Source: Succiniclasticum ruminis DSM 9236 (GTDB taxonomy: Bacteria; Bacillota; Negativicutes; Acidaminococcales; Acidaminococcaceae). Taken from it: a DNA stretch of 64,000 nucleotides. The stretch lies in contig NZ_FONL01000003.1 of the NCBI RefSeq assembly GCF_900112895.1, positions 124,001-188,000 of the forward strand. The letters are read 5' to 3'. The notes beneath the pieces were generated by a model. That model was not told the origin of the DNA, made no database searches, and worked only from the letters and a program-made list of their open reading frames with translations. Below are positions 1-64,000 of this stretch, piece after piece. How positions within the stretch are numbered: the first letter of the stretch is position 1; each line of letters opens with the position of its first letter. Both the position numbers and the translations under genes were made by a program.

Positions 1-20
1 GAGTAAATTCATAGTTAGTT

Positions 21-66
21 AACAGCCGTGGAATTTATTTTCTGCGGCTGTTTTGTTATAATTAAA
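21..66 (+). repeat. Terminator/extended -10 repeat, copy 1
   Basis: Inverted repeat with arms at about 22-33 and 41-52 (ACAGCCGTGGAA against TTCTGCGGCTGT, G-U pairs allowed). It is followed by a short T-tract that runs into TGTTATAAT at 54-62, an extended -10. The likely reading is a terminator for an upstream gene outside the window joined to a promoter for the gene at 134. Related copies lie at 4601, 6832, 9759 and 12580. Confidence 0.7.
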
Positions 67-133
67 AATAACGATGTTTACACATATAAACCGGGTCTTA
101 TTTGATTCGACGGATGAGAGATAAGGAGGACAC

Positions 134-556
134 ATGAACAGGGCAGAAAACAATACAGCAATCATGAAACAGTTTGAAATTATGATTAACACGGCGGATG
201 AAGCGTTATCCCGGAAACTGATATCCGAAAAGGCTTCATTTTTCACACCGGCAAGCCCGGTTCCGTTATATGGAGGCAAAGGCTATTTGTCCGTTGTGCA
301 TTGGATGCGCCAGGGTTTTTCTGATGTACAGTGGAAATTAGAGGAAATGGTCGCTGCCGAGGATAAAGTTGCGGTTCGCTGGACCATGACGGGAACACAT
401 GACGGTGACTTTTTAGGCATAAAAGCTACCGGAAAGAAGATTTCTGTCTGTGTCATGAACTTTTATTATTTTGATGAAGATGGGAAAATCAGTAACGATA
501 TTGCGGCGGAAGGTATGATAGGAATCCTGCGCGGCATAGGGGCGATGGACAGATAA
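134..556 (+). CDS. SnoaL-like / ester cyclase-type protein
   Basis: Protein of 140 residues with the NTF2-like layout of the SnoaL family: an N-terminal helical part, then the alternating strands around VAVRWTMTGTHDGDFLGI and a closing segment with NFYYFDEDGKI. Members are small cone-shaped-fold proteins that bind hydrophobic ligands; some are polyketide cyclases, and most bacterial ones have no known substrate. The start is set by AAGGAGGA about 5 bases before the ATG. The promoter is probably the extended -10 at 54-62. The next gene begins 22 bases downstream, so the two may be co-transcribed. The specific function is unknown; the fold call is fairly secure. Confidence 0.7.
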   Translation: MNRAENNTAIMKQFEIMINTADEALSRKLISEKASFFTPASPVPLYGGKGYLSVVHWMRQGFSDVQWKLEEMVAAEDKVAVRWTMTGTHDGDFLGIKATGKKISVCVMNFYYFDEDGKISNDIAAEGMIGILRGIGAMDR

Positions 557-578
557 ACCGATGTTTTGAGGTATAATC

Positions 579-977
579 ATGTTTGGTATTTTGGAATGGG
601 AATGCATTGTTCAGGGGAAAGAACTTGAAAACGTAAAACAAGACCGCAAACACAGCAAGCGGTTTGAACGTTATGAAGTTTCAGAAAACGCGATTTATTT
701 TGAAGGGAAGTATCTTCCGGTTTCACTGATTAAGAGCATGCGAAGCCAGCCATCTGCGTATCGCCCGCATGGATGTTGCGGTATAGGCATTCCTGTTTTT
801 AAAATCAGAGTGGAGTACGGCGCGGAGAAGCCTTTGGTTCTGGTTATCGAGCAGGAAGAAAAGGTGGAAGAACTGCTTGACATGGTTATCAAAGCAAATC
901 CGTACATTACCCTGGAATACTATTTGAGTCCTCATACCGGACTAAAACCGGAAAAGATTTCACCGCCATTATATTGA
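579..977 (+). CDS. Conserved hypothetical protein
   Basis: Protein of 132 residues with no signal peptide or membrane segment. I do not recognise the family with confidence. The middle (about residues 30-110) alternates short strands (ENAIYFEGKYLPVSLI, GIPVFKIRVEY, PLVLVIEQEE) and ends in a helix (KVEELLDMVIKANPYI), a pattern like small PH-like domains; this is only a shape resemblance. A GCCG-type Cys pair (HGCCGIG) sits mid-protein. It follows the SnoaL-like gene closely and ends before a strong bidirectional terminator at 1012-1062. Confidence 0.55.
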   Translation: MFGILEWECIVQGKELENVKQDRKHSKRFERYEVSENAIYFEGKYLPVSLIKSMRSQPSAYRPHGCCGIGIPVFKIRVEYGAEKPLVLVIEQEEKVEELLDMVIKANPYITLEYYLSPHTGLKPEKISPPLY

Positions 978-1011
978 GCAGAAAAAAATATTAGTTTTCT
1001 TAATGCTAAAA

Positions 1012-1062
1012 AATCCCTGTTTGCCACTGAAGTCTATCAGCGCAGGCAGGGATTGATTTTTT
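1012..1062. terminator. Bidirectional intrinsic terminator
   Basis: Stem AATCCCTG (1012-1019) pairs with CAGGGATT (1047-1054). An inner CTGA/TCAG pair lies within. A-rich sequence precedes the stem and T-rich sequence follows it, so it can end both the + strand gene at 579 and the - strand SDR gene. Confidence 0.8.
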
Positions 1063-1132
1063 CTCAACGCAAACGTTTTCTCAATGCATACTCTTACATA
1101 CTCGTCTCATGCAGTATTACGTTGCCGCAAAA

Positions 1133-1903
1133 TTACAGGAATGCACCGTTGCAGACCTGGATGACCTGTCCTTTTACATGTTTACCCATGTCGGAAGCGA
1201 GGAAAAGGCAGGCGTTTGCCTGATCCATGGGATCGCATTCCGGGCCGGGAAAATATACAAAGTGTTTGCTGAACTCCAGCATCTTTGCGCCACCGGGTTG
1301 TTCGCCTGCTTTATTAGCCAGATGGGCAGGCGTTACGGTAGCGCCCGGAGCCACGGCGTTGATGCGGATATTGGTATTGATCAGACGCATAGCTACGTTT
1401 TTGGTCAGTGTGTTGATAGCGCCTTTAGAGGAGGTATAGGACGCCCCGCAGAAAGGACGGTCTCCATTGACGGAAGAAATGTTGATGATACAGCCTTCGT
1501 TTTTGGGCAGGAATACTTTCAATGCTTCCCGGATAAAACGGAATGGTCCGAACACATTGGTCTGATATACATGCTCCAGCCATTCGTCATCCGTTTCGTC
1601 GATCATTTTCTGTTCGCCGATGGCCGCATTGTTGATGACAATATCAAGATCGCCGTAAACAGTCAGAGCAGTCCGGATTACATTTTTTACGTCTTCCAGA
1701 TTCTTATTGTCCGCTACCACGCCGGTAACTTCCAGTCCCTGTTCTTTCAACCGGTTGACCGCTGCCTCTAATTTCTCTTTGCCCCGCGCGGTCATAACAA
1801 CTTTTGCGCCTTCTTTTGCAAAAAGTTCGGCCATGGTTTCTCCCATTCCATAGCTTGCGCCGGATACGATGGCAACTTTTCCTTCTAACATTTTTTCTTT
1901 CAT
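1133..1903 (-). CDS. SDR-family NAD(P)-dependent oxidoreductase
   Basis: Protein of 256 residues, the usual length of classical short-chain dehydrogenases. It has the nucleotide-binding motif SGASYGMG (residues 14-21), NNAA (91-94), a catalytic Ser in NISS (about 144) and the YTSSK catalytic Tyr156/Lys160 pair. This family interconverts carbonyls and alcohols with NAD(P)H; the substrate cannot be read from sequence. The start has AGGAG upstream on the minus strand. The gene diverges from the LysR gene at 2247, the classic layout of a LysR regulator and its target. Its promoter carries a reverse copy of the box GTATTAGACATTTC also found before the hydrolase at 3369. Confidence 0.88.
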   Translation of the reverse strand: MKEKMLEGKVAIVSGASYGMGETMAELFAKEGAKVVMTARGKEKLEAAVNRLKEQGLEVTGVVADNKNLEDVKNVIRTALTVYGDLDIVINNAAIGEQKMIDETDDEWLEHVYQTNVFGPFRFIREALKVFLPKNEGCIINISSVNGDRPFCGASYTSSKGAINTLTKNVAMRLINTNIRINAVAPGATVTPAHLANKAGEQPGGAKMLEFSKHFVYFPGPECDPMDQANACLFLASDMGKHVKGQVIQVCNGAFL

Positions 1904-1959
1904 ATTATCTTGTCTCCTGTCGTTTAATTTTTGGAATTTGAATGTTGTTCCTGCTTTGT

Positions 1960-1993
1960 ATTATAAAAAAACAGCTTCAGAAATGTCTAATAC
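1960..1993 (-). promoter_or_regulatory. Promoter of SDR gene with GTATTAGACATTTC box
   Basis: Read on the minus strand, GTATTAGACATTTC (1993-1980) overlaps a -35-like TTAGAC, and TATAAT (1965-1960) follows after a 19-base gap. The same box precedes the genes at 3369 and 15470, and a near copy precedes the MerR gene at 19311. Confidence 0.6.
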
Positions 1994-2246
1994 TTATTAT
2001 TAATTTCCAGATATGCTTTTCGTCTATTTTTATGTTATACTGAAAAATAGAACAAGGCCGTCTGTCTGAATTTAAAAGGTCAAAAACAAAAATTACCAAA
2101 TAACGGTCAGGAAGAAACCGAATCTAATTCGGTGGGTCAACAATTAAAATACGAGAAGACACCAATGTTAATGCAGGAACTTACCAACTTATAATTCAGA
2201 AAGTTACTATATTCATTTCAATAAAGTTACCAAAGGAGGCGCCATC

Positions 2247-3134
2247 ATGGAAATCCGGGTGCTGCGTTATTTTCTGGAAACCGCGCGGGAAGGGAACATC
2301 ACCCGCGCTGCCGAACGACTGCATGTTACCCAGCCCACCATGTCCAGGCAGTTAAAGGATTTGGAAGAGGAGCTGGGGAAAAAGCTGTTTGTCCGTACCA
2401 ATTATGCCTTGAGGTTAACGGAAGCGGGGTTGCTTCTGCGCAAGCGGGCGGAGGACATTCTAGATCTGGTGGACAAGACGGAAACGGAATTTAAGATGCT
2501 GGACGATACCATGGGCGGCGAGATTTTTATCGGCTGCCCCGAATCCGATTCCCTGAAGTATTTTGCCAGGGCGCTGAAACGGGTGCAGGAGCTGCATCCC
2601 GGAATTCGCTGCAACATCACCAGCGGAAACAGTGAAGACATCACGGAAAAACTGGATAAAGGCATTTTGGATTTTGCGCTGGTCATGGAGTATGTGAATC
2701 CTCTGAAATATAATCATCTGGAGATTCCGGCAGAGGATACCTGGGGCGTCTTCATGCGAAAAGACTCACTGCTGGCAAAGAAAAATGCATTGCGCCTTGC
2801 GGATTTATACGACCTGCCTTTAATCTGCTCAAGGCAAAATATGGAACAGAATTTTCCTGCCTGGTTCGGAGAAAAACTGGACCGCCTGAACATTGTAGCT
2901 ACCTACAATCTGTTTTTTAATGCTTCCATTTTTGTAAAGGAAGGGTTAGGGTATGCCATTGCCTATGATAAACTGGCGCATACCGGTAAAGGCAGCGATA
3001 TGACGTTTGTACCGCTGACGGACGTACCTGCTTCAGAAATGAAAATCATCTGGAAAAAGTACCAGGTGTTTAGCCCCGTGGCGTCGTTGCTTCTGGCGGA
3101 ACTGCAAAAAGAATATGGGGAAAATCAGATATAG
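2247..3134 (+). CDS. LysR-family transcriptional regulator
   Basis: Protein of 295 residues, the normal LysR length. The N-terminal winged helix-turn-helix spans about residues 1-60 (EGNITRAAERLHVTQPTMSR, then LEEELGKKLFVR); the rest is the effector-binding fold. It is a close paralogue of the regulator at 18214, with many identical residues in the DNA-binding domain. The start has AAAGGAGG upstream. Nearly identical inverted promoter boxes flank it: one drives the SDR gene leftwards, the other the hydrolase at 3369 rightwards, so it probably controls both neighbours. The inducer is unknown. Confidence 0.9.
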   Translation: MEIRVLRYFLETAREGNITRAAERLHVTQPTMSRQLKDLEEELGKKLFVRTNYALRLTEAGLLLRKRAEDILDLVDKTETEFKMLDDTMGGEIFIGCPESDSLKYFARALKRVQELHPGIRCNITSGNSEDITEKLDKGILDFALVMEYVNPLKYNHLEIPAEDTWGVFMRKDSLLAKKNALRLADLYDLPLICSRQNMEQNFPAWFGEKLDRLNIVATYNLFFNASIFVKEGLGYAIAYDKLAHTGKGSDMTFVPLTDVPASEMKIIWKKYQVFSPVASLLLAELQKEYGENQI

Positions 3135-3164
3135 ATGAAGAGCATAACTAAAGATGATTATTAA

Positions 3165-3197
3165 GTATTAGACATTTCTGTGCGACTCCTTTAGAAT
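3165..3197 (+). promoter_or_regulatory. Promoter with GTATTAGACATTTC box
   Basis: GTATTAGACATTTC at 3165-3178 includes a -35-like TTAGAC (3168-3173). TAGAAT at 3192-3197 is the matching -10, 18 bases downstream. It lies about 170 bases before the hydrolase start at 3369 and mirrors the box at 1980-1993. Confidence 0.6.
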
Positions 3198-3368
3198 GAA
3201 CCTGAAAGAAGCAAACAGCTTCCGATGAAATCCAAATGAGTGATGATACAGGCTGCTTTAAGAAGACTGCAAACACGTCGTGCAAAGCTGACAGATAAGA
3301 AACGCAGTGTGAAACTGTGGCAGAACGGTCAGCGAAATATTCAGATTCATGAAAAAGGAGAAACGCAA

Positions 3369-4547
3369 ATGAAAAAAACTTCCCGTACCCGCAAACTGAT
3401 GAAATCCGTTGTCCTCAGCCTGGCACTGGCCGCTGTAAGTTTTGCAGGCGCCGCTTTTGCCGCTCCGGCCGATGCGAACGCTGCGGCTGTAATGGCAAGC
3501 CAGATGAAAAACTCTTCCATTACAGAACTGACCAACGATTCCCGCGTGTTCAAAGTTGATAAAAAAATCCAGACAAAGATGGTCCGTTTCCAAAACCGGT
3601 ACGGCATCGAAGTTGCCGGTCATCTGTACCTGCCGGAAAACTTTGACGCGAACAAAAAATACAGCGCCATCGTATTCAGCGGTCCTTTTGGCGCAGTGAA
3701 AGAACAGTCTTCCGGTCTGTATGCCCAGGAAATGGCAAAGCGGGGATTTGTAACCGTAGCCTTTGACTGCTCCTTCACCGGAGAGAGCGGCAGCAACGTA
3801 CACGACGTGGCATCCCCCGATATTTTTACCGAAGACTTCCATGCAGCGGTTGACTTCGTGGGTCTGCTGCCCTTTGTTGACAAAGAGCGCGTCGGCGCCA
3901 TGGGCATCTGCGGGTTAGGCGGCATGGCTGTTACCGCAGCGATCAACGACGTGCGTATTAAAGCGGTGGCAACCTCTGCCCTGTACAATATGAACGACAG
4001 CATCCGGAATCACTATAAGGGAGATTACTATACTCCGGCCCAGCGGGAAACCGTGAAAGGATATCTGGCCGAGATGCGGTGGAAAGAGGCGGAACTGGGC
4101 AAAACGCTGCCCGGTTATCATGAAGTTGCCATCGGGTCTGACGGAAAAGCCGTTCACGCTACCGGCGAAGGCGTAACGCTGCTTCCCAACAAACTGCCGG
4201 AAGGGGCAGACCCTGTGACCACCGATTTCTTCAACTACTATAAAGGCCGCGCGTTCCATCCCCGTGCCATCAACTCCAACGGTATCTGGTCTTCAACCAC
4301 GCCGTACGGTTTCTTTGACTTCGACCTGATGGCCCATGTGGAAGAACTGAGTCCCCGTCCGCTGCTGCTGATCACGGGTGACAAAGCCCATTCCCGTTAC
4401 CATTCCGAAAACGTTTACGAACGTGCGAAGGAACCGAAGGAACTCATCGTGATGCCGGGTGCGACCCATTGCGACCTGTATGATATCTATGAAAAGATTC
4501 CCTTCGAAAGACTGGACGGGTTCTTTACCAAACACCTGGGAAAATAG
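3369..4547 (+). CDS. Exported alpha/beta hydrolase (Cys-nucleophile type)
   Basis: Protein of 392 residues. A positively charged N-terminus and hydrophobic core end in AAFA|AP near residue 31, a Sec-type signal peptide. The body is an alpha/beta hydrolase: nucleophile elbow GICGLGG with Cys181 where most esterases have Ser, as in dienelactone hydrolases, and a late GATHCDLYD that supplies the likely catalytic His. An acyl- or lactone-cleaving activity outside the cytoplasm is inferred; the substrate is unknown. The reading frame extends upstream to 3240, but AAAGGAG fixes the start at 3369. A hairpin repeat at 4601 terminates it. It is probably co-regulated with the SDR gene. Confidence 0.8.
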   Translation: MKKTSRTRKLMKSVVLSLALAAVSFAGAAFAAPADANAAAVMASQMKNSSITELTNDSRVFKVDKKIQTKMVRFQNRYGIEVAGHLYLPENFDANKKYSAIVFSGPFGAVKEQSSGLYAQEMAKRGFVTVAFDCSFTGESGSNVHDVASPDIFTEDFHAAVDFVGLLPFVDKERVGAMGICGLGGMAVTAAINDVRIKAVATSALYNMNDSIRNHYKGDYYTPAQRETVKGYLAEMRWKEAELGKTLPGYHEVAIGSDGKAVHATGEGVTLLPNKLPEGADPVTTDFFNYYKGRAFHPRAINSNGIWSSTTPYGFFDFDLMAHVEELSPRPLLLITGDKAHSRYHSENVYERAKEPKELIVMPGATHCDLYDIYEKIPFERLDGFFTKHLGK

Positions 4548-4600
4548 GTAAAAACAAAACTGGGAAACTGCGTGAATCGTCCAACCTGAAGCTGATCAGG

Positions 4601-4634
4601 CAGCCGTGGATTTAGTATCTACGGCTGTTTTTTT
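4601..4634 (+). terminator. Intrinsic terminator (repeat copy 2)
   Basis: CAGCCGTGGA (4601-4610) pairs with TCTACGGCTG (4618-4627), followed by seven or more T. It belongs to the same hairpin family as the copies at 21, 6832, 9759 and 12580, but has no TATAAT after the T-tract, so it looks like a plain terminator for the hydrolase gene. Confidence 0.8.
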
Positions 4635-4753
4635 ACAGGGGCGGTGATGTCAAAGTCGTTGACAGTTGTTAAAAATTTTGTTAAAATTTACAAGTTAGCA
4701 AAGGCTAACAGAAATTTGGACTATACATACACTTAACAATTTCAGGAGGTTCT

Positions 4754-5785
4754 ATGTTATCCGCTGTCTGCTTCGCAAACTACCAAATTGAACCCGGCAC
4801 CAAGTTGCGTACTCTCGTTGAAGTGCCGCATACGCTGAACGCGATTCCCGTAACGTTTATCAACGGAAAATATGATGGTCCCACTGTGCTTGTCACCTCC
4901 GGTGTGCACGGCAGTGAGTATCCCGGCATTGCCGCTTCCATGGAGCTGGGCAAGGAATTAAAGCCCGAAGATATCCACGGCTGCCTTGTCATCATGCACC
5001 CTGTAAATGTCTCGGCCTTTTGGGCGCGTATGGCGGAGATCTGTCCCGAAGACGGGCTGAACCTGAACCGCGTTTTCCCCGGCAATTCCACCTTCAGCCG
5101 TACCTATAAACTTGCTGATTTCCTGCTGAACGAATTCATCCTTAAGGCTGACTACTATCTGGACCTGCACAGCGGCGATCTTCAGGAAGATCTGCATCCC
5201 TATGCCTATTTTCCCGGAAACGCTTCGGAAGAAGTCAACAAAAAATCCCGCGAGCTTGCCAGCCTGATCAACGTTGAGTATATGGTTCGCTCGACTGCCA
5301 CCACGGGCGCGTATAACTGCGCGGCGTTGCACGGTGTGCCCAGCATCCTTGTGGAACGGGGCGGTACCGGTTTCTGCTGCCGTGAGGATATTGACGAGTA
5401 CAAGGACGATGTCATGCATGTCCTGCAATATGTAGGCATGATTCCGGAGTATGACCACGGCCATTTCCACACGTTCACACCCCAGGAGCTGACCAAGATT
5501 GAGTACCTTGAAGCTACAGCGCCGGCATGCTGGTATCATGCAAAACACAGCGGCGAAATGATTGAAGAAGGCGAATTGCTGGGTTACACGACAGACTTTT
5601 TTAACGAGAAGCAGGAAGAATTCCACGCTAAGTTCAGCGGTGTGATTCTGTATATGACCCCGTCGTTTTCTGTTACTCCGGGCCGCGTGCTTTGTGCGTA
5701 TGCTGAGCTGCCTGAAAACTATGTGCCTCAGGCTCCCCATACCCACGTCCATACCCATACGTTACCGGAAAAGGTGATTGAGTAA
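4754..5785 (+). CDS. Succinylglutamate desuccinylase/aspartoacylase-family protein
   Basis: Protein of 343 residues in the AstE/AspA branch of zinc carboxypeptidase-like (M14) hydrolases. It has the zinc-binding motif GVHGSEYPG (about residues 55-63), LNLNRVFPG, and DLHSGD, whose His is the third zinc ligand. Such enzymes remove acyl groups from N-acyl amino acids or related amides in the cytoplasm. No signal peptide is present. The last residues are rich in His (THVHTHT), which could be an extra metal site. AGGAGGT lies directly upstream of the ATG. It is monocistronic by spacing. The substrate is not determinable. Confidence 0.82.
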   Translation: MLSAVCFANYQIEPGTKLRTLVEVPHTLNAIPVTFINGKYDGPTVLVTSGVHGSEYPGIAASMELGKELKPEDIHGCLVIMHPVNVSAFWARMAEICPEDGLNLNRVFPGNSTFSRTYKLADFLLNEFILKADYYLDLHSGDLQEDLHPYAYFPGNASEEVNKKSRELASLINVEYMVRSTATTGAYNCAALHGVPSILVERGGTGFCCREDIDEYKDDVMHVLQYVGMIPEYDHGHFHTFTPQELTKIEYLEATAPACWYHAKHSGEMIEEGELLGYTTDFFNEKQEEFHAKFSGVILYMTPSFSVTPGRVLCAYAELPENYVPQAPHTHVHTHTLPEKVIE

Positions 5786-5845
5786 GGCGGTGGACACATT
5801 AAAATCAGTGGACGTGTAGGTTCATGATTTTCACTACAACCTCGG

Positions 5846-5874
5846 TTTGCAAAACAAACAATCCGTGTTATACT
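5846..5874 (+). promoter_or_regulatory. Promoter of structured RNA copy 1
   Basis: TTTGCA (5846-5851), a 17-base spacer and TATACT (5869-5874) with an upstream TG (extended -10). The predicted transcript starts at about the first RNA hairpin. Confidence 0.6.
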
Positions 5875-5879
5875 AAAGT

Positions 5880-5994
5880 GTCACAAGAGTGACGCGGTTC
5901 GCAGAAGCGAAACCGGAAACCCGTTACTAATTTTTAACGATTTGGCTATGAAGGCTTACTGTCGCAAATGCAGACAGCTTCATAGCCTTTTGTC
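5880..5994 (+). ncRNA. Candidate structured leader RNA, copy 1
   Basis: Four hairpins in order: GTCAC-AAGA-GTGAC (5880-5893); CGGTTCGC-AGAA-GCGAAACCG (5895-5915); a weak CGTTA/TAACG (5923-5940); and a strong GGCTATGAAG/CTTCATAGCC stem (5944-5987) with an inner CTGTC/GACAG, followed by a T-rich tract. A second copy lies at 43121. The first 14 bases and the outer terminator stem are the same in both. The terminator sits just before the methyltransferase gene at 6041, as in a riboswitch or attenuator. I do not recognise a known family. Confidence 0.6.
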
Positions 5995-6040
5995 TTTTGA
6001 AAGAAGCTATGATAATGATCAGGAAAGCGGGGTACATCTC

Positions 6041-6793
6041 ATGACACAAATCAGCGAAAAGAGCATCGTCCACAGGATAAATGCAAAAGAATTTATAGAA
6101 GATTACTGGACAAAACGCGCGCCGGGTTTCAAAAGCCTGCGCCGGGAAGAACTGCAAAGCGAAAAAATGCGGCAATGGCAGGAGGAAATCTGCCGTCACC
6201 TGCCGACGGAGAAACCGCTGAAAATATTGGACATCGGCTGCGGCGCCGGTTTCTTTTCCATACTGCTGGCCGCGAAAGGCTATGACGTCACCGGCATCGA
6301 CTTAACGGAATCCATGATTGAAGAAGCTGCCGCGTTAGCTGCGGAAGTGAAATCCAACGCGCGCTTTCAGGTTATGGATGCGGAAAAGTTGTCCTTTCCA
6401 GACGAAAGTTTTGACGTCGTGGTCTCCCGTAATGTGACATGGAACCTGCCTCATCCGGAAAAAGCTTACGCGGAATGGCTGCGCGTCCTGAAAACCGGTG
6501 GATTGCTTCTGAATTACGATGCGGAACACGGTAAGTATCATCACGGCGATTATGAAAAAGAAGCGGTTTATGCTCACAAGGACGTAACCAGAGAAATGGT
6601 GGAACAGTGCCACCAAATCTATCACATGCTGGACATCAGCATATTTGACCGCCCCCGCTGGGATCTGGATATATTGCGGAAACTGGGGGTAAGCGCCTGC
6701 TCTGCCGATACAACGGTAGGCCGGCGGCTGTATCCGAAAAAGGATAAGTTTTACGATCCGGCTCCGCTGTTTGGCATTGTTGCGGTAAAGTAA
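6041..6793 (+). CDS. Class I SAM-dependent methyltransferase
   Basis: Protein of 250 residues. The SAM-binding motif I is LDIGCGAG at about 63-70, followed by the acidic residue of motif II in VTGIDLT and the motif AEKLSFPDESFDVVVSRN, typical of the Methyltransf_11/25 group. It acts in the cytoplasm on an unknown small molecule. The open frame reaches back to 5942, but that part overlaps the leader terminator, so the ATG at 6041 after AGGAAAG is preferred. The leader RNA upstream is shared with the solute-binding-protein gene at 43430, which suggests a common signal. A hairpin repeat follows at 6832. Confidence 0.82.
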   Translation: MTQISEKSIVHRINAKEFIEDYWTKRAPGFKSLRREELQSEKMRQWQEEICRHLPTEKPLKILDIGCGAGFFSILLAAKGYDVTGIDLTESMIEEAAALAAEVKSNARFQVMDAEKLSFPDESFDVVVSRNVTWNLPHPEKAYAEWLRVLKTGGLLLNYDAEHGKYHHGDYEKEAVYAHKDVTREMVEQCHQIYHMLDISIFDRPRWDLDILRKLGVSACSADTTVGRRLYPKKDKFYDPAPLFGIVAVK

Positions 6794-6831
6794 ATGAATC
6801 ATTCAGGTACGATTATATTCATGTTTAATTC

Positions 6832-6878
6832 AACAGCTGTGGAATTTATTTTCCACGGCTGTTTTGCTATAATAAATT
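6832..6878 (+). repeat. Terminator/extended -10 repeat, copy 3
   Basis: ACAGCTGTGGAA pairs with TTCCACGGCTGT; the T-tract then runs into TGCTATAAT, with TATAAT at 6868-6873. It can terminate the methyltransferase transcript and start the ferredoxin transcript. Confidence 0.75.
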
Positions 6879-6933
6879 ATAGATGAGACTGTTAAAGAGA
6901 TTTGGAAAAACCGGTTTGAAGAGGCAATTAAGC

Positions 6934-7137
6934 ATGAAGCAAAAGAAGCGTGCTGTTGTAAACAGAAAACTATGTGTTGCCTGTGGAAGCTGCCAGAAGG
7001 TCTGTCCTATGGGAGCAATCCGCGTGTATAAAGGACTGTACGCGCAAACAGATGAGGCACGTTGCATCGGCTGCGGACGCTGCGCAAAAGAATGTCCGGC
7101 TTCTGTGATTACGCTGGAGGCGCAGCATGAAAACTGA
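6934..7137 (+). CDS. Small 2x[4Fe-4S] ferredoxin-type protein
   Basis: Protein of 67 residues from the preferred ATG at 6934 (GAAGAGG upstream). An alternative start at 6883 would give 84 residues but would be nearly leaderless after the -10 at 6868. It has two clusters, CVACGSCQKVCP and CIGCGRCAKECP, the standard bacterial 2x[4Fe-4S] pattern. It is an electron carrier in the cytoplasm. Its stop overlaps the start of the next gene by 11 bases, so the two are translationally coupled and probably pass electrons to or from the membrane protein at 7127. Confidence 0.85.
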   Translation: MKQKKRAVVNRKLCVACGSCQKVCPMGAIRVYKGLYAQTDEARCIGCGRCAKECPASVITLEAQHEN

Positions 7138-7699
7138 AAAACACTGGTACGATTATTTATGGATTGCGGAACTGATCTACTTCAGTCTGGGCTTCTTCAA
7201 CATCCTTTTTGCCTGGGTCGGGTTGTGTATGTTTTTTATCCCTTTGCTTTTGGCTCTGGCAGGCTGGGATAAAGCGTATTGTAACCGGTATTGCGGAAGG
7301 GGCCAGCTTTTTGCCCTGTTAGGCGGCAGGCTGAAGCTTTCCAGGTATCGCGATGTGCCGGGCTGGCTTCGCTCCCGTTTCTTCCGTTACGGTTTCCTGC
7401 TGTTTTTCATGGTCATGTTCTGCAATATGCTTCACGTGACATGGCTTGTGTTTAGCGGCGCTGAGAATCTGCGGCAGGTGGTGACGCTGCTCTGGGTTTT
7501 CAAATTACCCTGGCAATGGGCTTACAGCGTAGCGGTTACGCCCTGGGTCGCACAGTTCGCCTTTGGCTTTTACAGTATCATGATCACGTCTACGGTATTG
7601 GGCATTATTTCCCTGTTGCTGTGGAAACCCCGTTCCTGGTGCGTGTACTGTCCTATGGGAACCATGACGCAGTTAATTTGCAAAGCAAAACACGAGTGA
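7127..7699 (+). CDS. NapH/RdxA-like membrane Fe-S protein (short)
   Basis: Protein of 190 residues with about four hydrophobic segments. Two partial Cys motifs, YCNRYCGRGQLF near residue 50 and CVYCPMGTMTQ near the C-terminus, match the membrane-domain motifs of NapH, RdxA and CcoG-type electron-transfer proteins. Those relatives usually carry two extra C-terminal [4Fe-4S] clusters; here they are absent and the separate ferredoxin at 6934 may replace them. The likely role is moving electrons between cytoplasmic ferredoxin and a quinone or periplasmic partner. The partner is not obvious nearby; the flavodoxin-like lipoproteins further downstream are a speculative possibility. Confidence 0.75.
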   Translation: MKTEKHWYDYLWIAELIYFSLGFFNILFAWVGLCMFFIPLLLALAGWDKAYCNRYCGRGQLFALLGGRLKLSRYRDVPGWLRSRFFRYGFLLFFMVMFCNMLHVTWLVFSGAENLRQVVTLLWVFKLPWQWAYSVAVTPWVAQFAFGFYSIMITSTVLGIISLLLWKPRSWCVYCPMGTMTQLICKAKHE

Positions 7700-7787
7700 C
7701 GGCACTTTGATCAAAGATGGGGAAGAAGCAGTATTAAAGTGGGGATTGGAATGATTCATTCCGGTCTGCGGAGGAGAATTTGGTAAT

Positions 7788-8444
7788 ATGAACTACAGGA
7801 TTATCGACAGGGAATCGTATTATCGGAAAGGTGTCTTTCATCATTTTTCCGAAGACTGCAAATGCTCCACATCGATGACAGCCCGGATTGATGTCACGGA
7901 TCTTGCGGAGTGTTCCCAAAAAACAAATACGAAGTTTTATATCAATTTCCTGTATATTCTCTCCAAAGTGATGAACTCGAGAGAGGATTACAGAATGGGT
8001 TATCTCTGGCAGACGGAAGAACTGATCTGCTATGATGTAATTCATCCAATACAGTATGTTTTTCATGAAGATACGGAGACCTTCACGCTGGTTTATACAG
8101 AATACTGTGAGGACTACGCGGTGTTTTATGCCAACGCGCTTCAGGATGTGGAAACGGCAAAGAAGACACGGGAATACGGGCTGGATATGGAAAATCATCC
8201 GAACTGGTTTGATGCTTCCTGTATTCCGTGGCTTTCCTACGATTCGCTGCATATTGAATTGCCGGACGGATATTTGTTTTTCGCTCCTATTGTCAACTGG
8301 GGAAAATACCGCAGGGAAAACGGAAGGCTGTTAATGCCGGTGACCGTGCGTCTGAATCACGCCATAGCAGACGGGTATCTGGTTGCCAATGTTTATCGCC
8401 TGCTGCAGCAGGAAATTCAATCGTTTGTACAGCAAGAGGCGTAA
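7788..8444 (+). CDS. CatA-like chloramphenicol acetyltransferase family protein
   Basis: Protein of 218 residues, the usual length of type A chloramphenicol acetyltransferases. The catalytic signature HAIADG places His191 and Asp195 near the C-terminus, as in the trimeric CAT fold. Conserved stretches such as TARIDVT and RLNHAIADGYLVA support the family. These enzymes move an acetyl group from acetyl-CoA to a hydroxyl acceptor; chromosomal homologues often act on other or unknown acceptors, so drug resistance should not be assumed. GGAGGAG lies upstream of the ATG. Confidence 0.82.
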   Translation: MNYRIIDRESYYRKGVFHHFSEDCKCSTSMTARIDVTDLAECSQKTNTKFYINFLYILSKVMNSREDYRMGYLWQTEELICYDVIHPIQYVFHEDTETFTLVYTEYCEDYAVFYANALQDVETAKKTREYGLDMENHPNWFDASCIPWLSYDSLHIELPDGYLFFAPIVNWGKYRRENGRLLMPVTVRLNHAIADGYLVANVYRLLQQEIQSFVQQEA

Positions 8445-8530
8445 AACCGGGTTTGTCAGGCTAATTTAACAGACAGTTTATCGATAAACCGCGGATTGCC
8501 TGAAAAGCAACAAATAAAGGATGATAGAGC

Positions 8531-9067
8531 ATGGAGTATATTCATCATTATGATTCACCGCTTGGCGGCATTACAATGGCCAGTGACGGCTGCGCCCTGA
8601 CCGGATTATGGTTCGATGGGCAGAAATACTTTGGCAACGGTCTGGGTAAAGATGTCCGGAAAGAAAATCTGCCTGTATTTGATCAGACAGTTCAATGGCT
8701 GGATATTTATTTCAGCGGCAGGGCACCCGGCTTTACTCCGCCGCTTAATATGAAAACTACGCCGTTTCGGAAGGAAGTCTGGGAAATCCTGCTGACCATT
8801 CCCTTTGGCCGGACCATGACTTATGGAGAGATTGCGGACAGGATCGCAAGGCAAAACGGTTTATCACGGATGTCGGCGCAGGCAGTCGGGGGAGCAGTGG
8901 GGCATAATGTAATTTCGCTTATTATTCCGTGCCACCGCATTGTCGGAACAAACGGCAGCCTGACCGGATATGCAGGGGGAATCGATAAGAAAGCGAAACT
9001 GTTAGCGCTGGAACAAGTGGATATGTCGTCGCTATTTGTGCCTGGGGCTTTAAATGTTTCGGGGTGA
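8531..9067 (+). CDS. ogt: Methylated-DNA-[protein]-cysteine S-methyltransferase
   Basis: Protein of 178 residues matching the Ogt/AdaC family. It has the active-site motif IIPCHRIVGTNGSLTGYAGG with acceptor Cys134, and the preceding helix-turn-helix region PFGRTMTYGEIA that inserts into the DNA minor groove. It repairs O6-alkylguanine by irreversibly taking the alkyl group onto Cys134. AAAGGA lies upstream of the start. The next gene starts about 70 bases later. Confidence 0.92.
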   Translation: MEYIHHYDSPLGGITMASDGCALTGLWFDGQKYFGNGLGKDVRKENLPVFDQTVQWLDIYFSGRAPGFTPPLNMKTTPFRKEVWEILLTIPFGRTMTYGEIADRIARQNGLSRMSAQAVGGAVGHNVISLIIPCHRIVGTNGSLTGYAGGIDKKAKLLALEQVDMSSLFVPGALNVSG

Positions 9068-9138
9068 TGCAATTTGATGGGGGGACAAAGTCAGCCTGCA
9101 AGTGGGATAGAGATATCCGTGTTTAGCGGAGGTGCTTC

Positions 9139-9741
9139 GTGATTCGTAATATGGTTTTTGATATTGGCAATGTGCTGATGGATTTCCGGTGGAAGGGGTA
9201 TATGCGGTCTTTGTTTGGCGAAGATGAGACACTGATACAGACTATCAATCAGGGAATCTGGCATAACGGCTGCTGGGCCGCCATGGATAAAGGTGAGATG
9301 GACGGAGCCGCAACGTTGCGGAGCGCTGTTGCTTTTGCGCCGCAATATGAAAAAGAAATCAAATTGACACTGGACAAGGTTGCCCTTGCTTTTCATAAAT
9401 GCGATTATGCGATTCCATGGGTACAGGAGCTGAAACGCATGGGGCTTAACGTATATTATCTTTCCAATTATTCCGCGTTTTCCATTGCGGCCAATCCGGA
9501 TGTATTGGATTTTATTCCCTGCATGGACGGCGGTGTATTTTCGTTTGAGGTGAAGGCCGTGAAGCCGGAACCGGAGATTTACCGCTGCCTTTGCGACAAG
9601 TATGGGCTGAAGCCGGAGGAGTGTCTCTTTACCGACGATGTTCCGGCCAATGTGAAGGGAGCGCAGGCCTGCGGATTTCAGGGCGTTGTGTTCGAAGGAT
9701 ATGAAAAAACGTATCCGCTGATTATGAAAGCGTTGCGATGA
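9139..9741 (+). CDS. HAD-superfamily hydrolase (epoxide hydrolase/phosphatase-like)
   Basis: Protein of 200 residues. Motif I is FDIGNVLMDF (nucleophile Asp8), motif II is YYLSNYS, motif III is the Lys of KAVKPEPEIYRC, and motif IV is FTDDVPANVKGA. This is the subfamily of YihX-type sugar phosphatases and soluble epoxide hydrolase N-domains. It probably dephosphorylates a small metabolite in the cytoplasm. The start is GTG, chosen because GCGGAGG lies eight bases upstream and no closer ATG fits. Confidence 0.87.
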   Translation: MIRNMVFDIGNVLMDFRWKGYMRSLFGEDETLIQTINQGIWHNGCWAAMDKGEMDGAATLRSAVAFAPQYEKEIKLTLDKVALAFHKCDYAIPWVQELKRMGLNVYYLSNYSAFSIAANPDVLDFIPCMDGGVFSFEVKAVKPEPEIYRCLCDKYGLKPEECLFTDDVPANVKGAQACGFQGVVFEGYEKTYPLIMKALR

Positions 9742-9758
9742 GAATTTGGTTTATCACT

Positions 9759-9806
9759 AACAGCTGTGGTATTTAATTCCCACGGCTGTTTTGTTATAAT
9801 GATTAA
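9759..9806 (+). repeat. Terminator/extended -10 repeat, copy 4
   Basis: ACAGCTGTGGTA pairs imperfectly with TCCCACGGCTGT. The T-tract runs into TGTTATAAT, with the -10 hexamer at 9795-9800. It lies between the HAD hydrolase gene and the TetR gene and can serve as terminator of one and promoter of the other. Confidence 0.75.
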
Positions 9807-9833
9807 AAGAGTTACCGCATATGGAGGATACCT

Positions 9834-10478
9834 ATGGATTTTCGCAGGGCAAACGGGGAAGAACAGAAACGGATACGGATGCAGCAGATTATTGACGCAA
9901 CCGCCGCGCTGTATGACGATATAGGCTACGACAAGATAACGTTTTCAAAGATCGCGTCGCGCGTAAATTTTACCCGGAATCTGCTGTATCATTATTGTTC
10001 CTGCAAGGAAGATATCTTTTTGTTATTACTGCTGCAGGACATTGATAATTATGTAACCGATGCCGCGCAGACATTCACGGAAGAAGTAAAGGACGTAGAT
10101 GCTTTCTGCAGGGAATGGAACGCGTTATGGCTGCGGCACCAGCGGATGGCGGGATTGTTCAGCATCGTCAACACCGTTATCCTGAAAGACGCGACGGAAG
10201 AAGCGCACATAAACTTCCGCGCGAAAATGCACGCCTCTTTCCTGCAGCTGCGAAAAGTCGTCCATCTTCTGTTTCCAACCTTTACCGGGAAAAAAGCGTA
10301 CCAGTTTGTGGAGTATCTGCATATGTTTGCGCTGGCGCGGTACCCTGCCAGCCTGGAATATAAACAGATTCAGCACATCCCCGTGTATCCGCATGTGGGA
10401 CATGGAACCAATCCATTTGCCGACGAATTCATTCCGTACATTAAACTGATTTTGCAGGCCCTGACGGAAAACGTCTGA
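9834..10478 (+). CDS. TetR-family transcriptional regulator
   Basis: Protein of 214 residues. The N-terminal helix-turn-helix of TetR repressors spans about residues 10-55 (ATAALYDDIGYDKITFSKIA, then RNLLYHYCSCKEDIF). The C-terminal part is the helical ligand domain, here of the TetR_C group with YPASLEYKQIQHIPVYPH. The target is not evident; the next gene downstream is a solute-binding lipoprotein with its own consensus promoter. GGAGGATACCT precedes the ATG. A hairpin terminator follows at 10549. Confidence 0.88.
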   Translation: MDFRRANGEEQKRIRMQQIIDATAALYDDIGYDKITFSKIASRVNFTRNLLYHYCSCKEDIFLLLLLQDIDNYVTDAAQTFTEEVKDVDAFCREWNALWLRHQRMAGLFSIVNTVILKDATEEAHINFRAKMHASFLQLRKVVHLLFPTFTGKKAYQFVEYLHMFALARYPASLEYKQIQHIPVYPHVGHGTNPFADEFIPYIKLILQALTENV

Positions 10479-10548
10479 TATCGCAGGGGCAGTGACAAAA
10501 AATACCGTAAGATTTATTTCCAAATAATAAAATACACTATCAATTCTT

Positions 10549-10584
10549 TGCGCCGTTAGTTATATATCGGCGCATTTTTATTTT
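10549..10584 (+). terminator. Intrinsic terminator of tetR-type gene
   Basis: TGCGCCG (10549-10555) pairs with CGGCGCA (10568-10574), followed by ATTTTTATTTT. Confidence 0.8.
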
Positions 10585-10588
10585 GCTG

Positions 10589-10666
10589 AATACTGCTTTA
10601 ATACAGTATTACACTATATAAGCGAGATATTTACACGTTGACAATAAGAAAAAATTGCTGTATAAT
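10589..10666 (+). promoter_or_regulatory. Consensus promoter with upstream dyad
   Basis: TTGACA (10638-10643), 17 bases, TATAAT (10661-10666): an exact sigma-70 consensus. Upstream is a perfect dyad AATACTG (10589-10595) / CAGTATT (10604-10610), a candidate operator. This drives the solute-binding lipoprotein at 10745. Confidence 0.8.
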
Positions 10667-10744
10667 ATCGACAGTTTAAGAAAAGTTTTTTATTAGAATT
10701 ACATACTAATAATTTAAGAAAAAATGCAGAAAGGAATGAAATCT

Positions 10745-12361
10745 ATGAAAAAATTATCCAAGAAATCGGCGGCTTTACTGGTGGCAGGTCTCGTAACCTG
10801 CGGTCTGCTGGGAGGCTGCGGCGGCGGTGACAAAAAAGCGGAACCGACGAAAGACGGCAAAGCTGCTGTCAAGACGCTGAACTTTGGAAGCCAGATGTAC
10901 TCAGAAGGATATCTCAATCCGGCTGCCCAGGTCAACACGGCCTGGAACCTGACCCGCTACGGCATTGGGCAGGCGCTGTTCCGGTTTGACGATCATGTAA
11001 AACCGGTTCCCTGCCTGGCGGAATCCGCAACGCCCAGCGACGGCAACAAGACATGGGTCATCAAACTGCGCAAGGGCGTTAAGTTCAGCAACGGCGAAGC
11101 TATGACAGCTACCAAGGTCAAGGAATATCTGGACTGGATCCGGGAAGCCGGTAAGAAAGGCTCTTCCAACCCGACCAAGTTCCTGGATGCCAAGGCAGTG
11201 GTTACGGCTGACGATGCTGCAGGAACCATTACCATTAAATCTGAAAAGATTTATGCGAACATGCCGGCCAATCTGGCGGATCCCACCATGTGTATCCTTG
11301 ATATTAAGAACACCAAGAACCTTGACACCGGTGTCATTGGTACCGGTCCGTACATGATTAAGAGTTTCAAACCGCATGTGGGCTACGAATTGGCTGCCAA
11401 TCCCCATTATTGGAACGGCAAGCCGCCCTATGATACGGTTAACATCATTTACATGGGCGATGCTTCCGCCAAGGCCAATGCGCTGCGCGCCGGCCAGATC
11501 GATCTGGCAGAAAATATCATGAGCGTTGCGGATCTGAAGGCCATGCAGTCTGATAAAAAGTACAAGGTTGATATTGCCCCCGGCACCCGTGTAGGCTTCA
11601 GCTGGATGAATGTGAGAGAAGGCCGTCCGCTGGCTAACAAAGCCCTGCGTCAGGCAGTACTGAAAGCCATTGACTACAAGACCATCTGTAAATCCAACAC
11701 GATCGGCGGTCTGTACACCCCGGGCGCGTCCATTATCCCCAGTTCTCTGGGCTATGGCTTTGACAAACTGAAAAATCCGTATGAATATGATCCGGAAGGC
11801 GCAAAGAAAATTCTGGATGAAGCCGGCATCAAAGACACGAATGGAGACGGTATCCGTGAGCTTAACGGCAAGAACATCGAGCTGCGTTACGTTTCCTACG
11901 CAAACCGTCTGCTGAACGACTTCTCCGATGCGCACACCCAGTATCTGAAAGCTGTCGGCATCGGCGTGAAGAGCGAGTACGGCAGCTCGGACGACTGCTG
12001 GCAGAAGCTGGTTGCCGGTGATTACGATTTTGACAATAACAACTGGAATGTAATGATTGCCGGATCGCCGACGGTCTTTATGGGCAACTGGTGGAGCAAA
12101 AACAAGGATAACTTCTGCGGTTTCAAGAGCGATGCCTACGATAAGGCCTATGAAGAACTGCGTGTAACCACGGACCAGAAACGTTATGCCGAACTGATGC
12201 AGCAGTGCCAGCAGATCCTGATTGATGAAGCGGCGGTCCTGGTGGACGGTTACTATAACAGCTGCTTCGTCTATAACACTGATAAAGTCGGGTACGCGCA
12301 TATTTATCCGCTGGATTACTATCATATTACCGACGAAATCAAACCGGTCGGCGCGAAGTAA
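10745..12361 (+). CDS. ABC transporter solute-binding lipoprotein (peptide/nickel family 5)
   Basis: Protein of 538 residues. The lipobox LLGGC places the lipidated Cys at 25. The body matches SBP family 5 (DppA/NikA-like): WVIKLRKGVKFSNGEAMTA, GTGPYMIKSFKP, NPHYWNGKPPYD and LRAGQIDLAE. It would deliver a peptide, a nickel chelate or a related solute to an inner-membrane ABC permease. No permease or ATPase gene is adjacent, so it is an orphan in this window. The ATG at 10745 is preferred over 10724 because AGAAAGGA lies before it. The exact consensus promoter suggests strong expression. The lipoprotein at 43430 is a second orphan of the same family. Confidence 0.87.
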   Translation: MKKLSKKSAALLVAGLVTCGLLGGCGGGDKKAEPTKDGKAAVKTLNFGSQMYSEGYLNPAAQVNTAWNLTRYGIGQALFRFDDHVKPVPCLAESATPSDGNKTWVIKLRKGVKFSNGEAMTATKVKEYLDWIREAGKKGSSNPTKFLDAKAVVTADDAAGTITIKSEKIYANMPANLADPTMCILDIKNTKNLDTGVIGTGPYMIKSFKPHVGYELAANPHYWNGKPPYDTVNIIYMGDASAKANALRAGQIDLAENIMSVADLKAMQSDKKYKVDIAPGTRVGFSWMNVREGRPLANKALRQAVLKAIDYKTICKSNTIGGLYTPGASIIPSSLGYGFDKLKNPYEYDPEGAKKILDEAGIKDTNGDGIRELNGKNIELRYVSYANRLLNDFSDAHTQYLKAVGIGVKSEYGSSDDCWQKLVAGDYDFDNNNWNVMIAGSPTVFMGNWWSKNKDNFCGFKSDAYDKAYEELRVTTDQKRYAELMQQCQQILIDEAAVLVDGYYNSCFVYNTDKVGYAHIYPLDYYHITDEIKPVGAK

Positions 12362-12754
12362 GCACATAATTTGCTGACAGACAACTGCAAGGCAGCAGAA
12401 AAATTCTGCCTGTCACAGACAGCCGGGACAAACCATTAATAATGGCGCTGCACAACAACCGGATTTGACAGAACTTTGAATAGTCTCCTTCCTTTCCGGT
12501 CTTGTCAAGTCCGGTGCAGTGCGTTATTTTGAACTGTTGATTACGTTAATACATAAGAAACAAATTCATATTCAGCCTGACAGCCGTAGATTTTTCTACG
12601 GCTGTTTTGTTATAATTAAAGCGATTATATTTAGATAGCCGGTGCAAATGTTTATTGCTGTTTTGTGTGGCGGGTACGGTTGGATTGATAGTATGCCGGG
12701 TGTCACGCCCTTTAAGGAGAAGTTGTTATATTTGGTAAAAGTGAGGAATTTATT
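12362..12754 (+). other. Intergenic region without a gene
   Basis: No supported coding sequence. It holds a short GCAGAA/TTCTGC hairpin (about 12398-12413) just after the lipoprotein gene and hairpin repeat copy 5 at 12580-12622. The last part is the leader of the LysR gene at 12755. Confidence 0.6.
12580..12622 (+). repeat. Terminator/extended -10 repeat, copy 5
   Basis: ACAGCCGTAGA pairs with TCTACGGCTGT (perfect stem); the T-tract runs into TGTTATAAT with the hexamer at 12611-12616. It lies about 140 bases before the LysR gene and is the last copy seen in the window. Confidence 0.78.
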
Positions 12755-13699
12755 ATGGAACTTCGCCAGCTTTTATATTTTGTCACCTGTGCGCGCTGCG
12801 GGTCGCTGACAACTGCTGCAGAGGAGCTTTATACGACACAGCCCCACGTCAGCATGGTCATTCGTGAACTGGAAAAGGAACTGGGAACACGCCTTTTTCT
12901 GCGCCGGTCTAACGGTGTGGAGCTGACGGAGGCGGGCGCGCGGGTTTACGGCTATGCGCAGGACACGCTGCGAAACGCCGAACTGTTCCGTTCTGTGGGG
13001 CGCGAGCAACGGGAACATTCACTGCGTGTGCTGACAAACAACAGCAGCAACATGGCGGTCATGCTGACGGCGTTTTACAACGAGCGAACCCGTAACGATA
13101 AAAAGGAGCCGGGGCTTTATTTGCAGTTTACGGAATGCGGCATTGAAAAGATGATTGCGCTTCTTTCCGCCAACGAGTATGACCTGGGCTTTCTCTTTGT
13201 CCCGGACACAAAACGTTCCGTGCTCCGCTATCTGATTGACCGGCGCCAGCTCATGTTTACACCGCTTCTCGACACAGATCTTGTGCTTTATGTAGGAAAA
13301 GATCATCCGCTGGCCAATCGTTCTTCCGTAACTCCGGAGGAACTGGCATCGCTTTCCTTTATCCAACTTGAGGACGATTTTTTCACCGTTGAAGATCTTT
13401 TGACAGGTTCGCCTGCGTTTAGTAAACAGACACTGGCTATCCGCCGCGTGGTACGGACTAACAGCGACCATATGATGATCCGTATGCTCGAAAAAACAGA
13501 GCTTTGCAACCTGGGCAGCTATTGGCTCAGGGATACTTACCGGCAGTACGATTTCCGCCGCATTCCCGTGGAAGGGATGCAGGGACGTATTGCTTTCGGT
13601 TATATCTCGCGTAAGGGTGAGCCTCTGGGGGCGGACACGGCTGACTTCCTTACATTCCTGCATCGCACATTACAGTCGGATGCGGTGGGAGCAAGATAA
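12755..13699 (+). CDS. LysR-family transcriptional regulator
   Basis: Protein of 314 residues. The N-terminal helix-turn-helix is at about 1-60 (GSLTTAAEELYTTQPHVSMV, LEKELGTRLFLRR), followed by the periplasmic-binding-like effector domain. It differs clearly from the paralogous pair at 2247 and 18214. The following gene on the same strand is a MATE exporter at 13881, which may be its target, although LysR regulators more often control divergent neighbours. GTGAGGAA lies upstream of the ATG. Confidence 0.88.
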   Translation: MELRQLLYFVTCARCGSLTTAAEELYTTQPHVSMVIRELEKELGTRLFLRRSNGVELTEAGARVYGYAQDTLRNAELFRSVGREQREHSLRVLTNNSSNMAVMLTAFYNERTRNDKKEPGLYLQFTECGIEKMIALLSANEYDLGFLFVPDTKRSVLRYLIDRRQLMFTPLLDTDLVLYVGKDHPLANRSSVTPEELASLSFIQLEDDFFTVEDLLTGSPAFSKQTLAIRRVVRTNSDHMMIRMLEKTELCNLGSYWLRDTYRQYDFRRIPVEGMQGRIAFGYISRKGEPLGADTADFLTFLHRTLQSDAVGAR

Positions 13700-13880
13700 A
13701 AAACTGATAAGAGTAGCCGATTCTTAATGCATTTACATGCTGTCCGGCGAATGGAGAGTTTTAACAGCAGAGCCATAAGGATTTCTTATACCCAAGCATA
13801 AAAATCACACCATATCGAAAACACGTCTTATTTGCTATACTTTTTTTACAACAAGAGTGTAGCAGGGAAGGCGTTTTTTC

Positions 13881-15344
13881 ATGAAATTTTTTTCTTGCAA
13901 TAAATCGAAGCTGGAATCAATCTCAATAAAAGACGGGAATTCATCCGGGGTGCCCGAAGAAGCGGCTACGGGTGAAGTGCGCATGGACGTAGGGCCCATT
14001 CACCGGAAACTGCTGGCGTATGCCGCACCGTTGCTCCTTATGCAGCTTCTGCTGCAGTTTTACAATATTGCGGACTGTGCCGTGGTCGGACGGTTTGGCG
14101 GTGCTTTCGATCTTGCGGCGGTTGGTGTTGCCGGGCTGGTGCTGGCGGTACATATCAATTTCTTTATCGGTTTTGGCGTCGGCGTCACGTCTGCTGTTTC
14201 ACGACTCTTTGGTGCCCGGCAGTATGACAAACTGCGCCAGGCCATTGCTACATCGGTGGCGATTGCAACTGCCGCAGGCATTCTCCTGACACTGATAGGG
14301 GAACTGCTGGGCAGGCGCTACCTCGTATGGCTCTCCTGTCCGGCTGAAGCGATGGGCGACGCGCTTCTGTATGCCCAAATCTGTTTCCTCGGTCTGATTC
14401 CACAGCTCGTTTATAATGTTTCCAATGGCGTTTTGCGCGCCCTTGGCAATACAAAAACACCGCTCTATTATCTGGCTGGCTCGGCTGTTTTGAACGTGGC
14501 TCTCGACCTGGTGCTTGCGGTGGGAATGAACTGCGGTCTGGAAGGCGTTGCCTGGGCCACGGTATCGGCGCAGTGGGTGCTGGGACTTGCCATGCTCAGG
14601 CGGATTACGCGTCTTGACGAACGTTTCCGCCTGACTGCCGGCACAAAACTTCTGCCCATGTCCGAACTGTTCAGACTGCTGCGACTCGGTATTCCATCGG
14701 GCATGCAGGCCGCGTTTATGAGCATTTCTTCCCTGCTGATCCAGATCAGTATTGACGGTTTTGGTCCCGCGGCCATGGCAGGTATGGTGGTCTACGCGAA
14801 AATCGAGGGATTCCTGTATTATCCGGCCTTTGCCTATGGCATGGCGCTGACTGGCTTTATCGGACAAAATCTTGGTTCCGGACGGCTTGACCGTGTGGAA
14901 GAGGCCATGCGCATCAGCCGGCGTACGGCGATTTACGGTACGATGGCTGTCTGTGCCGGCCTGATACTGATCGCCGAACCGTTAGTTTCGTTCTTCACCG
15001 GAGACCCGGCAACTCACACAAACGCCCTTGCCGCCGTATATTGGACGTTTCCATTCTACTTCCTCTATTCCCTGAACCAGGTGTACATCGGCGGGCTCAA
15101 AGGGTTAGGCGAGACGGGTATTCCCATGTTTTCCGCGCTTTTCGCTTACGCCCTGTTCCGTGTTTTGTGGTGCGAGGCGTTGTTGCCTCACTGGAACGAT
15201 ATGGCTGTCATCTATAACGCATATAACGTCAGCTTCCTCGTATCGCTGGCGATTCTCATCCCTGCCTACCGTCGAGTTTATCAACACTTGCACACATCCA
15301 AAGGGGAGGGAACAACCATGCCTGAAAAGTATCGCTTAGCATAA
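13881..15344 (+). CDS. MATE-family efflux transporter
   Basis: Protein of 487 residues with the twelve-helix MATE/DinF pattern. Typical stretches are LLLQFYNIADCAVVGRFGG, GFGVGVTSAVSRLFGAR, RALGNTKTPLYYL and FIGQNLGSGR. It exports drugs or metabolites using a Na+ or H+ gradient. The N-terminal 34 residues before MDVGPIHRKLLAY are hydrophilic and unusual; the start at 13881 follows GGGAAGG, but the ATG at 13983 would give a standard-length MATE protein. A TGCTATACT extended -10 lies about 40 bases upstream. It is one of three MATE genes in the window (also 22212 and 38614). Confidence 0.9.
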   Translation: MKFFSCNKSKLESISIKDGNSSGVPEEAATGEVRMDVGPIHRKLLAYAAPLLLMQLLLQFYNIADCAVVGRFGGAFDLAAVGVAGLVLAVHINFFIGFGVGVTSAVSRLFGARQYDKLRQAIATSVAIATAAGILLTLIGELLGRRYLVWLSCPAEAMGDALLYAQICFLGLIPQLVYNVSNGVLRALGNTKTPLYYLAGSAVLNVALDLVLAVGMNCGLEGVAWATVSAQWVLGLAMLRRITRLDERFRLTAGTKLLPMSELFRLLRLGIPSGMQAAFMSISSLLIQISIDGFGPAAMAGMVVYAKIEGFLYYPAFAYGMALTGFIGQNLGSGRLDRVEEAMRISRRTAIYGTMAVCAGLILIAEPLVSFFTGDPATHTNALAAVYWTFPFYFLYSLNQVYIGGLKGLGETGIPMFSALFAYALFRVLWCEALLPHWNDMAVIYNAYNVSFLVSLAILIPAYRRVYQHLHTSKGEGTTMPEKYRLA

Positions 15345-15351
15345 AAAAGCA

Positions 15352-15414
15352 GTATTAGACATTTCAAAATGATTTTTTTACAATAGGAGCAGGAGAATTA
15401 TCCTGCTCCTGTTT
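15352..15414 (+). promoter_or_regulatory. GTATTAGACATTTC promoter nested with a terminator
   Basis: The box GTATTAGACATTTC (15352-15365) and TACAAT (15379-15384) form a promoter for the gene at 15470. Immediately after the -10 comes a 10-bp stem AGGAGCAGGA/TCCTGCTCCT (15385-15410) with a following GTTTT, which can terminate the upstream MATE transcript. The predicted start point falls inside the stem, so only read-through RNA would form the full hairpin. Confidence 0.65.
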
Positions 15415-15469
15415 TCATTTATAAAATGCATGCACACGGATAGAATACAAAGAAAGTGAGGAAACTGTC

Positions 15470-16228
15470 TTGCGCGTATCTATTCAGAAAATGTTAGGAA
15501 AATCATTGAAGTCGTTAGTCTTAGCGGGGTGTTTGATGATGACAGCACAAGTTACGGAAGCAAAAGCAATTACTACACCGGACGGCGGGATGCCTCTGGT
15601 CCATTGGGCCGTGCTGCAGTCCAAGCCGGGTACAATGAGCGAAATGATGGGCATGGCCGCACGGAATGTGGCGCCCCTGGCAGCGAAAGAAACCGGCACG
15701 TACGCGTTGTATGGGAGCCTGGACAAACAGAACCCCAATGTAATGCGCCTGTTGGAAATTTATGAAGACGAAACTGCGTATGAAATCCATGTTGGAACCG
15801 ACGGCTTTCATAAGTACAAAGAAGAACGGAAAGAAATTCTGGAAAAACTTGTGATTCTTCCCGTTGACCCCATTGTGCTGGAACAGAAAACCGAAGGAAC
15901 CGGAACCAATGTGGTGCTTCACCTGTATGAAGTAAAACCGGAAAAGCTGGATGCGTTTAAGAAACTGATCGCTAAAGAAATGCGCCGGGGAGTGAAAGAA
16001 GACGCCGGCGTTATGGGACTGTTCGCGACGGCAGAACAGGAACGCTCCAACGTGATACACACGTATGAGTTGTTTAAAGATGACGCGGCGCGCGATGCAT
16101 ATAAAAATTCAAAAGCCCATCAGGCATTTTGGAAAAAAGCGCAGCAGATGCTGAACAGCACAAAAGAAATTGAAAATCTGCCGGGCAATGTAGTGCTGAG
16201 CAAAAAAGGATTTCACGATAAAAAGTAA
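15470..16228 (+). CDS. Exported protein with two ABM-type (antibiotic biosynthesis monooxygenase) domains
   Basis: Protein of 252 residues. The N-terminal hydrophobic stretch SLVLAGCLMMTAQVTEAKA looks like a signal peptide, with a possible lipobox Cys near residue 21. Two dimeric alpha-beta-barrel modules follow: about 45-125 (LVHWAVLQSKPGTMSEMMGM, YALYGSLDK, YEDETAYEIH) and about 145-235 (VVLHLYEVKPEKLDAFKKLI, GLFATAEQE, FKDDAARDAYK). Single-domain relatives (YgiN, LsrG) act on quinols or AI-2 derivatives in the cytosol; an exported tandem form is unusual. The start is TTG after AAGTGAGG. It belongs to the group of genes preceded by the GTATTAGACATTTC box. Confidence 0.75.
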   Translation: MRVSIQKMLGKSLKSLVLAGCLMMTAQVTEAKAITTPDGGMPLVHWAVLQSKPGTMSEMMGMAARNVAPLAAKETGTYALYGSLDKQNPNVMRLLEIYEDETAYEIHVGTDGFHKYKEERKEILEKLVILPVDPIVLEQKTEGTGTNVVLHLYEVKPEKLDAFKKLIAKEMRRGVKEDAGVMGLFATAEQERSNVIHTYELFKDDAARDAYKNSKAHQAFWKKAQQMLNSTKEIENLPGNVVLSKKGFHDKK

Positions 16229-16278
16229 AAAGAATAAGAAATGTAATATAAATAATTAAAACAAGGAGACTATTTAAA

Positions 16279-17283
16279 ATGAAGATCGGTATGAACCTGA
16301 AAGCAAAAGCATTACTGGCAACTGCCGTCGTTAGTATCGGATTATTTGTTAACGCGTCACCCATCTGGTCAGAGCCTCAGCCTTTGACGATTCCCTCTGA
16401 CGGAATCGTGCTGCAGGGAAAGGCGAAAGAAAAGTACGCAGCGGATTATATGAAAACGTATTTCCGTAATATGAAACCGCCTGCACAGTTTGAAGCGCCA
16501 GTTGGCTGGAAGATGGAAACCGTTACGGTAAACGGCATCACCCTGGAACGGATGACCGCAGACCAGAAAAAGAGCGACCGGGTGTTGCTGCAAATGCACG
16601 GCGGCGGTTATGTAGGCGGCATGAGCAATAACCACCGCATTTTGGGATTGCGTCAGGCAACTCTGGCAGACGCGGGGGAAGTGTATTTTGTCAATTACCG
16701 TCTGGCTCCCGCCCATGTGTATCCTGCGGCACTGGAAGACGCGGTGGCTGTTTACAAAGAGCTGCTGAACCGTGGCATTAAAGGGGAAAACATTATCCTG
16801 ACCGGTGACTCCGCCGGCGGGAACCTGGCAGTTGAGCTTTCGCTGTACTTAAAGGAAAAAAAACTGCCCCAGCCCGGTGTCATCGCACTGGCTTCCCCCT
16901 GGACGACTTTTGAACATAAGAAAGGAACTTCCCGGTATTACAACGACGAAAGGGATGTCATTTTAGGAAAAGGGACGCCGCTGAACATTCCGGTCAAGGA
17001 TGCGAAATACAAAGGCAAACTGAACCGCAAAGATCCCCGGCTCTCGCCCATATACGCCGACCTGTCCGGCCTGCCCCCGATGCTGATCCAGGCGGGCGGT
17101 AACGAAATCTTCCTGACGGAAAGCGTTCGGCTGGCGGAGAAGGCCGCAGCGGATGGGATTCCCGTTACATTAACGGTCTATCCCGGCATGTCCCATGACT
17201 TTGCGCTGCTGCTTCCCGAAATGAAGGACAGCATTGATTCACTGGACGAAATTGCCGATTTCGCAAACCGATATATGAAATAA
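16279..17283 (+). CDS. Exported alpha/beta hydrolase, HSL/Aes-type esterase
   Basis: Protein of 334 residues. An N-terminal hydrophobic segment (about 10-30) indicates export or membrane anchoring. The oxyanion-hole motif HGGGYVGG is at 107-114 and the nucleophile motif GDSAGG at 176-181 (Ser178), diagnostic of the hormone-sensitive-lipase group; the late GMSHDFALL carries the catalytic His. It would cleave short-chain esters outside the cytoplasm. It follows the ABM gene by 50 bases with GGAGAC upstream, so the two probably form an operon. Confidence 0.87.
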   Translation: MKIGMNLKAKALLATAVVSIGLFVNASPIWSEPQPLTIPSDGIVLQGKAKEKYAADYMKTYFRNMKPPAQFEAPVGWKMETVTVNGITLERMTADQKKSDRVLLQMHGGGYVGGMSNNHRILGLRQATLADAGEVYFVNYRLAPAHVYPAALEDAVAVYKELLNRGIKGENIILTGDSAGGNLAVELSLYLKEKKLPQPGVIALASPWTTFEHKKGTSRYYNDERDVILGKGTPLNIPVKDAKYKGKLNRKDPRLSPIYADLSGLPPMLIQAGGNEIFLTESVRLAEKAAADGIPVTLTVYPGMSHDFALLLPEMKDSIDSLDEIADFANRYMK

Positions 17284-17359
17284 TACTATTTGGCAATACC
17301 AATTCCGCTTTTCTGACATAAAGCCGGAAAATGTTTTGTCACTTGCGCAAAAAATTTAC

Positions 17360-17390
17360 TTGACTTACAGTCAACTTTAATGATTATTAT
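17360..17390 (+). promoter_or_regulatory. MerR-type promoter with 19-bp spacer and dyad
   Basis: TTGACT (17360-17365), a 19-base spacer, TATTAT (17385-17390). Between the hexamers lies the dyad TTAcAGT-CA-ACTtTAA. The long spacer with a dyad is the known architecture of MerR-activated promoters. A nearly identical element lies at 28200. Confidence 0.7.
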
Positions 17391-17469
17391 AAATATATAT
17401 ATAAATTCTGTATATTGATTCATAAGTTTTCAGATATTCATAATGAAATAAATAAAGGAGGATGTAATT

Positions 17470-18084
17470 ATGCTAAAACGAATTGTGTTTACCCTGATAG
17501 CGCTGTGCCTGTGCATTTCCTTTGCGGGCTGCGGCGGCGATAAAAAAGCCGAGGCGCCCAAAAGCGACGCGAAACCGGCGGCTGTGACCAAGAAGGCCGA
17601 AGCGGCTCCCGCCCCGGCAAACGGGAAAGTGCTGGTGGCATATTTCTCCTGGGGAGGCACTACCCGTAAGGTGGCGCAGACCATACAGCAAAAGACCGGC
17701 GGCGATTTGTTTGAAATCAAAACGGCAACTCCGTATCCCACCGATTACCATGCAACTATTGACATCGGCAAAAAAGAAAAAGCAGACAATGCCCGTCCCA
17801 AACTGGCGGGAACGCTGCCTGATATGAAACAGTACGATGTAATCCTGCTGGGTTATCCCATCTGGTGGTACATTGAACCCATGGCTGTGAAAACCTTTGT
17901 AGAAGCGCAGGACTTGTCCGGCAAAACGATTCTGCCCTTTGCCACCAGCGGTGGCAGCGGTGTTGAAGGAAGCGTGGATGATCTGCGGAAAACCCTTCCC
18001 AATGCCAAGGTGAAAGACGGTATCCTGCTTAACTCGACCGGCGGCCTCGACGGCTGGCTGAAGGATAACGGGCTGGGAAAATAA
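17470..18084 (+). CDS. Flavodoxin-family lipoprotein
   Basis: Protein of 204 residues. The lipobox SFAGC places the lipid-modified Cys at 21, followed by a charged Ala/Lys/Pro-rich linker to about 55. The rest is a Flavodoxin_4 domain: FMN-phosphate loop YFSWGGTTRKVA, then GYPIWWYIEPMAVKTF and PFATSGGSGVEGS. It would carry electrons on FMN at the outer face of a membrane, an unusual place for a flavodoxin. The closest relatives in the window are at 27500 (membrane-anchored) and 24779 (soluble). It is transcribed alone from the MerR-type promoter at 17360. Confidence 0.88.
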   Translation: MLKRIVFTLIALCLCISFAGCGGDKKAEAPKSDAKPAAVTKKAEAAPAPANGKVLVAYFSWGGTTRKVAQTIQQKTGGDLFEIKTATPYPTDYHATIDIGKKEKADNARPKLAGTLPDMKQYDVILLGYPIWWYIEPMAVKTFVEAQDLSGKTILPFATSGGSGVEGSVDDLRKTLPNAKVKDGILLNSTGGLDGWLKDNGLGK

Positions 18085-18213
18085 ACTAAAAACAGGCTCA
18101 ATCCAGAGTACGCCTGCACAACGGATAATGAACCGGATAACAAAACAGGTAAAAGAAATCAGTAAAGAAAACGGTTAAGAGTAACGGGTAAAGGAAACGG
18201 AAAAGGAAAAGGT

Positions 18214-19092
18214 ATGGAAATCCGTGTACTGAAATATTTTCTTACAATAGCAAGAGAAGAAAACATTACCCGCGCGGCGGAACAGCTGCACATCACCCAG
18301 CCGACGCTTTCCCGGCAGATGATGCAGTTGGAAGAGGAACTTGGGGTTCGTCTGTTCCGGCGCAACCGTGTCAGTGTTACGCTTACGGAAGAAGGCCGGC
18401 TTCTGCGGCGTCGTGCCCAGGAGATTCTGGAACTGGCGGATAAAGCGGAACAGGAGATCATCCTGAACAGGGAAACGGTAACAGGCACCATTGGGATCGG
18501 CTGCGGAGAAACCAATAATATGGAAGGTCTGTCCCGCCTGATGACATCCTTCCGGCAACACTATCCGGAAGTTGTCTTTGATATCTACACGGCCAATGCG
18601 GACGACGTGAAGGAAAAGCTGGAGAACGGGACACTGGATTTCGGGCTGCTGCTGGAACCGGTGGAAATCAGCCGGTTTAATTTTGTACGCATGCCGTTAC
18701 GGGAAAGATGGTGCCTTCTGATGCGCCGCGATTCTCCGCTGGCAGAAAAAGAAACGATAACGCCTGCCGATCTGGTGGGGGTGCCGTTGATTGTTGCCCG
18801 GCGCCATTCCGTGCGCAACGAACTGGATAACTGGTTCGGGGATTATTATCGCCGTATGCATGTGGTAACGACCGTGAACCTTTCTTACAACAATTGTTCC
18901 ATCATGGTGGAAAATCATGTAGGGGTGGCGCTGGTTCATGATTTTGGAGTTCCCGGTAACGCTCTCTGCCTGCGGCCGTTATCACCGGAGATAGGCAACA
19001 ACAGCGTGTTGGTATGGCGGAAAGAGCAGGTGTTTCCTCCGGCCGTGACAAAGTTCATTGAGCATGTCCGTGCTACGGCTCCGTTACTGTAA
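18214..19092 (+). CDS. LysR-family transcriptional regulator
   Basis: Protein of 292 residues. The N-terminal helix-turn-helix (ENITRAAEQLHITQPTLSRQ, LEEELGVRLFRR) is nearly the same as in the regulator at 2247, so the two may read related operators. The effector-binding domain follows. The region before the ATG is purine-rich (GGAAAAGGAAAAGG), serving as the ribosome site. It sits within the exported redox cluster; possible targets are the flavodoxin lipoprotein upstream or the MerR-Tat operon downstream. A strong terminator follows at 19156. Confidence 0.9.
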   Translation: MEIRVLKYFLTIAREENITRAAEQLHITQPTLSRQMMQLEEELGVRLFRRNRVSVTLTEEGRLLRRRAQEILELADKAEQEIILNRETVTGTIGIGCGETNNMEGLSRLMTSFRQHYPEVVFDIYTANADDVKEKLENGTLDFGLLLEPVEISRFNFVRMPLRERWCLLMRRDSPLAEKETITPADLVGVPLIVARRHSVRNELDNWFGDYYRRMHVVTTVNLSYNNCSIMVENHVGVALVHDFGVPGNALCLRPLSPEIGNNSVLVWRKEQVFPPAVTKFIEHVRATAPLL

Positions 19093-19155
19093 CGACGGAT
19101 GCAATATCTTGTTTAAATTTAATAATGAGTAGAAATTTGTATATGAGTTCTAAAT

Positions 19156-19183
19156 AAACGCTGACGGTTTGTCAGCGTTTTTT
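19156..19183 (+). terminator. Intrinsic terminator of LysR gene
   Basis: AAACGCTGAC (19156-19165) pairs perfectly with GTCAGCGTTT (19171-19180), followed by TTTTTT. Confidence 0.88.
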
Positions 19184-19229
19184 ACTTTCCTCATCATGCC
19201 CGGGAAGCATGGCTTTTAATAATAAACCG

Positions 19230-19262
19230 GTATTAGACTTTCACACTACAGTTTCTTACAAT
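19230..19262 (+). promoter_or_regulatory. Promoter of MerR-Tat operon with variant box
   Basis: GTATTAGACTTTC (19230-19242), a one-base-shorter form of the shared box, contains TTAGAC. TACAAT (19257-19262) follows after 18 bases. It drives the MerR gene and the genes behind it. Confidence 0.65.
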
Positions 19263-19310
19263 AAGAACAGATGAAACACCCTGAAAGGGCGTGTGAAAGG
19301 GAGGGATTGC

Positions 19311-19679
19311 ATGACAATTACGGAAGTGAGTGAAAAATATAAGATTCCCCTTGCCCTGTTGCAGCGCTACGCAGTTGAAAAAACGGGCGCAGAGGGTACG
19401 GATGAAAAACGCAGGCAGGCAGATTTGTACCGGTTTACGGACAGCGACATTGAACAGCTGAGTGTTCGGATGACGTTACAGGATATCGGATTTGCGGAAG
19501 AAGAGATTGCTGCGTATCTGAGGCTGCGGCAGGACGGGGAGAATTCCGCGGAAGCCTGTCTGAACATGCTGAACAAATTACGCAGCAGGACGCTGGACAC
19601 GATTCACGGCAAAGAGAAAGCGCTGGAACGGATTGATTACCTGCGCTATGAACTTCAGACAAAGAAGAAAGGGAGTTAA
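19311..19679 (+). CDS. MerR-family transcriptional regulator (short)
   Basis: Protein of 122 residues. The N-terminus (MTITEVSEKYKIPLALLQRY) and the following LYRFTDSDIEQLSVRMTLQDIGF are the winged helix-turn-helix of MerR proteins; a coiled-coil dimer helix follows (about 75-115). There is no Cys-rich metal site. The GTG at 19293 also opens the frame, but AAAGGGAGGG places the start at 19311. It is the first gene of an operon with two flavoproteins and tatBAC, the next start being three bases after its stop. It is the only MerR gene in the window and so the best candidate to control the 19-bp-spacer promoters at 17360 and 28200. Confidence 0.85.
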   Translation: MTITEVSEKYKIPLALLQRYAVEKTGAEGTDEKRRQADLYRFTDSDIEQLSVRMTLQDIGFAEEEIAAYLRLRQDGENSAEACLNMLNKLRSRTLDTIHGKEKALERIDYLRYELQTKKKGS

Positions 19680-19681
19680 AC

Positions 19682-20374
19682 ATGGACAGAAGAGAGTTCC
19701 TGAAAGTAACCGGCGCCGGGGCGCTGACCTTGTTTCTCAGCGGCTGCGGCATCAACGCAGTCAGTGGGGACAAGAAAGCCGGCGCGGCGCCGTCGGCAGG
19801 CGGCGCGGAAGCAAAACCGGGCGGTGTGTCCAACGGAAAGAAATTGAAAATCGTAGTTCTTTGCGGCAGCCCGCATAAGGCCGGCACCTCGGCCCTGCTG
19901 GCGGATAAGTTCATTGAAGGGGCCCAGGCGGCGGGGCATGAAGTATTCCGCTTCAACGCCGCCTTTGAAGACATCAACCCCTGCCGGGGCTGCGATGCCT
20001 GCGGCATGAACGGGCCCTGCGTTATTCAGGACGCCATTTCCGCCAAACTGATCCAGAAGCTGGTGGACTGCGATATGGTCGCTCTGGTGACGCCGCTATA
20101 TTATTACGGTTTTTCCGCCCAGATCAAAACCGTAATCGACAGGTTCTATTCCCGCACCAGCGCCATCCATCGCAAAAAGTCCATGCTGATGGCTACCGCC
20201 TGGAACAGTTCGGACATTACGTTCAACGCCTTGCAGGAGCATTATAATACGCTGGTGCGTTACATGGAATGGCAGGATGTGGGCCGGGTGCTGGGCTACG
20301 GTTGCGGCAGCCGCTCTGCCATTGAAGGAAGTGAATTCCCGGAACAGGCGTTCCGGATCGGTAAGAGCTTATAA
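19682..20374 (+). CDS. Tat-exported NADPH-dependent FMN-reductase-like lipoprotein
   Basis: Protein of 230 residues. The N-terminus DRREFLKVTGAGALTLFLSG is a twin-arginine signal (RR at 3-4, FLK) ending in a lipobox Cys at 22. The body is a flavodoxin-like fold of the NADPH-dependent FMN reductase/iron-sulfur flavoprotein type: LCGSPHKAGTSALLA binds the FMN phosphate, and PCRGCDACGMNGPC has the Cys spacing that holds an Fe-S cluster in some relatives. Tat export fits a protein that folds with its cofactor in the cytoplasm. The next gene is a leaderless paralogue, and the Tat machinery genes follow in the same operon. Confidence 0.88.
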   Translation: MDRREFLKVTGAGALTLFLSGCGINAVSGDKKAGAAPSAGGAEAKPGGVSNGKKLKIVVLCGSPHKAGTSALLADKFIEGAQAAGHEVFRFNAAFEDINPCRGCDACGMNGPCVIQDAISAKLIQKLVDCDMVALVTPLYYYGFSAQIKTVIDRFYSRTSAIHRKKSMLMATAWNSSDITFNALQEHYNTLVRYMEWQDVGRVLGYGCGSRSAIEGSEFPEQAFRIGKSL

Positions 20375-20388
20375 GGAGGACACGGGAT

Positions 20389-20919
20389 ATGAAAATCGTC
20401 GTGGTTACAGGCAGTCCGCATAAGGCCGGCACGTCGGCCCTGCTGGCAGATAAATTTATTGAAGGTGCGGAAAGTAAAGGGCACAAAGTATTCCGTTTCA
20501 ACGCTGCCTTCGAAGACATCCATCCCTGCCGGGGCTGCGATGCCTGCGGCATGAACGGTCCCTGTGTGCAGAAGGATGCCATTGAGGAGAAACTGATTCA
20601 GAAGCTGGTGGACTGCGATATGATCGTGCTGGTAACGCCTCTGTATTATTTCGGCTTTTCCGCCCAGCTTAAAACGGTCATCGACCGGTTCTATTCCCGT
20701 ACCGGTTCCATCCATAAAAAGAAGTCCGCCCTGCTGGCAACCGCATGGAATAACGACAGCTGGACGATGACAGCGTTAAAAGCGCATTATACACGTCTTT
20801 GCCAATATATGGAGTGGCAGGACCAGGGACAAATCTACGCGACAGGCTGCGGTTACCGCAGCGCAATCGAAGGCACGGAATTCCCTGTCCAGGCCCTGGA
20901 ATTAGGAAAGAAAGTGTGA
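20389..20919 (+). CDS. NADPH-dependent FMN-reductase-like flavoprotein (cytosolic paralogue)
   Basis: Protein of 176 residues without a signal sequence. It is very similar to the mature part of the preceding Tat lipoprotein over its whole length: TGSPHKAGTSALLADKFIEG, PCRGCDACGMNGPCVQKDAI, VTPLYYFGFSAQLKTVIDRF. The pair arose by tandem duplication, one copy gaining or losing export. GGAGGACACGG lies before the ATG. It may be a cytosolic electron carrier, or a partner for quinone or flavin reduction. Confidence 0.88.
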   Translation: MKIVVVTGSPHKAGTSALLADKFIEGAESKGHKVFRFNAAFEDIHPCRGCDACGMNGPCVQKDAIEEKLIQKLVDCDMIVLVTPLYYFGFSAQLKTVIDRFYSRTGSIHKKKSALLATAWNNDSWTMTALKAHYTRLCQYMEWQDQGQIYATGCGYRSAIEGTEFPVQALELGKKV

Positions 20920-20922
20920 GTG

Positions 20923-21123
20923 ATGGAAATCGGGTTAGGCGAAATAGTAATGATAGGGATTCTCGCGGTTCTGCTGCTGGAACCGAAGGATTTGCCCCGT
21001 ATCGCAAAAAAATCTGCCCGTGCCTATATGGGTCTGCGGGGATTTATGAAAACCAACTGGCTGGCGCTGGCAGAAGGCGAAACCGGTGAGGATGGCGCGC
21101 ATAAGCCGGCCGCAAAAGGTTGA
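20923..21123 (+). CDS. tatB: TatB-like twin-arginine translocase subunit
   Basis: Protein of 66 residues: one N-terminal membrane helix (GLGEIVMIGILAVLLL), the hinge EPKDLPRIAKK, then an amphipathic helix and short polar tail. The Glu near the start of the helix and the PxxLP hinge resemble TatB more than TatA, though TatA/TatB cannot always be separated. The hinge has LEP where most relatives have LGP. GTG at 20920 is an alternative start right after the previous stop. It forms the receptor with TatC. Confidence 0.75.
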   Translation: MEIGLGEIVMIGILAVLLLEPKDLPRIAKKSARAYMGLRGFMKTNWLALAEGETGEDGAHKPAAKG

Positions 21124-21199
21124 AGACGGAAAACTTATTGAAGAGTGAAGCGAAAAGAGAAAGACGATTTCCGGGTTTAAAGAACAGGAGGAATATAAA

Positions 21200-21385
21200 A
21201 TGGGACGTATCGGAACGACAGAATTACTGGTTATCTTATTGATTGCGCTGGTATTATTTGGCGGCAGCCGGGTGGCCGGTTTAGGCAAGGCGTTGGGTAC
21301 TAGCCTGCGGGAATTTCGTGCGGAACTGAATAAGGGCGCGGAGAAAGAAAATGAACCCACGGGAACTGCAGTTGCAGAAAAATAA
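21200..21385 (+). CDS. tatA: TatA-like twin-arginine translocase subunit
   Basis: Protein of 61 residues: membrane helix TTELLVILLIALVLFGGSRV, then the amphipathic helix GLGKALGTSLREFRAEL, the TatA pattern with the FG hinge. It would assemble the pore for folded proteins. AGGAGG is upstream. Its last 35 bases overlap the start of tatC, indicating translational coupling. Confidence 0.88.
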   Translation: MGRIGTTELLVILLIALVLFGGSRVAGLGKALGTSLREFRAELNKGAEKENEPTGTAVAEK

Positions 21386-22121
21386 TATAGATATGGACGT
21401 ATGGGAACATGTAGGAGAACTGCGCCGCCGGCTGATCAGGTGCATAGCGACTGTGGTTTTTACGTTTGCCGTTCTCATATATATCGGACCCGAACGGGTG
21501 ATGGATGCCGTGGTGGCCCCGGTAAAAGAACAGGGCGTGCAGTTAATCTATCTGGGCCTGGCGGACGCGCTGTATGTTCAGCTGAAGGTGGTGTTTCTCT
21601 GTGCCGTGGTGCTGGCGGCTCCGGTGCTGCTGTGGCAGATATGGGCCTTTGTGCGGCCGGCGCTGTATCCGGAGGAAAGGAAGCTGGCTATTGGCTGGGC
21701 GGTATTCTCCCTGTTGCTGTTTGCGGCCGGCGTGGCTTTTGGCTATGGCGTTGTCTTTTTATCGGCCCTTGGCTTTTTTGTGTACGCAGGCGCGGGAACG
21801 GCCATGCCGCTGTTTGCTATTGACCGCTATGTAAATTTCCTGCTGGGCTTTGTGATCCCCTTCGGCCTGATTTTTGAAATGCCTTTAGCCTGCACTATCG
21901 CAGCGAAAGCGGGAGTGTTAAACGCAGATACGTTGCGTCGAGGCCGGCGCTTTGCTGTGTTGCTGAGTTTTATCGTCAGCGCCCTTTTAACACCGCCGGA
22001 CGTACTGAGTCAGATCATGATGGCAGTTCCGACTATTCTTCTGTTTGAATGCAGCATTTACTGCACGGGATGGGCAGAAAGGAGCTTTGCAGAAAAAAAG
22101 GTTGGTTCTGTACATTTTTAA
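21351..22121 (+). CDS. tatC: Sec-independent protein translocase TatC
   Basis: Protein of 256 residues with six predicted membrane helices. It has the conserved N-terminal motif HVGELRRRLIRC, which with the cytoplasmic loops recognises the twin-arginine signal, and FVRPALYPEER after helix 2. GGAGAAAG precedes the ATG inside tatA; a later ATG at 21393 lacks a ribosome site. Together with the two small genes upstream it makes a complete Tat translocon encoded beside its apparent client, the Tat lipoprotein at 19682. Confidence 0.93.
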   Translation: MNPRELQLQKNNIDMDVWEHVGELRRRLIRCIATVVFTFAVLIYIGPERVMDAVVAPVKEQGVQLIYLGLADALYVQLKVVFLCAVVLAAPVLLWQIWAFVRPALYPEERKLAIGWAVFSLLLFAAGVAFGYGVVFLSALGFFVYAGAGTAMPLFAIDRYVNFLLGFVIPFGLIFEMPLACTIAAKAGVLNADTLRRGRRFAVLLSFIVSALLTPPDVLSQIMMAVPTILLFECSIYCTGWAERSFAEKKVGSVHF

Positions 22122-22131
22122 AGATTATCAA

Positions 22132-22140
22132 TGGTATAAT
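22132..22140 (+). promoter_or_regulatory. Extended -10 promoter element
   Basis: TGGTATAAT just after tatC, about 70 bases before the MATE gene at 22212; no clear -35, as is usual with an extended -10. Confidence 0.5.
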
Positions 22141-22211
22141 AATAATTAAAAGAGATTAGATAAAAGGATACCGGATATTTTAAGAGACACAAAGAATTAC
22201 AGGTATTGGTT

Positions 22212-23585
22212 ATGCATCACATGAAGCATCATCCGCATACGCTGATTGCGGATTTTACAACCGGAAACGTGAACCGGCAGCTTATCAGTTTTGCCATGCC
22301 GATGTTCCTGTCCCATCTGCTGCAGATCGTCTACAATATGGCGGATATGATCATAGTAGGGCAGACGCTGGGGAAGGTGGGGCTTTCCGCTATTTCGGTC
22401 GGCGGGGACATCATGAACTGCATGACGTTTATCGCCATGGGGTTTTCCAGCGCGGGACAGGTGTTGATTGCCCAGTACATCGGCGCAAAGCAGCATGACA
22501 AACTGAGCCGTTTTGTCGCTACCATGAGCGCTGCACTGTTTGTCTTTGCCTGCTGCGTCACCGGGGTAGGACTTTTGTTCCGCCGGGAGATCATGGAACT
22601 GATGCATACGCCTCCGGAAGCGTTCGCGGAGGCTTTGTCCTATGCCGGCATTTCCATGGCGGGCATTGTTTTTGTTTACGGATACAATGCAGTGAGCGCG
22701 ATTCTGCGGGGCATGGGCGACGCGAAGCATCCGTTTTATTTCATCAGCCTTGCTGCGCTGCTTAACATTGTATTGGATGTCATTTTTGTCATGCAGATGG
22801 GCACGGGCGCCAAAGGCGCGGCGCTGGCGACCATTATCAGCCAGGGGGTCAGCTTTCTGCTGTGTGCCGCGTTCATATACAAAAACAGGGACCGGTATCA
22901 TTTGTCGCTTACATTGGGACAGTTTTTCCATCCGGAAAAAGAGATGCTCATATCTCTGCTGAAGCTGGGCGTTCCCATGGCGATTAAAAATGCGGCGGTA
23001 CAGTTTTCCAAAATGTTTGTCAACTCCTGGGTCAATTCCTTCGGCGTGGCCGTTTCCGCCTTTGCCGGCGTGGCCAACAAAATCAATATGTCTGTTAACA
23101 TGATGTCAAATTCCGTGAACACGGCAGGGGCGTCCATGGTAGGACAGAATATTGGCGCGGAGCAGTACGGCAGGGTACGGCAGATCGTGTTTGCAGTGTA
23201 CCGCATCATGATTGCGGTGGCTGTGGCGGCTTCCCTCGTCATCTATTTCTTCCCGGAACAGGTTTACGGGATTTTTACGGATGACCCGGCGGTCATCAGG
23301 ATAGGCTATGAATATATTCCCATCGCGATTCTGGCATTTTTCAGCTGCGCGGGACGAAGCGGCAGCAACGCGCTGATCAACGGCAGCGGCAATTCCCATG
23401 TGAATTTTGTCACGGCCGTGTTTGACGGAATTGTGCTGCGGCTGGGGCTGTCCGTATTGTTCGGGATTGTGCTGGACATGAAATATATGGGTTTCTGGCT
23501 GGGGGATGCGCTGGCCAACTTTACGCCGCTGTGGGTAGGAATGCTGTTTTATCATTCGGGAGCGTGGAAGAAGAAAGCCGTGTGA
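22212..23585 (+). CDS. MATE-family efflux transporter
   Basis: Protein of 457 residues with twelve membrane helices of the MATE fold: LLQIVYNMADMIIVGQTLG, SSAGQVLIAQYIGAKQHDKL, AILRGMGDAKHPFYFISLA and SMVGQNIGAEQYGRVRQ. It exports an unknown compound using a cation gradient. The frame opens at a TTG at 22206; the ATG at 22212 is preferred, and 22221 is also possible. It has its own extended -10 at 22132 and precedes the Fe-S aldo/keto reductase gene by 50 bases, so these may be co-transcribed. Confidence 0.9.
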   Translation: MHHMKHHPHTLIADFTTGNVNRQLISFAMPMFLSHLLQIVYNMADMIIVGQTLGKVGLSAISVGGDIMNCMTFIAMGFSSAGQVLIAQYIGAKQHDKLSRFVATMSAALFVFACCVTGVGLLFRREIMELMHTPPEAFAEALSYAGISMAGIVFVYGYNAVSAILRGMGDAKHPFYFISLAALLNIVLDVIFVMQMGTGAKGAALATIISQGVSFLLCAAFIYKNRDRYHLSLTLGQFFHPEKEMLISLLKLGVPMAIKNAAVQFSKMFVNSWVNSFGVAVSAFAGVANKINMSVNMMSNSVNTAGASMVGQNIGAEQYGRVRQIVFAVYRIMIAVAVAASLVIYFFPEQVYGIFTDDPAVIRIGYEYIPIAILAFFSCAGRSGSNALINGSGNSHVNFVTAVFDGIVLRLGLSVLFGIVLDMKYMGFWLGDALANFTPLWVGMLFYHSGAWKKKAV

Positions 23586-23635
23586 AGGGTTATCGGCCGG
23601 CTTACAATAATGAAATAAGAATGGAGGCAGGGAGG

Positions 23636-24763
23636 ATGTTGTTTTTTGAAAAGGAAATCAAAAAGTTAGGCTTTGGACTCATGCGTCTGCCAAAGCAGGG
23701 CGACCAAATCGACGTGGAACAGGTGAAGGCCATGGTGGACAAGTTTATGGCGGGCGGCTTTACCTATTTTGATACAGCCTGGGCCTATCCCGGTTCGGAA
23801 GACGCGATCCGTCAGGCGCTGGTGGAACGCTATCCCCGTGAGAGCTTCCAGCTGGCGACAAAGAACGCGGCGTGGATTAAATGCAAGACGCGGGAAGACG
23901 CGGTACAGCAGTTTGAAACTTCGTTGAAGCAGACGGGAGCCGGATATTTTGACAACTACCTGCTCCACAATCTGGGTGAGATGCGGACGCACTTCTTTGA
24001 CGATTTTTCCATGTGGGACTTTGTTAAGGATAAGAAGGCAGAGGGAAAAATAAAGCATTACGGTTTTTCGTTCCACTCAACGCCGGAGGAACTGGATGAG
24101 ATTCTCACGGCCCATCCGGACGCGGAGTTTGTACAGCTTCAGATTAATTACGCGGACTGGGAAAATCCAGCCATCCAGTCCCGGGGCGTGTACGAGGTGG
24201 CCCGTAAGCATGGGAAACCGGTGATTATCATGGAACCGTTGAAAGGCGGTCTGCTGGCCAATCCGCCGGCAGCGGTGGCCAACGTGCTGAAAGAAAGCAA
24301 TCCGGCCGTTTCCGTAGCCTCCTGGGGCATCCGCTTCGCTGCCAACCTGGAAGGCGTGCTGGTAGTATTGTCCGGAATGAGCGACCTGCAGCAGATGGAA
24401 GATAATATTTCCTACATGAAAGACTTTACCGGACTGACCGCTGCCCAGAGCGCTGTTATTGAGAAAGCGAGGGAAGAACTGAACCGGATCCCGCTGATCC
24501 CCTGTACCACCTGTAACTATTGCGCCAAGGTCTGCCCCATGGAAATCGGCATTTCCGGCACGTTTACCGCGAAAAACATTTACACGTTATACGGTAATAA
24601 AGCGATGGCTCTGCATCAGGAAGGGTGGCTTGTAGGCGGTCACGGGCGTAAGCAGGCTATAAACTGCATACAATGCGGCGCCTGTGAAGGCGTCTGCCCG
24701 CAGCATATCAAAATCCGTGAAAACCTTGCGGAAATCGCGGAACTGTTTGAACAGAAAGCGTAA
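23636..24763 (+). CDS. Aldo/keto reductase with C-terminal 4Fe-4S domain
   Basis: Protein of 375 residues. The N-terminal barrel carries AKR motifs: FDTAWAYPGSE (catalytic Asp and Tyr), ATKNAAW (Lys) and YLLHNLG (His). The C-terminal part has CTTCNYCAKVCP and CIQCGACEGVCP, giving two [4Fe-4S] clusters, the layout common in anaerobes. It would couple ferredoxin-like electron transfer to carbonyl reduction in the cytoplasm. GGAGG eight bases before the ATG sets the start; the frame is open from 23531. It is followed 15 bases later by the soluble flavodoxin gene, a likely redox partner. Confidence 0.9.
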   Translation: MLFFEKEIKKLGFGLMRLPKQGDQIDVEQVKAMVDKFMAGGFTYFDTAWAYPGSEDAIRQALVERYPRESFQLATKNAAWIKCKTREDAVQQFETSLKQTGAGYFDNYLLHNLGEMRTHFFDDFSMWDFVKDKKAEGKIKHYGFSFHSTPEELDEILTAHPDAEFVQLQINYADWENPAIQSRGVYEVARKHGKPVIIMEPLKGGLLANPPAAVANVLKESNPAVSVASWGIRFAANLEGVLVVLSGMSDLQQMEDNISYMKDFTGLTAAQSAVIEKAREELNRIPLIPCTTCNYCAKVCPMEIGISGTFTAKNIYTLYGNKAMALHQEGWLVGGHGRKQAINCIQCGACEGVCPQHIKIRENLAEIAELFEQKA

Positions 24764-24778
24764 GAGGGAGGAATACAT

Positions 24779-25255
24779 ATGAGTAAAACACTGGTAGCAT
24801 ATTTCAGTGCAAGCGGAACTACGGCGAAGGTTGCGAAAAAGATGGCGGAGGCCATTGGCGCGGACCTGTTCGAGATTAAACCGGAGACACCGTATACCGG
24901 CGCTGACCTGAACTGGCAGAACAAGAACAGCCGCAGTTCGGTGGAGATGAATGACCGCAGTTCGCGCCCGGCGATTGCCGTTAAAGCGGCGGATATGCCG
25001 CAGTACGATGTGGTGTTTGTAGGTTTTCCGGTTTGGTGGTATCGTGAGCCTTCCATTATTGATACTTTTATGGAAAGCTACGACTTTGCGGGGAAAACCG
25101 TAATTCCGTTTGCCACATCCGGCGGCAGCGGTCTGGGCGATTCCGCCGCGAATATGCAGAAACTGGCAAAAGGCGCGAAGGTTGTCAACGGCAAACGTTT
25201 CAGCGGCAGCGTGTCCTCAGAAGAACTGAAGGCCTGGGCCGGTCAGTGGGCATAA
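24779..25255 (+). CDS. Flavodoxin (Flavodoxin_4 type)
   Basis: Protein of 158 residues, with no signal sequence. FMN-phosphate loop AYFSASGTTAKVAKKM near the N-terminus, then FVGFPVWWYREPSIIDTF and PFATSGGSGLGDS. It is a soluble electron carrier related to the lipoprotein at 17470 and the membrane-anchored protein at 27500. GAGGGAGGAA lies before the ATG. It probably works with the Fe-S aldo/keto reductase encoded just upstream. Confidence 0.9.
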   Translation: MSKTLVAYFSASGTTAKVAKKMAEAIGADLFEIKPETPYTGADLNWQNKNSRSSVEMNDRSSRPAIAVKAADMPQYDVVFVGFPVWWYREPSIIDTFMESYDFAGKTVIPFATSGGSGLGDSAANMQKLAKGAKVVNGKRFSGSVSSEELKAWAGQWA

Positions 25256-25314
25256 GCGGAGAAAACAGTTAGTTTCAGTGGCTTTCAGAACCATTAAGAC
25301 CGCAAATAAAAACG

Positions 25315-25346
25315 GCCCTCACTCTGATATATTTCAGGGTGAGGGC
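25315..25346 (-). terminator. Hairpin terminator on the minus strand
   Basis: GCCCTCACTCTGA pairs with TCAGGGTGAGGGC around a TATATT loop (G-U allowed). On the minus strand it is followed by CGTTTTTATTT, suiting the PhzF remnant; on the plus strand only a weak T-tract follows. Confidence 0.7.
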
Positions 25347-25367
25347 GTCTTATCACTGTATCGTAAA

Positions 25368-25640
25368 TCAGTCAACAAAAAGTTCATCAATAGAAAACAG
25401 AGCTGCTTTGCCGGCCATGTAGATTTTCTTTCCTTCGCAACGGCAGAAAAGCGTGCCGCCGCGCCGGGAAGCCTGATAAGCAACCAGTTCGTCTTTGTTC
25501 AGGCGGTTTGCCCAATAGGGAATAATATGGCAGTGGCCGGAACCGCAGACAGCGGACTGGTTGCCGTGGAAAACCTTGTCGGTAAATGCGTCAACGACAT
25601 ACTGTTTTATAAATTGTCCTCCAAAACTTGAATTTTTCAT
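25368..25640 (-). pseudogene. PhzF-family isomerase remnant with internal deletion
   Basis: The 90-codon frame joins the start of a PhzF-like protein (KQYVVDAFTDKVFHGNQSAV) directly to the end of one (VCGSGHCHIIPYWANRL, ASRRGGTLFCRCEGK). Full-length PhzF proteins have roughly 260-300 residues, so about two thirds is missing in frame. The join falls at a VC that occurs in both parts of intact relatives, which suits a deletion between short repeats. The usual initiator also seems lost: GGAGG stands correctly spaced before ATA-AAA-CAG, where relatives begin ATG-AAA-CAG. The upstream ATG at 25640 has no ribosome site. It is almost certainly nonfunctional. Confidence 0.75.
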
Positions 25641-25709
25641 ATCTTTACTTTATACTCAAATCAGAAATAAGTAAAATTGTTATTTTGCAATAAAAAAGGA
25701 GGTTTCACC

Positions 25710-26333
25710 ATGAAAGTTTTAGTAATCAACGGAAGTCCCAGAGCAAACCAATGCACGGCAACGGCGCTGGATGAGGTAATAAAGACACTGCAGGCGGAAG
25801 GCGTGGAAACCGAACTGATCCATGTGGGCAAGACCGCTGTCCGCGGCTGCATTGGCTGCAATTATTGCCGGACCCACGGCAAGTGTGTGTTTAACGATAT
25901 TGTCAATGAAACTGCCAAAAAGTTTGAAGAGGCGGATGGTATCATTATCGGGAGCCCGGTGTATTTCGCTTCTCCTAACGGGACACTGCTCTCGTTTTTG
26001 GACAGGCTGTTTTTCAGCACGCCTTTCTCCAAACACATGAAGGTAGGCGCGGCGGTAGTCAGCTGCCGGCGGGGCGGAGCCACGGCATCTTTTGATGTGC
26101 TGAATAAATATTTCACGATTTCCGGCATGCAGGTGGTGGGCAGCACATATTGGAACCAGGTCCACGGCTTTACCGCCGAAGATGTGAAAAAAGATCTGGA
26201 AGGCCTGCAGACCATGCGCAACCTGGCCCGCAACATGGCCTTTCTTATGAAAGCCATTGCTGATGCCAAAGAAAAATATGGGCTGCCGAAACAGGAAACG
26301 GATGTATTCACCAGCTTCCCGGACGGGAAATGA
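25710..26333 (+). CDS. NADPH-dependent FMN-reductase / iron-sulfur flavoprotein family protein
   Basis: Protein of 207 residues, cytosolic. INGSPRANQCTATALDEV binds FMN phosphate. CIGCNYCRTHGKC is a Cys-rich loop as in iron-sulfur flavoproteins. GSPVYFASPNGTLLSFLDR is the family's flavin-facing segment. It transfers electrons to flavin, quinone or an unknown acceptor. AAAAAGGAGG lies right before the ATG; the longer frame from 25677 is not needed. It is read away from the PhzF remnant. Family relatives at 19682 and 20389 belong to a different subgroup. Confidence 0.88.
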   Translation: MKVLVINGSPRANQCTATALDEVIKTLQAEGVETELIHVGKTAVRGCIGCNYCRTHGKCVFNDIVNETAKKFEEADGIIIGSPVYFASPNGTLLSFLDRLFFSTPFSKHMKVGAAVVSCRRGGATASFDVLNKYFTISGMQVVGSTYWNQVHGFTAEDVKKDLEGLQTMRNLARNMAFLMKAIADAKEKYGLPKQETDVFTSFPDGK

Positions 26334-26422
26334 GAATTGGAAATGATATTATTGCGAAAACAATAAACCCGGCTTTTAGCAAAGACAGTCTGGTATTGGG
26401 TTTTAAGAGGAGGAAGTCTTTT

Positions 26423-27418
26423 ATGAAATGTTTGAAAACGTGGAAAAGACTCATATCCGTTTTGCTGTTGGGCCTTGTGGTTGCAGGTTGTGCGTCTGCA
26501 AACGGAAAGGCGGACAGCAAAAAGCCGGGGGAAGCCGTGCCGCCAGCAGCAAAATCAGTAATGAAAGCGAAAGGAACAGAGCCGGTGGTATTAAAGGAAA
26601 AGGGCATGTGGCGCGTAAAACTGAACAGCGGTTATGAAATGCCGGTACTGGGTCTGGGAACATGGTCGCAGAATAACAGGACGGCGGAGGAATCGGTATA
26701 CGTGGCATTGAAGAACGGTTACCGCCTAATTGATACCGCACGCTATTACGGTAACGAAAAAGGGGTGGGGGAAGGCGTGCGCCGCGCCATTGCAGACGGC
26801 ATTATAAAACGGGAAGAGGTATTCATCACCAGTAAAATTATGCCGACCGACTATCATAACGCGTCGGCAGCAATCGATGCCTCGCTAAAAGATTTAGGCC
26901 TGACATATCTTGACCTGATGCTGATCCATCAGCCCGGTTCCAACGACAAGGCGGTCTATCAGGCTATGGAACAGGGCGTAAAAGACGGCAAGATCCGTTC
27001 TGTCGGCATTTCCAATTATTACACGAAGCAGCAGGTGGATGAGGTGCTTTCTTACGCAAAAATCGTTCCCGCCGTAATCCAGAATGAAAATCATATATAT
27101 TACCAGAACACAGCGCTGCAGGATTATGTAAGGCCATTCGGAACAGTGATAGAGTGCTGGTATCCGTTTGGAGGCCGGGGCAATACAAAGGACAGTTTCG
27201 GGAACCAAACAATTGTGGAGATTGCAAAACATCACGGCAAGAGTCCCGCGCAGGTTATTTTACGCTGGCAGTTGCAGGCGGGATACGTCACGGTGCCCGG
27301 TTCCGTCAATCCGGATCATATTGCAGAGAACATCAATGTGTTTGATTTTGAACTTACGCCGGAAGAAATGCAGAAAATCGCCGGGCTGAACCAGCGACGG
27401 CGATACGAGAACTGGTAA
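26423..27418 (+). CDS. Aldo/keto reductase lipoprotein
   Basis: Protein of 331 residues. The N-terminus MKCLKTWKRL and a hydrophobic core end in VVAGC, so Cys23 should be lipidated; a polar linker runs to about 60. The rest is a full aldo/keto reductase barrel with the catalytic tetrad intact: Asp104 and Tyr109 in DTARYYGNE, Lys138 in TSK, His169 in LIHQ. These enzymes need NAD(P)H, which is not normally found outside the cytoplasm, so either a flavin or other donor serves or the anchor faces an unexpected side. AGGAGGAAG sets the start. The membrane flavodoxin gene follows at 27500. Confidence 0.87.
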   Translation: MKCLKTWKRLISVLLLGLVVAGCASANGKADSKKPGEAVPPAAKSVMKAKGTEPVVLKEKGMWRVKLNSGYEMPVLGLGTWSQNNRTAEESVYVALKNGYRLIDTARYYGNEKGVGEGVRRAIADGIIKREEVFITSKIMPTDYHNASAAIDASLKDLGLTYLDLMLIHQPGSNDKAVYQAMEQGVKDGKIRSVGISNYYTKQQVDEVLSYAKIVPAVIQNENHIYYQNTALQDYVRPFGTVIECWYPFGGRGNTKDSFGNQTIVEIAKHHGKSPAQVILRWQLQAGYVTVPGSVNPDHIAENINVFDFELTPEEMQKIAGLNQRRRYENW

Positions 27419-27499
27419 AAGAAGATAGTATGTTTTTGAGCCGGATTGATTATTAATAATCCGCGCTTGCTTTTGAGAATCAGGAATGGGGGAATCAGT

Positions 27500-28120
27500 A
27501 TGAAACGGATAGTGTTACTGATTGTTATTGTTTTGTTGGCTGCAATTGTCATCAAAGGGCCGGATTCTTTAATCGGGCTTGCCAAAATGTCACGCTCGGC
27601 CTCAGATAACGGGGGCAGCCTGCCCAATGTTACCGGTAAAGCAACCGGTGTAACCGGGAAAAAAGTGCTGGTGGCGTATTTCAGCTGGGGCGGCAATACC
27701 CGCGAGGTGGCGAAACTGATCCACAGTAAAACTGGCGGCGATTTGTTTGAAATCAAAAAGGAAACACCCTATCCGAAAGAATATAAACCGACGACAGATG
27801 TCGGAAAACAGGAACGGGAACAGGACGCCCGGCCGAAACTGAAAGGCCCGCTGCCAGACATGAAGCAGTACGATGTAATTGTGCTGGGGTATCCTATCTG
27901 GTGGTATATTGAGCCCATGCCGGTGAAAACCTTTGTGGAAGCACAGGACCTGTCAGGCAAAACGATCCTGCCTTTTGCTACCAGCGGCGGCAGCGGTATT
28001 GAGGGAAGCGTAGCGGATTTGCGGAAAACGCTGCCGAAATCACAGGTGAAAGACGGCCTTCTGGCAAACATGACCAGCGGCATTGACCGCTGGCTGAAAG
28101 AAAACGGTCTGACGAAATAA
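27500..28120 (+). CDS. Membrane-anchored flavodoxin-family protein
   Basis: Protein of 206 residues. One N-terminal hydrophobic helix (RIVLLIVIVLLAAIVI) without a lipobox anchors a Flavodoxin_4 domain: YFSWGGNTREVAKLIHSKTG, GYPIWWYIEPMPVKTF, PFATSGGSGIEGS. It is strongly similar to the lipoprotein at 17470, so exported flavodoxins have duplicated here with different anchors. GGGGGAATC precedes the ATG. It probably forms an operon with the aldo/keto reductase lipoprotein 80 bases upstream. Confidence 0.87.
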   Translation: MKRIVLLIVIVLLAAIVIKGPDSLIGLAKMSRSASDNGGSLPNVTGKATGVTGKKVLVAYFSWGGNTREVAKLIHSKTGGDLFEIKKETPYPKEYKPTTDVGKQEREQDARPKLKGPLPDMKQYDVIVLGYPIWWYIEPMPVKTFVEAQDLSGKTILPFATSGGSGIEGSVADLRKTLPKSQVKDGLLANMTSGIDRWLKENGLTK

Positions 28121-28199
28121 CGGACGCCCGGGCCGGTACGTTACGCAGTGAAAGACTGTGCAACAAAGTTGGTTTTTATTAATTCCACAGAGATTTTAC

Positions 28200-28230
28200 T
28201 TGACTTACAGTTATCTTTAATGAGTACAAT
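28200..28230 (+). promoter_or_regulatory. MerR-type promoter with 19-bp spacer and dyad
   Basis: TTGACT (28200-28205), 19 bases, TACAAT (28225-28230), with the imperfect dyad TTAcAGT-TA-TCTtTAA between them. The run from ACTTGACTTACAGT is identical to that at 17358. Confidence 0.7.
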
Positions 28231-28290
28231 AATTATATCGAAGTCACGTTATTTTCTAATGGTCATATTGTTAAAGTGCAGGAGGATGCT

Positions 28291-29346
28291 ATGAAAACTT
28301 CTTGGAAAAAGATTCTTCCCATCGTGCTGACCGCTTCTCTGGTTGCGGCCTGCGGCGGCACTGCGGCCAAGCAGCAACCGGCGCCGGAAAAGAAAGCGGA
28401 AGCCAAACCGGCAGCAGCGGCCCAGATTAACACCGACGGTTCCAAATACATTCCTATGGATAAGCGGAGCGGCGCGAAATCCGTTGTATATTTTACCCGG
28501 GACCTGAGCGCCAAAGGGCTGCAGAAGATTTATGAAAAAGTGAATCAGGATATTACCGGTAAAGTTGCTATTAAACTGCACACCGGAGAAAAGAACGGCC
28601 CCAACATTATTCCCCGTCCCTGGGTGAAGGAACTGATTGAAAAGGATATTCCGGGGGCGACGATTGTGGAAACCAATACGTACTACCATGGCGACCGTTA
28701 TACTACGGAAGGACACCGGGAGACACTGAAAGTGAACGGCTGGACTTTCTGCCCGGTGGATATCCTGGACGAAGAAGGCACGGTCATGCTGCCGGTTAAA
28801 GGCGGCAAATACTTTAAGGAAATGTCCATGGGCAGCCACATCACCAGGTATGATTCCCTGGTGACCCTGACCCACTTTAAGGGACATACCATGGGCGGTT
28901 TCGGCGGCTCCAACAAAAACCTGGCCATTGGCATAGCAGACGGACGTATTGGCAAGAAAATGATCCATTCCGGTGAAAGCGGATCCCAGTGGGGCATTGG
29001 CAAGGAAGAATTTATGGAACGCATGGTGGAATCCACCAAGGCGACGGTGGACCATTTCGGGAAACACATTACCTTTATTAACGTGCTGCGGAACATGTCC
29101 GTGTCCTGCGACTGCGAAGGGACTGCGGCTGCGCCGGTAACTACGCCGGATATCGGTATCCTGGCTTCCAAAGATATTCTGGCGCTGGATCAGGCTTCCG
29201 TGGACATGGTTTACGCCCTCCATGACGGCAAAGGCCACGACCTGATCGAACGGATGGAAAGCCGTCACGGTCTGCGGCAGCTTACCTACATGAAAGAGAT
29301 GGGCATGGGCAACGACCTGTACGAAATCGTGGACTTGGATAAATAG
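28291..29346 (+). CDS. DUF362-domain lipoprotein
   Basis: Protein of 351 residues. The lipobox LVAAC places the lipid Cys at 21; an Ala/Lys/Pro linker runs to about 50. The rest matches DUF362: VAIKLHTGEKNGPNIIPRPW, TNTYYHGDRYTTEGH, THFKGHTMGGFGGSNKNLAI, ILASKDILALDQASVDM. Many DUF362 proteins carry ferredoxin clusters at the C-terminus; this one does not. The biochemical role is unknown, though the family is tied to Fe-S or redox proteins. It is transcribed from the MerR-type promoter at 28200, as is the flavodoxin lipoprotein at 17470. Confidence 0.88.
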   Translation: MKTSWKKILPIVLTASLVAACGGTAAKQQPAPEKKAEAKPAAAAQINTDGSKYIPMDKRSGAKSVVYFTRDLSAKGLQKIYEKVNQDITGKVAIKLHTGEKNGPNIIPRPWVKELIEKDIPGATIVETNTYYHGDRYTTEGHRETLKVNGWTFCPVDILDEEGTVMLPVKGGKYFKEMSMGSHITRYDSLVTLTHFKGHTMGGFGGSNKNLAIGIADGRIGKKMIHSGESGSQWGIGKEEFMERMVESTKATVDHFGKHITFINVLRNMSVSCDCEGTAAAPVTTPDIGILASKDILALDQASVDMVYALHDGKGHDLIERMESRHGLRQLTYMKEMGMGNDLYEIVDLDK

Positions 29347-29418
29347 TTTAATAGTTAATCATTTAATAGTGGATCCGGGAAAATAGTTTTAGAAAGGCTT
29401 TGCCTGGGAAGGTACGAT

Positions 29419-29937
29419 ATGAGGATACGCAGCGCGACAACGCAGGACGCGGCACGGCTTCTTGCCATTTATACTTATTATGTGGAAAAAACGGCGATAT
29501 CTTTTGAGTGTGAAGTTCCTTCCTTAGCGGAGTTTACCGGCCGGATTGCAAAAACACTGTTGAAATATCCATACCTCGTAGTGGAAGAGGATGGAGTAGT
29601 GGAGGGATATGCCTATGCCGGACCCTTTAAGGAACGGGCTGCCTATGATCGCTCCTGTGAATTGAGCATCTATCTGGCCCGTGACTCGAAAGGCCGGGGC
29701 TACGGCAGAAAGCTGTACGAAGCGATGGAAGCCGCATTAAAAGATATGGGAATTATGAATATGTATGCCTGTATCGCCGATCCCATTACCGAAGATGAGT
29801 ACCTCACAAAAAACAGTGAACATTTCCACCGGCATCTCGGTTTTGTCAAAGTGGGGGAGTTTCACAAATGCGCCTGTAAGTTCGGGCGCTGGTATAACAT
29901 GATCTGGATGGAAAAACTCATTGGAAAACATATATAA
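29419..29937 (+). CDS. GNAT N-acetyltransferase (phosphinothricin acetyltransferase-like)
   Basis: Protein of 172 residues. The N-terminal IRSATTQDAARLLAIYTYYV and the acetyl-CoA-binding segment LSIYLARDSKGRGYGRKLYE mark the GNAT fold. The spacing and the C-terminal HFHRHLGFVKVGEFHKCACK resemble the PAT/MnaT/YwnH group, which acetylates methionine derivatives or toxic amino-acid analogues. The exact acceptor is unknown. A terminator follows at 29985. Confidence 0.85.
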   Translation: MRIRSATTQDAARLLAIYTYYVEKTAISFECEVPSLAEFTGRIAKTLLKYPYLVVEEDGVVEGYAYAGPFKERAAYDRSCELSIYLARDSKGRGYGRKLYEAMEAALKDMGIMNMYACIADPITEDEYLTKNSEHFHRHLGFVKVGEFHKCACKFGRWYNMIWMEKLIGKHI

Positions 29938-29984
29938 TCCCAGGTAAAAACTGATAGTTGTTATTGCTTGCCAGAGAAAAGAAA

Positions 29985-30027
29985 AATGCGGGACATTGCT
30001 CCGTTTGGAGTACGTCCTGCATTTTTT
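29985..30027 (+). terminator. Intrinsic terminator of GNAT gene
   Basis: AATGCGGGAC (29985-29994) pairs with GTCCTGCATT (30014-30023), with an inner CTCC/GGAG stem, then TTTTTTT. The bases from 30028 to 30317 hold no supported gene, only the promoter at 30144. Confidence 0.85.
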
Positions 30028-30143
30028 TACTTGGTTTGTTTTTAATTAAAGAGTCGTTTTATTATCAGTAAAGAATTTGTTTAATGATTTGTATAGGAAA
30101 AAGATGTTTAGAGAGTTGCTCTGTTTTCTGCCTGTGGCTCGTA

Positions 30144-30152
30144 TGATATAAT
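30144..30152 (+). promoter_or_regulatory. Extended -10 promoter element
   Basis: TGATATAAT at 30144-30152, about 165 bases before the VOC gene; no clear -35. Confidence 0.5.
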
Positions 30153-30317
30153 TATAAATAGAATAACCCTGTGATTAAGAAGAGGTAGCTGGATTAACCA
30201 AGTTGAAAGTGATGGAGACGGCAGAACTGAGTTCCCGGCTGATAATTTTCGGGAAAGTGATGGGCCGGGACAGGAAGTTTCCGGCTGATGGTTTTAAGGA
30301 AAGTGGTGCAGGAAACC

Positions 30318-30695
30318 ATGAAAATTCTGGAAATGGATCATTTTGTGCTTACCACACAAAATCTGGAAGCCTGCCTGCGTTTTTATACAGAAATGCTGGG
30401 CATGGAGCAAAAAGAAACAAATGGGAGGTTTATATTGCGGTTTGGCGCACAAAAGATAAATATACACACGCGCCCGGCGGAATTCCTGCCGGCGGCAGAG
30501 CATCCGGTTGCTGGCAGCCTTGACCTGTGTTTTGCAATTGAAGACGATATCGAAGCGGTTCTGGCAGAGTTAAAAGGTAAAAACGCCCAATTAGTAACCG
30601 GCATTGTGGAACGCAACGGTGCAAAAGGAAAAATGCGCAGCATCTATCTGCGCGATCCGGACGGCAACCTGATTGAAATTGCATCTTATCATTGA
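30318..30695 (+). CDS. VOC-family (glyoxalase-like) protein
   Basis: Protein of 125 residues, a single vicinal-oxygen-chelate module pair: MDHFVLTTQNLEACLRFYTE, LRFGAQKINIHT and the closing YLRDPDGNLIEIASY. His near the start and Glu near the end are typical metal ligands. It is close to the virulence-protein/GLOD5 subgroup. Substrates of such proteins vary (methylglyoxal adducts, catechols, antibiotics) and none is indicated. CAGGAAACC precedes the ATG at 30318; the upstream ATG at 30288 has no ribosome site. Confidence 0.85.
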   Translation: MKILEMDHFVLTTQNLEACLRFYTEMLGMEQKETNGRFILRFGAQKINIHTRPAEFLPAAEHPVAGSLDLCFAIEDDIEAVLAELKGKNAQLVTGIVERNGAKGKMRSIYLRDPDGNLIEIASYH

Positions 30696-30816
30696 ACCAT
30701 GTAAGTGAGTCATGAATTCTGATATAATCCTCAAAACCGGTAATTATTTCTGAAAGACTGTGTGAACAGCAAAACTATCGTTGGAGAAAACGTAAACTGG
30801 AAGAATGGAGGTTTCC

Positions 30817-32337
30817 ATGAAAAAGCATACGTTAAAAAAAATGTTCCTGATGCTTCCCCTGCTGGGTATTCTGGGGGGAGCTTATTTTCCGGAGCCGGCA
30901 GAAGCTGCGGAACCCTGGCCGCCAAGGGATAATTTTTTCTGGCTGGGGCAGATCAACAAAGCCAGCGATATCATCAATACGGATGAGAATCTGCTGACAA
31001 AAGAAGAAGGACGGCGTTTTGCGGCCGCCATTCAGAAGGTGCTGGATGCCGGAAACACTAAAGGGGCGGAACGCCCTACGGTGGTAATCACTTTTGAACC
31101 CTTGCTGATTAAGGCCGGCGGGCCGGACATCACCAAAATTCACGCAGGCCGGTCCAGCCAGGACATGCTGACCACGGTGAGCATTTTAATGCAGCGGGAG
31201 CAGCTGCTGGAACTTTCCGCAGCGCTGAACAGGATGACAGAAACCTTGCTTAACCTGGCCAAGGCCCATGAGGGCACGCTTATCCCGAACTATACCAACG
31301 GAGTGCAGGCGCAACCCAACAGCCTGGGGCACTTCCTGCTGGCGTACGTGGATGCCTACGAGCGTGACCAGGAACGCGTCAAAGAGTATTATAAACGCCT
31401 GAATCGTTCTCCCATGGGCGCAACGGTGCTGAACGGTACCGGCTGGCCGTTAAACCGCGACCGTATGGCTTCCTATCTTGGTTTTGACGGCATTGCTTAC
31501 AACACCTATGACGCGGGACAGGTCTTTCCACAGGAAGCGCCCATAGAAATGGGCAGTATTGCCAGCAGCATTGCCATCCATACGACAAGCCTGATCCAGG
31601 AGATCATGCAGCAGTACGCCCAGCCCCGGCCCTGGATCTTATTGCAGGAAGGAAACGGCAACACGTATGTTTCCAGCGCCATGCCGCAAAAACGCAACCC
31701 CGGCATCCTGAACCGTTGCCGTACTGACAGTTCCACATTGTTAGGTCTGGCAGTTGGTGAGGCGTTCCGCGCTCATAATATTCCGGCGGGAATGGCTGAT
31801 GGCCGTATTCGTGGCACGGACAGCATTGTCAAAAAGACGACCAGCGTTGTGAATCAGGTGGACCGAATTTTACAAGTGCTTGACATCCGGCCGGAACGCG
31901 CTTTGGAAGAACTGAATCTGGACTGGACCTGTTCCCAGGAAATCGCGGACGTAATGATGCGCAAACATAATATACCGTTCCGTTCCGGACATCACTTTGC
32001 TTCGGAAATTGTTACCTACGCGCGGGCCCGTGACATTACGCCGGTTGATTTCACTTATGACCAGGCCCGGGAGGTTTATCAAAACGTTGCCGCGGCAGAT
32101 GCCTCACTTCCCAAAGAACTGCCTCTGACTCCCGAAGAATTACAGGAGGCGAAAGATCCGGCTGCCATTATCAGGAACCGGGCAGTAAAAGGCGGACCGC
32201 AGCACAGCGAGATGGTGATTATGTTCAGTAAGGTGCGGAAGGTATTGGACAATAACACTGCATGGCAAAAGAACGCGGCGGACAAAGTTAAAAATGCGGA
32301 ATTGAAACTGAACGAAGACTTCATAAAAATGTTGTAA
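30817..32337 (+). CDS. Exported argininosuccinate lyase-like protein
   Basis: Protein of 506 residues. A Sec signal peptide ends at PAEA|AE near residue 30. The remainder matches the argininosuccinate lyase branch of the fumarase/aspartase superfamily: IHAGRSSQDM (109-118), PNYTNGVQAQPNSLGHFLLA (from 158), LGFDGIAYNTYDAG, and the superfamily signature SSAMPQKRNP (286-295). The normal cytosolic lyase has His where this protein has Asn161 (TH becomes TN), so the reaction may differ or be lost. Its export is unusual. AATGGAGG lies before the ATG. No arginine-biosynthesis gene is nearby. A fumarate-releasing lyase of the periplasm is one guess. Confidence 0.82.
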   Translation: MKKHTLKKMFLMLPLLGILGGAYFPEPAEAAEPWPPRDNFFWLGQINKASDIINTDENLLTKEEGRRFAAAIQKVLDAGNTKGAERPTVVITFEPLLIKAGGPDITKIHAGRSSQDMLTTVSILMQREQLLELSAALNRMTETLLNLAKAHEGTLIPNYTNGVQAQPNSLGHFLLAYVDAYERDQERVKEYYKRLNRSPMGATVLNGTGWPLNRDRMASYLGFDGIAYNTYDAGQVFPQEAPIEMGSIASSIAIHTTSLIQEIMQQYAQPRPWILLQEGNGNTYVSSAMPQKRNPGILNRCRTDSSTLLGLAVGEAFRAHNIPAGMADGRIRGTDSIVKKTTSVVNQVDRILQVLDIRPERALEELNLDWTCSQEIADVMMRKHNIPFRSGHHFASEIVTYARARDITPVDFTYDQAREVYQNVAAADASLPKELPLTPEELQEAKDPAAIIRNRAVKGGPQHSEMVIMFSKVRKVLDNNTAWQKNAADKVKNAELKLNEDFIKML

Positions 32338-32339
32338 AA

Positions 32340-32379
32340 GTTTTATCCGTCAATGTGACATCACAATGACGGATAAAAC
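32340..32379. terminator. Long hairpin terminator
   Basis: GTTTTATCCGTCA (32340-32352) pairs perfectly with TGACGGATAAAAC (32367-32379), with an inner GTGA/TCAC. AAATTTTTC follows. It begins two bases after the lyase stop codon. Confidence 0.82.
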
Positions 32380-32440
32380 AAATTTTTCAAATAAAAAGCC
32401 TCTTATACGTGTCTGCAGCAATAAAGATTTACCGCGGACA

Positions 32441-32688
32441 TTGCTAATTGGCCTGAAATTTAGTAAAATAATTATGAAAAGAACATGAATGTAAAACCGG
32501 TGCTGAAAAGGATATAAACAATACGCAGGCTTACGTTAATTGAGGGGCTGACCGAAAAATGCGACAGGAAAACTCTTTTGGGGCAGGGGGAAAGTTCGCT
32601 TTACCTTATAACATTTCTACATAAAACAGACTGACCGTTATGGCGTAACATGTTTTAGTGTTGCGTCAGACGGTTGTTTTTTTCTGTG
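32441..32688 (+). promoter_or_regulatory. Promoter and leader with terminator before the 32734 gene
   Basis: TTGCTA (32441-32446), 17 bases, TAAAAT (32464-32469) form a promoter. The following approximately 150 bases hold no gene. A terminator-like hairpin runs from ACCGT at about 32634 to ACGGT near 32674, with CGTAACA/TGTTGCG inside, then TTGTTTTTTT. The coding start at 32734 comes after it, as in an attenuated or riboswitch-type leader; alternatively the transcript is a small RNA. Confidence 0.5.
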
Positions 32689-32733
32689 GGAATCCGATTA
32701 CATTATGGCTGATTAAAACGGGGGAGTTTTTCA

Positions 32734-33114
32734 TTGAACGGCAGTATTTTGATTGCAGCAGCTCTCGTATGCTGCGTCTTCGGTTTTCTTCTGAACAGAA
32801 TATATGCTAAAAAGTATGGAGATCCGGCAATACAGTGGAAACCGTGTGTCCTGCAGTTTATTTGCATTGGTGGTGCTCTGACGCAGCTTCCCGGTGACGA
32901 AATGTCGTTGCGGTTTTTGTTTTGGATTATTGCAAGCATGATTTCCTGTGCAGCGGCTTTATGGATGTGCCGGCAGCATGCTAAGAGTCAACAGGCCGGA
33001 CCGGGTGATACTGTTGTCGCCATGGTGGCGCAGGCGATATTACCCGTTGGCGCAGCGGTATTGGTTCTGCTGGCTGCCGGTATGATAGCGTTTGGTTTTC
33101 TTTGGGATCATTAA
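32734..33114 (+). CDS. Small hypothetical membrane protein
   Basis: Protein of 126 residues with about four hydrophobic segments (near 4-22, 38-50, 60-78 and 92-120). I do not recognise the family. The start is TTG, chosen because CGGGGGAG lies 9-15 bases upstream. It sits behind a leader with a terminator hairpin and opens a run of exported or membrane proteins of unknown function. The next gene starts 45 bases later, so they are probably transcribed together. Confidence 0.6.
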   Translation: MNGSILIAAALVCCVFGFLLNRIYAKKYGDPAIQWKPCVLQFICIGGALTQLPGDEMSLRFLFWIIASMISCAAALWMCRQHAKSQQAGPGDTVVAMVAQAILPVGAAVLVLLAAGMIAFGFLWDH

Positions 33115-33159
33115 TTCATGATAAGATTCATAGATTTTATGGGGAGGTGAAAATTCGTT

Positions 33160-34074
33160 ATGAGAAAAAGCATGCGATTCGGTATGGCGGCGTTGTGTTT
33201 CACATTAACGTTGGCTTCTGTTATCGACACGGCAAACGCGGCTCCTAAAACGTTGAAGAATGCGGAGCGTTCCGTAGCGAACTGGTATTGGAGCGATGAG
33301 GGCGAAGTATGGCCACCTGCTGCCGGGCGGTATGAACGGAAAAATGACAACGGCGTGACAAACGCGTATATCAACGTGACGGTACTGCCGGATCAATGGC
33401 CGGTGATTACACTGCGCGCTTGTGATTACAACGGAACTGATGATGAAAAAGGCTGGGAAATGTTATCCCAGGCGCCAGCTGTCGTTCTGGGCGGACAGAT
33501 TATCGGTCTGGCAATCACGGATTCCCCTCCGGACAAGAAATATATTAAAGCCGGTAAGAAACCTGTCCAGCTTCGCCTGGGCGCCCGGTTTGCCACTGGC
33601 GCCGAAGTCCAGGGCATCCATAGAGGAAACGGGACTGGGGCCATGCTGGATGATGTACAAATTAATCTGATGCATGCCGGCGTCACATCAGAAAAAGACG
33701 GGCTGGTTCTGGACTATTTTGGGCATAACGGACTGCGTTTACCAGATGTTCGTGGCAAATATGTATTGAATAAAAACCGTACGCCGCGGGCTGACGAGTT
33801 CGCCGCCTGTGCGCTGGTTGCCGCGCTGCCTCTTCGCGAAACCAACACCGACTTTACGGATAAGACGTTGCAAATCATACCGGAGGCTGTAACGGGCAGT
33901 ATGATGCCGAAATACAAATACATCATTAAGAATTATGGCTTTGCCGTTAAAGTATTCCAAAATGGTAAACTGCTCCGCACCTTCATGGTGCCGAAAGATT
34001 TAAGCGCTGTGTACCGCTTCGACAGCGATGGCGGCGATGTGATGATTTACAATATCGACGGGTCGAAAGGATGA
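33160..34074 (+). CDS. Exported hypothetical protein with a shared DLxAVYR module
   Basis: Protein of 304 residues with a Sec signal peptide (about 1-27, ending TANA|AP). The function is not recognised. The C-terminal part (about 215-300) resembles residues 135-225 of the protein at 34864: ACALVAALPLRETNTDF, then a YxIxxxGFAV strand, and FMVPKDLSAVYRFDSDGGDV followed by IYN, against FLVAADLTAVYRNDDVKNPK followed by IYG. This points to a common domain in two proteins of one cluster. GGGGAGGTG lies upstream of the ATG. Confidence 0.7.
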   Translation: MRKSMRFGMAALCFTLTLASVIDTANAAPKTLKNAERSVANWYWSDEGEVWPPAAGRYERKNDNGVTNAYINVTVLPDQWPVITLRACDYNGTDDEKGWEMLSQAPAVVLGGQIIGLAITDSPPDKKYIKAGKKPVQLRLGARFATGAEVQGIHRGNGTGAMLDDVQINLMHAGVTSEKDGLVLDYFGHNGLRLPDVRGKYVLNKNRTPRADEFAACALVAALPLRETNTDFTDKTLQIIPEAVTGSMMPKYKYIIKNYGFAVKVFQNGKLLRTFMVPKDLSAVYRFDSDGGDVMIYNIDGSKG

Positions 34075-34165
34075 TGAACAGATCCTCTGCATGGAATGGA
34101 AACAAGGGAGGATTGTATTATTCAGGTTGTTTAAAATTTATATACATTTAAGGAGGTTTGTTATT

Positions 34166-34849
34166 ATGGATCGGGTGCGAAAAATAATAGCCCTAAGCCT
34201 TGTGGCGGTATTTCTTGTTACCGTGACAGTGTTTGCTGCCGTAAAAGGGTTTTCGTCAAAAGTATCATTTAACGGTACAAAAGGCTTTGCGTGGATGTCT
34301 TGGGCAGGACATACTTCGCAAAGGGGAGCTTATATCCTGGATAGCAAGAATAAAAGAATCGCGAATTTTAAAGTCATGAAGCCCCAAAAAGTGTATAAAA
34401 AGAATAATACAACTTACGGGTATTACTCATACCGGCTTAACATGTCCCGGTTTAAGGCCGGAAAATACAAACTGGTCACGTATAAGCCGTATTACAATTG
34501 GGGTGAAGAATATATAACGATTCCTTTTACATACCCTGGTGCTTCTTTTCTGCAATTTCATTCTACAAAGGTTATCCGGAACGATAACGGCGACCTGATG
34601 CAGCGGTTATATTTCAAACGGAATAATGCCAGAGGAAAAGGTTTGCATTTCCAGATATTCAACAATAAAAATCAACTGGTGCGCAGTTTCAACTTCAAGT
34701 CGAGTAATTCCAACCAGTGGTTCTGTTTCGACTGGAACGGCTGGGCCACAAAGAATTCGGGCAGACGTTCTCCCCGAGGTGTATATACGATTAAGTACTG
34801 GGTTGACGGCAGATCGCCCCGTACGGCAAAATTCAGGCTGGCACTGTAA
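34166..34849 (+). CDS. Exported hypothetical protein with FlgD-Ig-like C-terminus
   Basis: Protein of 227 residues with an N-terminal hydrophobic signal (about 8-27, VFAA|VKG). It is rich in Tyr, Lys and Asn. The C-terminal part, FCFDWNGWA followed by SPRGVYTIKYWVDGR, follows the WDGxxxxGxxxxxGxYxxxV pattern of FlgD-like immunoglobulin domains that occur in surface proteins. AAGGAGG precedes the ATG; the frame from 34091 is longer without support. It is separated by 14 bases from the next gene, implying one operon. Its codon and residue bias (AT-rich, Asn/Lys-rich) differs somewhat from neighbours. Confidence 0.68.
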   Translation: MDRVRKIIALSLVAVFLVTVTVFAAVKGFSSKVSFNGTKGFAWMSWAGHTSQRGAYILDSKNKRIANFKVMKPQKVYKKNNTTYGYYSYRLNMSRFKAGKYKLVTYKPYYNWGEEYITIPFTYPGASFLQFHSTKVIRNDNGDLMQRLYFKRNNARGKGLHFQIFNNKNQLVRSFNFKSSNSNQWFCFDWNGWATKNSGRRSPRGVYTIKYWVDGRSPRTAKFRLAL

Positions 34850-34863
34850 GGAGGCGTAAGGAC

Positions 34864-36294
34864 ATGAAACGAAATATTAAGATAACAAAGCTTGCGGTTT
34901 TTATGCTGACGCTGATTGTAATGCTGGCCGTTTCCGCTGTGGGTATGGCTAAAGGCGGCGAGGAATGGAAAAAGGCGGAAGGCAATTATACCTGGAAAGA
35001 AAGCTCCCAGTACAACAACGGGCACCTCATCATTAAACCCATGGAAGAAGGTCTCTTCCTGTTTGAATTTGACGTAATGCGGGGCAGTGAAGCGGAAGAC
35101 AGTTCATATGATTTCAGTACGGCCGGCATTTTACTGGTCAATGATAACGGCGTGGGCGAAGCTGAATTTGATGTAGATAAAAAACCGGTGAAACTGACAT
35201 TTACCCTGAAAGACAAAACGATTACCGTGAAACAGGAAGGCTCCATGCCGGCTGATGTGAGCGGCGCTTATGAGTTTATGGAAAAGGGATTTGATGTTTC
35301 GGAAGCGGCGGCGATGGCAGTCCTGGAAGGAATTTCCCCGGTAAAGACCAGCCTGAACAGTGCTAACAGACCGTACCGGCTGATATATGCTCATGAAGCC
35401 GTTGGAGGTTGGTTCTATGATATACGGGCCATTCATCAGCCAGATAACAAACTGTTTGCCCGGTTTCTGGTGGCAGCAGACCTGACTGCGGTCTACCGCA
35501 ACGATGATGTTAAGAACCCGAAGCTGATTTACGGTTCTCCTGCTACCATGCTCACGACAAAGAAAGCGCCCCTGTTACCGGAAGAAGAGGAAGAAGAAGA
35601 GGTTCCCGTGCCGGAAGGGGCTACTGAGGAAAAGACAGATGGGAAAGATGCAGACGCCAAGGACAACCTGTTTACTGTCAGTGCCGTGGTGAATGTGGAA
35701 CCGGCAGACCCTGCCATTAAAGTAGGGGAAAGCAGCAAACTGACAGTTACCGTTCCTGGCAATCTGAAATATAAATTGTCCGATTTAAAATCCAGCGCCG
35801 ACGACAAGGTCAGCGTGGCCAGTGACGGTACGCTAGCCGCCAAAGCTGACGGTGTGGCGACGATCACCGGAAAATTAACCGTAGATAATGCCTCCCGTGA
35901 TTTTAAGGTGGAGGTAACCGCTTACGTCCCAAAGCTGGAGTGCAATGCACTGCCTGCACACGTAGACGTTAACGAAAAGTTGGAGTTGTCAACTTACATC
36001 ACCGGACAGGAAGGGGAGGTAAAGCCCCAGTGGAGCGTCAGCGACAGCAAGATTGTAGAAATTAAAGACGGCGTGCTTGTGGGTAAGGCTGACGGCGTTG
36101 CAGATGTGACTGCAAAAAACGGTGATATGACCCGCACCTGGAAGGTTGCGGTAGGAAAGGCAGAGCTGCCAAAACCCAAAGCAGGAGAAGCGGACGACAG
36201 TGACTTTGATATTTTTGACCTGTTAATCATTGGCCTGCCGATAGTTCTGATTGGCGGCGGTATCTGGATGTTCATGAAACGGAAAAAGAAATAA
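34864..36294 (+). CDS. Exported membrane-anchored protein with BIG2-like domains
   Basis: Protein of 476 residues. The signal or anchor helix is at about 12-31. Residues 35-125 form an unrecognised beta-rich domain; about 135-225 is the DLTAVYR module shared with the protein at 33160. A run of Glu (EEEEEEE, near 242) marks a linker. Two bacterial Ig-like group 2 modules follow (about 275-355 and 360-435: DGTLAAKADGVATITGKL, DGVLVGKADGVADVTAKNGD). A C-terminal membrane helix and KRKKK anchor it, with the body outside. This fits a cell-envelope or adhesion protein; the ligand is unknown. AGGAGGCGT precedes the ATG. Confidence 0.78.
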   Translation: MKRNIKITKLAVFMLTLIVMLAVSAVGMAKGGEEWKKAEGNYTWKESSQYNNGHLIIKPMEEGLFLFEFDVMRGSEAEDSSYDFSTAGILLVNDNGVGEAEFDVDKKPVKLTFTLKDKTITVKQEGSMPADVSGAYEFMEKGFDVSEAAAMAVLEGISPVKTSLNSANRPYRLIYAHEAVGGWFYDIRAIHQPDNKLFARFLVAADLTAVYRNDDVKNPKLIYGSPATMLTTKKAPLLPEEEEEEEVPVPEGATEEKTDGKDADAKDNLFTVSAVVNVEPADPAIKVGESSKLTVTVPGNLKYKLSDLKSSADDKVSVASDGTLAAKADGVATITGKLTVDNASRDFKVEVTAYVPKLECNALPAHVDVNEKLELSTYITGQEGEVKPQWSVSDSKIVEIKDGVLVGKADGVADVTAKNGDMTRTWKVAVGKAELPKPKAGEADDSDFDIFDLLIIGLPIVLIGGGIWMFMKRKKK

Positions 36295-36318
36295 AAAGAA
36301 ACCAGATAGTAACCAAGT

Positions 36319-36383
36319 GCATCCGTCCGTTATTTAAAGGCGTGCGCACAGCGATTCGTTTGTGGCTTGCTGCGGACGGATGC
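36319..36383 (+). other. Intergenic hairpin
   Basis: GCATCCGTCCG (36319-36329) pairs perfectly with CGGACGGATGC (36373-36383), an 11-bp stem enclosing 43 bases. The following TTTGCCGCTTTT is a poor U-tract, so it may be a partial terminator or a processing/stability element within the run of genes. Confidence 0.6.
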
Positions 36384-36412
36384 TTTGCCGCTTTTGAAAG
36401 GACTTGTTGGCA

Positions 36413-38005
36413 ATGAGTAAAGAAAAAGAGCATCTTGTGGTTAAAGCCAGTGGTCTGGGGATTTGCCTGTTTATTCTTTTCTTTGGAATTCTGGCCGGGG
36501 ATATTGTCCTTTCCAATGAGGATATGGAGTTTTTTCCGAAATCCGTTATCCTGCTGACGGCTTCAGTCTGCGCGGGGATTTCTTTTCGGCTGCTGTTGAA
36601 AAGAGGCTTTGCCTGGGACCGCATCGGTGAAACGGATTTTCAGGAAAAGAAGAATTCCCTGAACCGCCGGATCTATGAGTTTTTCCATCCCTTTAAAATC
36701 AAATATGAAGATGCCCCGCCGGATTCCACTGTACTGGAGAAAAAACTGACGGTGTTTAAGCAGGAATACGCAGGCTTCTGTAAAGGACAGGAATTACGGT
36801 ATACCGTGACGAATTTTTACCGGCATATACTGCAACTTCAGAAAAAACGGCTGGACCGGTTGGGCTTACGTATGGAAGTTTCGTTGGAGCGTAAGTGCTA
36901 TACACAGGAAACACCGGTACGGGAGAGCTGTTTCTTTGACGGATGCTTTCTTCATACCGCTGCCAGTGAAAATGTGGCAGGCTTTTACCGGTATCTGCAG
37001 GGAAATCGTACGGTTTTCGAACAGAGAAATAACGACTGCGCGGATTATGACCTGATAGGAGCTCTGAAGGCAAGGGACGGGCAGGCAGTGACCTGCCCCA
37101 GCTGCGGCGCAAAGGCAAAAATGGAAGAAATGACTTCCGGCTGTCCTTATTGCGGGGTAAAATTCCGTATGGAAGATTTGTCGGAGCGTGTGTCCGGTTT
37201 TGCGCTGCGGAAGGATTACCGGCTGTTGGAAACAGTTTTTCAGGGAAAACTGTACGCATATGCCAAAACAATAATCTTTGCGGTTGCCTTGATGCTGTGC
37301 GCGCTCGCCGTCTGGTGGATGAAACCGCTGGAAGGACTGACGGTTGCTGGTTTTTCCTATAGCATTGGTGTATTTCTTTTTACAGCAGTCCTCTGCCTGT
37401 TGGTTACCATAGTGTCAGTTATGGTAATCTCGATTCCTTTGCTGGCAGTTCTGGGGGTTGCCTACCGGATGATGCGTCCTTCCCTGTTTCCCCACGTAAG
37501 GCGGGAACGCCGGACCGATACCCATTGGAAAGATGCAGTCCGGTTCGATAAAAACTTCTCTTTGCAGGACTTTTTCGCTAATGTGGAAAACAAGCTGAGC
37601 GGGATTCATTTTGCGGATACGGAAGAACAGGTCAATGCGTTTTCCTGTCTCAGCCTGACAGATTTCCTGCCGGGGTACCGGGATGTCGCGTCCTGTTCGT
37701 TTGACAGTCTGGAACTGTTGGATTTCCGGGTGGACGGCGACCGTCAACTTGCCCGGGTACGGGCGGAGATGGAGCTTCTTCGCTGGCGCAACGGAACTAT
37801 GAAGGAAGAGAAAGAAAGTGTTGAACTGCTGCTGGCAAAAGCGGCTTCCTGCCTGGCACAGGCGGTCTTTGAACCGATAGTGCTACGGTGTCGGAGTTGC
37901 GGTTCTTCTCTGGATCTGATGGAAGGACGGCGATGTCTGTACTGCGGCAGAGAAATGGAATTGGAAAACTATGATTGGTCCATCAGAGAATATAAAATTG
38001 TGTAA
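36413..38005 (+). CDS. Membrane protein with two zinc ribbons
   Basis: Protein of 530 residues. Two N-terminal membrane helices (about 12-33 and 42-60) are followed by a soluble part. A zinc ribbon CPSCGAKAKME-(n)-CPYCGVKF lies near 225-250, then two more helices (about 285-350). A second soluble domain (about 380-490) has the look of a Tim44-like sensor (FFANVENKLSGIHFADTEEQ). A second ribbon CRSCGSSLDL-(n)-CLYCGREM ends the protein. The function is unknown. The ATG at 36413 follows GAAAGGA; TTG at 36404 is possible. It is part of the unknown envelope cluster. Confidence 0.75.
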   Translation: MSKEKEHLVVKASGLGICLFILFFGILAGDIVLSNEDMEFFPKSVILLTASVCAGISFRLLLKRGFAWDRIGETDFQEKKNSLNRRIYEFFHPFKIKYEDAPPDSTVLEKKLTVFKQEYAGFCKGQELRYTVTNFYRHILQLQKKRLDRLGLRMEVSLERKCYTQETPVRESCFFDGCFLHTAASENVAGFYRYLQGNRTVFEQRNNDCADYDLIGALKARDGQAVTCPSCGAKAKMEEMTSGCPYCGVKFRMEDLSERVSGFALRKDYRLLETVFQGKLYAYAKTIIFAVALMLCALAVWWMKPLEGLTVAGFSYSIGVFLFTAVLCLLVTIVSVMVISIPLLAVLGVAYRMMRPSLFPHVRRERRTDTHWKDAVRFDKNFSLQDFFANVENKLSGIHFADTEEQVNAFSCLSLTDFLPGYRDVASCSFDSLELLDFRVDGDRQLARVRAEMELLRWRNGTMKEEKESVELLLAKAASCLAQAVFEPIVLRCRSCGSSLDLMEGRRCLYCGREMELENYDWSIREYKIV

Positions 38006-38053
38006 AACCGGTACAGAATAATCAGAAAAAAGATTTGCGATTGGAGACTGAAC

Positions 38054-38542
38054 ATGAAAAGAGTATTTGCTGTCTGCCTGCTCCTGCTTTCATTTTTGTG
38101 CTGCCTGCCTGCTTTTGCCGCTGCGGCGGGCCAGACAGGCAAAAAGGATTATGAACTGATTTCCCCGGAGAGTTACGAAGGATACTGGGAAGAAAAGAAA
38201 GAAGGACGGTTACTCATGGCTGTTACGCCGACGGAGGAACCAGGTTGGTATGATGTGGCTGTCACTTTACGCGAAAAGCGTCCGAAGATGGATGTATATA
38301 TGATGCGGGCACACTATCAGGAAGATGGCAGCATGTATTATGAGAACTGCCTGTTTGTGCTCCGCAAGGTGAAAAGCGACGGCAGCGTGAAGGATAAAGT
38401 AAAGTATCGCAACGGGTCAGGGCTTTTATATTACAGTTTTGATGAAAATGTCCTGTATTGGACCGACTACACGCTGAAGCCGGAAAAGCGTGTGCTTACT
38501 TTTATAAAAACAGCTTCGCCTGATACAGACGAAGCCAAGTGA
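38054..38542 (+). CDS. Exported hypothetical protein
   Basis: Protein of 162 residues. The signal peptide (about 1-23, PAFA|AAAG) precedes a beta-rich, Tyr-rich domain with ESYEGYWEEKKEGRLLMAVT, GWYDVAVTLREKR and MYYENCLFVLRKV. I do not recognise it, but its strand pattern recalls the N-terminal domain of the protein at 34864. It is the last gene of the exported cluster; a terminator follows at 38579. Confidence 0.68.
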   Translation: MKRVFAVCLLLLSFLCCLPAFAAAAGQTGKKDYELISPESYEGYWEEKKEGRLLMAVTPTEEPGWYDVAVTLREKRPKMDVYMMRAHYQEDGSMYYENCLFVLRKVKSDGSVKDKVKYRNGSGLLYYSFDENVLYWTDYTLKPEKRVLTFIKTASPDTDEAK

Positions 38543-38578
38543 AGTGACAAAAAAGATTATAGTTTTTATAATATAAAC

Positions 38579-38616
38579 AGGGAGCACGGACCAACAAGCC
38601 GTCGCTTCCTTTTTTA
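38579..38616 (+). terminator. Intrinsic terminator
   Basis: AGGGAGC-A-CGG (38579-38589) pairs with CCG-TC-GCTTCCT (38599-38610), followed by TTTTTT. It ends the exported-protein cluster; its T-tract touches the stop codon of the minus-strand MATE gene. Confidence 0.75.
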
Positions 38617-39972
38617 TTGATTATCGGAAAACGTGTTTTCTTTCATGAAATGATACCCGAATACAATAATGCGGAAGACCCAGTCGACGAACATGGCATA
38701 CCATACCCACAATACGTTTTTGTGCCAGAGGTCAATAAAGAGATAGGCCAGCCCTACACGGAATACCGCCATGGCAAAAACAGCGACTTTCATGGTAAAG
38801 GCTGCTTTACCGATGGCCCGGAAATAATAGGGTAACAAAAACGCGACCGGCCAGATAATCATGGCTGCGGAATGGGCAAGAATGAGATCTTCCGCCAAAC
38901 CGGCGGAAAGGGGCGACAGGTTATAACAGCCGACCCAGAAACTTCTGCCTATGATTAATACGGAACAGATTATGGCAAGGAACGCATAATTCAGGTATAA
39001 AAGAATCTTTGCGTAATACTTGGCCTGTTCCGGTTTCTTTGCTCCGTAACACTGGCCCACGACAGTGATCATCCCGGCTCCCAGCGCGTTCCCGGGCAGG
39101 TACAGATAGGTTGCCAGGTTGGACGCGACCGCGTATGCTGCTATGGATGCAGTGCCCAGCGTAGACACCAGGCTTTGCAGCAGGATCTTTCCAAAATTGA
39201 ACAGACCGCTTTCCACGCTGTTAGGGATTCCGATAGACAGGATTTTCCGGATAATCTCTCTGTCCGGCTTTAACTGTGAAAAAGCATAAATCCGGATTTC
39301 TTTACCGAAACGCTGCAGGCTGTACACCATAAACAGTGCCGCCGCCATCCTCGCGAGCAGGGTTGGAAGGGCTACGCCTGTCACGCCCATGTGGAACCCG
39401 AAGATACAGATTGCGTTGCCGATAATATTGAGCAGGTTCATTCCCAAAGACACCAGCATGGCCAGCTTTGTATTACCGGATGCCCGGAAAATGGCTGCTG
39501 CCGAATAATAAATTGCCAAAAAAGGGAAAGAAGCGGCGGTAAATAACAGGTATTTGACTGCGTCTTCCATAACCCGGCTTTCAACCTGCCCGAAAATCAC
39601 CGACAGCAGGGAAGTTCCTTTTAACAGAAACGCCGCCGCGATGCAGAGCATCAGCGAGGTGGTGATAAATAGCATTTGTCCGCCGCTTTTACCTGCGGCT
39701 TTGTAATTCCCGGCGCCGATGAACTGGGCGCAGACTACCGTCCCTCCTGCGGTAAGGGCGAAGAGGACCTGAATCACCAGCATGTTTACGGAATCCACAA
39801 GGGATACGCCGGAAACGGTGGCTTCACCTACATAGGCAACCATCAGCACATCCACCATGCCTACCAGTACCGAAAGGAGCTGTTCCACCACAAGAGGCCA
39901 CAGCAGGTGAAACAAGTGGTGTTTACTGAACAGTAATTCTGAATCAGGAGTGTTGTTGAAATGATTTGTCAT
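38614..39972 (-). CDS. MATE-family efflux transporter
   Basis: Protein of 452 residues with twelve helices of the MATE fold: VEQLLSVLVGMVDVLMVAYV, GGTVVCAQFIGAGNYKAAGK, AIFRASGNTKLAMLVSLGMN and MITVVGQCYGAKKPEQAK. It is a third, distinct MATE paralogue in the window and exports an unknown compound. It is transcribed towards the exported-protein cluster and ends at that cluster's terminator. No regulator is adjacent. Confidence 0.9.
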   Translation of the reverse strand: MTNHFNNTPDSELLFSKHHLFHLLWPLVVEQLLSVLVGMVDVLMVAYVGEATVSGVSLVDSVNMLVIQVLFALTAGGTVVCAQFIGAGNYKAAGKSGGQMLFITTSLMLCIAAAFLLKGTSLLSVIFGQVESRVMEDAVKYLLFTAASFPFLAIYYSAAAIFRASGNTKLAMLVSLGMNLLNIIGNAICIFGFHMGVTGVALPTLLARMAAALFMVYSLQRFGKEIRIYAFSQLKPDREIIRKILSIGIPNSVESGLFNFGKILLQSLVSTLGTASIAAYAVASNLATYLYLPGNALGAGMITVVGQCYGAKKPEQAKYYAKILLYLNYAFLAIICSVLIIGRSFWVGCYNLSPLSAGLAEDLILAHSAAMIIWPVAFLLPYYFRAIGKAAFTMKVAVFAMAVFRVGLAYLFIDLWHKNVLWVWYAMFVDWVFRIIVFGYHFMKENTFSDNQ

Positions 39973-40091
39973 TTTGTGCTCTTGCTATTCTACTTTAAGT
40001 TTCAAAGATGAAATTTCTGCCAGGGTTTGGCGTTGTTTATTGTGAGTGTGTTAATGAATGCATCTGCGGTTACGTAAGGCAATCGGATGAT

Positions 40092-40649
40092 TTACAGATA
40101 ACCTGTGTGTTCCAGCAGCACTTTTATCCCAATCAGGCACAGGACCAGGCCGCCGGCCCGGGTCGCGTGATTCCGGAAGCGTTCTCCCAACTTGAACCCG
40201 ATGGTGCCGCCCAGAAAAGAAATGATAAAAGTGATCACGCCGATGAGCAGCGAACTGGTCCAGATGTTCACATCCAATACGGCAAAGCTGACACCCACAG
40301 CCAGGGCATCGATGCTGGTGGCAACAGCCAGCAGGAACATGCGCTTCACACCGTAGCTTTCAATCACTTCGGCGTCTTCACCGGCTTCCCGGATCATGTT
40401 GATGCCGATGTACAGCAACAGGAAGAACGCAATCCAGTGGTCATATGCTTCGATGTATTCTACGGCCCAATAGGCTGTCCAGTAGCCGATGACCGGCATG
40501 AGGAACTGGAATGCGCCGAACCAGGCGCCGAACTTGACTGCTCCTGCAAACCGGGAAGAGGGTGCCAGCGCCAGACTGCCGCAAATGGATACGGAAAAGG
40601 CATCCATGGCCAGGCTTACTGCGATTAATAAAAGTTCAAAAAAGCTCAT
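40092..40649 (-). CDS. mntP: Manganese efflux pump MntP
   Basis: Protein of 185 residues with six membrane helices and two copies of the family motif: LAMDAFSVSICGSLA near the N-terminus and TSIDALAVGVSFAVL in the middle. These paired acidic motifs mark MntP (formerly YebN/DUF204), which exports Mn2+. GGAGA precedes the ATG. The YitT gene ends 66 bases upstream; the gap is too short for the usual manganese riboswitch and I see none. Confidence 0.92.
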   Translation of the reverse strand: MSFFELLLIAVSLAMDAFSVSICGSLALAPSSRFAGAVKFGAWFGAFQFLMPVIGYWTAYWAVEYIEAYDHWIAFFLLLYIGINMIREAGEDAEVIESYGVKRMFLLAVATSIDALAVGVSFAVLDVNIWTSSLLIGVITFIISFLGGTIGFKLGERFRNHATRAGGLVLCLIGIKVLLEHTGYL

Positions 40650-40715
40650 GGTGATGTCTCCAGTTTATAGCTGTAAAGATGTACGGATTAACCGCTGAAA
40701 AGCAGTCAAATTCAC

Positions 40716-41603
40716 TTATTTGGCTGACAGTTGCTGCTTGTCTGTCGTATCCAGGTAATGTTTGGCAAAGGAAAAACCGGCGCCCCGTACTTCATTAACT
40801 TCGGAAATGGTAAAGAACGCATCCGGGTCCGTGGCGGATATTAGCTGGGTGATAGGGTACAGCTTCCGCCGGGGAATTACGCACATGATACATTTCCCCT
40901 GCCTGCCTGTGTAGGCTTTTTCAACGTAAAACATAGTAGCGCCGGCGTCTTCCGCAAGGATTTGCTGCCGGATTGTTTCGCTTTCATCTGAAATAATAAA
41001 CAATTGTATCTGTGACTTGCCCATGAGCATGATCCTGTTCATGGTCATGGTGAAAAGCGCCAGTACGAAAATGCCGTACAGGATTTGTTCTATACTGGAG
41101 AAAAATGCCTGGCTGCATAAAACAAGTCCGTCGATAACATACAACAAGGCAGACACGTTGAGATGAAAGTATTTATTAAGAATCAGCGCAGGAATGTCTG
41201 TTCCGCCGGAAGAACCGCCGGCCCGTAAAAGAAGCCCGATGCCTCCGCCCATCAGCACGCCGCCGAAGACAGCTGCAAGCATGATATTATCAGTGACCGG
41301 TTTACCCGCGATGGGCAGCTGTTCCAGCAACGACATAGCCAGTGGGTAGAGAATGGAATTGGCGATAGTTGTAAGCGCGAATTTTTTTCCTAAACAGACG
41401 AAGCCGGTTACAAAAAACAGCATATTGATTATAAACACTGTGGCTGAAAGCGGAAAGGAAATATAATGCGTCAGTGCCAGCGCGATACCTGTGGAACCGC
41501 CCAGGATGATGCCCTGGGGCGCGATAAAAATGATAACAGCAGCCGCTACGGCAAAATTGCCCAGCAACATAGCCACAATGCTGTTAGTGATGCTTTTGTT
41601 CAT
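40716..41603 (-). CDS. YitT-family membrane protein (DUF2179 C-terminus)
   Basis: Protein of 295 residues. Five to six membrane helices occupy about 1-195, with the family stretch GIILGGSTGIALAL and LRAGGSSGGTDIPALIL; the C-terminal cytosolic DUF2179 domain runs from about 205 (QLFIISDESETIRQQILAE, CIMCVIPRRKLYPITQLISA). The transport role is unproven in the family. GAGGGA precedes the ATG. It lies between the DUF4298 gene and mntP on the same strand, probably one operon. Confidence 0.9.
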   Translation of the reverse strand: MNKSITNSIVAMLLGNFAVAAAVIIFIAPQGIILGGSTGIALALTHYISFPLSATVFIINMLFFVTGFVCLGKKFALTTIANSILYPLAMSLLEQLPIAGKPVTDNIMLAAVFGGVLMGGGIGLLLRAGGSSGGTDIPALILNKYFHLNVSALLYVIDGLVLCSQAFFSSIEQILYGIFVLALFTMTMNRIMLMGKSQIQLFIISDESETIRQQILAEDAGATMFYVEKAYTGRQGKCIMCVIPRRKLYPITQLISATDPDAFFTISEVNEVRGAGFSFAKHYLDTTDKQQLSAK

Positions 41604-41636
41604 GGTAATGCTTGTCCCTCAAAATCAAATAATAAT

Positions 41637-41975
41637 TTATAGAAGTTCCTTGTATTTCGAAATCACTTCGTCCCGCAGCGTCAGAAAGTCGTATACGGCG
41701 TCTTCCGACAACACACCGCGTTTTAAATCCCGGGGAAGTTTGCCTGCCTCATCGTCGGCAAAATCTTTTTGCCATTGCCTGCCTGCATAATACAGTTCCA
41801 GTTCGCGTATCTCTTCTTCAAGAGCAATGTAACGATTCAGCGCCTCCTGTAAATCCCGTACGGCTTTGCTGCTTTTATCCAGTATTTCTTCCATCCGGTA
41901 AATCCGTGCAATCTGTGATTCACTGGCTTTTGCATCTTCATTTATTATGTCGGGCTGCCTTAAGTCCTGCATCAT
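41637..41975 (-). CDS. DUF4298-domain protein
   Basis: Protein of 112 residues, almost all helical. It matches DUF4298: RIYRMEEILDKSSKAVRDLQ, LEEEIRELELYYAG, and the hallmark DFADDEAGKLPRDLKRGVLS. The family is common in anaerobic Firmicutes and has no known function. Two adjacent ATG codons (41975 and 41972) are possible starts, both after TGGAG. It is probably co-transcribed with the YitT gene 33 bases downstream. Confidence 0.85.
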   Translation of the reverse strand: MMQDLRQPDIINEDAKASESQIARIYRMEEILDKSSKAVRDLQEALNRYIALEEEIRELELYYAGRQWQKDFADDEAGKLPRDLKRGVLSEDAVYDFLTLRDEVISKYKELL

Positions 41976-42121
41976 AAAAAACTCCAGTTTCTTTGATATT
42001 ATAATTCTAAATTATATCACAACAGCACAAGAAATGTTATAATAAAATTGACCATGGAATGAAATTTTCTAAATTTAGAATAACTTTATAAATTAGAAAA
42101 ACTTAACACAGTTATATGATA

Positions 42122-42130
42122 TGGTATAAT
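42122..42130 (+). promoter_or_regulatory. Extended -10 promoter element
   Basis: TGGTATAAT at 42122-42130, 57 bases before the VOC gene at 42187. A second TGTTATAAT lies at about 42035. Confidence 0.55.
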
Positions 42131-42186
42131 ATAAACAGAAATCCCCTGAATTAATATACGGAAAGAACTGGAAGGAGCAGTGAACC

Positions 42187-42549
42187 ATGATTAAATTTGC
42201 CCACAATAATTTTAACGTACTGAACTTGGAAAAAAGCATGGCGTTTTATGAGGAAGCGTTAAACCTGAAAGAAGTCCGGCGGGTAGAAAAACCGGATTTT
42301 ACATTAGTTTATTTAGGCGACAACGGCGAAACGCCCCATACGCTGGAACTGACCTGGCTGAAAGACCGTAAGGAACCCTATAACCTGGGAGAGAATGAAT
42401 TCCATCTGGCTTTTGTTACCGATGATTATGAAGCCTTGCATGAAAAACACAAGAAGATGGGCTGCATCTGTTATGAAAATCCGGTGATGGGCATCTATTT
42501 TATCAACGACCCGGACGGCTACTGGCTGGAAATCCTGCCGGTACGGTGA
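42187..42549 (+). CDS. Glyoxalase I-like VOC protein
   Basis: Protein of 120 residues. It has the small-VOC/GloA pattern: NFNVLNLEKSMAFYEEALNL, HTLELTW, NEFHLAFVTDDYEALHEKH and the ending FINDPDGYWLEILP. Metal ligands His and Glu are at the expected places, consistent with a lactoylglutathione lyase-like enzyme handling a methylglyoxal adduct. Anaerobic Firmicutes often use another thiol or a different substrate. GGAAGGAGC precedes the ATG. Confidence 0.87.
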   Translation: MIKFAHNNFNVLNLEKSMAFYEEALNLKEVRRVEKPDFTLVYLGDNGETPHTLELTWLKDRKEPYNLGENEFHLAFVTDDYEALHEKHKKMGCICYENPVMGIYFINDPDGYWLEILPVR

Positions 42550-42653
42550 GGTTGGGAAACGTTTATAAAATTAATTTATGCGATTTCCGGCAGGGTATGT
42601 GTCTGGATTAATCAGTGGTTCAATAAAAATCTGAGAATTTAGAGAGGCTAATT

Positions 42654-43064
42654 ATGCGTATTCTTGTAATTGACGGACAGGGCGGCGGTATCGGCCGTTC
42701 TTTAGTGGAGTTGCTTGTTAAAAATTTTCCGGATGCGGAAGTCGGGGCGACCGGTACGAATTCCATCGCTACGGAAACCATGCTGAAAGGCGGCCCGTCT
42801 TTTGCGGCCACTGGTGAAAACGCGATTTTGTTTAATGCAGCAGAAGCAGATGTAATCATCGGGCCGGCGGGCATCATCATGGCCAACGCCCTGCACGGGG
42901 AAATCAGCCCGGCTATTGCCATGGCAGTTTCTTCCAGCAAGGCAAAGGTGGTGCTGATCCCCATGAATCACTGCCGGGCTTACATTGCCGGCGTAGAAGA
43001 AAAGAAGGTTGCGGAATATCTCCAGGACGCTGTGGACATTATACGGAAGATTGCGGAAAAATGA
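42654..43064 (+). CDS. DUF3842-family protein
   Basis: Protein of 136 residues resembling DUF3842. It starts with a Rossmann-like strand-loop (RILVIDGQGGGIGRSLVELL), then EVGATGTNSIATETMLKGG, DVIIGPAGIIMANALHGEIS and AKVVLIPMNHC. The fold suggests nucleotide or cofactor binding; no activity is known. AGAGAGGC precedes the ATG. The gene sits between the VOC gene and the structured RNA and could share the promoter at 42122. Confidence 0.85.
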   Translation: MRILVIDGQGGGIGRSLVELLVKNFPDAEVGATGTNSIATETMLKGGPSFAATGENAILFNAAEADVIIGPAGIIMANALHGEISPAIAMAVSSSKAKVVLIPMNHCRAYIAGVEEKKVAEYLQDAVDIIRKIAEK

Positions 43065-43084
43065 ACTAAACATCTGAGGAAATG

Positions 43085-43115
43085 TTTGCATAATTATTCC
43101 GACACATGTTATAAT
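43085..43115 (+). promoter_or_regulatory. Promoter of structured RNA copy 2
   Basis: TTTGCA (43085-43090) and an extended -10 TGTTATAAT (hexamer 43110-43115). The RNA's first hairpin begins six bases after the -10, the same offset as in copy 1. Confidence 0.6.
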
Positions 43116-43120
43116 GAATT

Positions 43121-43250
43121 GTCACAAGAGTGACGGGCTTCGCAAAAGCGAAGCAAAGCACTAACAGTTTTGTCCTTAACTGAATACAAATGCTAAAGCT
43201 ATGAAGGCTTACCGGTTCCGGAAGGAGCCAGCCGCTTCATAGCTTTTTTG
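43121..43250 (+). ncRNA. Candidate structured leader RNA, copy 2
   Basis: Hairpins in the same order as copy 1 at 5880: GTCAC-AAGA-GTGAC (43121-43134, identical); GCTTCGC-AAAA-GCGAAGC (43137-43154, compensatory differences from copy 1); weak CAGTT/AACTG (about 43165-43182); and AAGCTATGAAG/CTTCATAGCTT (43196-43245) followed by TTTTTG. The apical part of the terminator differs. The solute-binding lipoprotein gene begins 180 bases downstream. The paired changes in hairpin 2 support a real RNA structure. Confidence 0.62.
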
Positions 43251-43429
43251 TTTTCTGTGCAGCATAGTTGCAGGAGTGAGCGGAAGAGTTGCTCATAAAA
43301 AACAGCGAGGCCGAAAAAAGTGCATGATTGCAAGCTGGACAGGCAACCAGGAAACTAATTATGTAAGCGGAATAGATTGTATCCGGCTTTTACGAAGTAT
43401 GCCGGCATTATGGGAAGGAGAAATGTAAT

Positions 43430-44707
43430 ATGAAGGTGAAGAAGCTTTTATGTGTTATTATGCTGGCTGCACTGGTATTGTCCAGCTGTGCCGGGGAAAA
43501 GAAAAAAGAAGCGGCGGTGTTCAAGGTGGGCGTGCCCCACTTAATGGCTACGTACGATCACACGAAAGGGTATGACGGCTGGTCCACCACGCGTATCGGG
43601 GTAGGCGAAACCGTTTTGAAGTTCGATGCAGACGGAAAACTGGTTCCCTGGCTGGCAGACTTTGACGGGAAGGTGTTTACGGTAAAGAACGTAAAATTTA
43701 CCGACGGCAGCAGGGTGACTGCCAAAGATATCTGCGACAGCCTGACCGATTCCTGTGCAAAGAACGTCCGTGCCAGAGAAGTGATGAAGAACAGCAGCTG
43801 GAAAGTGCTGACGGACAACACGTTTGAATATGTTGGCGAGAAGTCTGTCCTTACCGATCCCGTGTTCTGCATTGCCAAAGGCGGCAACGTGTATACCGGC
43901 GGCAAGGTAATTTTCTATTCCGCCGAGAAAGCGGTGGTAGAGCGTAACGGCAGAAAATATGAATACCTTGCCATAGGTCATAATGCTACCCGGGGCATGG
44001 CTATTGAAACGGGAGATGTAGATGTTGTGTTCGATGTTGACCCGCAGTATTACAAAGGACGCGAGCATGAAGAAGTCGGCGGGGCCCGTACCATCATGAG
44101 CAGGATGAACATGGCGCCGGGCCGGCCGTTAAGCGATCCGAAGCTGCGTAAAATTCTGGCGGAGTGCATCAATCTGCAGGATATGGAAAAACCGCTGCGG
44201 GGTTATGTGGTCTGCAATCCTAACTATTCCCGCTATACAAAATCCAATCGGATTTATAATCCGGTAAAAGCAGATAAGCCGGTCACCCTGAAGATGGTGT
44301 TCTACGAAAGCCGGCCGGAATTCAAAATAATTGCGGAAGCCACCCAGCTCCAGGCCAAAAAGGCAGGCATCGACATCAAACTGCAGTCGGTGCACGTGAA
44401 CGCGCTGCGCGACGTGGAAGTGAGCGGCGATTATGACCTTGTTCTTTCGTCTACAACCAATATTCAGAGCGGTACTGTGGAGAATTATTACCGTCTGTAT
44501 TTCGACAGCAAAAGCCCGGAGAATCATACCAGATACAACAATCCTGCTTTCGACAATGCAAAAACCCTGCAGGAGATGCAGGACATCCTCGACAAAGATT
44601 ATGCGGTCATCGTGTATGGCAACCCGCTGCACAACCGGGTCAGCAAGAAAAAAATGGTAAAGCTGAACCCGCTGGACTTTTACTATGACGTGGAGGAAGT
44701 GAAATAG
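43430..44707 (+). CDS. ABC transporter solute-binding lipoprotein (nickel/peptide family 5)
   Basis: Protein of 425 residues. The lipobox VLSSC places the lipid Cys at 20. The body matches SBP family 5, close to NikA-type proteins: WSTTRIGVGETVLKFDADGK, LVPWLADFDGKVFTVKNVKF, FTDGSRVTAKDICDSL and ETGDVDVVFDVD. It probably captures a nickel chelate, a peptide or another small solute in the periplasm. No permease or ATPase gene is adjacent. It lies behind the structured RNA whose other copy precedes a methyltransferase gene, which hints at common control. GGAAGGAGAA precedes the ATG. Confidence 0.87.
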   Translation: MKVKKLLCVIMLAALVLSSCAGEKKKEAAVFKVGVPHLMATYDHTKGYDGWSTTRIGVGETVLKFDADGKLVPWLADFDGKVFTVKNVKFTDGSRVTAKDICDSLTDSCAKNVRAREVMKNSSWKVLTDNTFEYVGEKSVLTDPVFCIAKGGNVYTGGKVIFYSAEKAVVERNGRKYEYLAIGHNATRGMAIETGDVDVVFDVDPQYYKGREHEEVGGARTIMSRMNMAPGRPLSDPKLRKILAECINLQDMEKPLRGYVVCNPNYSRYTKSNRIYNPVKADKPVTLKMVFYESRPEFKIIAEATQLQAKKAGIDIKLQSVHVNALRDVEVSGDYDLVLSSTTNIQSGTVENYYRLYFDSKSPENHTRYNNPAFDNAKTLQEMQDILDKDYAVIVYGNPLHNRVSKKKMVKLNPLDFYYDVEEVK

Positions 44708-44723
44708 CGGCAATGCATAAAGA

Positions 44724-44760
44724 AATGCCGTCAACCATCACTGTGATGATTGGCGGCATT
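44724..44760. terminator. Hairpin between convergent genes
   Basis: AATGCCG-T-CAA-C-CATCA (44724-44740) pairs with TGATGATTGGCGGCATT (44744-44760), allowing one G-U and one mismatch. No strong U-tract follows on either side, but its position between convergent genes fits a bidirectional terminator. Confidence 0.6.
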
Positions 44761-44769
44761 ACTGTTTGG

Positions 44770-45174
44770 TCATTCAAAGGGCTGGTAGATTCCCTCTGCC
44801 CTTCTGCGGGTTGCCGTCTGGGAAATATAGGTTCCTTCAATAACCTTGAAGCCCCGGCGTTCTATAGTCTTTTTCAGATAATTCCTGAAGGGGCAGGGCA
44901 GGCGGTGATGATTCTCCGAGCAGATACAGGTGGACAGATGGATTACAACATCTTCTTTCTTTTCTTCATTGGCCAACAGCCGTTTTTCCAGATTTTCGAT
45001 TTTTACATCGATCCCCGCTCCGCAGCAGCCGCCGCAGTTCATGACCATGTAACGTGCTCCTTCCGGATATCCTTCCATTTTCCCGCTGCGCTGGGTAAAT
45101 GCTTTCATGCAATTATAGCCGGAGCAGCGCTTGGTCACCAGTTCGCACTGTACGATTACCACTAATTTTGACAT
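44770..45174 (-). CDS. CGGC-domain protein
   Basis: Protein of 134 residues with many Cys. The motif MNCGGCCGAGI matches the CGGC domain, and further Cys pairs (KRCSGYNCMKAF, LSTCICSENHH, LPCPF) are likely metal or Fe-S ligands. The domain occurs in anaerobes and is thought to bind metal; its reaction is not known. AAGGAGG lies before ATG-AAC-ATG; the second ATG (45174) has the better spacing, and the frame from 45195 reads through the ribosome site. It faces the solute-binding-protein gene convergently. Confidence 0.82.
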   Translation of the reverse strand: MSKLVVIVQCELVTKRCSGYNCMKAFTQRSGKMEGYPEGARYMVMNCGGCCGAGIDVKIENLEKRLLANEEKKEDVVIHLSTCICSENHHRLPCPFRNYLKKTIERRGFKVIEGTYISQTATRRRAEGIYQPFE

Positions 45175-45374
45175 GTTCATCCTCCTTAACAACATTATTT
45201 CAGCTTGAAATCTGTATAATCAGGGTTTATAATATAGAAAAACAAATACGATAGCCTGAAAGAAACGTTGGTTGAAAAGCCAGCGGTTTTTGTTTTTGTG
45301 AAGATTTTGGAAGACACAGGCGGATATGTAAACGAATGAAACAGTCTTTCCGTAACGCTTTGGAGGCGATATTT

Positions 45375-46790
45375 ATGAGTTCGGATATGAAACGTAATTT
45401 TGCATTACTGTCAGGACCGCTGGCGTTTTTGCTGCTGCGGTTCACGGCGCAATCCTTTGGCAGCGCGGCGGCAAGCGCCCTGGGAATGGCGGCCTGGATG
45501 GCGCTGTGGTGGGTATTCCGTCCGGTGGGAATTGCGGTGACGGCGCTGTTGCCGATTGCCGTCAATGCAGTATTGAATCTGATTCCCAGCGGGCACGTAA
45601 TCAGTAATTATTTTTCGGAAATCGTGGTACTGCTGCTGGGGGCCGACCTGATTTGCCTGACCTGGAGCCGTACCGGTCTGGACCGGCGTGTGGCTGTGAA
45701 AGCGTTGTGCGGTATCGGCACATCCATGCGGCAGCAGATCCTGGCATGGCTGGGAGCATCGGTAGTTCTCTCCGTCTTTCTGCCGAACGTGGTGGTAGCG
45801 GCGATTCTTTGTCCCATTGCGGCAGCCATGCTGAAGTTTGTGAACGGCGGCAAGAATCCGGATGTCCGGCAATCTGCGCCGATTCTGCTGGCAATTGGCT
45901 GGGGCAGTGGCATCGGCGGCTTCGGCTCTCCCATCGGCGGCGCGGCAAACCTGGTTGCCATTGCCTACATGGAACAGCTTACGGGACATGAATTCATGTA
46001 CGTGGACTGGGTGCTGCGGTTTGTGCCAATCCTGTTTCTGGTTTTTCTTTTAAACCTGTTCTTTCTCTGGCAGATCAATCGCACTACACAGGATTTAAAC
46101 GGTTCAGCTTCCTATTTTAAAAAGTTAAGTGAAGAGTTCGGACCGTTGAAGCGGGGCGAAAAAATAGGGCTAACGTTATTTGTGCTGGCTACACTCCTGG
46201 CGTTCCTGCGTCCTCTTTACGCGGAACTGTTGCCCGGGCTGAAGCCTGCTTATTCATTTCTGACGTTGGGCTTGCTGATGTTTGTGCTGCGTGATGAGAA
46301 CGGTGAAGTGATGCTGGACTGGAAATATGCGGAAAGCCATGTCATGTGGGGCATGATGTTCCTTTTTGCCAGCGGTATGGCCCTGGGACGCATGCTGATT
46401 GAAACCGGAGCGGTAAAGCAGTTGACGGCTTTGATTGCCGCAAGCGGGCCTTCCGGCGGGCTGGGAACCATTGCGCTGTTTGCAGCGTTCGGTTGTTTTC
46501 TTACAGAAATGTCCAGCAATACGGCGGCCGCTTCCATCGCGCTGCCGGTGGTCATCAGCATTACCCAGACTCTCAGGCTGAATCCGGTGCCCTATATGCT
46601 GCTTACGGTAGTGGCAGTGAACTGCGCCTACGTTCTGCCGGTTTCTACCCGCGCGATTCCTGTATCTTACGGACTGGACGCCGGGCTGCAGATTCGCAAG
46701 GGCCTGAGGCTGACTGTTCTCAATGTACTGCTGGTAACGGCTTTGGGCTGGTTCTGCATAAACTATGTACCGTTTTTCGCAAGGTTTTAA
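45375..46790 (+). CDS. DASS-family (SLC13-like) anion transporter
   Basis: Protein of 471 residues with 11-12 membrane helices. The family's paired Na+/substrate loops are GIGGFGSPIGGAANLVAI in the first half and EMSSNTAAASIALPVV in the second half (the SNT motif). Relatives import di- and tricarboxylates with Na+. The substrate here is not fixed. TTGGAGGCG precedes the ATG at 45375; an upstream in-frame ATG at 45336 lacks one. It ends convergently against the threonine aldolase gene with a one-base gap. Confidence 0.87.
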   Translation: MSSDMKRNFALLSGPLAFLLLRFTAQSFGSAAASALGMAAWMALWWVFRPVGIAVTALLPIAVNAVLNLIPSGHVISNYFSEIVVLLLGADLICLTWSRTGLDRRVAVKALCGIGTSMRQQILAWLGASVVLSVFLPNVVVAAILCPIAAAMLKFVNGGKNPDVRQSAPILLAIGWGSGIGGFGSPIGGAANLVAIAYMEQLTGHEFMYVDWVLRFVPILFLVFLLNLFFLWQINRTTQDLNGSASYFKKLSEEFGPLKRGEKIGLTLFVLATLLAFLRPLYAELLPGLKPAYSFLTLGLLMFVLRDENGEVMLDWKYAESHVMWGMMFLFASGMALGRMLIETGAVKQLTALIAASGPSGGLGTIALFAAFGCFLTEMSSNTAAASIALPVVISITQTLRLNPVPYMLLTVVAVNCAYVLPVSTRAIPVSYGLDAGLQIRKGLRLTVLNVLLVTALGWFCINYVPFFARF

Positions 46791-46791
46791 A

Positions 46792-47832
46792 TTATACTAC
46801 TTCTTTCAAAATTCTGATCAGTTCACGTACGGTTTCTTCTTTTGTTGCCCAGCTGGTGACAAAGCGGATGACGGTTTTGCCGGGGGAGGTCTTTTCCCAG
46901 AAGCTGTAAACGACACCCTTTTCGTCCAGTCTCTTGATCACAGTATCGGGCAGTTCCACAAATTGCTGGTTAGTGGGAGAGTTGATAGAAAGTTGTAAAC
47001 CTGCATCCAGAAAGCCCTTTTGTAAGATCTGTGCGAGCCGGATGGCGTGGGCGCCGATTTCATTATACAGGTTGTCTGTAAACAGGGTATCAAACTGGAT
47101 TCCCAGCATATGCCCTTTGGCCAGCAGCGCGCCGTGCTGTTTGACCCGGGTCAGGAAACGGGCGGGCATATTGTTTTTGGTAAATACGACGGCTTCCCCG
47201 AAAAACGCGCCGCATTTGGTGCCGCCGATATAAAACACATCACAAAGGCGGGCAATATCCTGCAACGTAACATCCGTACCGGGAGCTGTCAGCCCGTAGG
47301 CCAGCCGGGCGCCGTCCATATATAAAGGCAGTTTATACTCATGGCAGGTCTGCGATATGGCTTCCAGTTCCTCTTTGCTGTACAGTGTGCCATATTCGGT
47401 CGGGTGGGAGATATAGACCATGCCGGGGAAAACCATGTGCTCATGGTTGCCGTCCTGCCAGAACCCGCTGGCAAGTTCCCGGAGTTCTGCCGCCTGTATC
47501 TTTCCTTCATGCTGGGGCAATTCCAGCACTTTATGGCCGGTAAATTCAATGGCTCCGGCTTCGTGGGTGCTTACATGCCCCGTGAGGGCTGCCACGACCC
47601 CTTCGTAGGACGCCAGCATGGTGTCAATGACGACCTGGTTGGTCTGGGTTCCGCCAACTAAGAAGAAAACTTCCGCTTCCGGGCAGGCGCAGGCCTTACG
47701 GATTTTTTCCGCTGCGCCGGCGCAGTAAGCATCGCTGCAGTAACCGGGATTCTGCTCCAGATTGATTTCTGCCAGCCGTTTCAGAATTTGCGGATGGGCG
47801 CCTTCGCTGTAATCGTTTTGCAAACTGATCAT
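46792..47832 (-). CDS. ltaE: Low-specificity L-threonine aldolase
   Basis: Protein of 346 residues in the beta-eliminating-lyase/threonine aldolase family. PLP-binding features: LVGGTQTN (about 58-65), YMDGARLAYG (Asp173 contacts the PLP ring nitrogen) and YIGGTKCGAFFG with the Schiff-base Lys206. It splits L-threonine or allo-threonine into glycine and acetaldehyde in the cytoplasm. CAGGAG precedes the ATG. The stretch upstream on the minus strand is unusually rich in hairpins. Confidence 0.9.
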   Translation of the reverse strand: MISLQNDYSEGAHPQILKRLAEINLEQNPGYCSDAYCAGAAEKIRKACACPEAEVFFLVGGTQTNQVVIDTMLASYEGVVAALTGHVSTHEAGAIEFTGHKVLELPQHEGKIQAAELRELASGFWQDGNHEHMVFPGMVYISHPTEYGTLYSKEELEAISQTCHEYKLPLYMDGARLAYGLTAPGTDVTLQDIARLCDVFYIGGTKCGAFFGEAVVFTKNNMPARFLTRVKQHGALLAKGHMLGIQFDTLFTDNLYNEIGAHAIRLAQILQKGFLDAGLQLSINSPTNQQFVELPDTVIKRLDEKGVVYSFWEKTSPGKTVIRFVTSWATKEETVRELIRILKEVV

Positions 47833-48019
47833 GTTCTACAACTCCTGTTCACTACATTTAGTTTTTCGCTATTACCTCAGGCCTGTTTATGCTAATAACT
47901 TTAATATTCATTATATCATATTCAAAGGGTTCCACGAGGAACTCTTTTATAAACGATTTTTGGGAATAGCAACTTGATTTTAGAGCTGAATCAGCAGATA
48001 ATTAACCGGTTGTTTAAAG

Positions 48020-48259
48020 TAAAACACCCTGCATGTCTTTCGGATTACCGGAAACGTACAGGGTGTTCTTTTTTAACTTCACTGACGGCGGAAGCTCTGA
48101 AACCGCATACCGCAAGGGTGTCTCACGTCCTTACGGCAAGAGGAGGAGTGAAGTTAAAGGACAACGGTGTGAAAAAGGTTTCACCGGCTGCCCTTATAAC
48201 AACCACGCCCGCTGCGGCATGGTTATTATTGAAAAGGGCCGGCTGCTGTTACAGCCGGC
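48020..48259. other. Hairpin-rich structured intergenic region
   Basis: No gene is supported between 47833 and 48285. The segment is packed with inverted repeats. AACACCCTG/CAGGGTGTT (48023-48067) has T-tracts on both strands. A perfect 12-bp stem TTTAACTTCACT/AGTGAAGTTAAA (48072-48083 with 48147-48158) encloses two smaller stems, GCGG/CCGC and CCGcAAGG/CCTTaCGG. GTGAAA/TTTCAC lies at 48169-48184. GCCGGCTG/CAGCCGGC (48238-48259) is a terminator for the minus-strand oadB-like gene. The multibranched part could be an RNA leader for ltaE on the minus strand or an independent element. Confidence 0.55.
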
Positions 48260-48285
48260 GAAAAGAAAAAACTACACGGCAACCA

Positions 48286-49419
48286 TTATTTGCCGGCAGG
48301 TCCGATCATAGCCAGCATGGTACCAGCTGCTACAGCGGTACCGATAACGCCTGCTACGTTGGGACCCATGGCATGCATCAGCAGGAAGTTGGAAGGATTA
48401 GCCTTCTGACCAACAACCTGGGATACACGGGCAGCCATCGGAACTGCGGATACGCCCGCGGATCCGATCAGCGGATTCACTTTACCACCGGAAGAAATCT
48501 TCATCAGCTGGCCAAAGAGACAACCCATGGCCGTGCCGGCTGCGAAAGCAACCAGACCTAAGCAGATAATCAGGATAGTCTGGTATTTCAGGAACTTGTC
48601 TGCTTCCATGGTCAGGCCGGTACCAACGGACAGGAAAATCGTTACGATGTTCATCAGCGCGTTCTGGGCAGTGTCGCTCAGACGGTCCAGGCAGCCGGCT
48701 TCCTTATACAGATTACCTAACATCAGCATACCGATCAGGGCGCATACCGGAGGTAACAGTAAGGAAATGAAAATGGTGGAAGCAATCGGGAAAATGATGC
48801 GTTCAAACTTGGTTACGGTACGCAGCTGGTCCATTTTGATCATGCGGTCGGCTTTGCTGGTGCACAGCGTCATGATAGGCGGCTGGATCAGCGGAACCAG
48901 AGACATGTAGGAGTAAGCAGCTACGGCGATAGCGCCCAGCAGATGGGGAGCCATCTTAACGGTCAGGTAAATAGCGGTCGGGCCGTCAGCGCCGCCGATA
49001 ATACCGATAGAAGCCGCTTCACGCAGGTCGAAGCCTAACAGCATAGCGCCGATTAAGCAAACGAACACACCGCCCTGGGCAGCAGCGCCCAGCAGCAGGG
49101 TCTTCGGGTTAGCCAGCAGCGGACCGAAGTCGGTCATGGCGCCGACACCCATGAAAATCAGCGGAGGGAATACTTCGTGGTTGATACCGTACAGGATAAC
49201 CTGCATAACGCCGGGTTCATCAAAGAAGCCGGTCTTGGGGATATTGCCCAACAGGCAGCCGAAGGCGATGTTGGACAGCAGCAGAGGTTCGAAACCCTTG
49301 CCGATAGCCAGGTAGAGCAGAATCAAGCCTACCAGGAGCATGATTACGTTACCGCTGGTCAGACCCTCGAAACCGGAGTCATTCCATACGGACTGGAGAG
49401 AAACAATTAATGCTTCCAT
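48286..49419 (-). CDS. Sodium-ion-translocating decarboxylase beta subunit (OadB/GcdB/MmdB type)
   Basis: Protein of 377 residues with about ten membrane helices. The signature [15 protein letters not shown] carries the Asp needed for Na+ translocation, and [11 protein letters not shown] follows, as in the oxaloacetate, glutaconyl-CoA and methylmalonyl-CoA decarboxylase pumps. It decarboxylates the carboxybiotin and exports Na+. No alpha, gamma or biotin-carrier gene is adjacent, so it must pair with subunits encoded elsewhere, or be an extra copy. The neighbouring gene is a DASS transporter, which fits decarboxylation of an imported dicarboxylate. Confidence 0.92.
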
Positions 49420-49527
49420 AAATACGTCCTCGATTCTTTACACAATTTTTGTTTCGGGTAAACAGCTGGAAAATCTCCGCGAATTTTCCAGGATGAAAAA
49501 ATCGCAACTGCAAAACTTTGGAATATA

Positions 49528-49558
49528 CCGGCTGCCGCCTGTGAGCCACGGCAGCCGG
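49528..49558. other. Perfect 10-bp hairpin
   Basis: CCGGCTGCCG (49528-49537) pairs with CGGCAGCCGG (49549-49558) around an 11-base loop. It lies between two minus-strand genes (DASS transporter and OadB-like) with no U-tract, so it may protect or process the transcript rather than terminate it. Confidence 0.6.
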
Positions 49559-49609
49559 GACAAAACTGAGATGATCTGAAACCTTATGTAATGGAAGATT
49601 CTCCGCAGA

Positions 49610-50884
49610 TTATTTGCCGGGGAAGAAAGGCCAGAACATAGGAATCAGAATCAGGGAGATTACAAAGCAAACGATTACCAGACCGGTACCTGCTTTTACG
49701 TAGTCCATAAATTTGAATCCGCCAGGACCTAATACCAGGGTGTTCGGAGGCGTGCCTACCGGGGTAGCGAATGCGCAGGATGCTGCAACTGCGATAGCCA
49801 TCAGAACGGCTGCCGGATCAGCGCCCAGCTGTTTGGAAATCGCGATACCGATCGGGCACAGCAGAGCTGCAGACGCCGTGTTGGACATGAACTGGGTCAG
49901 ACCGCAGGACAGGATAAACAGTACAGCGGTCACGATCATCGGGGACGGGGTCCCGCCCATCAGGCCAACGGCCCATTCAGCGATAACTTTGCCGGCGCCG
50001 GTTTTACTCATGGCAGAGGATACAGGCATCATGCCGGCGAACAGGAAAATGGTTACCCAGTCGATGGATGCATAGGCCTGTTTTTCAGTTAAGCAGCCGG
50101 TCAGAACAGCAACGATGGCGCCGGTGATGGCAGCCATTTCCAGGGTAACGCCTTTGATACCCAGAGCCATGGTCAGAACTACGGCTAACAGGATAACGCC
50201 GGAAACAACCATCTTGCTGGAAGAAGTTTCGTTCGCTTCGATTTCCTGTTCAACTTCCGTATCTTCGGAAATGACCCGTTTCGGGAGCAGGTGTTTGCCG
50301 ATGAACATCATGTAAACCAGACCTGCCAGAGTCAGGGGAATACCGATCTTCGCGAATTCAAAGAATCCGAAAGCGCGATAGCCGGCCTGTTCCAGAGCGC
50401 CGGAAGCGATGATGTTAGGAGGCGTACCTACCAGGGTGATGATACCGCCGAGGCCGCAGGCGAATGCCAGAGGCATCAGTTCGGTAGAAGCAGGGATCTT
50501 TGCTGCTGCGCACACGCCCAATACTACAGGCAGCAGGCAGGCAGCCGTACCGGTGTTGGACAGAACGGAGGATAACCCCGCACCAACCAGCATAACGCCG
50601 ATCATCAGGCTGTTTTCACCGGTACCGGTGAGTTTAACGACGGTTTCACCGATTTTCTGGGCCAGGCCGGTGTAGAACATAGCAGCGCCTACAACGAACA
50701 TGCCGGCGAACAGAACAACGGTGGAGTTGGACAGGCCGCTGAACACCTGCTTAGCCGGGATAAATCCCAGCAGGCCGCAGGCGATAGAGCCGGCCATGGC
50801 GGTAACTGCCAGAGGAATGATTTCGGTAACGAAGAATAAGGCAATCACCGCGAGAAGAATAAGACATTTTGTGGACTGAGCCAT
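49610..50884 (-). CDS. DASS-family Na+/dicarboxylate transporter
   Basis: Protein of 424 residues with 11 or more membrane helices. The two SNT-type loops are SVLSNTGTAACLLPVV and FMSNTASAALLCPI, and the conserved VGTPPN occurs twice (TLVGTPPNIIASGAL and TPVGTPPNTLVLGPG), as in SLC13/VcINDY-type and CitT-like carriers. It likely imports succinate, malate or a similar dicarboxylate with Na+. AAGGAGG precedes the ATG. Position upstream of the orphan decarboxylase beta subunit on the same strand suggests a shared pathway, though 190 bases separate them. Confidence 0.9.
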   Translation of the reverse strand: MAQSTKCLILLAVIALFFVTEIIPLAVTAMAGSIACGLLGFIPAKQVFSGLSNSTVVLFAGMFVVGAAMFYTGLAQKIGETVVKLTGTGENSLMIGVMLVGAGLSSVLSNTGTAACLLPVVLGVCAAAKIPASTELMPLAFACGLGGIITLVGTPPNIIASGALEQAGYRAFGFFEFAKIGIPLTLAGLVYMMFIGKHLLPKRVISEDTEVEQEIEANETSSSKMVVSGVILLAVVLTMALGIKGVTLEMAAITGAIVAVLTGCLTEKQAYASIDWVTIFLFAGMMPVSSAMSKTGAGKVIAEWAVGLMGGTPSPMIVTAVLFILSCGLTQFMSNTASAALLCPIGIAISKQLGADPAAVLMAIAVAASCAFATPVGTPPNTLVLGPGGFKFMDYVKAGTGLVIVCFVISLILIPMFWPFFPGK

Positions 50885-51234
50885 AATAACTCCTCCTTTT
50901 TAATGAGTCCCACATACTTGCGTCTCACAGTTGCATTTATAAAGTAACACGTTTGGCGTAATCCTGCATTGACTGAAAGTAGGAAGGGGATGAGCCGATT
51001 CGTTATGAGAGTAGTTCTTATTGTGTAATTTTGACGATAGAAGTATGAGTGTTTAAAATTATTATAAATTTATAGCAAAAGAAGTAATACTTTAGAATTA
51101 GCAAAATGGTTTACAAAAATCTTAAACCCTTTATGTATTGCGCAATTTGAAACTATTGCATATACTTGTGGCAGGTGAAGAATACTTCTGTAGAATTATT
51201 TTTTGAGTTAGTATAAAAGAGGTTGAGCATCATC
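50885..51234. promoter_or_regulatory. Divergent regulatory region, AT-rich
   Basis: No gene. This AT-rich stretch separates the DASS transporter gene (minus) from the PocR/LuxR regulator gene (plus) and must contain both promoters. I see only weak -10-like sequences (for example TATACT near 51162 and TATAAA near 51212) and cannot assign operators. Confidence 0.45.
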
Positions 51235-51996
51235 ATGAAAAAGAAGACGGGTTCTGTTGATCAGTGGATTCAGTTCATTGGTAAAGACAAACTGCAGACA
51301 TTTCAGGATAATTTTGCCAGGGCCTACGGGGTCAGCATGATTTTTCTGGACATGGATGGGAATCCGTTAACTGTAGGTTCCCAGAATTCCCTGTTTTGTT
51401 TTACCATTCAAAAGGAACATGCTGTGCGCTGCCAGGAGAATTTCCAGATGGACAGGGAGACCATGCAGAAAGGGGAATCCTTCATCCACGTATGTCCTTT
51501 CGGGATTGCATGTCTGTATGTCCCGGTTTATTTTAATAACAGGCTGACCGCTTTTGCCGGAATCGGGGGACTTACTTACGAAAACAGCACCATCCCCGAA
51601 AACCTTAAACAGCGTTTTCATATTACAAGCTACAGCAAGGAAGCTACCTGGAACATCCTTACGCTTCTGGAAAGCATGCTCCGGCTGCTGAATGTGAACT
51701 GTACTGTTTCGCAGAAGGATACGGTACAGAAGCAGGAAGACGCGCTTCCGGTTAAAGTGCGGGATGAACGCATCAGCCGGCGGGAACAGGAGATAGTGCA
51801 GCTGCTGTGCAAGGGCTATACCAATAAACAGATCGCCCGGCAGCTGTTTATCAGTGAAACCACCGTTAAGACCCATATCAGCAACATTCTTGCAAAGCTG
51901 AACCTGCATGACCGGATGCAGATTGTAGTATACTATTATAATAAGATTAACGGCGCAGAAGCGTCAGATACGAATAATAATGAAGAAACTGATTGA
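51235..51996 (+). CDS. PocR-domain LuxR-type transcriptional regulator
   Basis: Protein of 253 residues. The N-terminal PocR sensory domain (about 8-150) has the features LQTFQDNFARAYGVSMIFLD, CFTIQKEHAVRCQENF and CPFGIACLYVPVYF; PocR domains bind small hydrocarbon derivatives or cofactors. The C-terminal LuxR helix-turn-helix (about 180-240) reads ISRREQEIVQLLCKGYTNKQ, then FISETTVKTHISNILAKL. The gene overlaps the histidine kinase start by 17 bases and diverges from the DASS transporter, a likely target. The frame also opens at TTG 51223; ATG at 51235 is preferred. Confidence 0.87.
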   Translation: MKKKTGSVDQWIQFIGKDKLQTFQDNFARAYGVSMIFLDMDGNPLTVGSQNSLFCFTIQKEHAVRCQENFQMDRETMQKGESFIHVCPFGIACLYVPVYFNNRLTAFAGIGGLTYENSTIPENLKQRFHITSYSKEATWNILTLLESMLRLLNVNCTVSQKDTVQKQEDALPVKVRDERISRREQEIVQLLCKGYTNKQIARQLFISETTVKTHISNILAKLNLHDRMQIVVYYYNKINGAEASDTNNNEETD

Positions 51997-53869
51997 ACGG
52001 ATATCCGGGCTGCTGAATGAATGGTATCATGATTTAACGGTCCGGCTGATTTTTACCATTTCCCTGTTTGTTCTATTGCCGATTGCGCTGATTACATTCT
52101 TTTCCACCCGCTATCTGGAGGAACAGTTCAGCCGGAACCAGGACCGGTACCTGCGCTCTACGCTGGCGATTGTCATCAGCGAGATGCAGCAGCGGCAGGG
52201 CAGTATCCGTAAAGCAGCTACCTGTATAGCGCAGGAAGTGAGTACGCCCCAGGCAGTCGAACAGCAGGACACCAGGGTTCTGGAAGAAAAGCTGGCGCTT
52301 TTACGCAACAACTTTAACAGGGTTGATTATGCCGTTATGCTGAATCCGGACAGCCAAATTATTGCCCGGTCAGCATCCGATATCCGTTTCAACCCCGAAA
52401 GCAGGCTGGGCAGTCTGAACCGGGAAGTCTGCCGGACAGGCAGACCCATTAATGTCAACGAAAAGATGCCCCTCAGCGATTTGTTCGAAGAAGGAAGCGA
52501 AGAGTTTAAAAAGTTTACGGTAGAGCTGAAGCAGGGCATCGCCGGTGAAGGGGAGTACATGCAGCAGGCTCTCTGCGAAGTGACCATGGTGCCGGTTATG
52601 GATACGGGGAAACCCGGCAAGGTCATTGCCTGCATGGTGCTGATTGGTATCTGCAACAGTGATTATTACTTTCCTTCCTATATCAGTTCGAAAGCGACCA
52701 ACGGCTTCCTGGTGCTGACGGTGGACGGCATTCATGTTTCCACCAAGTCCACCGAAGGGGAGGACCGGAGCTGGATCGTCGGGCAGAAAGCCGGTTCCAT
52801 TACCAGTTCCAAAGCTGCTGACGGAACCTATTCCGGTAAGGTATATCTGCGGGGCATACCGCATTTGTTTATTGACCATCCTTTAAAGAACTATTCCGGC
52901 GATTTGGTGGGGTATATCAGCTTTGGTCTGCAGGAAGATCAGTTTTCCGGTATCGTGGAGGATAACCGGAAGCAGACCATGGTCATCGGTCTGCTTTGTT
53001 TTGTGCTTTTCGCGCCGCTGATCTGGCTGATGGCTGCCCAGGTACGGCAGAACCAGAAGCACCTGGAACTGCTGGTGCGGCGCCGTACCAAGGATCTGGA
53101 ATCTGCGGTAGAAGAGCTGAAACAGCTGAACGAAACGAAGAACCGTTTCCTTTCCAACATTACCCATGAGCTGCGTACGCCCCTGTGCGTCATCATCAAC
53201 GCCTGCGATTTCCTGAAAGGCGGTTACGGCGGCACGCTGAATGAAAAACAGTTCCGCTATGTGGACAACGCTTCCGAATGCGGCTCTCACCTGCTGACGC
53301 TGATCAACAATCTGCTGGATCTGACCCGCCTGCGTTCGGGAAAGACAAAAGCTGATTTCACCTGTTTTTCCATTCGCGGTTTTGTGGAAACGATTGTCAA
53401 CGAAATGCGCAATTTCCGTCCGGACGCCAATATTTCAATGCAGCTGGTCTTTGAACCTGACGATTTTGAGATTACGGCAGACCACCGGATGCTGCGGCAG
53501 ATTATCTATAACCTCCTGTCCAATGCCCTGAAGTTTTCAACGCCTGACAGCCGGATTTCCGTCCGCGTGCAAAAGATGGAAGAATCCCGTCAGATGCGGC
53601 TCAGCATAGCGGATCAGGGAATCGGCATCGCGCCGGAAAATCTGGAACGCGTTTTTAAAGAATTTGAACAGATTGAGAACCCAATGACCAAAAAGCAGTC
53701 CGGTACAGGGCTGGGGCTGCCTATTGTCAAGAAACTGACGGAACTGCACCACGGGACAATTTCCCTCCAAAGCGAATTGGGAAAAGGTACAGAAGCCATT
53801 TTGCTGCTGCCGCTGGAGCAGGAAGGATATATAAACAGGCCGGGCGTTGCTGTAGTGAAGGCCGGATAA
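51980..53869 (+). CDS. Membrane sensor histidine kinase (double Cache)
   Basis: Protein of 629 residues. Helix 1 (about 20-42) and helix 2 (about 330-352) bracket a long extracytoplasmic sensor of the Cache type (about 43-328), such as those that bind carboxylates and amino acids. After a coiled-coil linker comes the H-box ITHELRTPL with phospho-acceptor His396, then N box NLLSNALKFS, G1 DQGIGI, F box and G2 GTGLGL. No HAMP domain is obvious. It overlaps the regulator gene before it and is followed 42 bases later by the response regulator at 53912. With the DASS genes nearby, a dicarboxylate signal is plausible but inferred. Confidence 0.92.
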   Translation: MKKLIERISGLLNEWYHDLTVRLIFTISLFVLLPIALITFFSTRYLEEQFSRNQDRYLRSTLAIVISEMQQRQGSIRKAATCIAQEVSTPQAVEQQDTRVLEEKLALLRNNFNRVDYAVMLNPDSQIIARSASDIRFNPESRLGSLNREVCRTGRPINVNEKMPLSDLFEEGSEEFKKFTVELKQGIAGEGEYMQQALCEVTMVPVMDTGKPGKVIACMVLIGICNSDYYFPSYISSKATNGFLVLTVDGIHVSTKSTEGEDRSWIVGQKAGSITSSKAADGTYSGKVYLRGIPHLFIDHPLKNYSGDLVGYISFGLQEDQFSGIVEDNRKQTMVIGLLCFVLFAPLIWLMAAQVRQNQKHLELLVRRRTKDLESAVEELKQLNETKNRFLSNITHELRTPLCVIINACDFLKGGYGGTLNEKQFRYVDNASECGSHLLTLINNLLDLTRLRSGKTKADFTCFSIRGFVETIVNEMRNFRPDANISMQLVFEPDDFEITADHRMLRQIIYNLLSNALKFSTPDSRISVRVQKMEESRQMRLSIADQGIGIAPENLERVFKEFEQIENPMTKKQSGTGLGLPIVKKLTELHHGTISLQSELGKGTEAILLLPLEQEGYINRPGVAVVKAG

Positions 53870-53911
53870 GTCATGGAAGCAGTTTTGTTGTTTTTATAAG
53901 GAGCAAAAGCC

Positions 53912-54814
53912 ATGCCGAAGATTTTAGTGGTAGATGATAACGAACAGTTAAGCAGTATGCTGAAAGATGTCCTGGAAAGCTGGGGCTACACGGCGCTGAC
54001 TGCCACCGAAGGCCGTTCCTGTCTGGAAATCGCCCGGCAGGAGCAGCCGGATATCATTTTATTGGACATCATGCTGCCCGGTCTGTCCGGCTATGAGGTG
54101 TGCAGCGAGCTGAAACGGGATGGGCGCACCCATTCCATCGCGGTGATCATGATGACGGCGCTGGAGGATATGGAAAGCCGTATCCACGGTTACAAAGTAG
54201 GAGCCGATAATTTTCTGGTAAAGCCTATTAATTATAATGAAGTAAAAGCAATCATCCAGAAACTGTTAAAAGAAAAACTCTATGAGGATACGCTGGAAGA
54301 AAGCTGCAACGTAGCGAAAGCGTTCCGGAAATTCGGACAGCTTCTCCTGGGACAGCCTGTGAATATCAATGCGCCGAATATGGTTTATTGCAATAAACTG
54401 CTGGAATCCCTGAACTGGGACTGGGCCACGGCAAAAAAGGCCCGCATCGCCGTCATGTTTCCTTCCCCTGTCGAACTGTCTGAAAAGACAAACCTGACAG
54501 TGGACCAGGTCATTTCCCTGACAGACGGGCTTTATCTGGGCCGCTGGCTGCAGCCGGTGCTTCGGTTTTTAAACGCGCCGGTAGACGATAATGAAGCGTT
54601 CCGTCCGGAACTGGAGCGGCAGAACTGCCTGAAAGCGGCGGAACTGGCGCTGATTGTGAACCGCTATACTGCACTGCTTAAGGAAAAGCAGGACAGGGAA
54701 CTGACATTTTCCATCTTGAAACGGGAATCCGCGGTGAACCATTATAATAAAGAAGTACTGAAACAACTGGAAGAGATACTGCGGGCAGAACAGATACTGG
54801 AAAGCATAAAATAA
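53912..54814 (+). CDS. Response regulator with non-DNA-binding C-terminal domain
   Basis: Protein of 300 residues. The receiver (about 1-122) has acidic residues VVDDN, phospho-acceptor Asp52 in LLDIMLPG, Thr82 and Lys104 in LVKP. The C-terminal 175 residues are helical and contain no recognisable helix-turn-helix, GGDEF or EAL motif. Segments such as ELSEKTNLTVDQVISLTDGL and CLKAAELALIVNRYTALLKE faintly recall HD-type helical domains, but no HD or GYP residues are present. It could signal through protein contacts, perhaps to the LuxR-type regulator two genes upstream. GGAGCAAAAGCC precedes the ATG. Confidence 0.85.
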   Translation: MPKILVVDDNEQLSSMLKDVLESWGYTALTATEGRSCLEIARQEQPDIILLDIMLPGLSGYEVCSELKRDGRTHSIAVIMMTALEDMESRIHGYKVGADNFLVKPINYNEVKAIIQKLLKEKLYEDTLEESCNVAKAFRKFGQLLLGQPVNINAPNMVYCNKLLESLNWDWATAKKARIAVMFPSPVELSEKTNLTVDQVISLTDGLYLGRWLQPVLRFLNAPVDDNEAFRPELERQNCLKAAELALIVNRYTALLKEKQDRELTFSILKRESAVNHYNKEVLKQLEEILRAEQILESIK

Positions 54815-54849
54815 AATAATGGATTTATGTTAACGGTGCACGTTGAATG

Positions 54850-54858
54850 TGCTATAAT
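54850..54858 (+). promoter_or_regulatory. Extended -10 promoter element
   Basis: TGCTATAAT at 54850-54858, about 50 bases before the MscS gene. Confidence 0.55.
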
Positions 54859-54909
54859 AAAATATCAGGAGACTGAAACTTTATTTTTTGTTTTAGGAGG
54901 TAAACAATT

Positions 54910-55734
54910 ATGAATCAGATCATTGCCACAGCGCAACAAATACTCGATTTTAAAGTTGGAAACATCAGTGTAGGCTCCGTCATCCAGGGGCTGGTCCTGC
55001 TGATCATCTTCAACCGGATCATCAGCATGATCATGGGCCCGATTATTGACAAGGTTCTGGGCCGCTTTAAACTGGAAACCACGGTACAGGGATTTGTCAA
55101 AGGCTTTATCAAGGTGATCCTGAACTTTGTGGCCCTTTGTGTGGTTGCAGACAGCATCGGTATTCCGATTGCATCCGTCCTGGCTGTTGTAGGCATGTTA
55201 GGTCTGGCAATTTCCCTGTCCGTACAGGGAGCTTTGTCCAACGTTGCCAACGGTTTCCTCATTTTAGTTACGAAACCCTTTAAGGTTGGCGATTATGTTG
55301 GCATCGCAGGCATTGAAGGTTTTGTAAAAGACGTCAGCATGCTCTGCACCAAAGTGCTTACCATTGACAACAAGCTGATCATTGTTCCCAACTCGGAAGC
55401 CATGGGCGGCAAAATCACCAACTTTTCTTCCGAGGATCTGCGCCGGGTAGACATTGAAACGAAAGCCGGCTATGCCAATAAGTTTGAAGATGTTTATGCT
55501 GCAGTGCTGCAAGCCGTGAAAGATACGCCCACCGCGTTACAGGATCCGGCGCCTTTCGTGCGGGTTTCCGGTTACACTGACTATGCGGTAGTGTACACGA
55601 TCCGTGTATGGACCAAATCCGCTAACTATTGGGACTGCTATTTCGACCTGATGCAGAAGGTTGGGGAATTCAAAGACAAGAACGGTATTGTCGGCGGCGT
55701 TCCTTCTATGAAAGTATTGGGTGAGGACAAATAA
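54910..55734 (+). CDS. MscS-family mechanosensitive channel
   Basis: Protein of 274 residues, close to the E. coli MscS length. About three membrane helices precede the pore helix (GMLGLAISLSVQGALSNVAN), then the family's beta domain with NGFLILVTKPFKVGDYVGIA, EGFVKDVSMLCTKVLT and IIVPNSEAMGGKITNFS. It opens under membrane tension to release solutes in osmotic downshock. TTAGGAGGT precedes the ATG. It has its own extended -10 promoter at 54850. A bidirectional terminator separates it from panF. Confidence 0.93.
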   Translation: MNQIIATAQQILDFKVGNISVGSVIQGLVLLIIFNRIISMIMGPIIDKVLGRFKLETTVQGFVKGFIKVILNFVALCVVADSIGIPIASVLAVVGMLGLAISLSVQGALSNVANGFLILVTKPFKVGDYVGIAGIEGFVKDVSMLCTKVLTIDNKLIIVPNSEAMGGKITNFSSEDLRRVDIETKAGYANKFEDVYAAVLQAVKDTPTALQDPAPFVRVSGYTDYAVVYTIRVWTKSANYWDCYFDLMQKVGEFKDKNGIVGGVPSMKVLGEDK

Positions 55735-55831
55735 CGCCGTTTACACGTCCGCTGTTGTTTAATTATGACAGGAAAGTGCATAGCAGGCACTCCCGGTGTT
55801 TTTGCTTCAGCGCTTCTCCGTCGCAACTTGT

Positions 55832-55875
55832 AAAAAATAACCGGTATCACAGTGAAATGTGATACCGGTTTTACT
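55832..55875. terminator. Bidirectional intrinsic terminator
   Basis: AACCGGTATCAC (55839-55850) pairs perfectly with GTGATACCGGTT (55859-55870). T-rich sequence flanks it on both strands, fitting the convergent MscS and panF genes. Confidence 0.9.
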
Positions 55876-55912
55876 ATTGTGCGAGTCTTTTTTATTGCAG
55901 GCTCATTGGTTT

Positions 55913-57412
55913 CTAGTCTTCGTACTTATCCGGGAAGAACAACTTCAGGGTGTCCATGTCGGGCATCTTGCCTAAGGCGTTGCCGATAAAGAAGAAGACC
56001 AGCGAAGTGGTGATACCGATGGTGATCTGGTGCAGGGACATTACTTTGAAGCCCAGGGCCATGGTGATGCAGTAGGCTGCCACGCCGCCGGCCATGGCGA
56101 ATATGGCGCCGGTGCTGTTGGCTTTGTGCCAGAACAGGCCGAAGATCATCACCCAGAAGAACGCGGTTTCCAGTCCGCCGAAGGCGAACATGTTGATCTT
56201 CCAGATTACAGACGGGGGCGCGATGGAAATCAGGTAGATTCCAAAGCCCAGCAGGATGGTGAAGATCATGCTTAACCGTTTGACGCCGTCGTTGCTCAGG
56301 GAATTCCCGCTCTTTTCCAAATGGCGCATGTACACGTCTTTGATGATGGAGGAAGAAGAGGTGAGCAGCAGGGAGGAAACAGTGGAAATGGTGGCCGCGA
56401 TAGGTCCAATGATGACAACGCCGGCCCAGAAGGGGCTCATGACGCTGATGATGGTGCGGGGCATGATGTTGTCCACGCTGTTTCCGTAAGCGGCCAAATC
56501 AGGATTGGTGAGTACGCCTTTGCACAGTACGCCGACCCAGGTAGCGATGATGGTTACCACACCGATTACGATGGTACCGATGATGATGGCATTACGCAGG
56601 GCTTTGGTGTCTTTATAGCTGATGCTGCGGACTACAGACTGGGGGAGCGCCAGGGTGCAGACGCCTACCAGCAGCCACTGGCTGATGTACAGGGAAACCG
56701 GCATCTTGCCACGGGAGAGAGGTTCCAGCATGGCCGGGTCGTTTGCCCGGAAGTGGGCCATGATGGCACTGTAACCTCCGGCTTTGTCCAGCAGGCAGTA
56801 GAACAGGATGCCCATGCCGATCATCATGGCGATGGCGCAGATGGCGTCGGTGATGGCTACGCCTTTGAACCCGCCGATGGTGGTGTAGATGACCACGATG
56901 ATGCCGAACATGGTGAGGCCGGTCATGTAGGAATAGCCGGTAACTGCTTCAAACAGTTTGGCCGCGCCAACGAACTGGGCGACCATGGTGGCGCAGAAGA
57001 AAGCGACGATGAAGATAGCTGCCATATTGGCCAGTGCGTCGGATTTGTACCGGGCGCGGATGATATCAATGACGGTGACCGCATCAATTTCACGGGCAAT
57101 CAGGGATATTTTCTTGCCGAAAACACCCATGACAAGGAAGATGACTACCATCTGTACGATGGCCATGTACAGCCAGCCGTAACCGATCTGCCAGGCCACG
57201 CCGGGCCCGCCGACGAAAGTGGAAACGCTGGAGTAGGTGGCAACCGTGGTCATAGCCAGGACAAAGCCGCCTAAGGAACGTCCACCGATGAAGTAGTCTT
57301 TCACAAAGTTGGAAGAACGGGCTTCACTGGACTGCTGCTGTACCCAGTAGCTGATGTAAAGCAACGCGGCCAGGAATAAAAGAGCGGGAGCCAGATTCAG
57401 TAAATTTTCCAT
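55913..57412 (-). CDS. panF: Sodium/pantothenate symporter
   Basis: Protein of 499 residues, thirteen membrane helices of the sodium:solute symporter family. Hallmarks of PanF: DYFIGGRSLGGFVLAMT, SSVSTFVGGPGVAWQIGYGW, and ISVMSPFWAGVVIIGPIAAT. It imports pantothenate (vitamin B5) with Na+ for CoA synthesis. Its ATG overlaps the stop codon of the yhdT-like gene by one base (TAATG), so the two are translationally coupled, the same order as yhdT-panF in E. coli. The attenuator-like leader before yhdT probably controls both. Confidence 0.92.
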   Translation of the reverse strand: MENLLNLAPALLFLAALLYISYWVQQQSSEARSSNFVKDYFIGGRSLGGFVLAMTTVATYSSVSTFVGGPGVAWQIGYGWLYMAIVQMVVIFLVMGVFGKKISLIAREIDAVTVIDIIRARYKSDALANMAAIFIVAFFCATMVAQFVGAAKLFEAVTGYSYMTGLTMFGIIVVIYTTIGGFKGVAITDAICAIAMMIGMGILFYCLLDKAGGYSAIMAHFRANDPAMLEPLSRGKMPVSLYISQWLLVGVCTLALPQSVVRSISYKDTKALRNAIIIGTIVIGVVTIIATWVGVLCKGVLTNPDLAAYGNSVDNIMPRTIISVMSPFWAGVVIIGPIAATISTVSSLLLTSSSSIIKDVYMRHLEKSGNSLSNDGVKRLSMIFTILLGFGIYLISIAPPSVIWKINMFAFGGLETAFFWVMIFGLFWHKANSTGAIFAMAGGVAAYCITMALGFKVMSLHQITIGITTSLVFFFIGNALGKMPDMDTLKLFFPDKYED

Positions 57413-57678
57413 TACTTGCCGCCTCCTTTCGCCGTAGCGTCTTCTTTCATGTCAACGTCTTTAATGACGTATTCCGCCAGCCACCAGGCTACGACAACGG
57501 CAAAGAGCCAGGATACGATGCAGCCGCCGATGACCCAGATGGGGGTGTCGAAAATGACGATATCCGAATCAGCCAGACCGAAACCTGCCGCGATCCAGAA
57601 GAGGATGACGACAATCGTGGCCAGCACGGTGGTCTTGGCTTCCCGGTTTGCCTGCCGGAATTGTTCACTGCGTTTCAT
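57412..57678 (-). CDS. YhdT-family (DUF997) small membrane protein
   Basis: Protein of 88 residues with two membrane helices (about 17-35 and 48-70). It contains EAKTTVLATIVVILFWIAAG and DTPIWVIGGCIVSWL, typical of YhdT/DUF997, which is regularly encoded just before panF and may assist the symporter. GGGAGGTAC precedes the ATG at 57678. A longer frame beginning at 57798 overlaps the leader terminator and is not credible. Confidence 0.88.
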   Translation of the reverse strand: MKRSEQFRQANREAKTTVLATIVVILFWIAAGFGLADSDIVIFDTPIWVIGGCIVSWLFAVVVAWWLAEYVIKDVDMKEDATAKGGGK

Positions 57679-57720
57679 AATGACAAGTACCTCCCTTTTT
57701 ATAACGTGGGGTTTGCAACT

Positions 57721-57914
57721 AATTAAAAATCGCCCATCCGGAAACGGATGCGCGATACATTTTACTGTTGCGTCCCGTCCCGGTCTTTGCGGATCCAAGC
57801 GATATCAGACTCTGTTGCTTCATTCTCTAAGAGGTTTTACGGTAAAACTCTGCGGTGCCTTCCGTTCCTCTTAAAATTCACATGTATGATAGCATACATC
57901 TGCTGAGAATGCAA
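57721..57914 (-). promoter_or_regulatory. Promoter and attenuator-like leader of yhdT-panF
   Basis: On the minus strand: TTGCAT (57914-57909), 17 bases, extended -10 TGC-TATCAT (hexamer 57891-57886). Then TAAGAGG/CCTCTTA (57873-57867 with 57834-57828) encloses ACGG/CCGT. ATCGCTTGGATCCG follows (57803-57790), then terminator arms ATCGCGCATCCG and CGGATGGGCGAT (57756-57729) with TTTTTA. The earlier ATCGC...ATCCG segment could compete for the terminator's second arm. This is the layout of a riboswitch or attenuator; the ligand is unknown. Confidence 0.6.
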
Positions 57915-58130
57915 CCTTGCAAGCAGTATTTTTTACATTGTTTGATTAGCGGTGCTTTTTCAGTTTTCTACAATGTAACATGGGTTTGTGTCAAAAGAAG
58001 GACATTTATATGTTTTTTCTTTGCAACGTTTATGTTTTTTGAAATTATATTGTAAGCTTACCATTTGTGGTAAAATAGATAAAAGAGGAAACATATTGAC
58101 GTGTAATAAGTTCAGGAGAATAAGAAAAGT

Positions 58131-58613
58131 ATGATTCTGATCAGCGCCTGTCTGGCAGGCAGGAATGTAAAATATAATGGAAGAAATAATGCAGTGCCCT
58201 GGCTTTGTGAATGGATTGAACGGCATAAGGAGCAGGTACTGCTTGTTTGCCCGGAGGTGATGGGCGGATTGGCGACACCGCGTCTTCCGGCAGAGATTCA
58301 GTCCGGGGAAGCAGATTCCGGAACCAGCCCTGAAAAGCGGCGGGTTGTCAATAAAGCCGGTGAAGATGTGACGGAGCATTTCCGGCGGGGAGCGGAAAAG
58401 GTGCTGGAGTTAGTGAAACAGCATCATATCACTTCTGCTGTTATGAAAGCAAACAGCCCTTCCTGCTCAGGGTTTTACATATACGACGGCACGTTTTCCG
58501 GAACTAAAATCACAGGGCGGGGGATTACGGCGGAGTTGCTAGTGGAACACGGCGTCAAGGTGTATTCGGAAGAAATGCTGACGCCGGAATTATTAAAAGA
58601 ATTAACAGTTTAA
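58131..58613 (+). CDS. DUF523-family protein
   Basis: Protein of 160 residues matching DUF523: ISACLAGRNVKYNGRNN at the start, VCPEVMGGLATPRLPAEI, and KANSPSCSGFYIYDGTFSG. Conserved Cys residues in CLAG, CPE and PSC suggest a metal or thiol site. The family is widespread and has no settled function. GGAGAATAAG lies before the ATG. The next gene, an M20 peptidase, begins 40 bases later and may be co-transcribed. Confidence 0.87.
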   Translation: MILISACLAGRNVKYNGRNNAVPWLCEWIERHKEQVLLVCPEVMGGLATPRLPAEIQSGEADSGTSPEKRRVVNKAGEDVTEHFRRGAEKVLELVKQHHITSAVMKANSPSCSGFYIYDGTFSGTKITGRGITAELLVEHGVKVYSEEMLTPELLKELTV

Positions 58614-58653
58614 TATTGCTGATAGTATTTTGTTTTGCTGAAAGGAGAAAGGA

Positions 58654-59814
58654 TTGAAACAAGCTATGAATACGAGTATTACTATAAATGAAGAACGTCT
58701 GAAGAATACGTTTATTGAGTTGGTCGGTGTGCCCTGTCCCAGCTGTGATGAAAAACAGGAAGCGGAGCTTTTAGTGAAAAAATTGAAGGAACTGGGTATG
58801 GAGCCGCAGGTGGACCGGGCCGGTGAACAATGCGGCGGCACCACGGGAAATGTCTGGGGTTTTTTAAAAGGAAATGTGCCCGGCGCGTTGCGTCTGTTTT
58901 TTGAAGCGCACATGGACAGCGTGGCGCCTACGACAGGAACGCATGTCATGGAAAAAGACGGCGTGTTGTATTCTGACGGTACGACCACGTTAGGCGGCGA
59001 CGATAAAAGCGGTGTGGCTGCCGTGCTGGAAGCCATGCAATGCATCATCGAAAACGATTTGCCCCACGGGGATATCCAGGTCTGCTTCACAATCGGGGAA
59101 GAGACCGGAAGTTACGGCGTGCGTTACATGGACAAAACTATGATCCAGGCTGACGCAGGTTACTGCATGGACTGCGGCGGCCATCCGGGGGCTATCTTTA
59201 ACGCGTCACCCAAAGCAATCAACCTGAAGCTGACGGTGAAAGGCAAAAGCGCCCATGCCGGTCTGGAGCCGGAGAAAGGTATCAACGCCATCATGCTGAC
59301 TGCAGACGCTTTGCACGCTTTGCCTGCATACGGACGAATCGACGCAGAGACAACATTAAGTGTGGACATGATTGACGGCGGACTTGCTAGCAATATTGTG
59401 CCGGAGGCCTGCGAGATCGTCATTGACATGCGCTGCCCCGATGAAACGAAGCTGGAACGGTTAAAGAACGAAACAGTGGAGATATTCCGAAACGCTGTTG
59501 AGGCGAAAGGCGGTACTGTGGAAGTTGCGGTGAAAGAGGTGGCGCCGGGCGTCAACCTTGACACAGACCATGCGACCGTGAAACTGGCGGCAACTGCGGC
59601 GGAAAAATCAGGCTTCCCGGTTAGCATGGGTTTCACCGGAGGTTGCAGCGACGCTAACTTTTTGTGCGGTATGGGTCTGCCCACCGTATTATTGGCTACC
59701 GGAATGGACAAGATCCATACCACGGAGGAATGCCTGGCCCTGGAAGATCTGAACAACGCAGCCCGCTGGGTGCTGGGCATTGTCAGGGAAGCTGCGGGGG
59801 AGAGGTTATCGTAA
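58654..59814 (+). CDS. M20-family metallopeptidase (PepT-like)
   Basis: Protein of 386 residues. Zinc-site motifs: HMDSV (first His and Asp), GGDDKSG (bridging Asp), GEETGSYG (catalytic and zinc Glu) and a late HTTEE. The dimerisation domain is at about 190-305 (KGKSAHAGLEPEKGINAI). The overall layout resembles the tripeptidase T-like M20 group of Firmicutes. It hydrolyses small peptides or N-acyl amino acids in the cytoplasm. The start is TTG after AAAGGAG at six-base spacing; the ATG at 58666 is the alternative. Confidence 0.9.
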   Translation: MKQAMNTSITINEERLKNTFIELVGVPCPSCDEKQEAELLVKKLKELGMEPQVDRAGEQCGGTTGNVWGFLKGNVPGALRLFFEAHMDSVAPTTGTHVMEKDGVLYSDGTTTLGGDDKSGVAAVLEAMQCIIENDLPHGDIQVCFTIGEETGSYGVRYMDKTMIQADAGYCMDCGGHPGAIFNASPKAINLKLTVKGKSAHAGLEPEKGINAIMLTADALHALPAYGRIDAETTLSVDMIDGGLASNIVPEACEIVIDMRCPDETKLERLKNETVEIFRNAVEAKGGTVEVAVKEVAPGVNLDTDHATVKLAATAAEKSGFPVSMGFTGGCSDANFLCGMGLPTVLLATGMDKIHTTEECLALEDLNNAARWVLGIVREAAGERLS

Positions 59815-59911
59815 GGGTATGATATAATAAAAATATAAACGGCAAAGAATTAAAAGTAACGTTTGAAAAGCAATTAAATGCTGTAGTGAAAGCGGCGGAA
59901 CGGAACCAATC

Positions 59912-62900
59912 ATGAACGTACCTTTTACGCACTTGCATGTGCATACCCAATACAGTTTGTTAGACGGCGCCTCCAGACCGAAGGAGTTGCTGCAGCGCGC
60001 CATGGAACTGGGGATGGACAGCATTGCCATCACCGACCACGGCAATATGTACGGCGCGGTGGACGTCTACCAGACGGCGCAGAAATTGAATAAGGAAGCA
60101 GAAAAAGAGGGAAAGTCCGGCATAAAGGTCATCTTCGGCTGTGAATGTTATATTACCCCGGGGAGCCGCTTTGACCGCATCGACAAGCAGCCCCGTTATC
60201 ATCTGATCCTGCTGGCGGAAAATCAGGAAGGCTATCACAATCTGGTGAAGCTGGTGTCTCTCGGTTTTATTGACGGCTTTTACCGCAAACCCCGCATCGA
60301 TAAGGATATCCTGCGCAAATACAGCAAGGGTATCATCTGTCTGTCTGCCTGCATACAGGGAGAAGTTCCTCAAATGATCCTGCAGCGGAATCTGGACGGG
60401 GCGGAACGAGCGCTGCAGGAGTATATTGATATTTTCGGCAAAGACAATTTCTTTTTGGAAATGCAGAACCACGATCTGGAAGAAGAACGGACCGTCAACC
60501 GGCAACTGCATATCTTTGCGGAAAAATACGGTGTGAAGCTGGTTGTCACCAACGATATCCATTACGTGAAACGGGAGGATGCTTCCGCCCAGGATGTGCT
60601 GCTCTGCATTCAGACCAATAAAAACGTGGACGACCCGGACCGGATGCGTTTCAACAACGACTGGTATTACTGCAAGAGCTATGAGGAAATGCGGGCGCTG
60701 TTCCCTGACGATGAGGAGGCGCTGCACAATACCCATGCCATTGCGGAACGCTGCAACGTAGATTTAACCTTTGGCCAGTTATTGCTGCCGGAGTTTCCCA
60801 TTCCGCAAGAGTACCATAACGACGCGAATGAATATGTGCGCGCCCTTTGCGAAGAAGAAATACCCAAACGGTATGGCACGTTGCTGACGAAGCTGTCGGA
60901 GGATAACAGAAAGAAAAAAGAAAAAGAGATTCAGGACCGGCTGCAGTATGAGCTGGGTGTGATCAAACAGATGGGCTATGCGGCCTATTTCCTGATCGTT
61001 TGGGATTTTATCCATTACTGCCGCAGTCACAAAGACGCGGCGGGAAATCCTGACCCCATTCCGGTGGGACCGGGCCGTGGCAGCGCGGCGGGATCTATTG
61101 TGGCTTATCTGCTGCATATTACCAACATTGATCCGCTGGATTTTGATTTACTGTTTGAACGGTTCCTGAATCCGCAACGGGTCAGCATGCCCGATATTGA
61201 TACGGATTTCTGCTACCGCAGGCGGGGCGAAGTGCTGGACTATGTGATCCGCAAGTATGGAGCAGACCATGTGTCGCTGATCATCACGTTCGGAACATTA
61301 CAGGCGCGTGCGGCGGTCCGGGACGTAGGACGGGCCCTGGGCATCAGTCTGCCGAAGACGGACCGGGTGGCCAAGGCGGTACCCCGGGAACTTGGGATTA
61401 CCCTGGACAGGGCGCTGCAGACGAAAGACCTGCGGGCCATGTACGACAGCGACCCGGAAGTAAAACGCATGATTGACATCGCCAAAAGCGTGGAAGGCCT
61501 GCCCCGTAACAGTGGCACCCATGCGGCCGGCGTGGTGATTGCGCCGAAACCCCTGATTGAACTGGTGCCCCTGCAGCTGGACGAAGCCGCAGACATTGAA
61601 GCGGGCATCAGCCAGGAGCGGATGATCACCACCCAGTTTGATAAGAACCAGGTGGAAGAGCTGGGCCTTCTGAAGATGGACTTCCTGGGCCTGCGTACCC
61701 TGACCGTCATGGACGATGCGGTGCATTTCATAAAAGAGAGTACCGGGGAAACGGTTGACCTGGACAACATCCCCCTGGAAGATGAGGCGGTCAGCAGGAT
61801 GCTCTGCGCAGGGGACACCCAGGGCGTGTTCCAGCTGGAAAGCGCGGGCATGACCCGACTAGTGGAACGACTGGTGCCCAGGTCCATGAGGGATTTGGTA
61901 CCGCTGGTGGCATTGTACCGCCCGGGACCCTTGGACGCGGGCATGGCGGACAAGTTTATCGAAGGCCGGAAGCGTCATCACGCGGTGGAAAGCATCCATC
62001 CGTTGCTGGATGGAATCCTGGCAGATACCTACGGGGTTGTGCTGTATCAGGAACAGGTCATGCAGACGGCTTCCATTCTGGCAGGCTTCTCCTTGGGCGA
62101 AGCCGACATTCTGCGCCGGGCCATGGGCAAGAAAAAGGTGAAAGACCTGATTGCCATGAAGAACCGCTTTGTGGAAGGGGCGCAGAAACTGCACAGCGTT
62201 CCTCCGCAAAAAAGTGAAGAGATTTTCGACATTCTGCTGAAATTTGCCGGTTACGGTTTTAATAAGTCCCATTCGGTGGCCTACGGCATGGTGGCTTACC
62301 AGACGGCGTACCTGAAAGCTCACTGGCCTGCGGAATATTTTGCGGCCTTGCTTACCAGCATCATGGGCGACACCGATAAAGTGAGCTGGTATATCACTGT
62401 CTGCAAGGATCGGGGCATCCCTATGCTGCCCCCGGACGTGAACGCCAGCCAGGAAGGTTTCTCTGTGGAAAAGGGCGCCATCCGTTTCGGACTGGTGGGT
62501 ATCAAAAGCGTGGGCGAGGGCGCAGTGCGGGAAATCGTGCGGGCCCGGCAGGAAGGCGGTCCCTTCCGGGATATTCTGGATTTCTGCAAGCGGGTGAATT
62601 ACCGGACGCTGAACCGCCGGCTTTTGGAAAACCTGATCAAGTGCGGCGCTATGGATTCCCTGGGAGCCTACCGGTCCCAACTGCTGGCGGTGTATGAAAA
62701 AACATTGGATTTGGGCATTCAGCAGCAACGGGATTACAACAGCGGGCAGATAGGCCTGTTTGGCGGCGACGATTTTGCGGAAGTGAATTCTGTGCCGTTG
62801 CCGAAGATGGACGAGATGAGCCGTTCCGTAAGGCTGAAAAATGAAAAGGAACTCATCGGCTTTTATGTGACAGGCCATCCTTTGGACGGCTACCGGGAGG

Positions 62901-63730
62901 CGCTGGACAAACTGACACCACTCTATACGCTGACGGGCGACACGCCGGCGGTGCGTGACGGACAGTTTGTCAACGTGGGCGGTATCATCAGCAGCACCGA
63001 TATTAAAGTGACGAAAAAAGGCGACTCCATGGCGGTGCTGGCGCTGGAGGACTTCAGCTCCCGTATTGAAGTGGTGGTGTTCCCCCAGGCCTACAACGAA
63101 TATCATACGTTGCTGCGTGAAGACGCTGTGGTGGAAGTGGAAGGCCGGTTCAATGTGGACGAGCGGGGCAGTAAGATCATTGCTTCGCGAATGGTGCTGC
63201 TGGAGGAAGGCAAACCGCCGGTGCTGGCCGCACAGGCGCGGAATACGCGGCGCGGAAACGGCAATAATTTTGCCGGCCGTAGCGGAAATGATGATTACTG
63301 CGGGAATACGTATTACAGTGCGAACACGGACGCGACCGCTTATAACTTTGCCAATGAAAATCCGGAAATGTATGACGCAGCTGTACAGCAAACTGTAAAT
63401 TCATTCTCACAACATACTGTAAGGGATGCTGCAGAAAACATTGCCGGAACATCTCCAAATCAGGACGAACAAGGCCACATAAAAGTTCCTGTCAGCGCTA
63501 TTATCGAGCTGGTGATAACGCCGGAACGGGAATCGGACATCGTGACCAGGGCGCTGACCGCCATCCTGCAAAAGCATCACGGCAGCACCATGGTCTTTTT
63601 GAAACTGATGGGATCCCGGCGGCGTATCCGGTTAGACCCACGCTACTATGTTAACGGGCAGGATATGGCGCTGCAGGATGAACTGAGGGAACTGTTAGGG
63701 GACAATGCGTTCCGGGTAAAAGAGATATAG
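59912..63730 (+). CDS. dnaE: DNA polymerase III alpha subunit, DnaE type
   Basis: Protein of 1272 residues, about 100 longer than common DnaE proteins. PHP domain at the N-terminus with HVHTQYSLLDGA (His9, His11). Catalytic palm with PDIDTDF (Asp428, Asp430), the active-site acids, and GPGRGSAAGSIVAYLL upstream. Later come the finger/thumb parts, helix-hairpin-helix and an OB fold (about 1010-1105, VNVGGIISSTDIKV). An Asn- and Tyr-rich linker (about 1108-1185) joins a compact C-terminal domain (1188-1272). It is the replicative polymerase catalytic subunit. The extra linker accounts for the length. GGAACGGAACC precedes the ATG. Confidence 0.95.
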   Translation: MNVPFTHLHVHTQYSLLDGASRPKELLQRAMELGMDSIAITDHGNMYGAVDVYQTAQKLNKEAEKEGKSGIKVIFGCECYITPGSRFDRIDKQPRYHLILLAENQEGYHNLVKLVSLGFIDGFYRKPRIDKDILRKYSKGIICLSACIQGEVPQMILQRNLDGAERALQEYIDIFGKDNFFLEMQNHDLEEERTVNRQLHIFAEKYGVKLVVTNDIHYVKREDASAQDVLLCIQTNKNVDDPDRMRFNNDWYYCKSYEEMRALFPDDEEALHNTHAIAERCNVDLTFGQLLLPEFPIPQEYHNDANEYVRALCEEEIPKRYGTLLTKLSEDNRKKKEKEIQDRLQYELGVIKQMGYAAYFLIVWDFIHYCRSHKDAAGNPDPIPVGPGRGSAAGSIVAYLLHITNIDPLDFDLLFERFLNPQRVSMPDIDTDFCYRRRGEVLDYVIRKYGADHVSLIITFGTLQARAAVRDVGRALGISLPKTDRVAKAVPRELGITLDRALQTKDLRAMYDSDPEVKRMIDIAKSVEGLPRNSGTHAAGVVIAPKPLIELVPLQLDEAADIEAGISQERMITTQFDKNQVEELGLLKMDFLGLRTLTVMDDAVHFIKESTGETVDLDNIPLEDEAVSRMLCAGDTQGVFQLESAGMTRLVERLVPRSMRDLVPLVALYRPGPLDAGMADKFIEGRKRHHAVESIHPLLDGILADTYGVVLYQEQVMQTASILAGFSLGEADILRRAMGKKKVKDLIAMKNRFVEGAQKLHSVPPQKSEEIFDILLKFAGYGFNKSHSVAYGMVAYQTAYLKAHWPAEYFAALLTSIMGDTDKVSWYITVCKDRGIPMLPPDVNASQEGFSVEKGAIRFGLVGIKSVGEGAVREIVRARQEGGPFRDILDFCKRVNYRTLNRRLLENLIKCGAMDSLGAYRSQLLAVYEKTLDLGIQQQRDYNSGQIGLFGGDDFAEVNSVPLPKMDEMSRSVRLKNEKELIGFYVTGHPLDGYREALDKLTPLYTLTGDTPAVRDGQFVNVGGIISSTDIKVTKKGDSMAVLALEDFSSRIEVVVFPQAYNEYHTLLREDAVVEVEGRFNVDERGSKIIASRMVLLEEGKPPVLAAQARNTRRGNGNNFAGRSGNDDYCGNTYYSANTDATAYNFANENPEMYDAAVQQTVNSFSQHTVRDAAENIAGTSPNQDEQGHIKVPVSAIIELVITPERESDIVTRALTAILQKHHGSTMVFLKLMGSRRRIRLDPRYYVNGQDMALQDELRELLGDNAFRVKEI

Positions 63731-63749
63731 GGTGCCGGGGACTTGGGAA

Positions 63750-64000
63750 ATGAGAAAAATTGTTTATTTTTGTCTGGTGTTACTGTTAGTTGCCCTGTTT
63801 GGCTGCAGTGTCAATACAGTTCAGGGCAAACCTGGCCCGAAGCCGGCAGCGGCTTCTGACGATACCGTTCCAGCTTATGTAAAAGCGGAAGCGAAACGGG
63901 TTTCCGGTTTAGTCCGTGCTGTACAGAATCTGCATACTTTCACGATTATAGGCGTCAGCGATCTGCATTACCTGAAAGGCAATGCACAGATTGGCAGGGC
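63750..64000 (+). CDS. Lipoprotein, partial at window end
   Basis: The frame runs from ATG 63750 to the end of the window, 83 residues seen. The N-terminus MRKIVYFCLVLLLVALFGCS has a lipobox with the lipid Cys near residue 19. A Pro/Ala linker follows, and the last visible residues TFTIIGVSDLHYLKGNAQIG suggest an enzyme domain beginning with an SDLH motif, possibly a phosphoesterase. That identity cannot be settled without the rest of the gene. The start is 19 bases after the dnaE stop. Confidence 0.65.
   Translation, partial: MRKIVYFCLVLLLVALFGCSVNTVQGKPGPKPAAASDDTVPAYVKAEAKRVSGLVRAVQNLHTFTIIGVSDLHYLKGNAQIGR

Follow-up and report, generated by a model that had tools for sequence, protein, structure and literature searches.

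Two leader copies ahead of a methyltransferase and a NikA-like gene

The window, by which we mean the whole 64,000-nt stretch of Succiniclasticum ruminis DSM 9236 analyzed here, contains two copies of a structured leader, one upstream of a gene for a class I methyltransferase and the other upstream of a gene for a NikA-like substrate-binding lipoprotein (Table 1). Both copies lie where a first-pass annotation of the sequence had placed them, with an identical first hairpin (HP1), and the extended -10 that it had described is present in each, accompanied in copy 2 by a weak -35 only. Transcription presumably starts at or beside HP1, and the -10 and its spacing to HP1 are kept in 17 of the 18 leaders identified in the genus Succiniclasticum. 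Two further elements of the initial description needed correction. The terminator had been said to end just before a gene, which fits copy 1 (about 54 nt from terminator end to gene start) but not copy 2 (about 187 nt). In addition, the weak third hairpin that had been drawn in the spacer is not conserved, and the length of the spacer varies strongly.

Table 1. Parts of the two leader copies and their target genes, in window coordinates
Feature	Coordinates	Strand	Description
Promoter, copy 1	5846..5874	+	-35 TTTGCA, 17-nt spacing, TG ahead of -10 TATACT
HP1, copy 1	5880..5893	+	GTCAC-AAGA-GTGAC; predicted transcript 5′ end; cross-genus covariation
HP2, copy 1	5895..5915	+	CGGTTCGC-AGAA-GCGAAaCCG; needs a bulged A
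HP3, copy 1	5944..5956	+	GGCU-AUGAA-GGCU; candidate antiterminator (putative role), overlaps terminator 5′ arm
Intrinsic terminator, copy 1	5944..5998 (5944-5987 without tail)	+	GGCTATGAAG...CTTCATAGCC + T-rich tail
Methyltransferase, target of copy 1	6041..6793 (ATG at 6041)	+	class I SAM-dependent, Methyltransf_11; nik-linked in other genera
Extended -10, copy 2	43107..43115	+	TG-N-TATAAT; -35 weak, absent from promoter-scan output
HP1, copy 2	43121..43134	+	GTCAC-AAGA-GTGAC
HP2, copy 2	43137..43154	+	GCTTCGC-AAAA-GCGAAGC
HP3, copy 2	43196..43210	+	AAGCU-AUGAA-GGCUU; candidate antiterminator (putative role)
Intrinsic terminator, copy 2	43198..43249 (43198-43243 without tail)	+	GCTATGAAG...CTTCATAGC + TTTTTT
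NikA-like substrate-binding lipoprotein, target of copy 2	43430..44707	+	SBP_bac_5

The two copies are unusual within the host genome, both in sequence and in predicted stability. Across all 2.54 Mb of the genome, the HP1 16-mer TGTCACAAGAGTGACG has exactly two occurrences, and tolerating one mismatch adds none; the terminator pattern likewise occurs twice. A descriptor of two tandem Y-NNRA-R hairpins (stems of at least 5, a linker of at most 8, and a terminator within 260 nt) matched just the two window sites in 928 kb of the host genome on both strands, and the same search with six control loop classes gave one terminator-bearing match in total. The leaders fold with z-scores of -4.9 (copy 1) and -5.2 (copy 2) relative to dinucleotide shuffles, with none of 200 shuffles equally stable. 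Mobile repeats were ruled out as an explanation, given that the copies are few, constant in orientation, and always ahead of the same gene types.

As the first-pass annotation had suspected, the element matches no family in Rfam 15: no family reached its gathering score, and permissive scans returned only sub-threshold chance or terminator matches. Among these, mir-7918 (RF04001) scored 42.9 bits, below its gathering score of 80, at positions 5940-5992, which cover the terminator hairpin of copy 1 only. The consensus of this family, a stem GGCUCUGAAA...UUUCAGAGCC followed by UUUUG, resembles a bacterial intrinsic terminator, and the 'miRNA' family may therefore originate in bacterial contamination. 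A search of the accessible literature found no description of such a leader, an absence that is no proof of novelty, and nickel is not mentioned in the main text of two large motif-discovery papers.

Covariation and distribution of the paired hairpins

Pattern and covariance-model searches identified 18 leaders in 9 of 14 Succiniclasticum genomes, all with the same order of promoter, HP1, HP2, variable spacer, and terminator. The covariance model (R1), built from 13 Succiniclasticum copies, is dominated by sequence; its search of 381 genomes of the class returned no genus other than Succiniclasticum, and covariation on its own alignment was not significant. The covariance-model search of Negativicutes that had been suggested at the outset therefore stopped at one genus, and the wider spread emerged from reading the leaders of orthologous operons. 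This gave five leaders with the same architecture and different stems: one in a tenth Succiniclasticum genome (G048, locus L144) and four (L139, L140, L141, and L142) in three further genera of Acidaminococcaceae. Examples of such re-paired HP1 and HP2 combinations are GGCTGC-TGAA-GCAGCC with GGCAGT-TGAA-GCTGCC, ACTGC-AAGA-GCAGT with GCCGC-AGAA-GCGGC, GGTTGC-AGGA-GCAACC with GCTGC-CGGA-GCAGC, and CAGATAGC-TGAA-GCTGTCTG with CTGTAC-AGAA-GTACAG. Except for G048, the re-paired leaders share the terminator arm GCYATGAAGGCT, and in the other genera of the family this terminator pattern always lies ahead of the methyltransferase or nik-type genes; scattered matches to the pattern elsewhere in the class are unlike the terminators of the HP1-HP2 leader. 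When 84,980 species genomes were scanned for the pattern, the only matches were rumen and gut records labelled Succiniclasticum, Acidaminococcaceae, or Selenomonadales, the matching contigs being from uncultured Succiniclasticum and Acidaminococcaceae, and a scan of viral contigs gave zero matches. Two matches (L003 and L035) were dismissed as chance. Among the genomes compared, which are mostly metagenome assemblies, the leader is so far confined to one family of gut and rumen bacteria, the Acidaminococcaceae.

To the 18 Succiniclasticum leaders we added the five re-paired ones and measured covariation on the resulting 23 (19 distinct). Standard pairs are formed at 106 of 114 positions in HP1 and 110 of 114 in HP2, and shuffled 3′ arms pair at 78% and 76%, respectively, with 0 of 10,000 shuffles reaching the real values. 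When each lineage was represented by one sequence (n=8), the permutation fractions were 1.5e-4 for HP1 and 1e-4 for HP2. Pair 2 of HP1, for instance, is either A-U or G-C, and pair 3 is C-G, U-A, or A-U. The loops follow an NNRA pattern in all HP1 forms and in 18 of 19 HP2 forms, closed by C-G in all HP1 forms and in 17 of 19 HP2 forms, with variable first and second positions (AAGA, AGAA, TGAA, CAAA, CGGA, and AACA) and a loop A that is kept. The fold is kept across several genera despite near-complete replacement of its sequence, so covarying homologues do exist in related genomes, and the compensatory changes in HP2, for which the two window copies alone are weak evidence (copy 1 has a bulged A), are proven by the other genera. 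Downstream of HP2, the NikA-type leaders L032, L010, and L007 carry an additional hairpin whose loop resembles GGGAAYG or AGGAATG (e.g. TTTTCGGGAATGAAAA).

Because HP1 and HP2 covary and the NNRA loops persist, action of the element as RNA rather than as a DNA operator is strongly favoured. We give very little credence to the alternative that HP1 is the operator of a repressor, a palindrome GTCAC-N4-GTGAC overlapping +1. The palindrome is indeed perfect, its spacing from the -10 is fixed, and it is invariant in most Succiniclasticum copies; however, the other genera and G048 carry unrelated re-paired stems, yet keep an asymmetric purine-rich loop and HP2, and an operator would need neither HP2 nor a terminator.

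The terminator and an alternative hairpin in its 5′ arm

The terminator is the second conserved part of the leader. Its lower stem, GCUAUGAAG/CUUCAUAGC, is nearly invariant, and its upper stem is re-paired freely. A feature that the first-pass annotation had missed is that the conserved 5′ arm, GCYAUGAARGCU, folds on itself into a hairpin (HP3, loop AUGAA) that is mutually exclusive with the terminator and can arise in the nascent transcript while the 3′ arm is still missing. Every leader can form HP3 with at least 4 pairs (in L012, assigned by eye, as AAGCU-AUGAA-GGCUU), compared with 7 of 223 background AUGAA sites. A 5′ arm that had to take part in two structures would be expected to show just this pattern, an invariant lower stem below a free upper stem. 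The sequence variants in the arm are of several kinds: alternation of C and U at position 3 fits HP3 and terminator alike, a change of G9 to A in L031 and L033 turns the U.G of HP3 into U-A at the cost of one terminator pair, and G048 has replaced the entire HP3 stem with a re-paired one (GTGTGTC-AGGAA-GGCGTAC). Covariation inside HP3 alone was not significant by shuffling (fraction 0.098, from 6 distinct forms of which one is the mis-assigned L012 site). HP3 is also weak (about -2.4 to -5.2 kcal/mol) and does not dominate among the nascent folds of every leader, its probability being about 0.03 in L007 and 0.2-0.3 in L141 and L011. It would therefore need a bound factor to stabilize it, as would befit a regulated antiterminator.

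We also considered other roles for this part of the leader. A leader peptide starting at AUG-AAG-GCU in the terminator arm was rejected: there is no Shine-Dalgarno sequence, and the frames end at no fixed point, after 3-20 codons (MKA*, MKAD*, and MKAC*, by eye). The frame of copy 1 is open through the methyltransferase (5948-6793), also lacks a Shine-Dalgarno sequence, and is probably fortuitous. No pairing of the spacer with the terminator arm that could act as antiterminator is conserved among the leaders. An improbable alternative is that the leader merely combines a structured 5′ end, which protects the mRNA or belongs to a small RNA of its own, with an ordinary terminator, expression of the gene resulting from basal, unregulated read-through. 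That HP1 begins the predicted transcript, with constant spacing to the -10, would suit such an arrangement, as would the promoter and terminator that bound a predicted transcript of 115-270 nt. A lower terminator stem of invariant sequence across genera would be needless under it, however, and every copy lies immediately before, and on the strand of, members of one functional gene set.

The distance between the parts is less constant than the parts themselves, as the terminator arm begins 66-210 nt into the leader. This variability would be explained by a processive antitermination element, a put-like or LoaP-type hairpin that modifies RNA polymerase directly. The put RNA of phage HK022 is a two-hairpin antitermination element, and the leader likewise has two adjacent hairpins right after the promoter, a variable spacer, and a terminator downstream. 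Even so, we regard this explanation as highly improbable: the terminator would serve no purpose behind a constitutive put-like element, the sequence is not conserved across genera, and each tested element-bearing genome has a single NusG gene, leaving no specialized paralogue of the LoaP type.

Metal-transport genes and a proposed transcription attenuator

In Succiniclasticum (L036-L051), the leaders precede a gene for a SAM-dependent methyltransferase, a gene for a NikA-like protein, a nikBC-A-DE operon, or genes for small membrane proteins with a second methyltransferase gene after them. Family scans assigned the methyltransferase to Methyltransf_11, the NikA-like protein to SBP_bac_5 with weak similarity to NikA, and NikB, above the cut-off, to the NCBIfam nickel permease Opp2B. 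The association of leader and genes is close: of 59 family genomes, 8 encode the NikA-like protein of copy 2 and each of these 8 has the element, and the leader is present in 13 of 13 family genomes with a methyltransferase at least 50% identical. The descriptor found no leader at 21 loci that lie in other families or encode distant methyltransferases. Far outside the family, the methyltransferase is linked to nik genes, co-directional or divergent, in many of the loci examined, which suggests that the common theme of the targets is an uptake module of the Nik type, for nickel/cobalt or a metal chelate, the metal being taken from the family names. The methyltransferase that had been put forward as the target holds for copy 1; the theme shared by the targets is the Nik-type (nickel/cobalt) ABC transporter and not the methyltransferase alone.

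Three gene clusters illustrate this neighbourhood. G052 has, between an MscS gene and a sodium symporter gene, a nikBC-A-DE operon that carries an element copy of its own (L051:5664-12006); the corresponding site in the window is empty (54910-57412). At L049:231-6742, the element, a NikA-like gene, and the methyltransferase form one cluster beside genes, named by eye, for a heavy-metal P-type ATPase and a CbiK-like cobalt/nickel chelatase. In another family, at L143:265-13076, the methyltransferase and a NikA-like protein are encoded amid lookalikes of TonB, ExbB/ExbD, outer-membrane receptors, and FecCD-type permeases, suggesting uptake of a metal chelate.

NikR, searched for by its NikR_C domain, is absent from 14 of 14 Succiniclasticum genomes, with positive controls, which leaves the nik-type targets without their customary nickel regulator. 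A CTATGA...TCATAG pattern in the terminator arms is reminiscent of NikR half-sites, and nik-type genes are what NikR regulates. The half-site spacing of a NikR operator is 16, whereas it is about 28-32 here, and, with NikR absent from these 14 genomes, the reading of the arms as its operator was rejected.

All 23 leaders, 18 from Succiniclasticum and five re-paired, have a promoter, a leader, and an intrinsic terminator before the gene and on the same strand. The reading that we prefer, with moderate confidence, is that the element is a cis-acting transcription attenuator of operons for Nik-type (nickel/cobalt or metal-chelate) transporters and methyltransferases, in which HP1 and HP2 receive the signal and HP3 antiterminates. 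Transcription would start at or next to HP1, and the neighbouring hairpins HP1 and HP2, each with a C-NNRA-G tetraloop, would fold at once as the signal-receiving site. Downstream, GCYAUGAARGCU could form HP3 or else join the terminator as its 5′ arm. The terminator, being far more stable, would prevail by default and keep the gene silent; in the presence of the signal, a factor bound to the hairpins would keep HP3 closed and the terminator blocked, thereby allowing transcription of the gene. The computed results are the structure and its covariation, the terminator, its overlap with HP3, and the association with the genes; regulated termination, the antiterminator role of HP3, and metal status as the signal are what we infer, with nickel/cobalt or a metal chelate as candidates, acting through an RNA-binding factor or by direct sensing. 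Counting against this reading are the weakness of HP3, the variable distance between HP2 and the terminator, which makes direct coupling of both parts doubtful, and the absence of any regulator gene linked to the element.

The first-pass annotation had left open whether the leader regulator was a riboswitch or an attenuator. Its attenuator type agrees with the placement on the same strand before one gene set; for a riboswitch, few unpaired bases are conserved, and an RNA-binding protein could equally be the sensor. A small-ligand riboswitch would combine HP1 and HP2 into a two-hairpin aptamer in the manner of guanidine-II; its loops would come together around a ligand, be it a metal, a metal chelate, or a methyltransferase-pathway product, and the terminator would serve as expression platform. 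We consider this unlikely, while giving it real weight: the two hairpins at the 5′ end are similar and adjacent, with C-G closing pairs and a conserved loop A, the metal-transport targets are coherent in several genera, and no regulator gene is linked to the element. However, loop positions 1 and 2 are free to vary, which leaves few fixed bases for a specific pocket, and the distance from aptamer to terminator is variable, with no base-paired link visible. The guanidine-II (mini-ykkC) riboswitch shares the tandem similar hairpins and short conserved loops closed by C-G, but its ACGR loops are absent here, the genes are those of metal transport and methyltransferases, and no Rfam match supports the assignment. 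The NiCo (czcD) riboswitch has a similar nickel/cobalt-related gene context, but folds as a four-way junction in place of two separate hairpins; there is no Rfam match to it, and the targets here are of the uptake type and not efflux genes. Returning to the attenuator, a trans-acting RNA-binding protein is slightly favoured over a small ligand as the sensing factor, because recognition of the loop shape by a protein fits somewhat better with loops that conserve few bases and stems that vary freely.

A close counterpart among protein-responsive leaders is the dual-hexaloop antiterminator bound by ANTAR proteins (EutV/NasR/AmiR), which has two small hairpins with conserved loop residues in a leader, one of which overlaps the 5′ arm of the terminator and excludes it. 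In ANTAR target RNAs, each of the two hairpins carries a hexanucleotide loop with A1 and G4 (PMC3369931), and Met172 of EutV has been proposed to exclude tetraloops (PMC8934654). The loops here, in contrast, are NNRA tetraloops and an AUGAA/AGGAA pentaloop without the A1/G4 signature, the paired hairpins sit by the 5′ end, well away from the terminator, and it is the third hairpin (HP3), not the second, that overlaps the terminator arm. Nor does the presence of ANTAR genes track the element, as they occur in 14 of 14 genomes of the genus, in four of which no leader was found. A bolder proposal, possible but rather doubtful, is that the leader belongs to a new regulatory RNA class, in which tandem C-NNRA-G hairpins detect either nickel/cobalt status or a methylated metal chelate and a third hairpin is switched against a terminator, and which replaces NikR in Acidaminococcaceae.

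In summary, the leader is a previously uncatalogued, probable cis-regulatory RNA with strong covariation. Its discovery also illustrates that sequence-heavy RNA models can mask the spread of a structured RNA, since the first model saw one genus and gene context added three. The small regulon ties an uncharacterized methyltransferase family to Nik-type transporters across Negativicutes. If confirmed, it would offer a handle on the products of transporter-associated methyltransferases and would represent control of nickel/cobalt without NikR in rumen bacteria that convert succinate to propionate.
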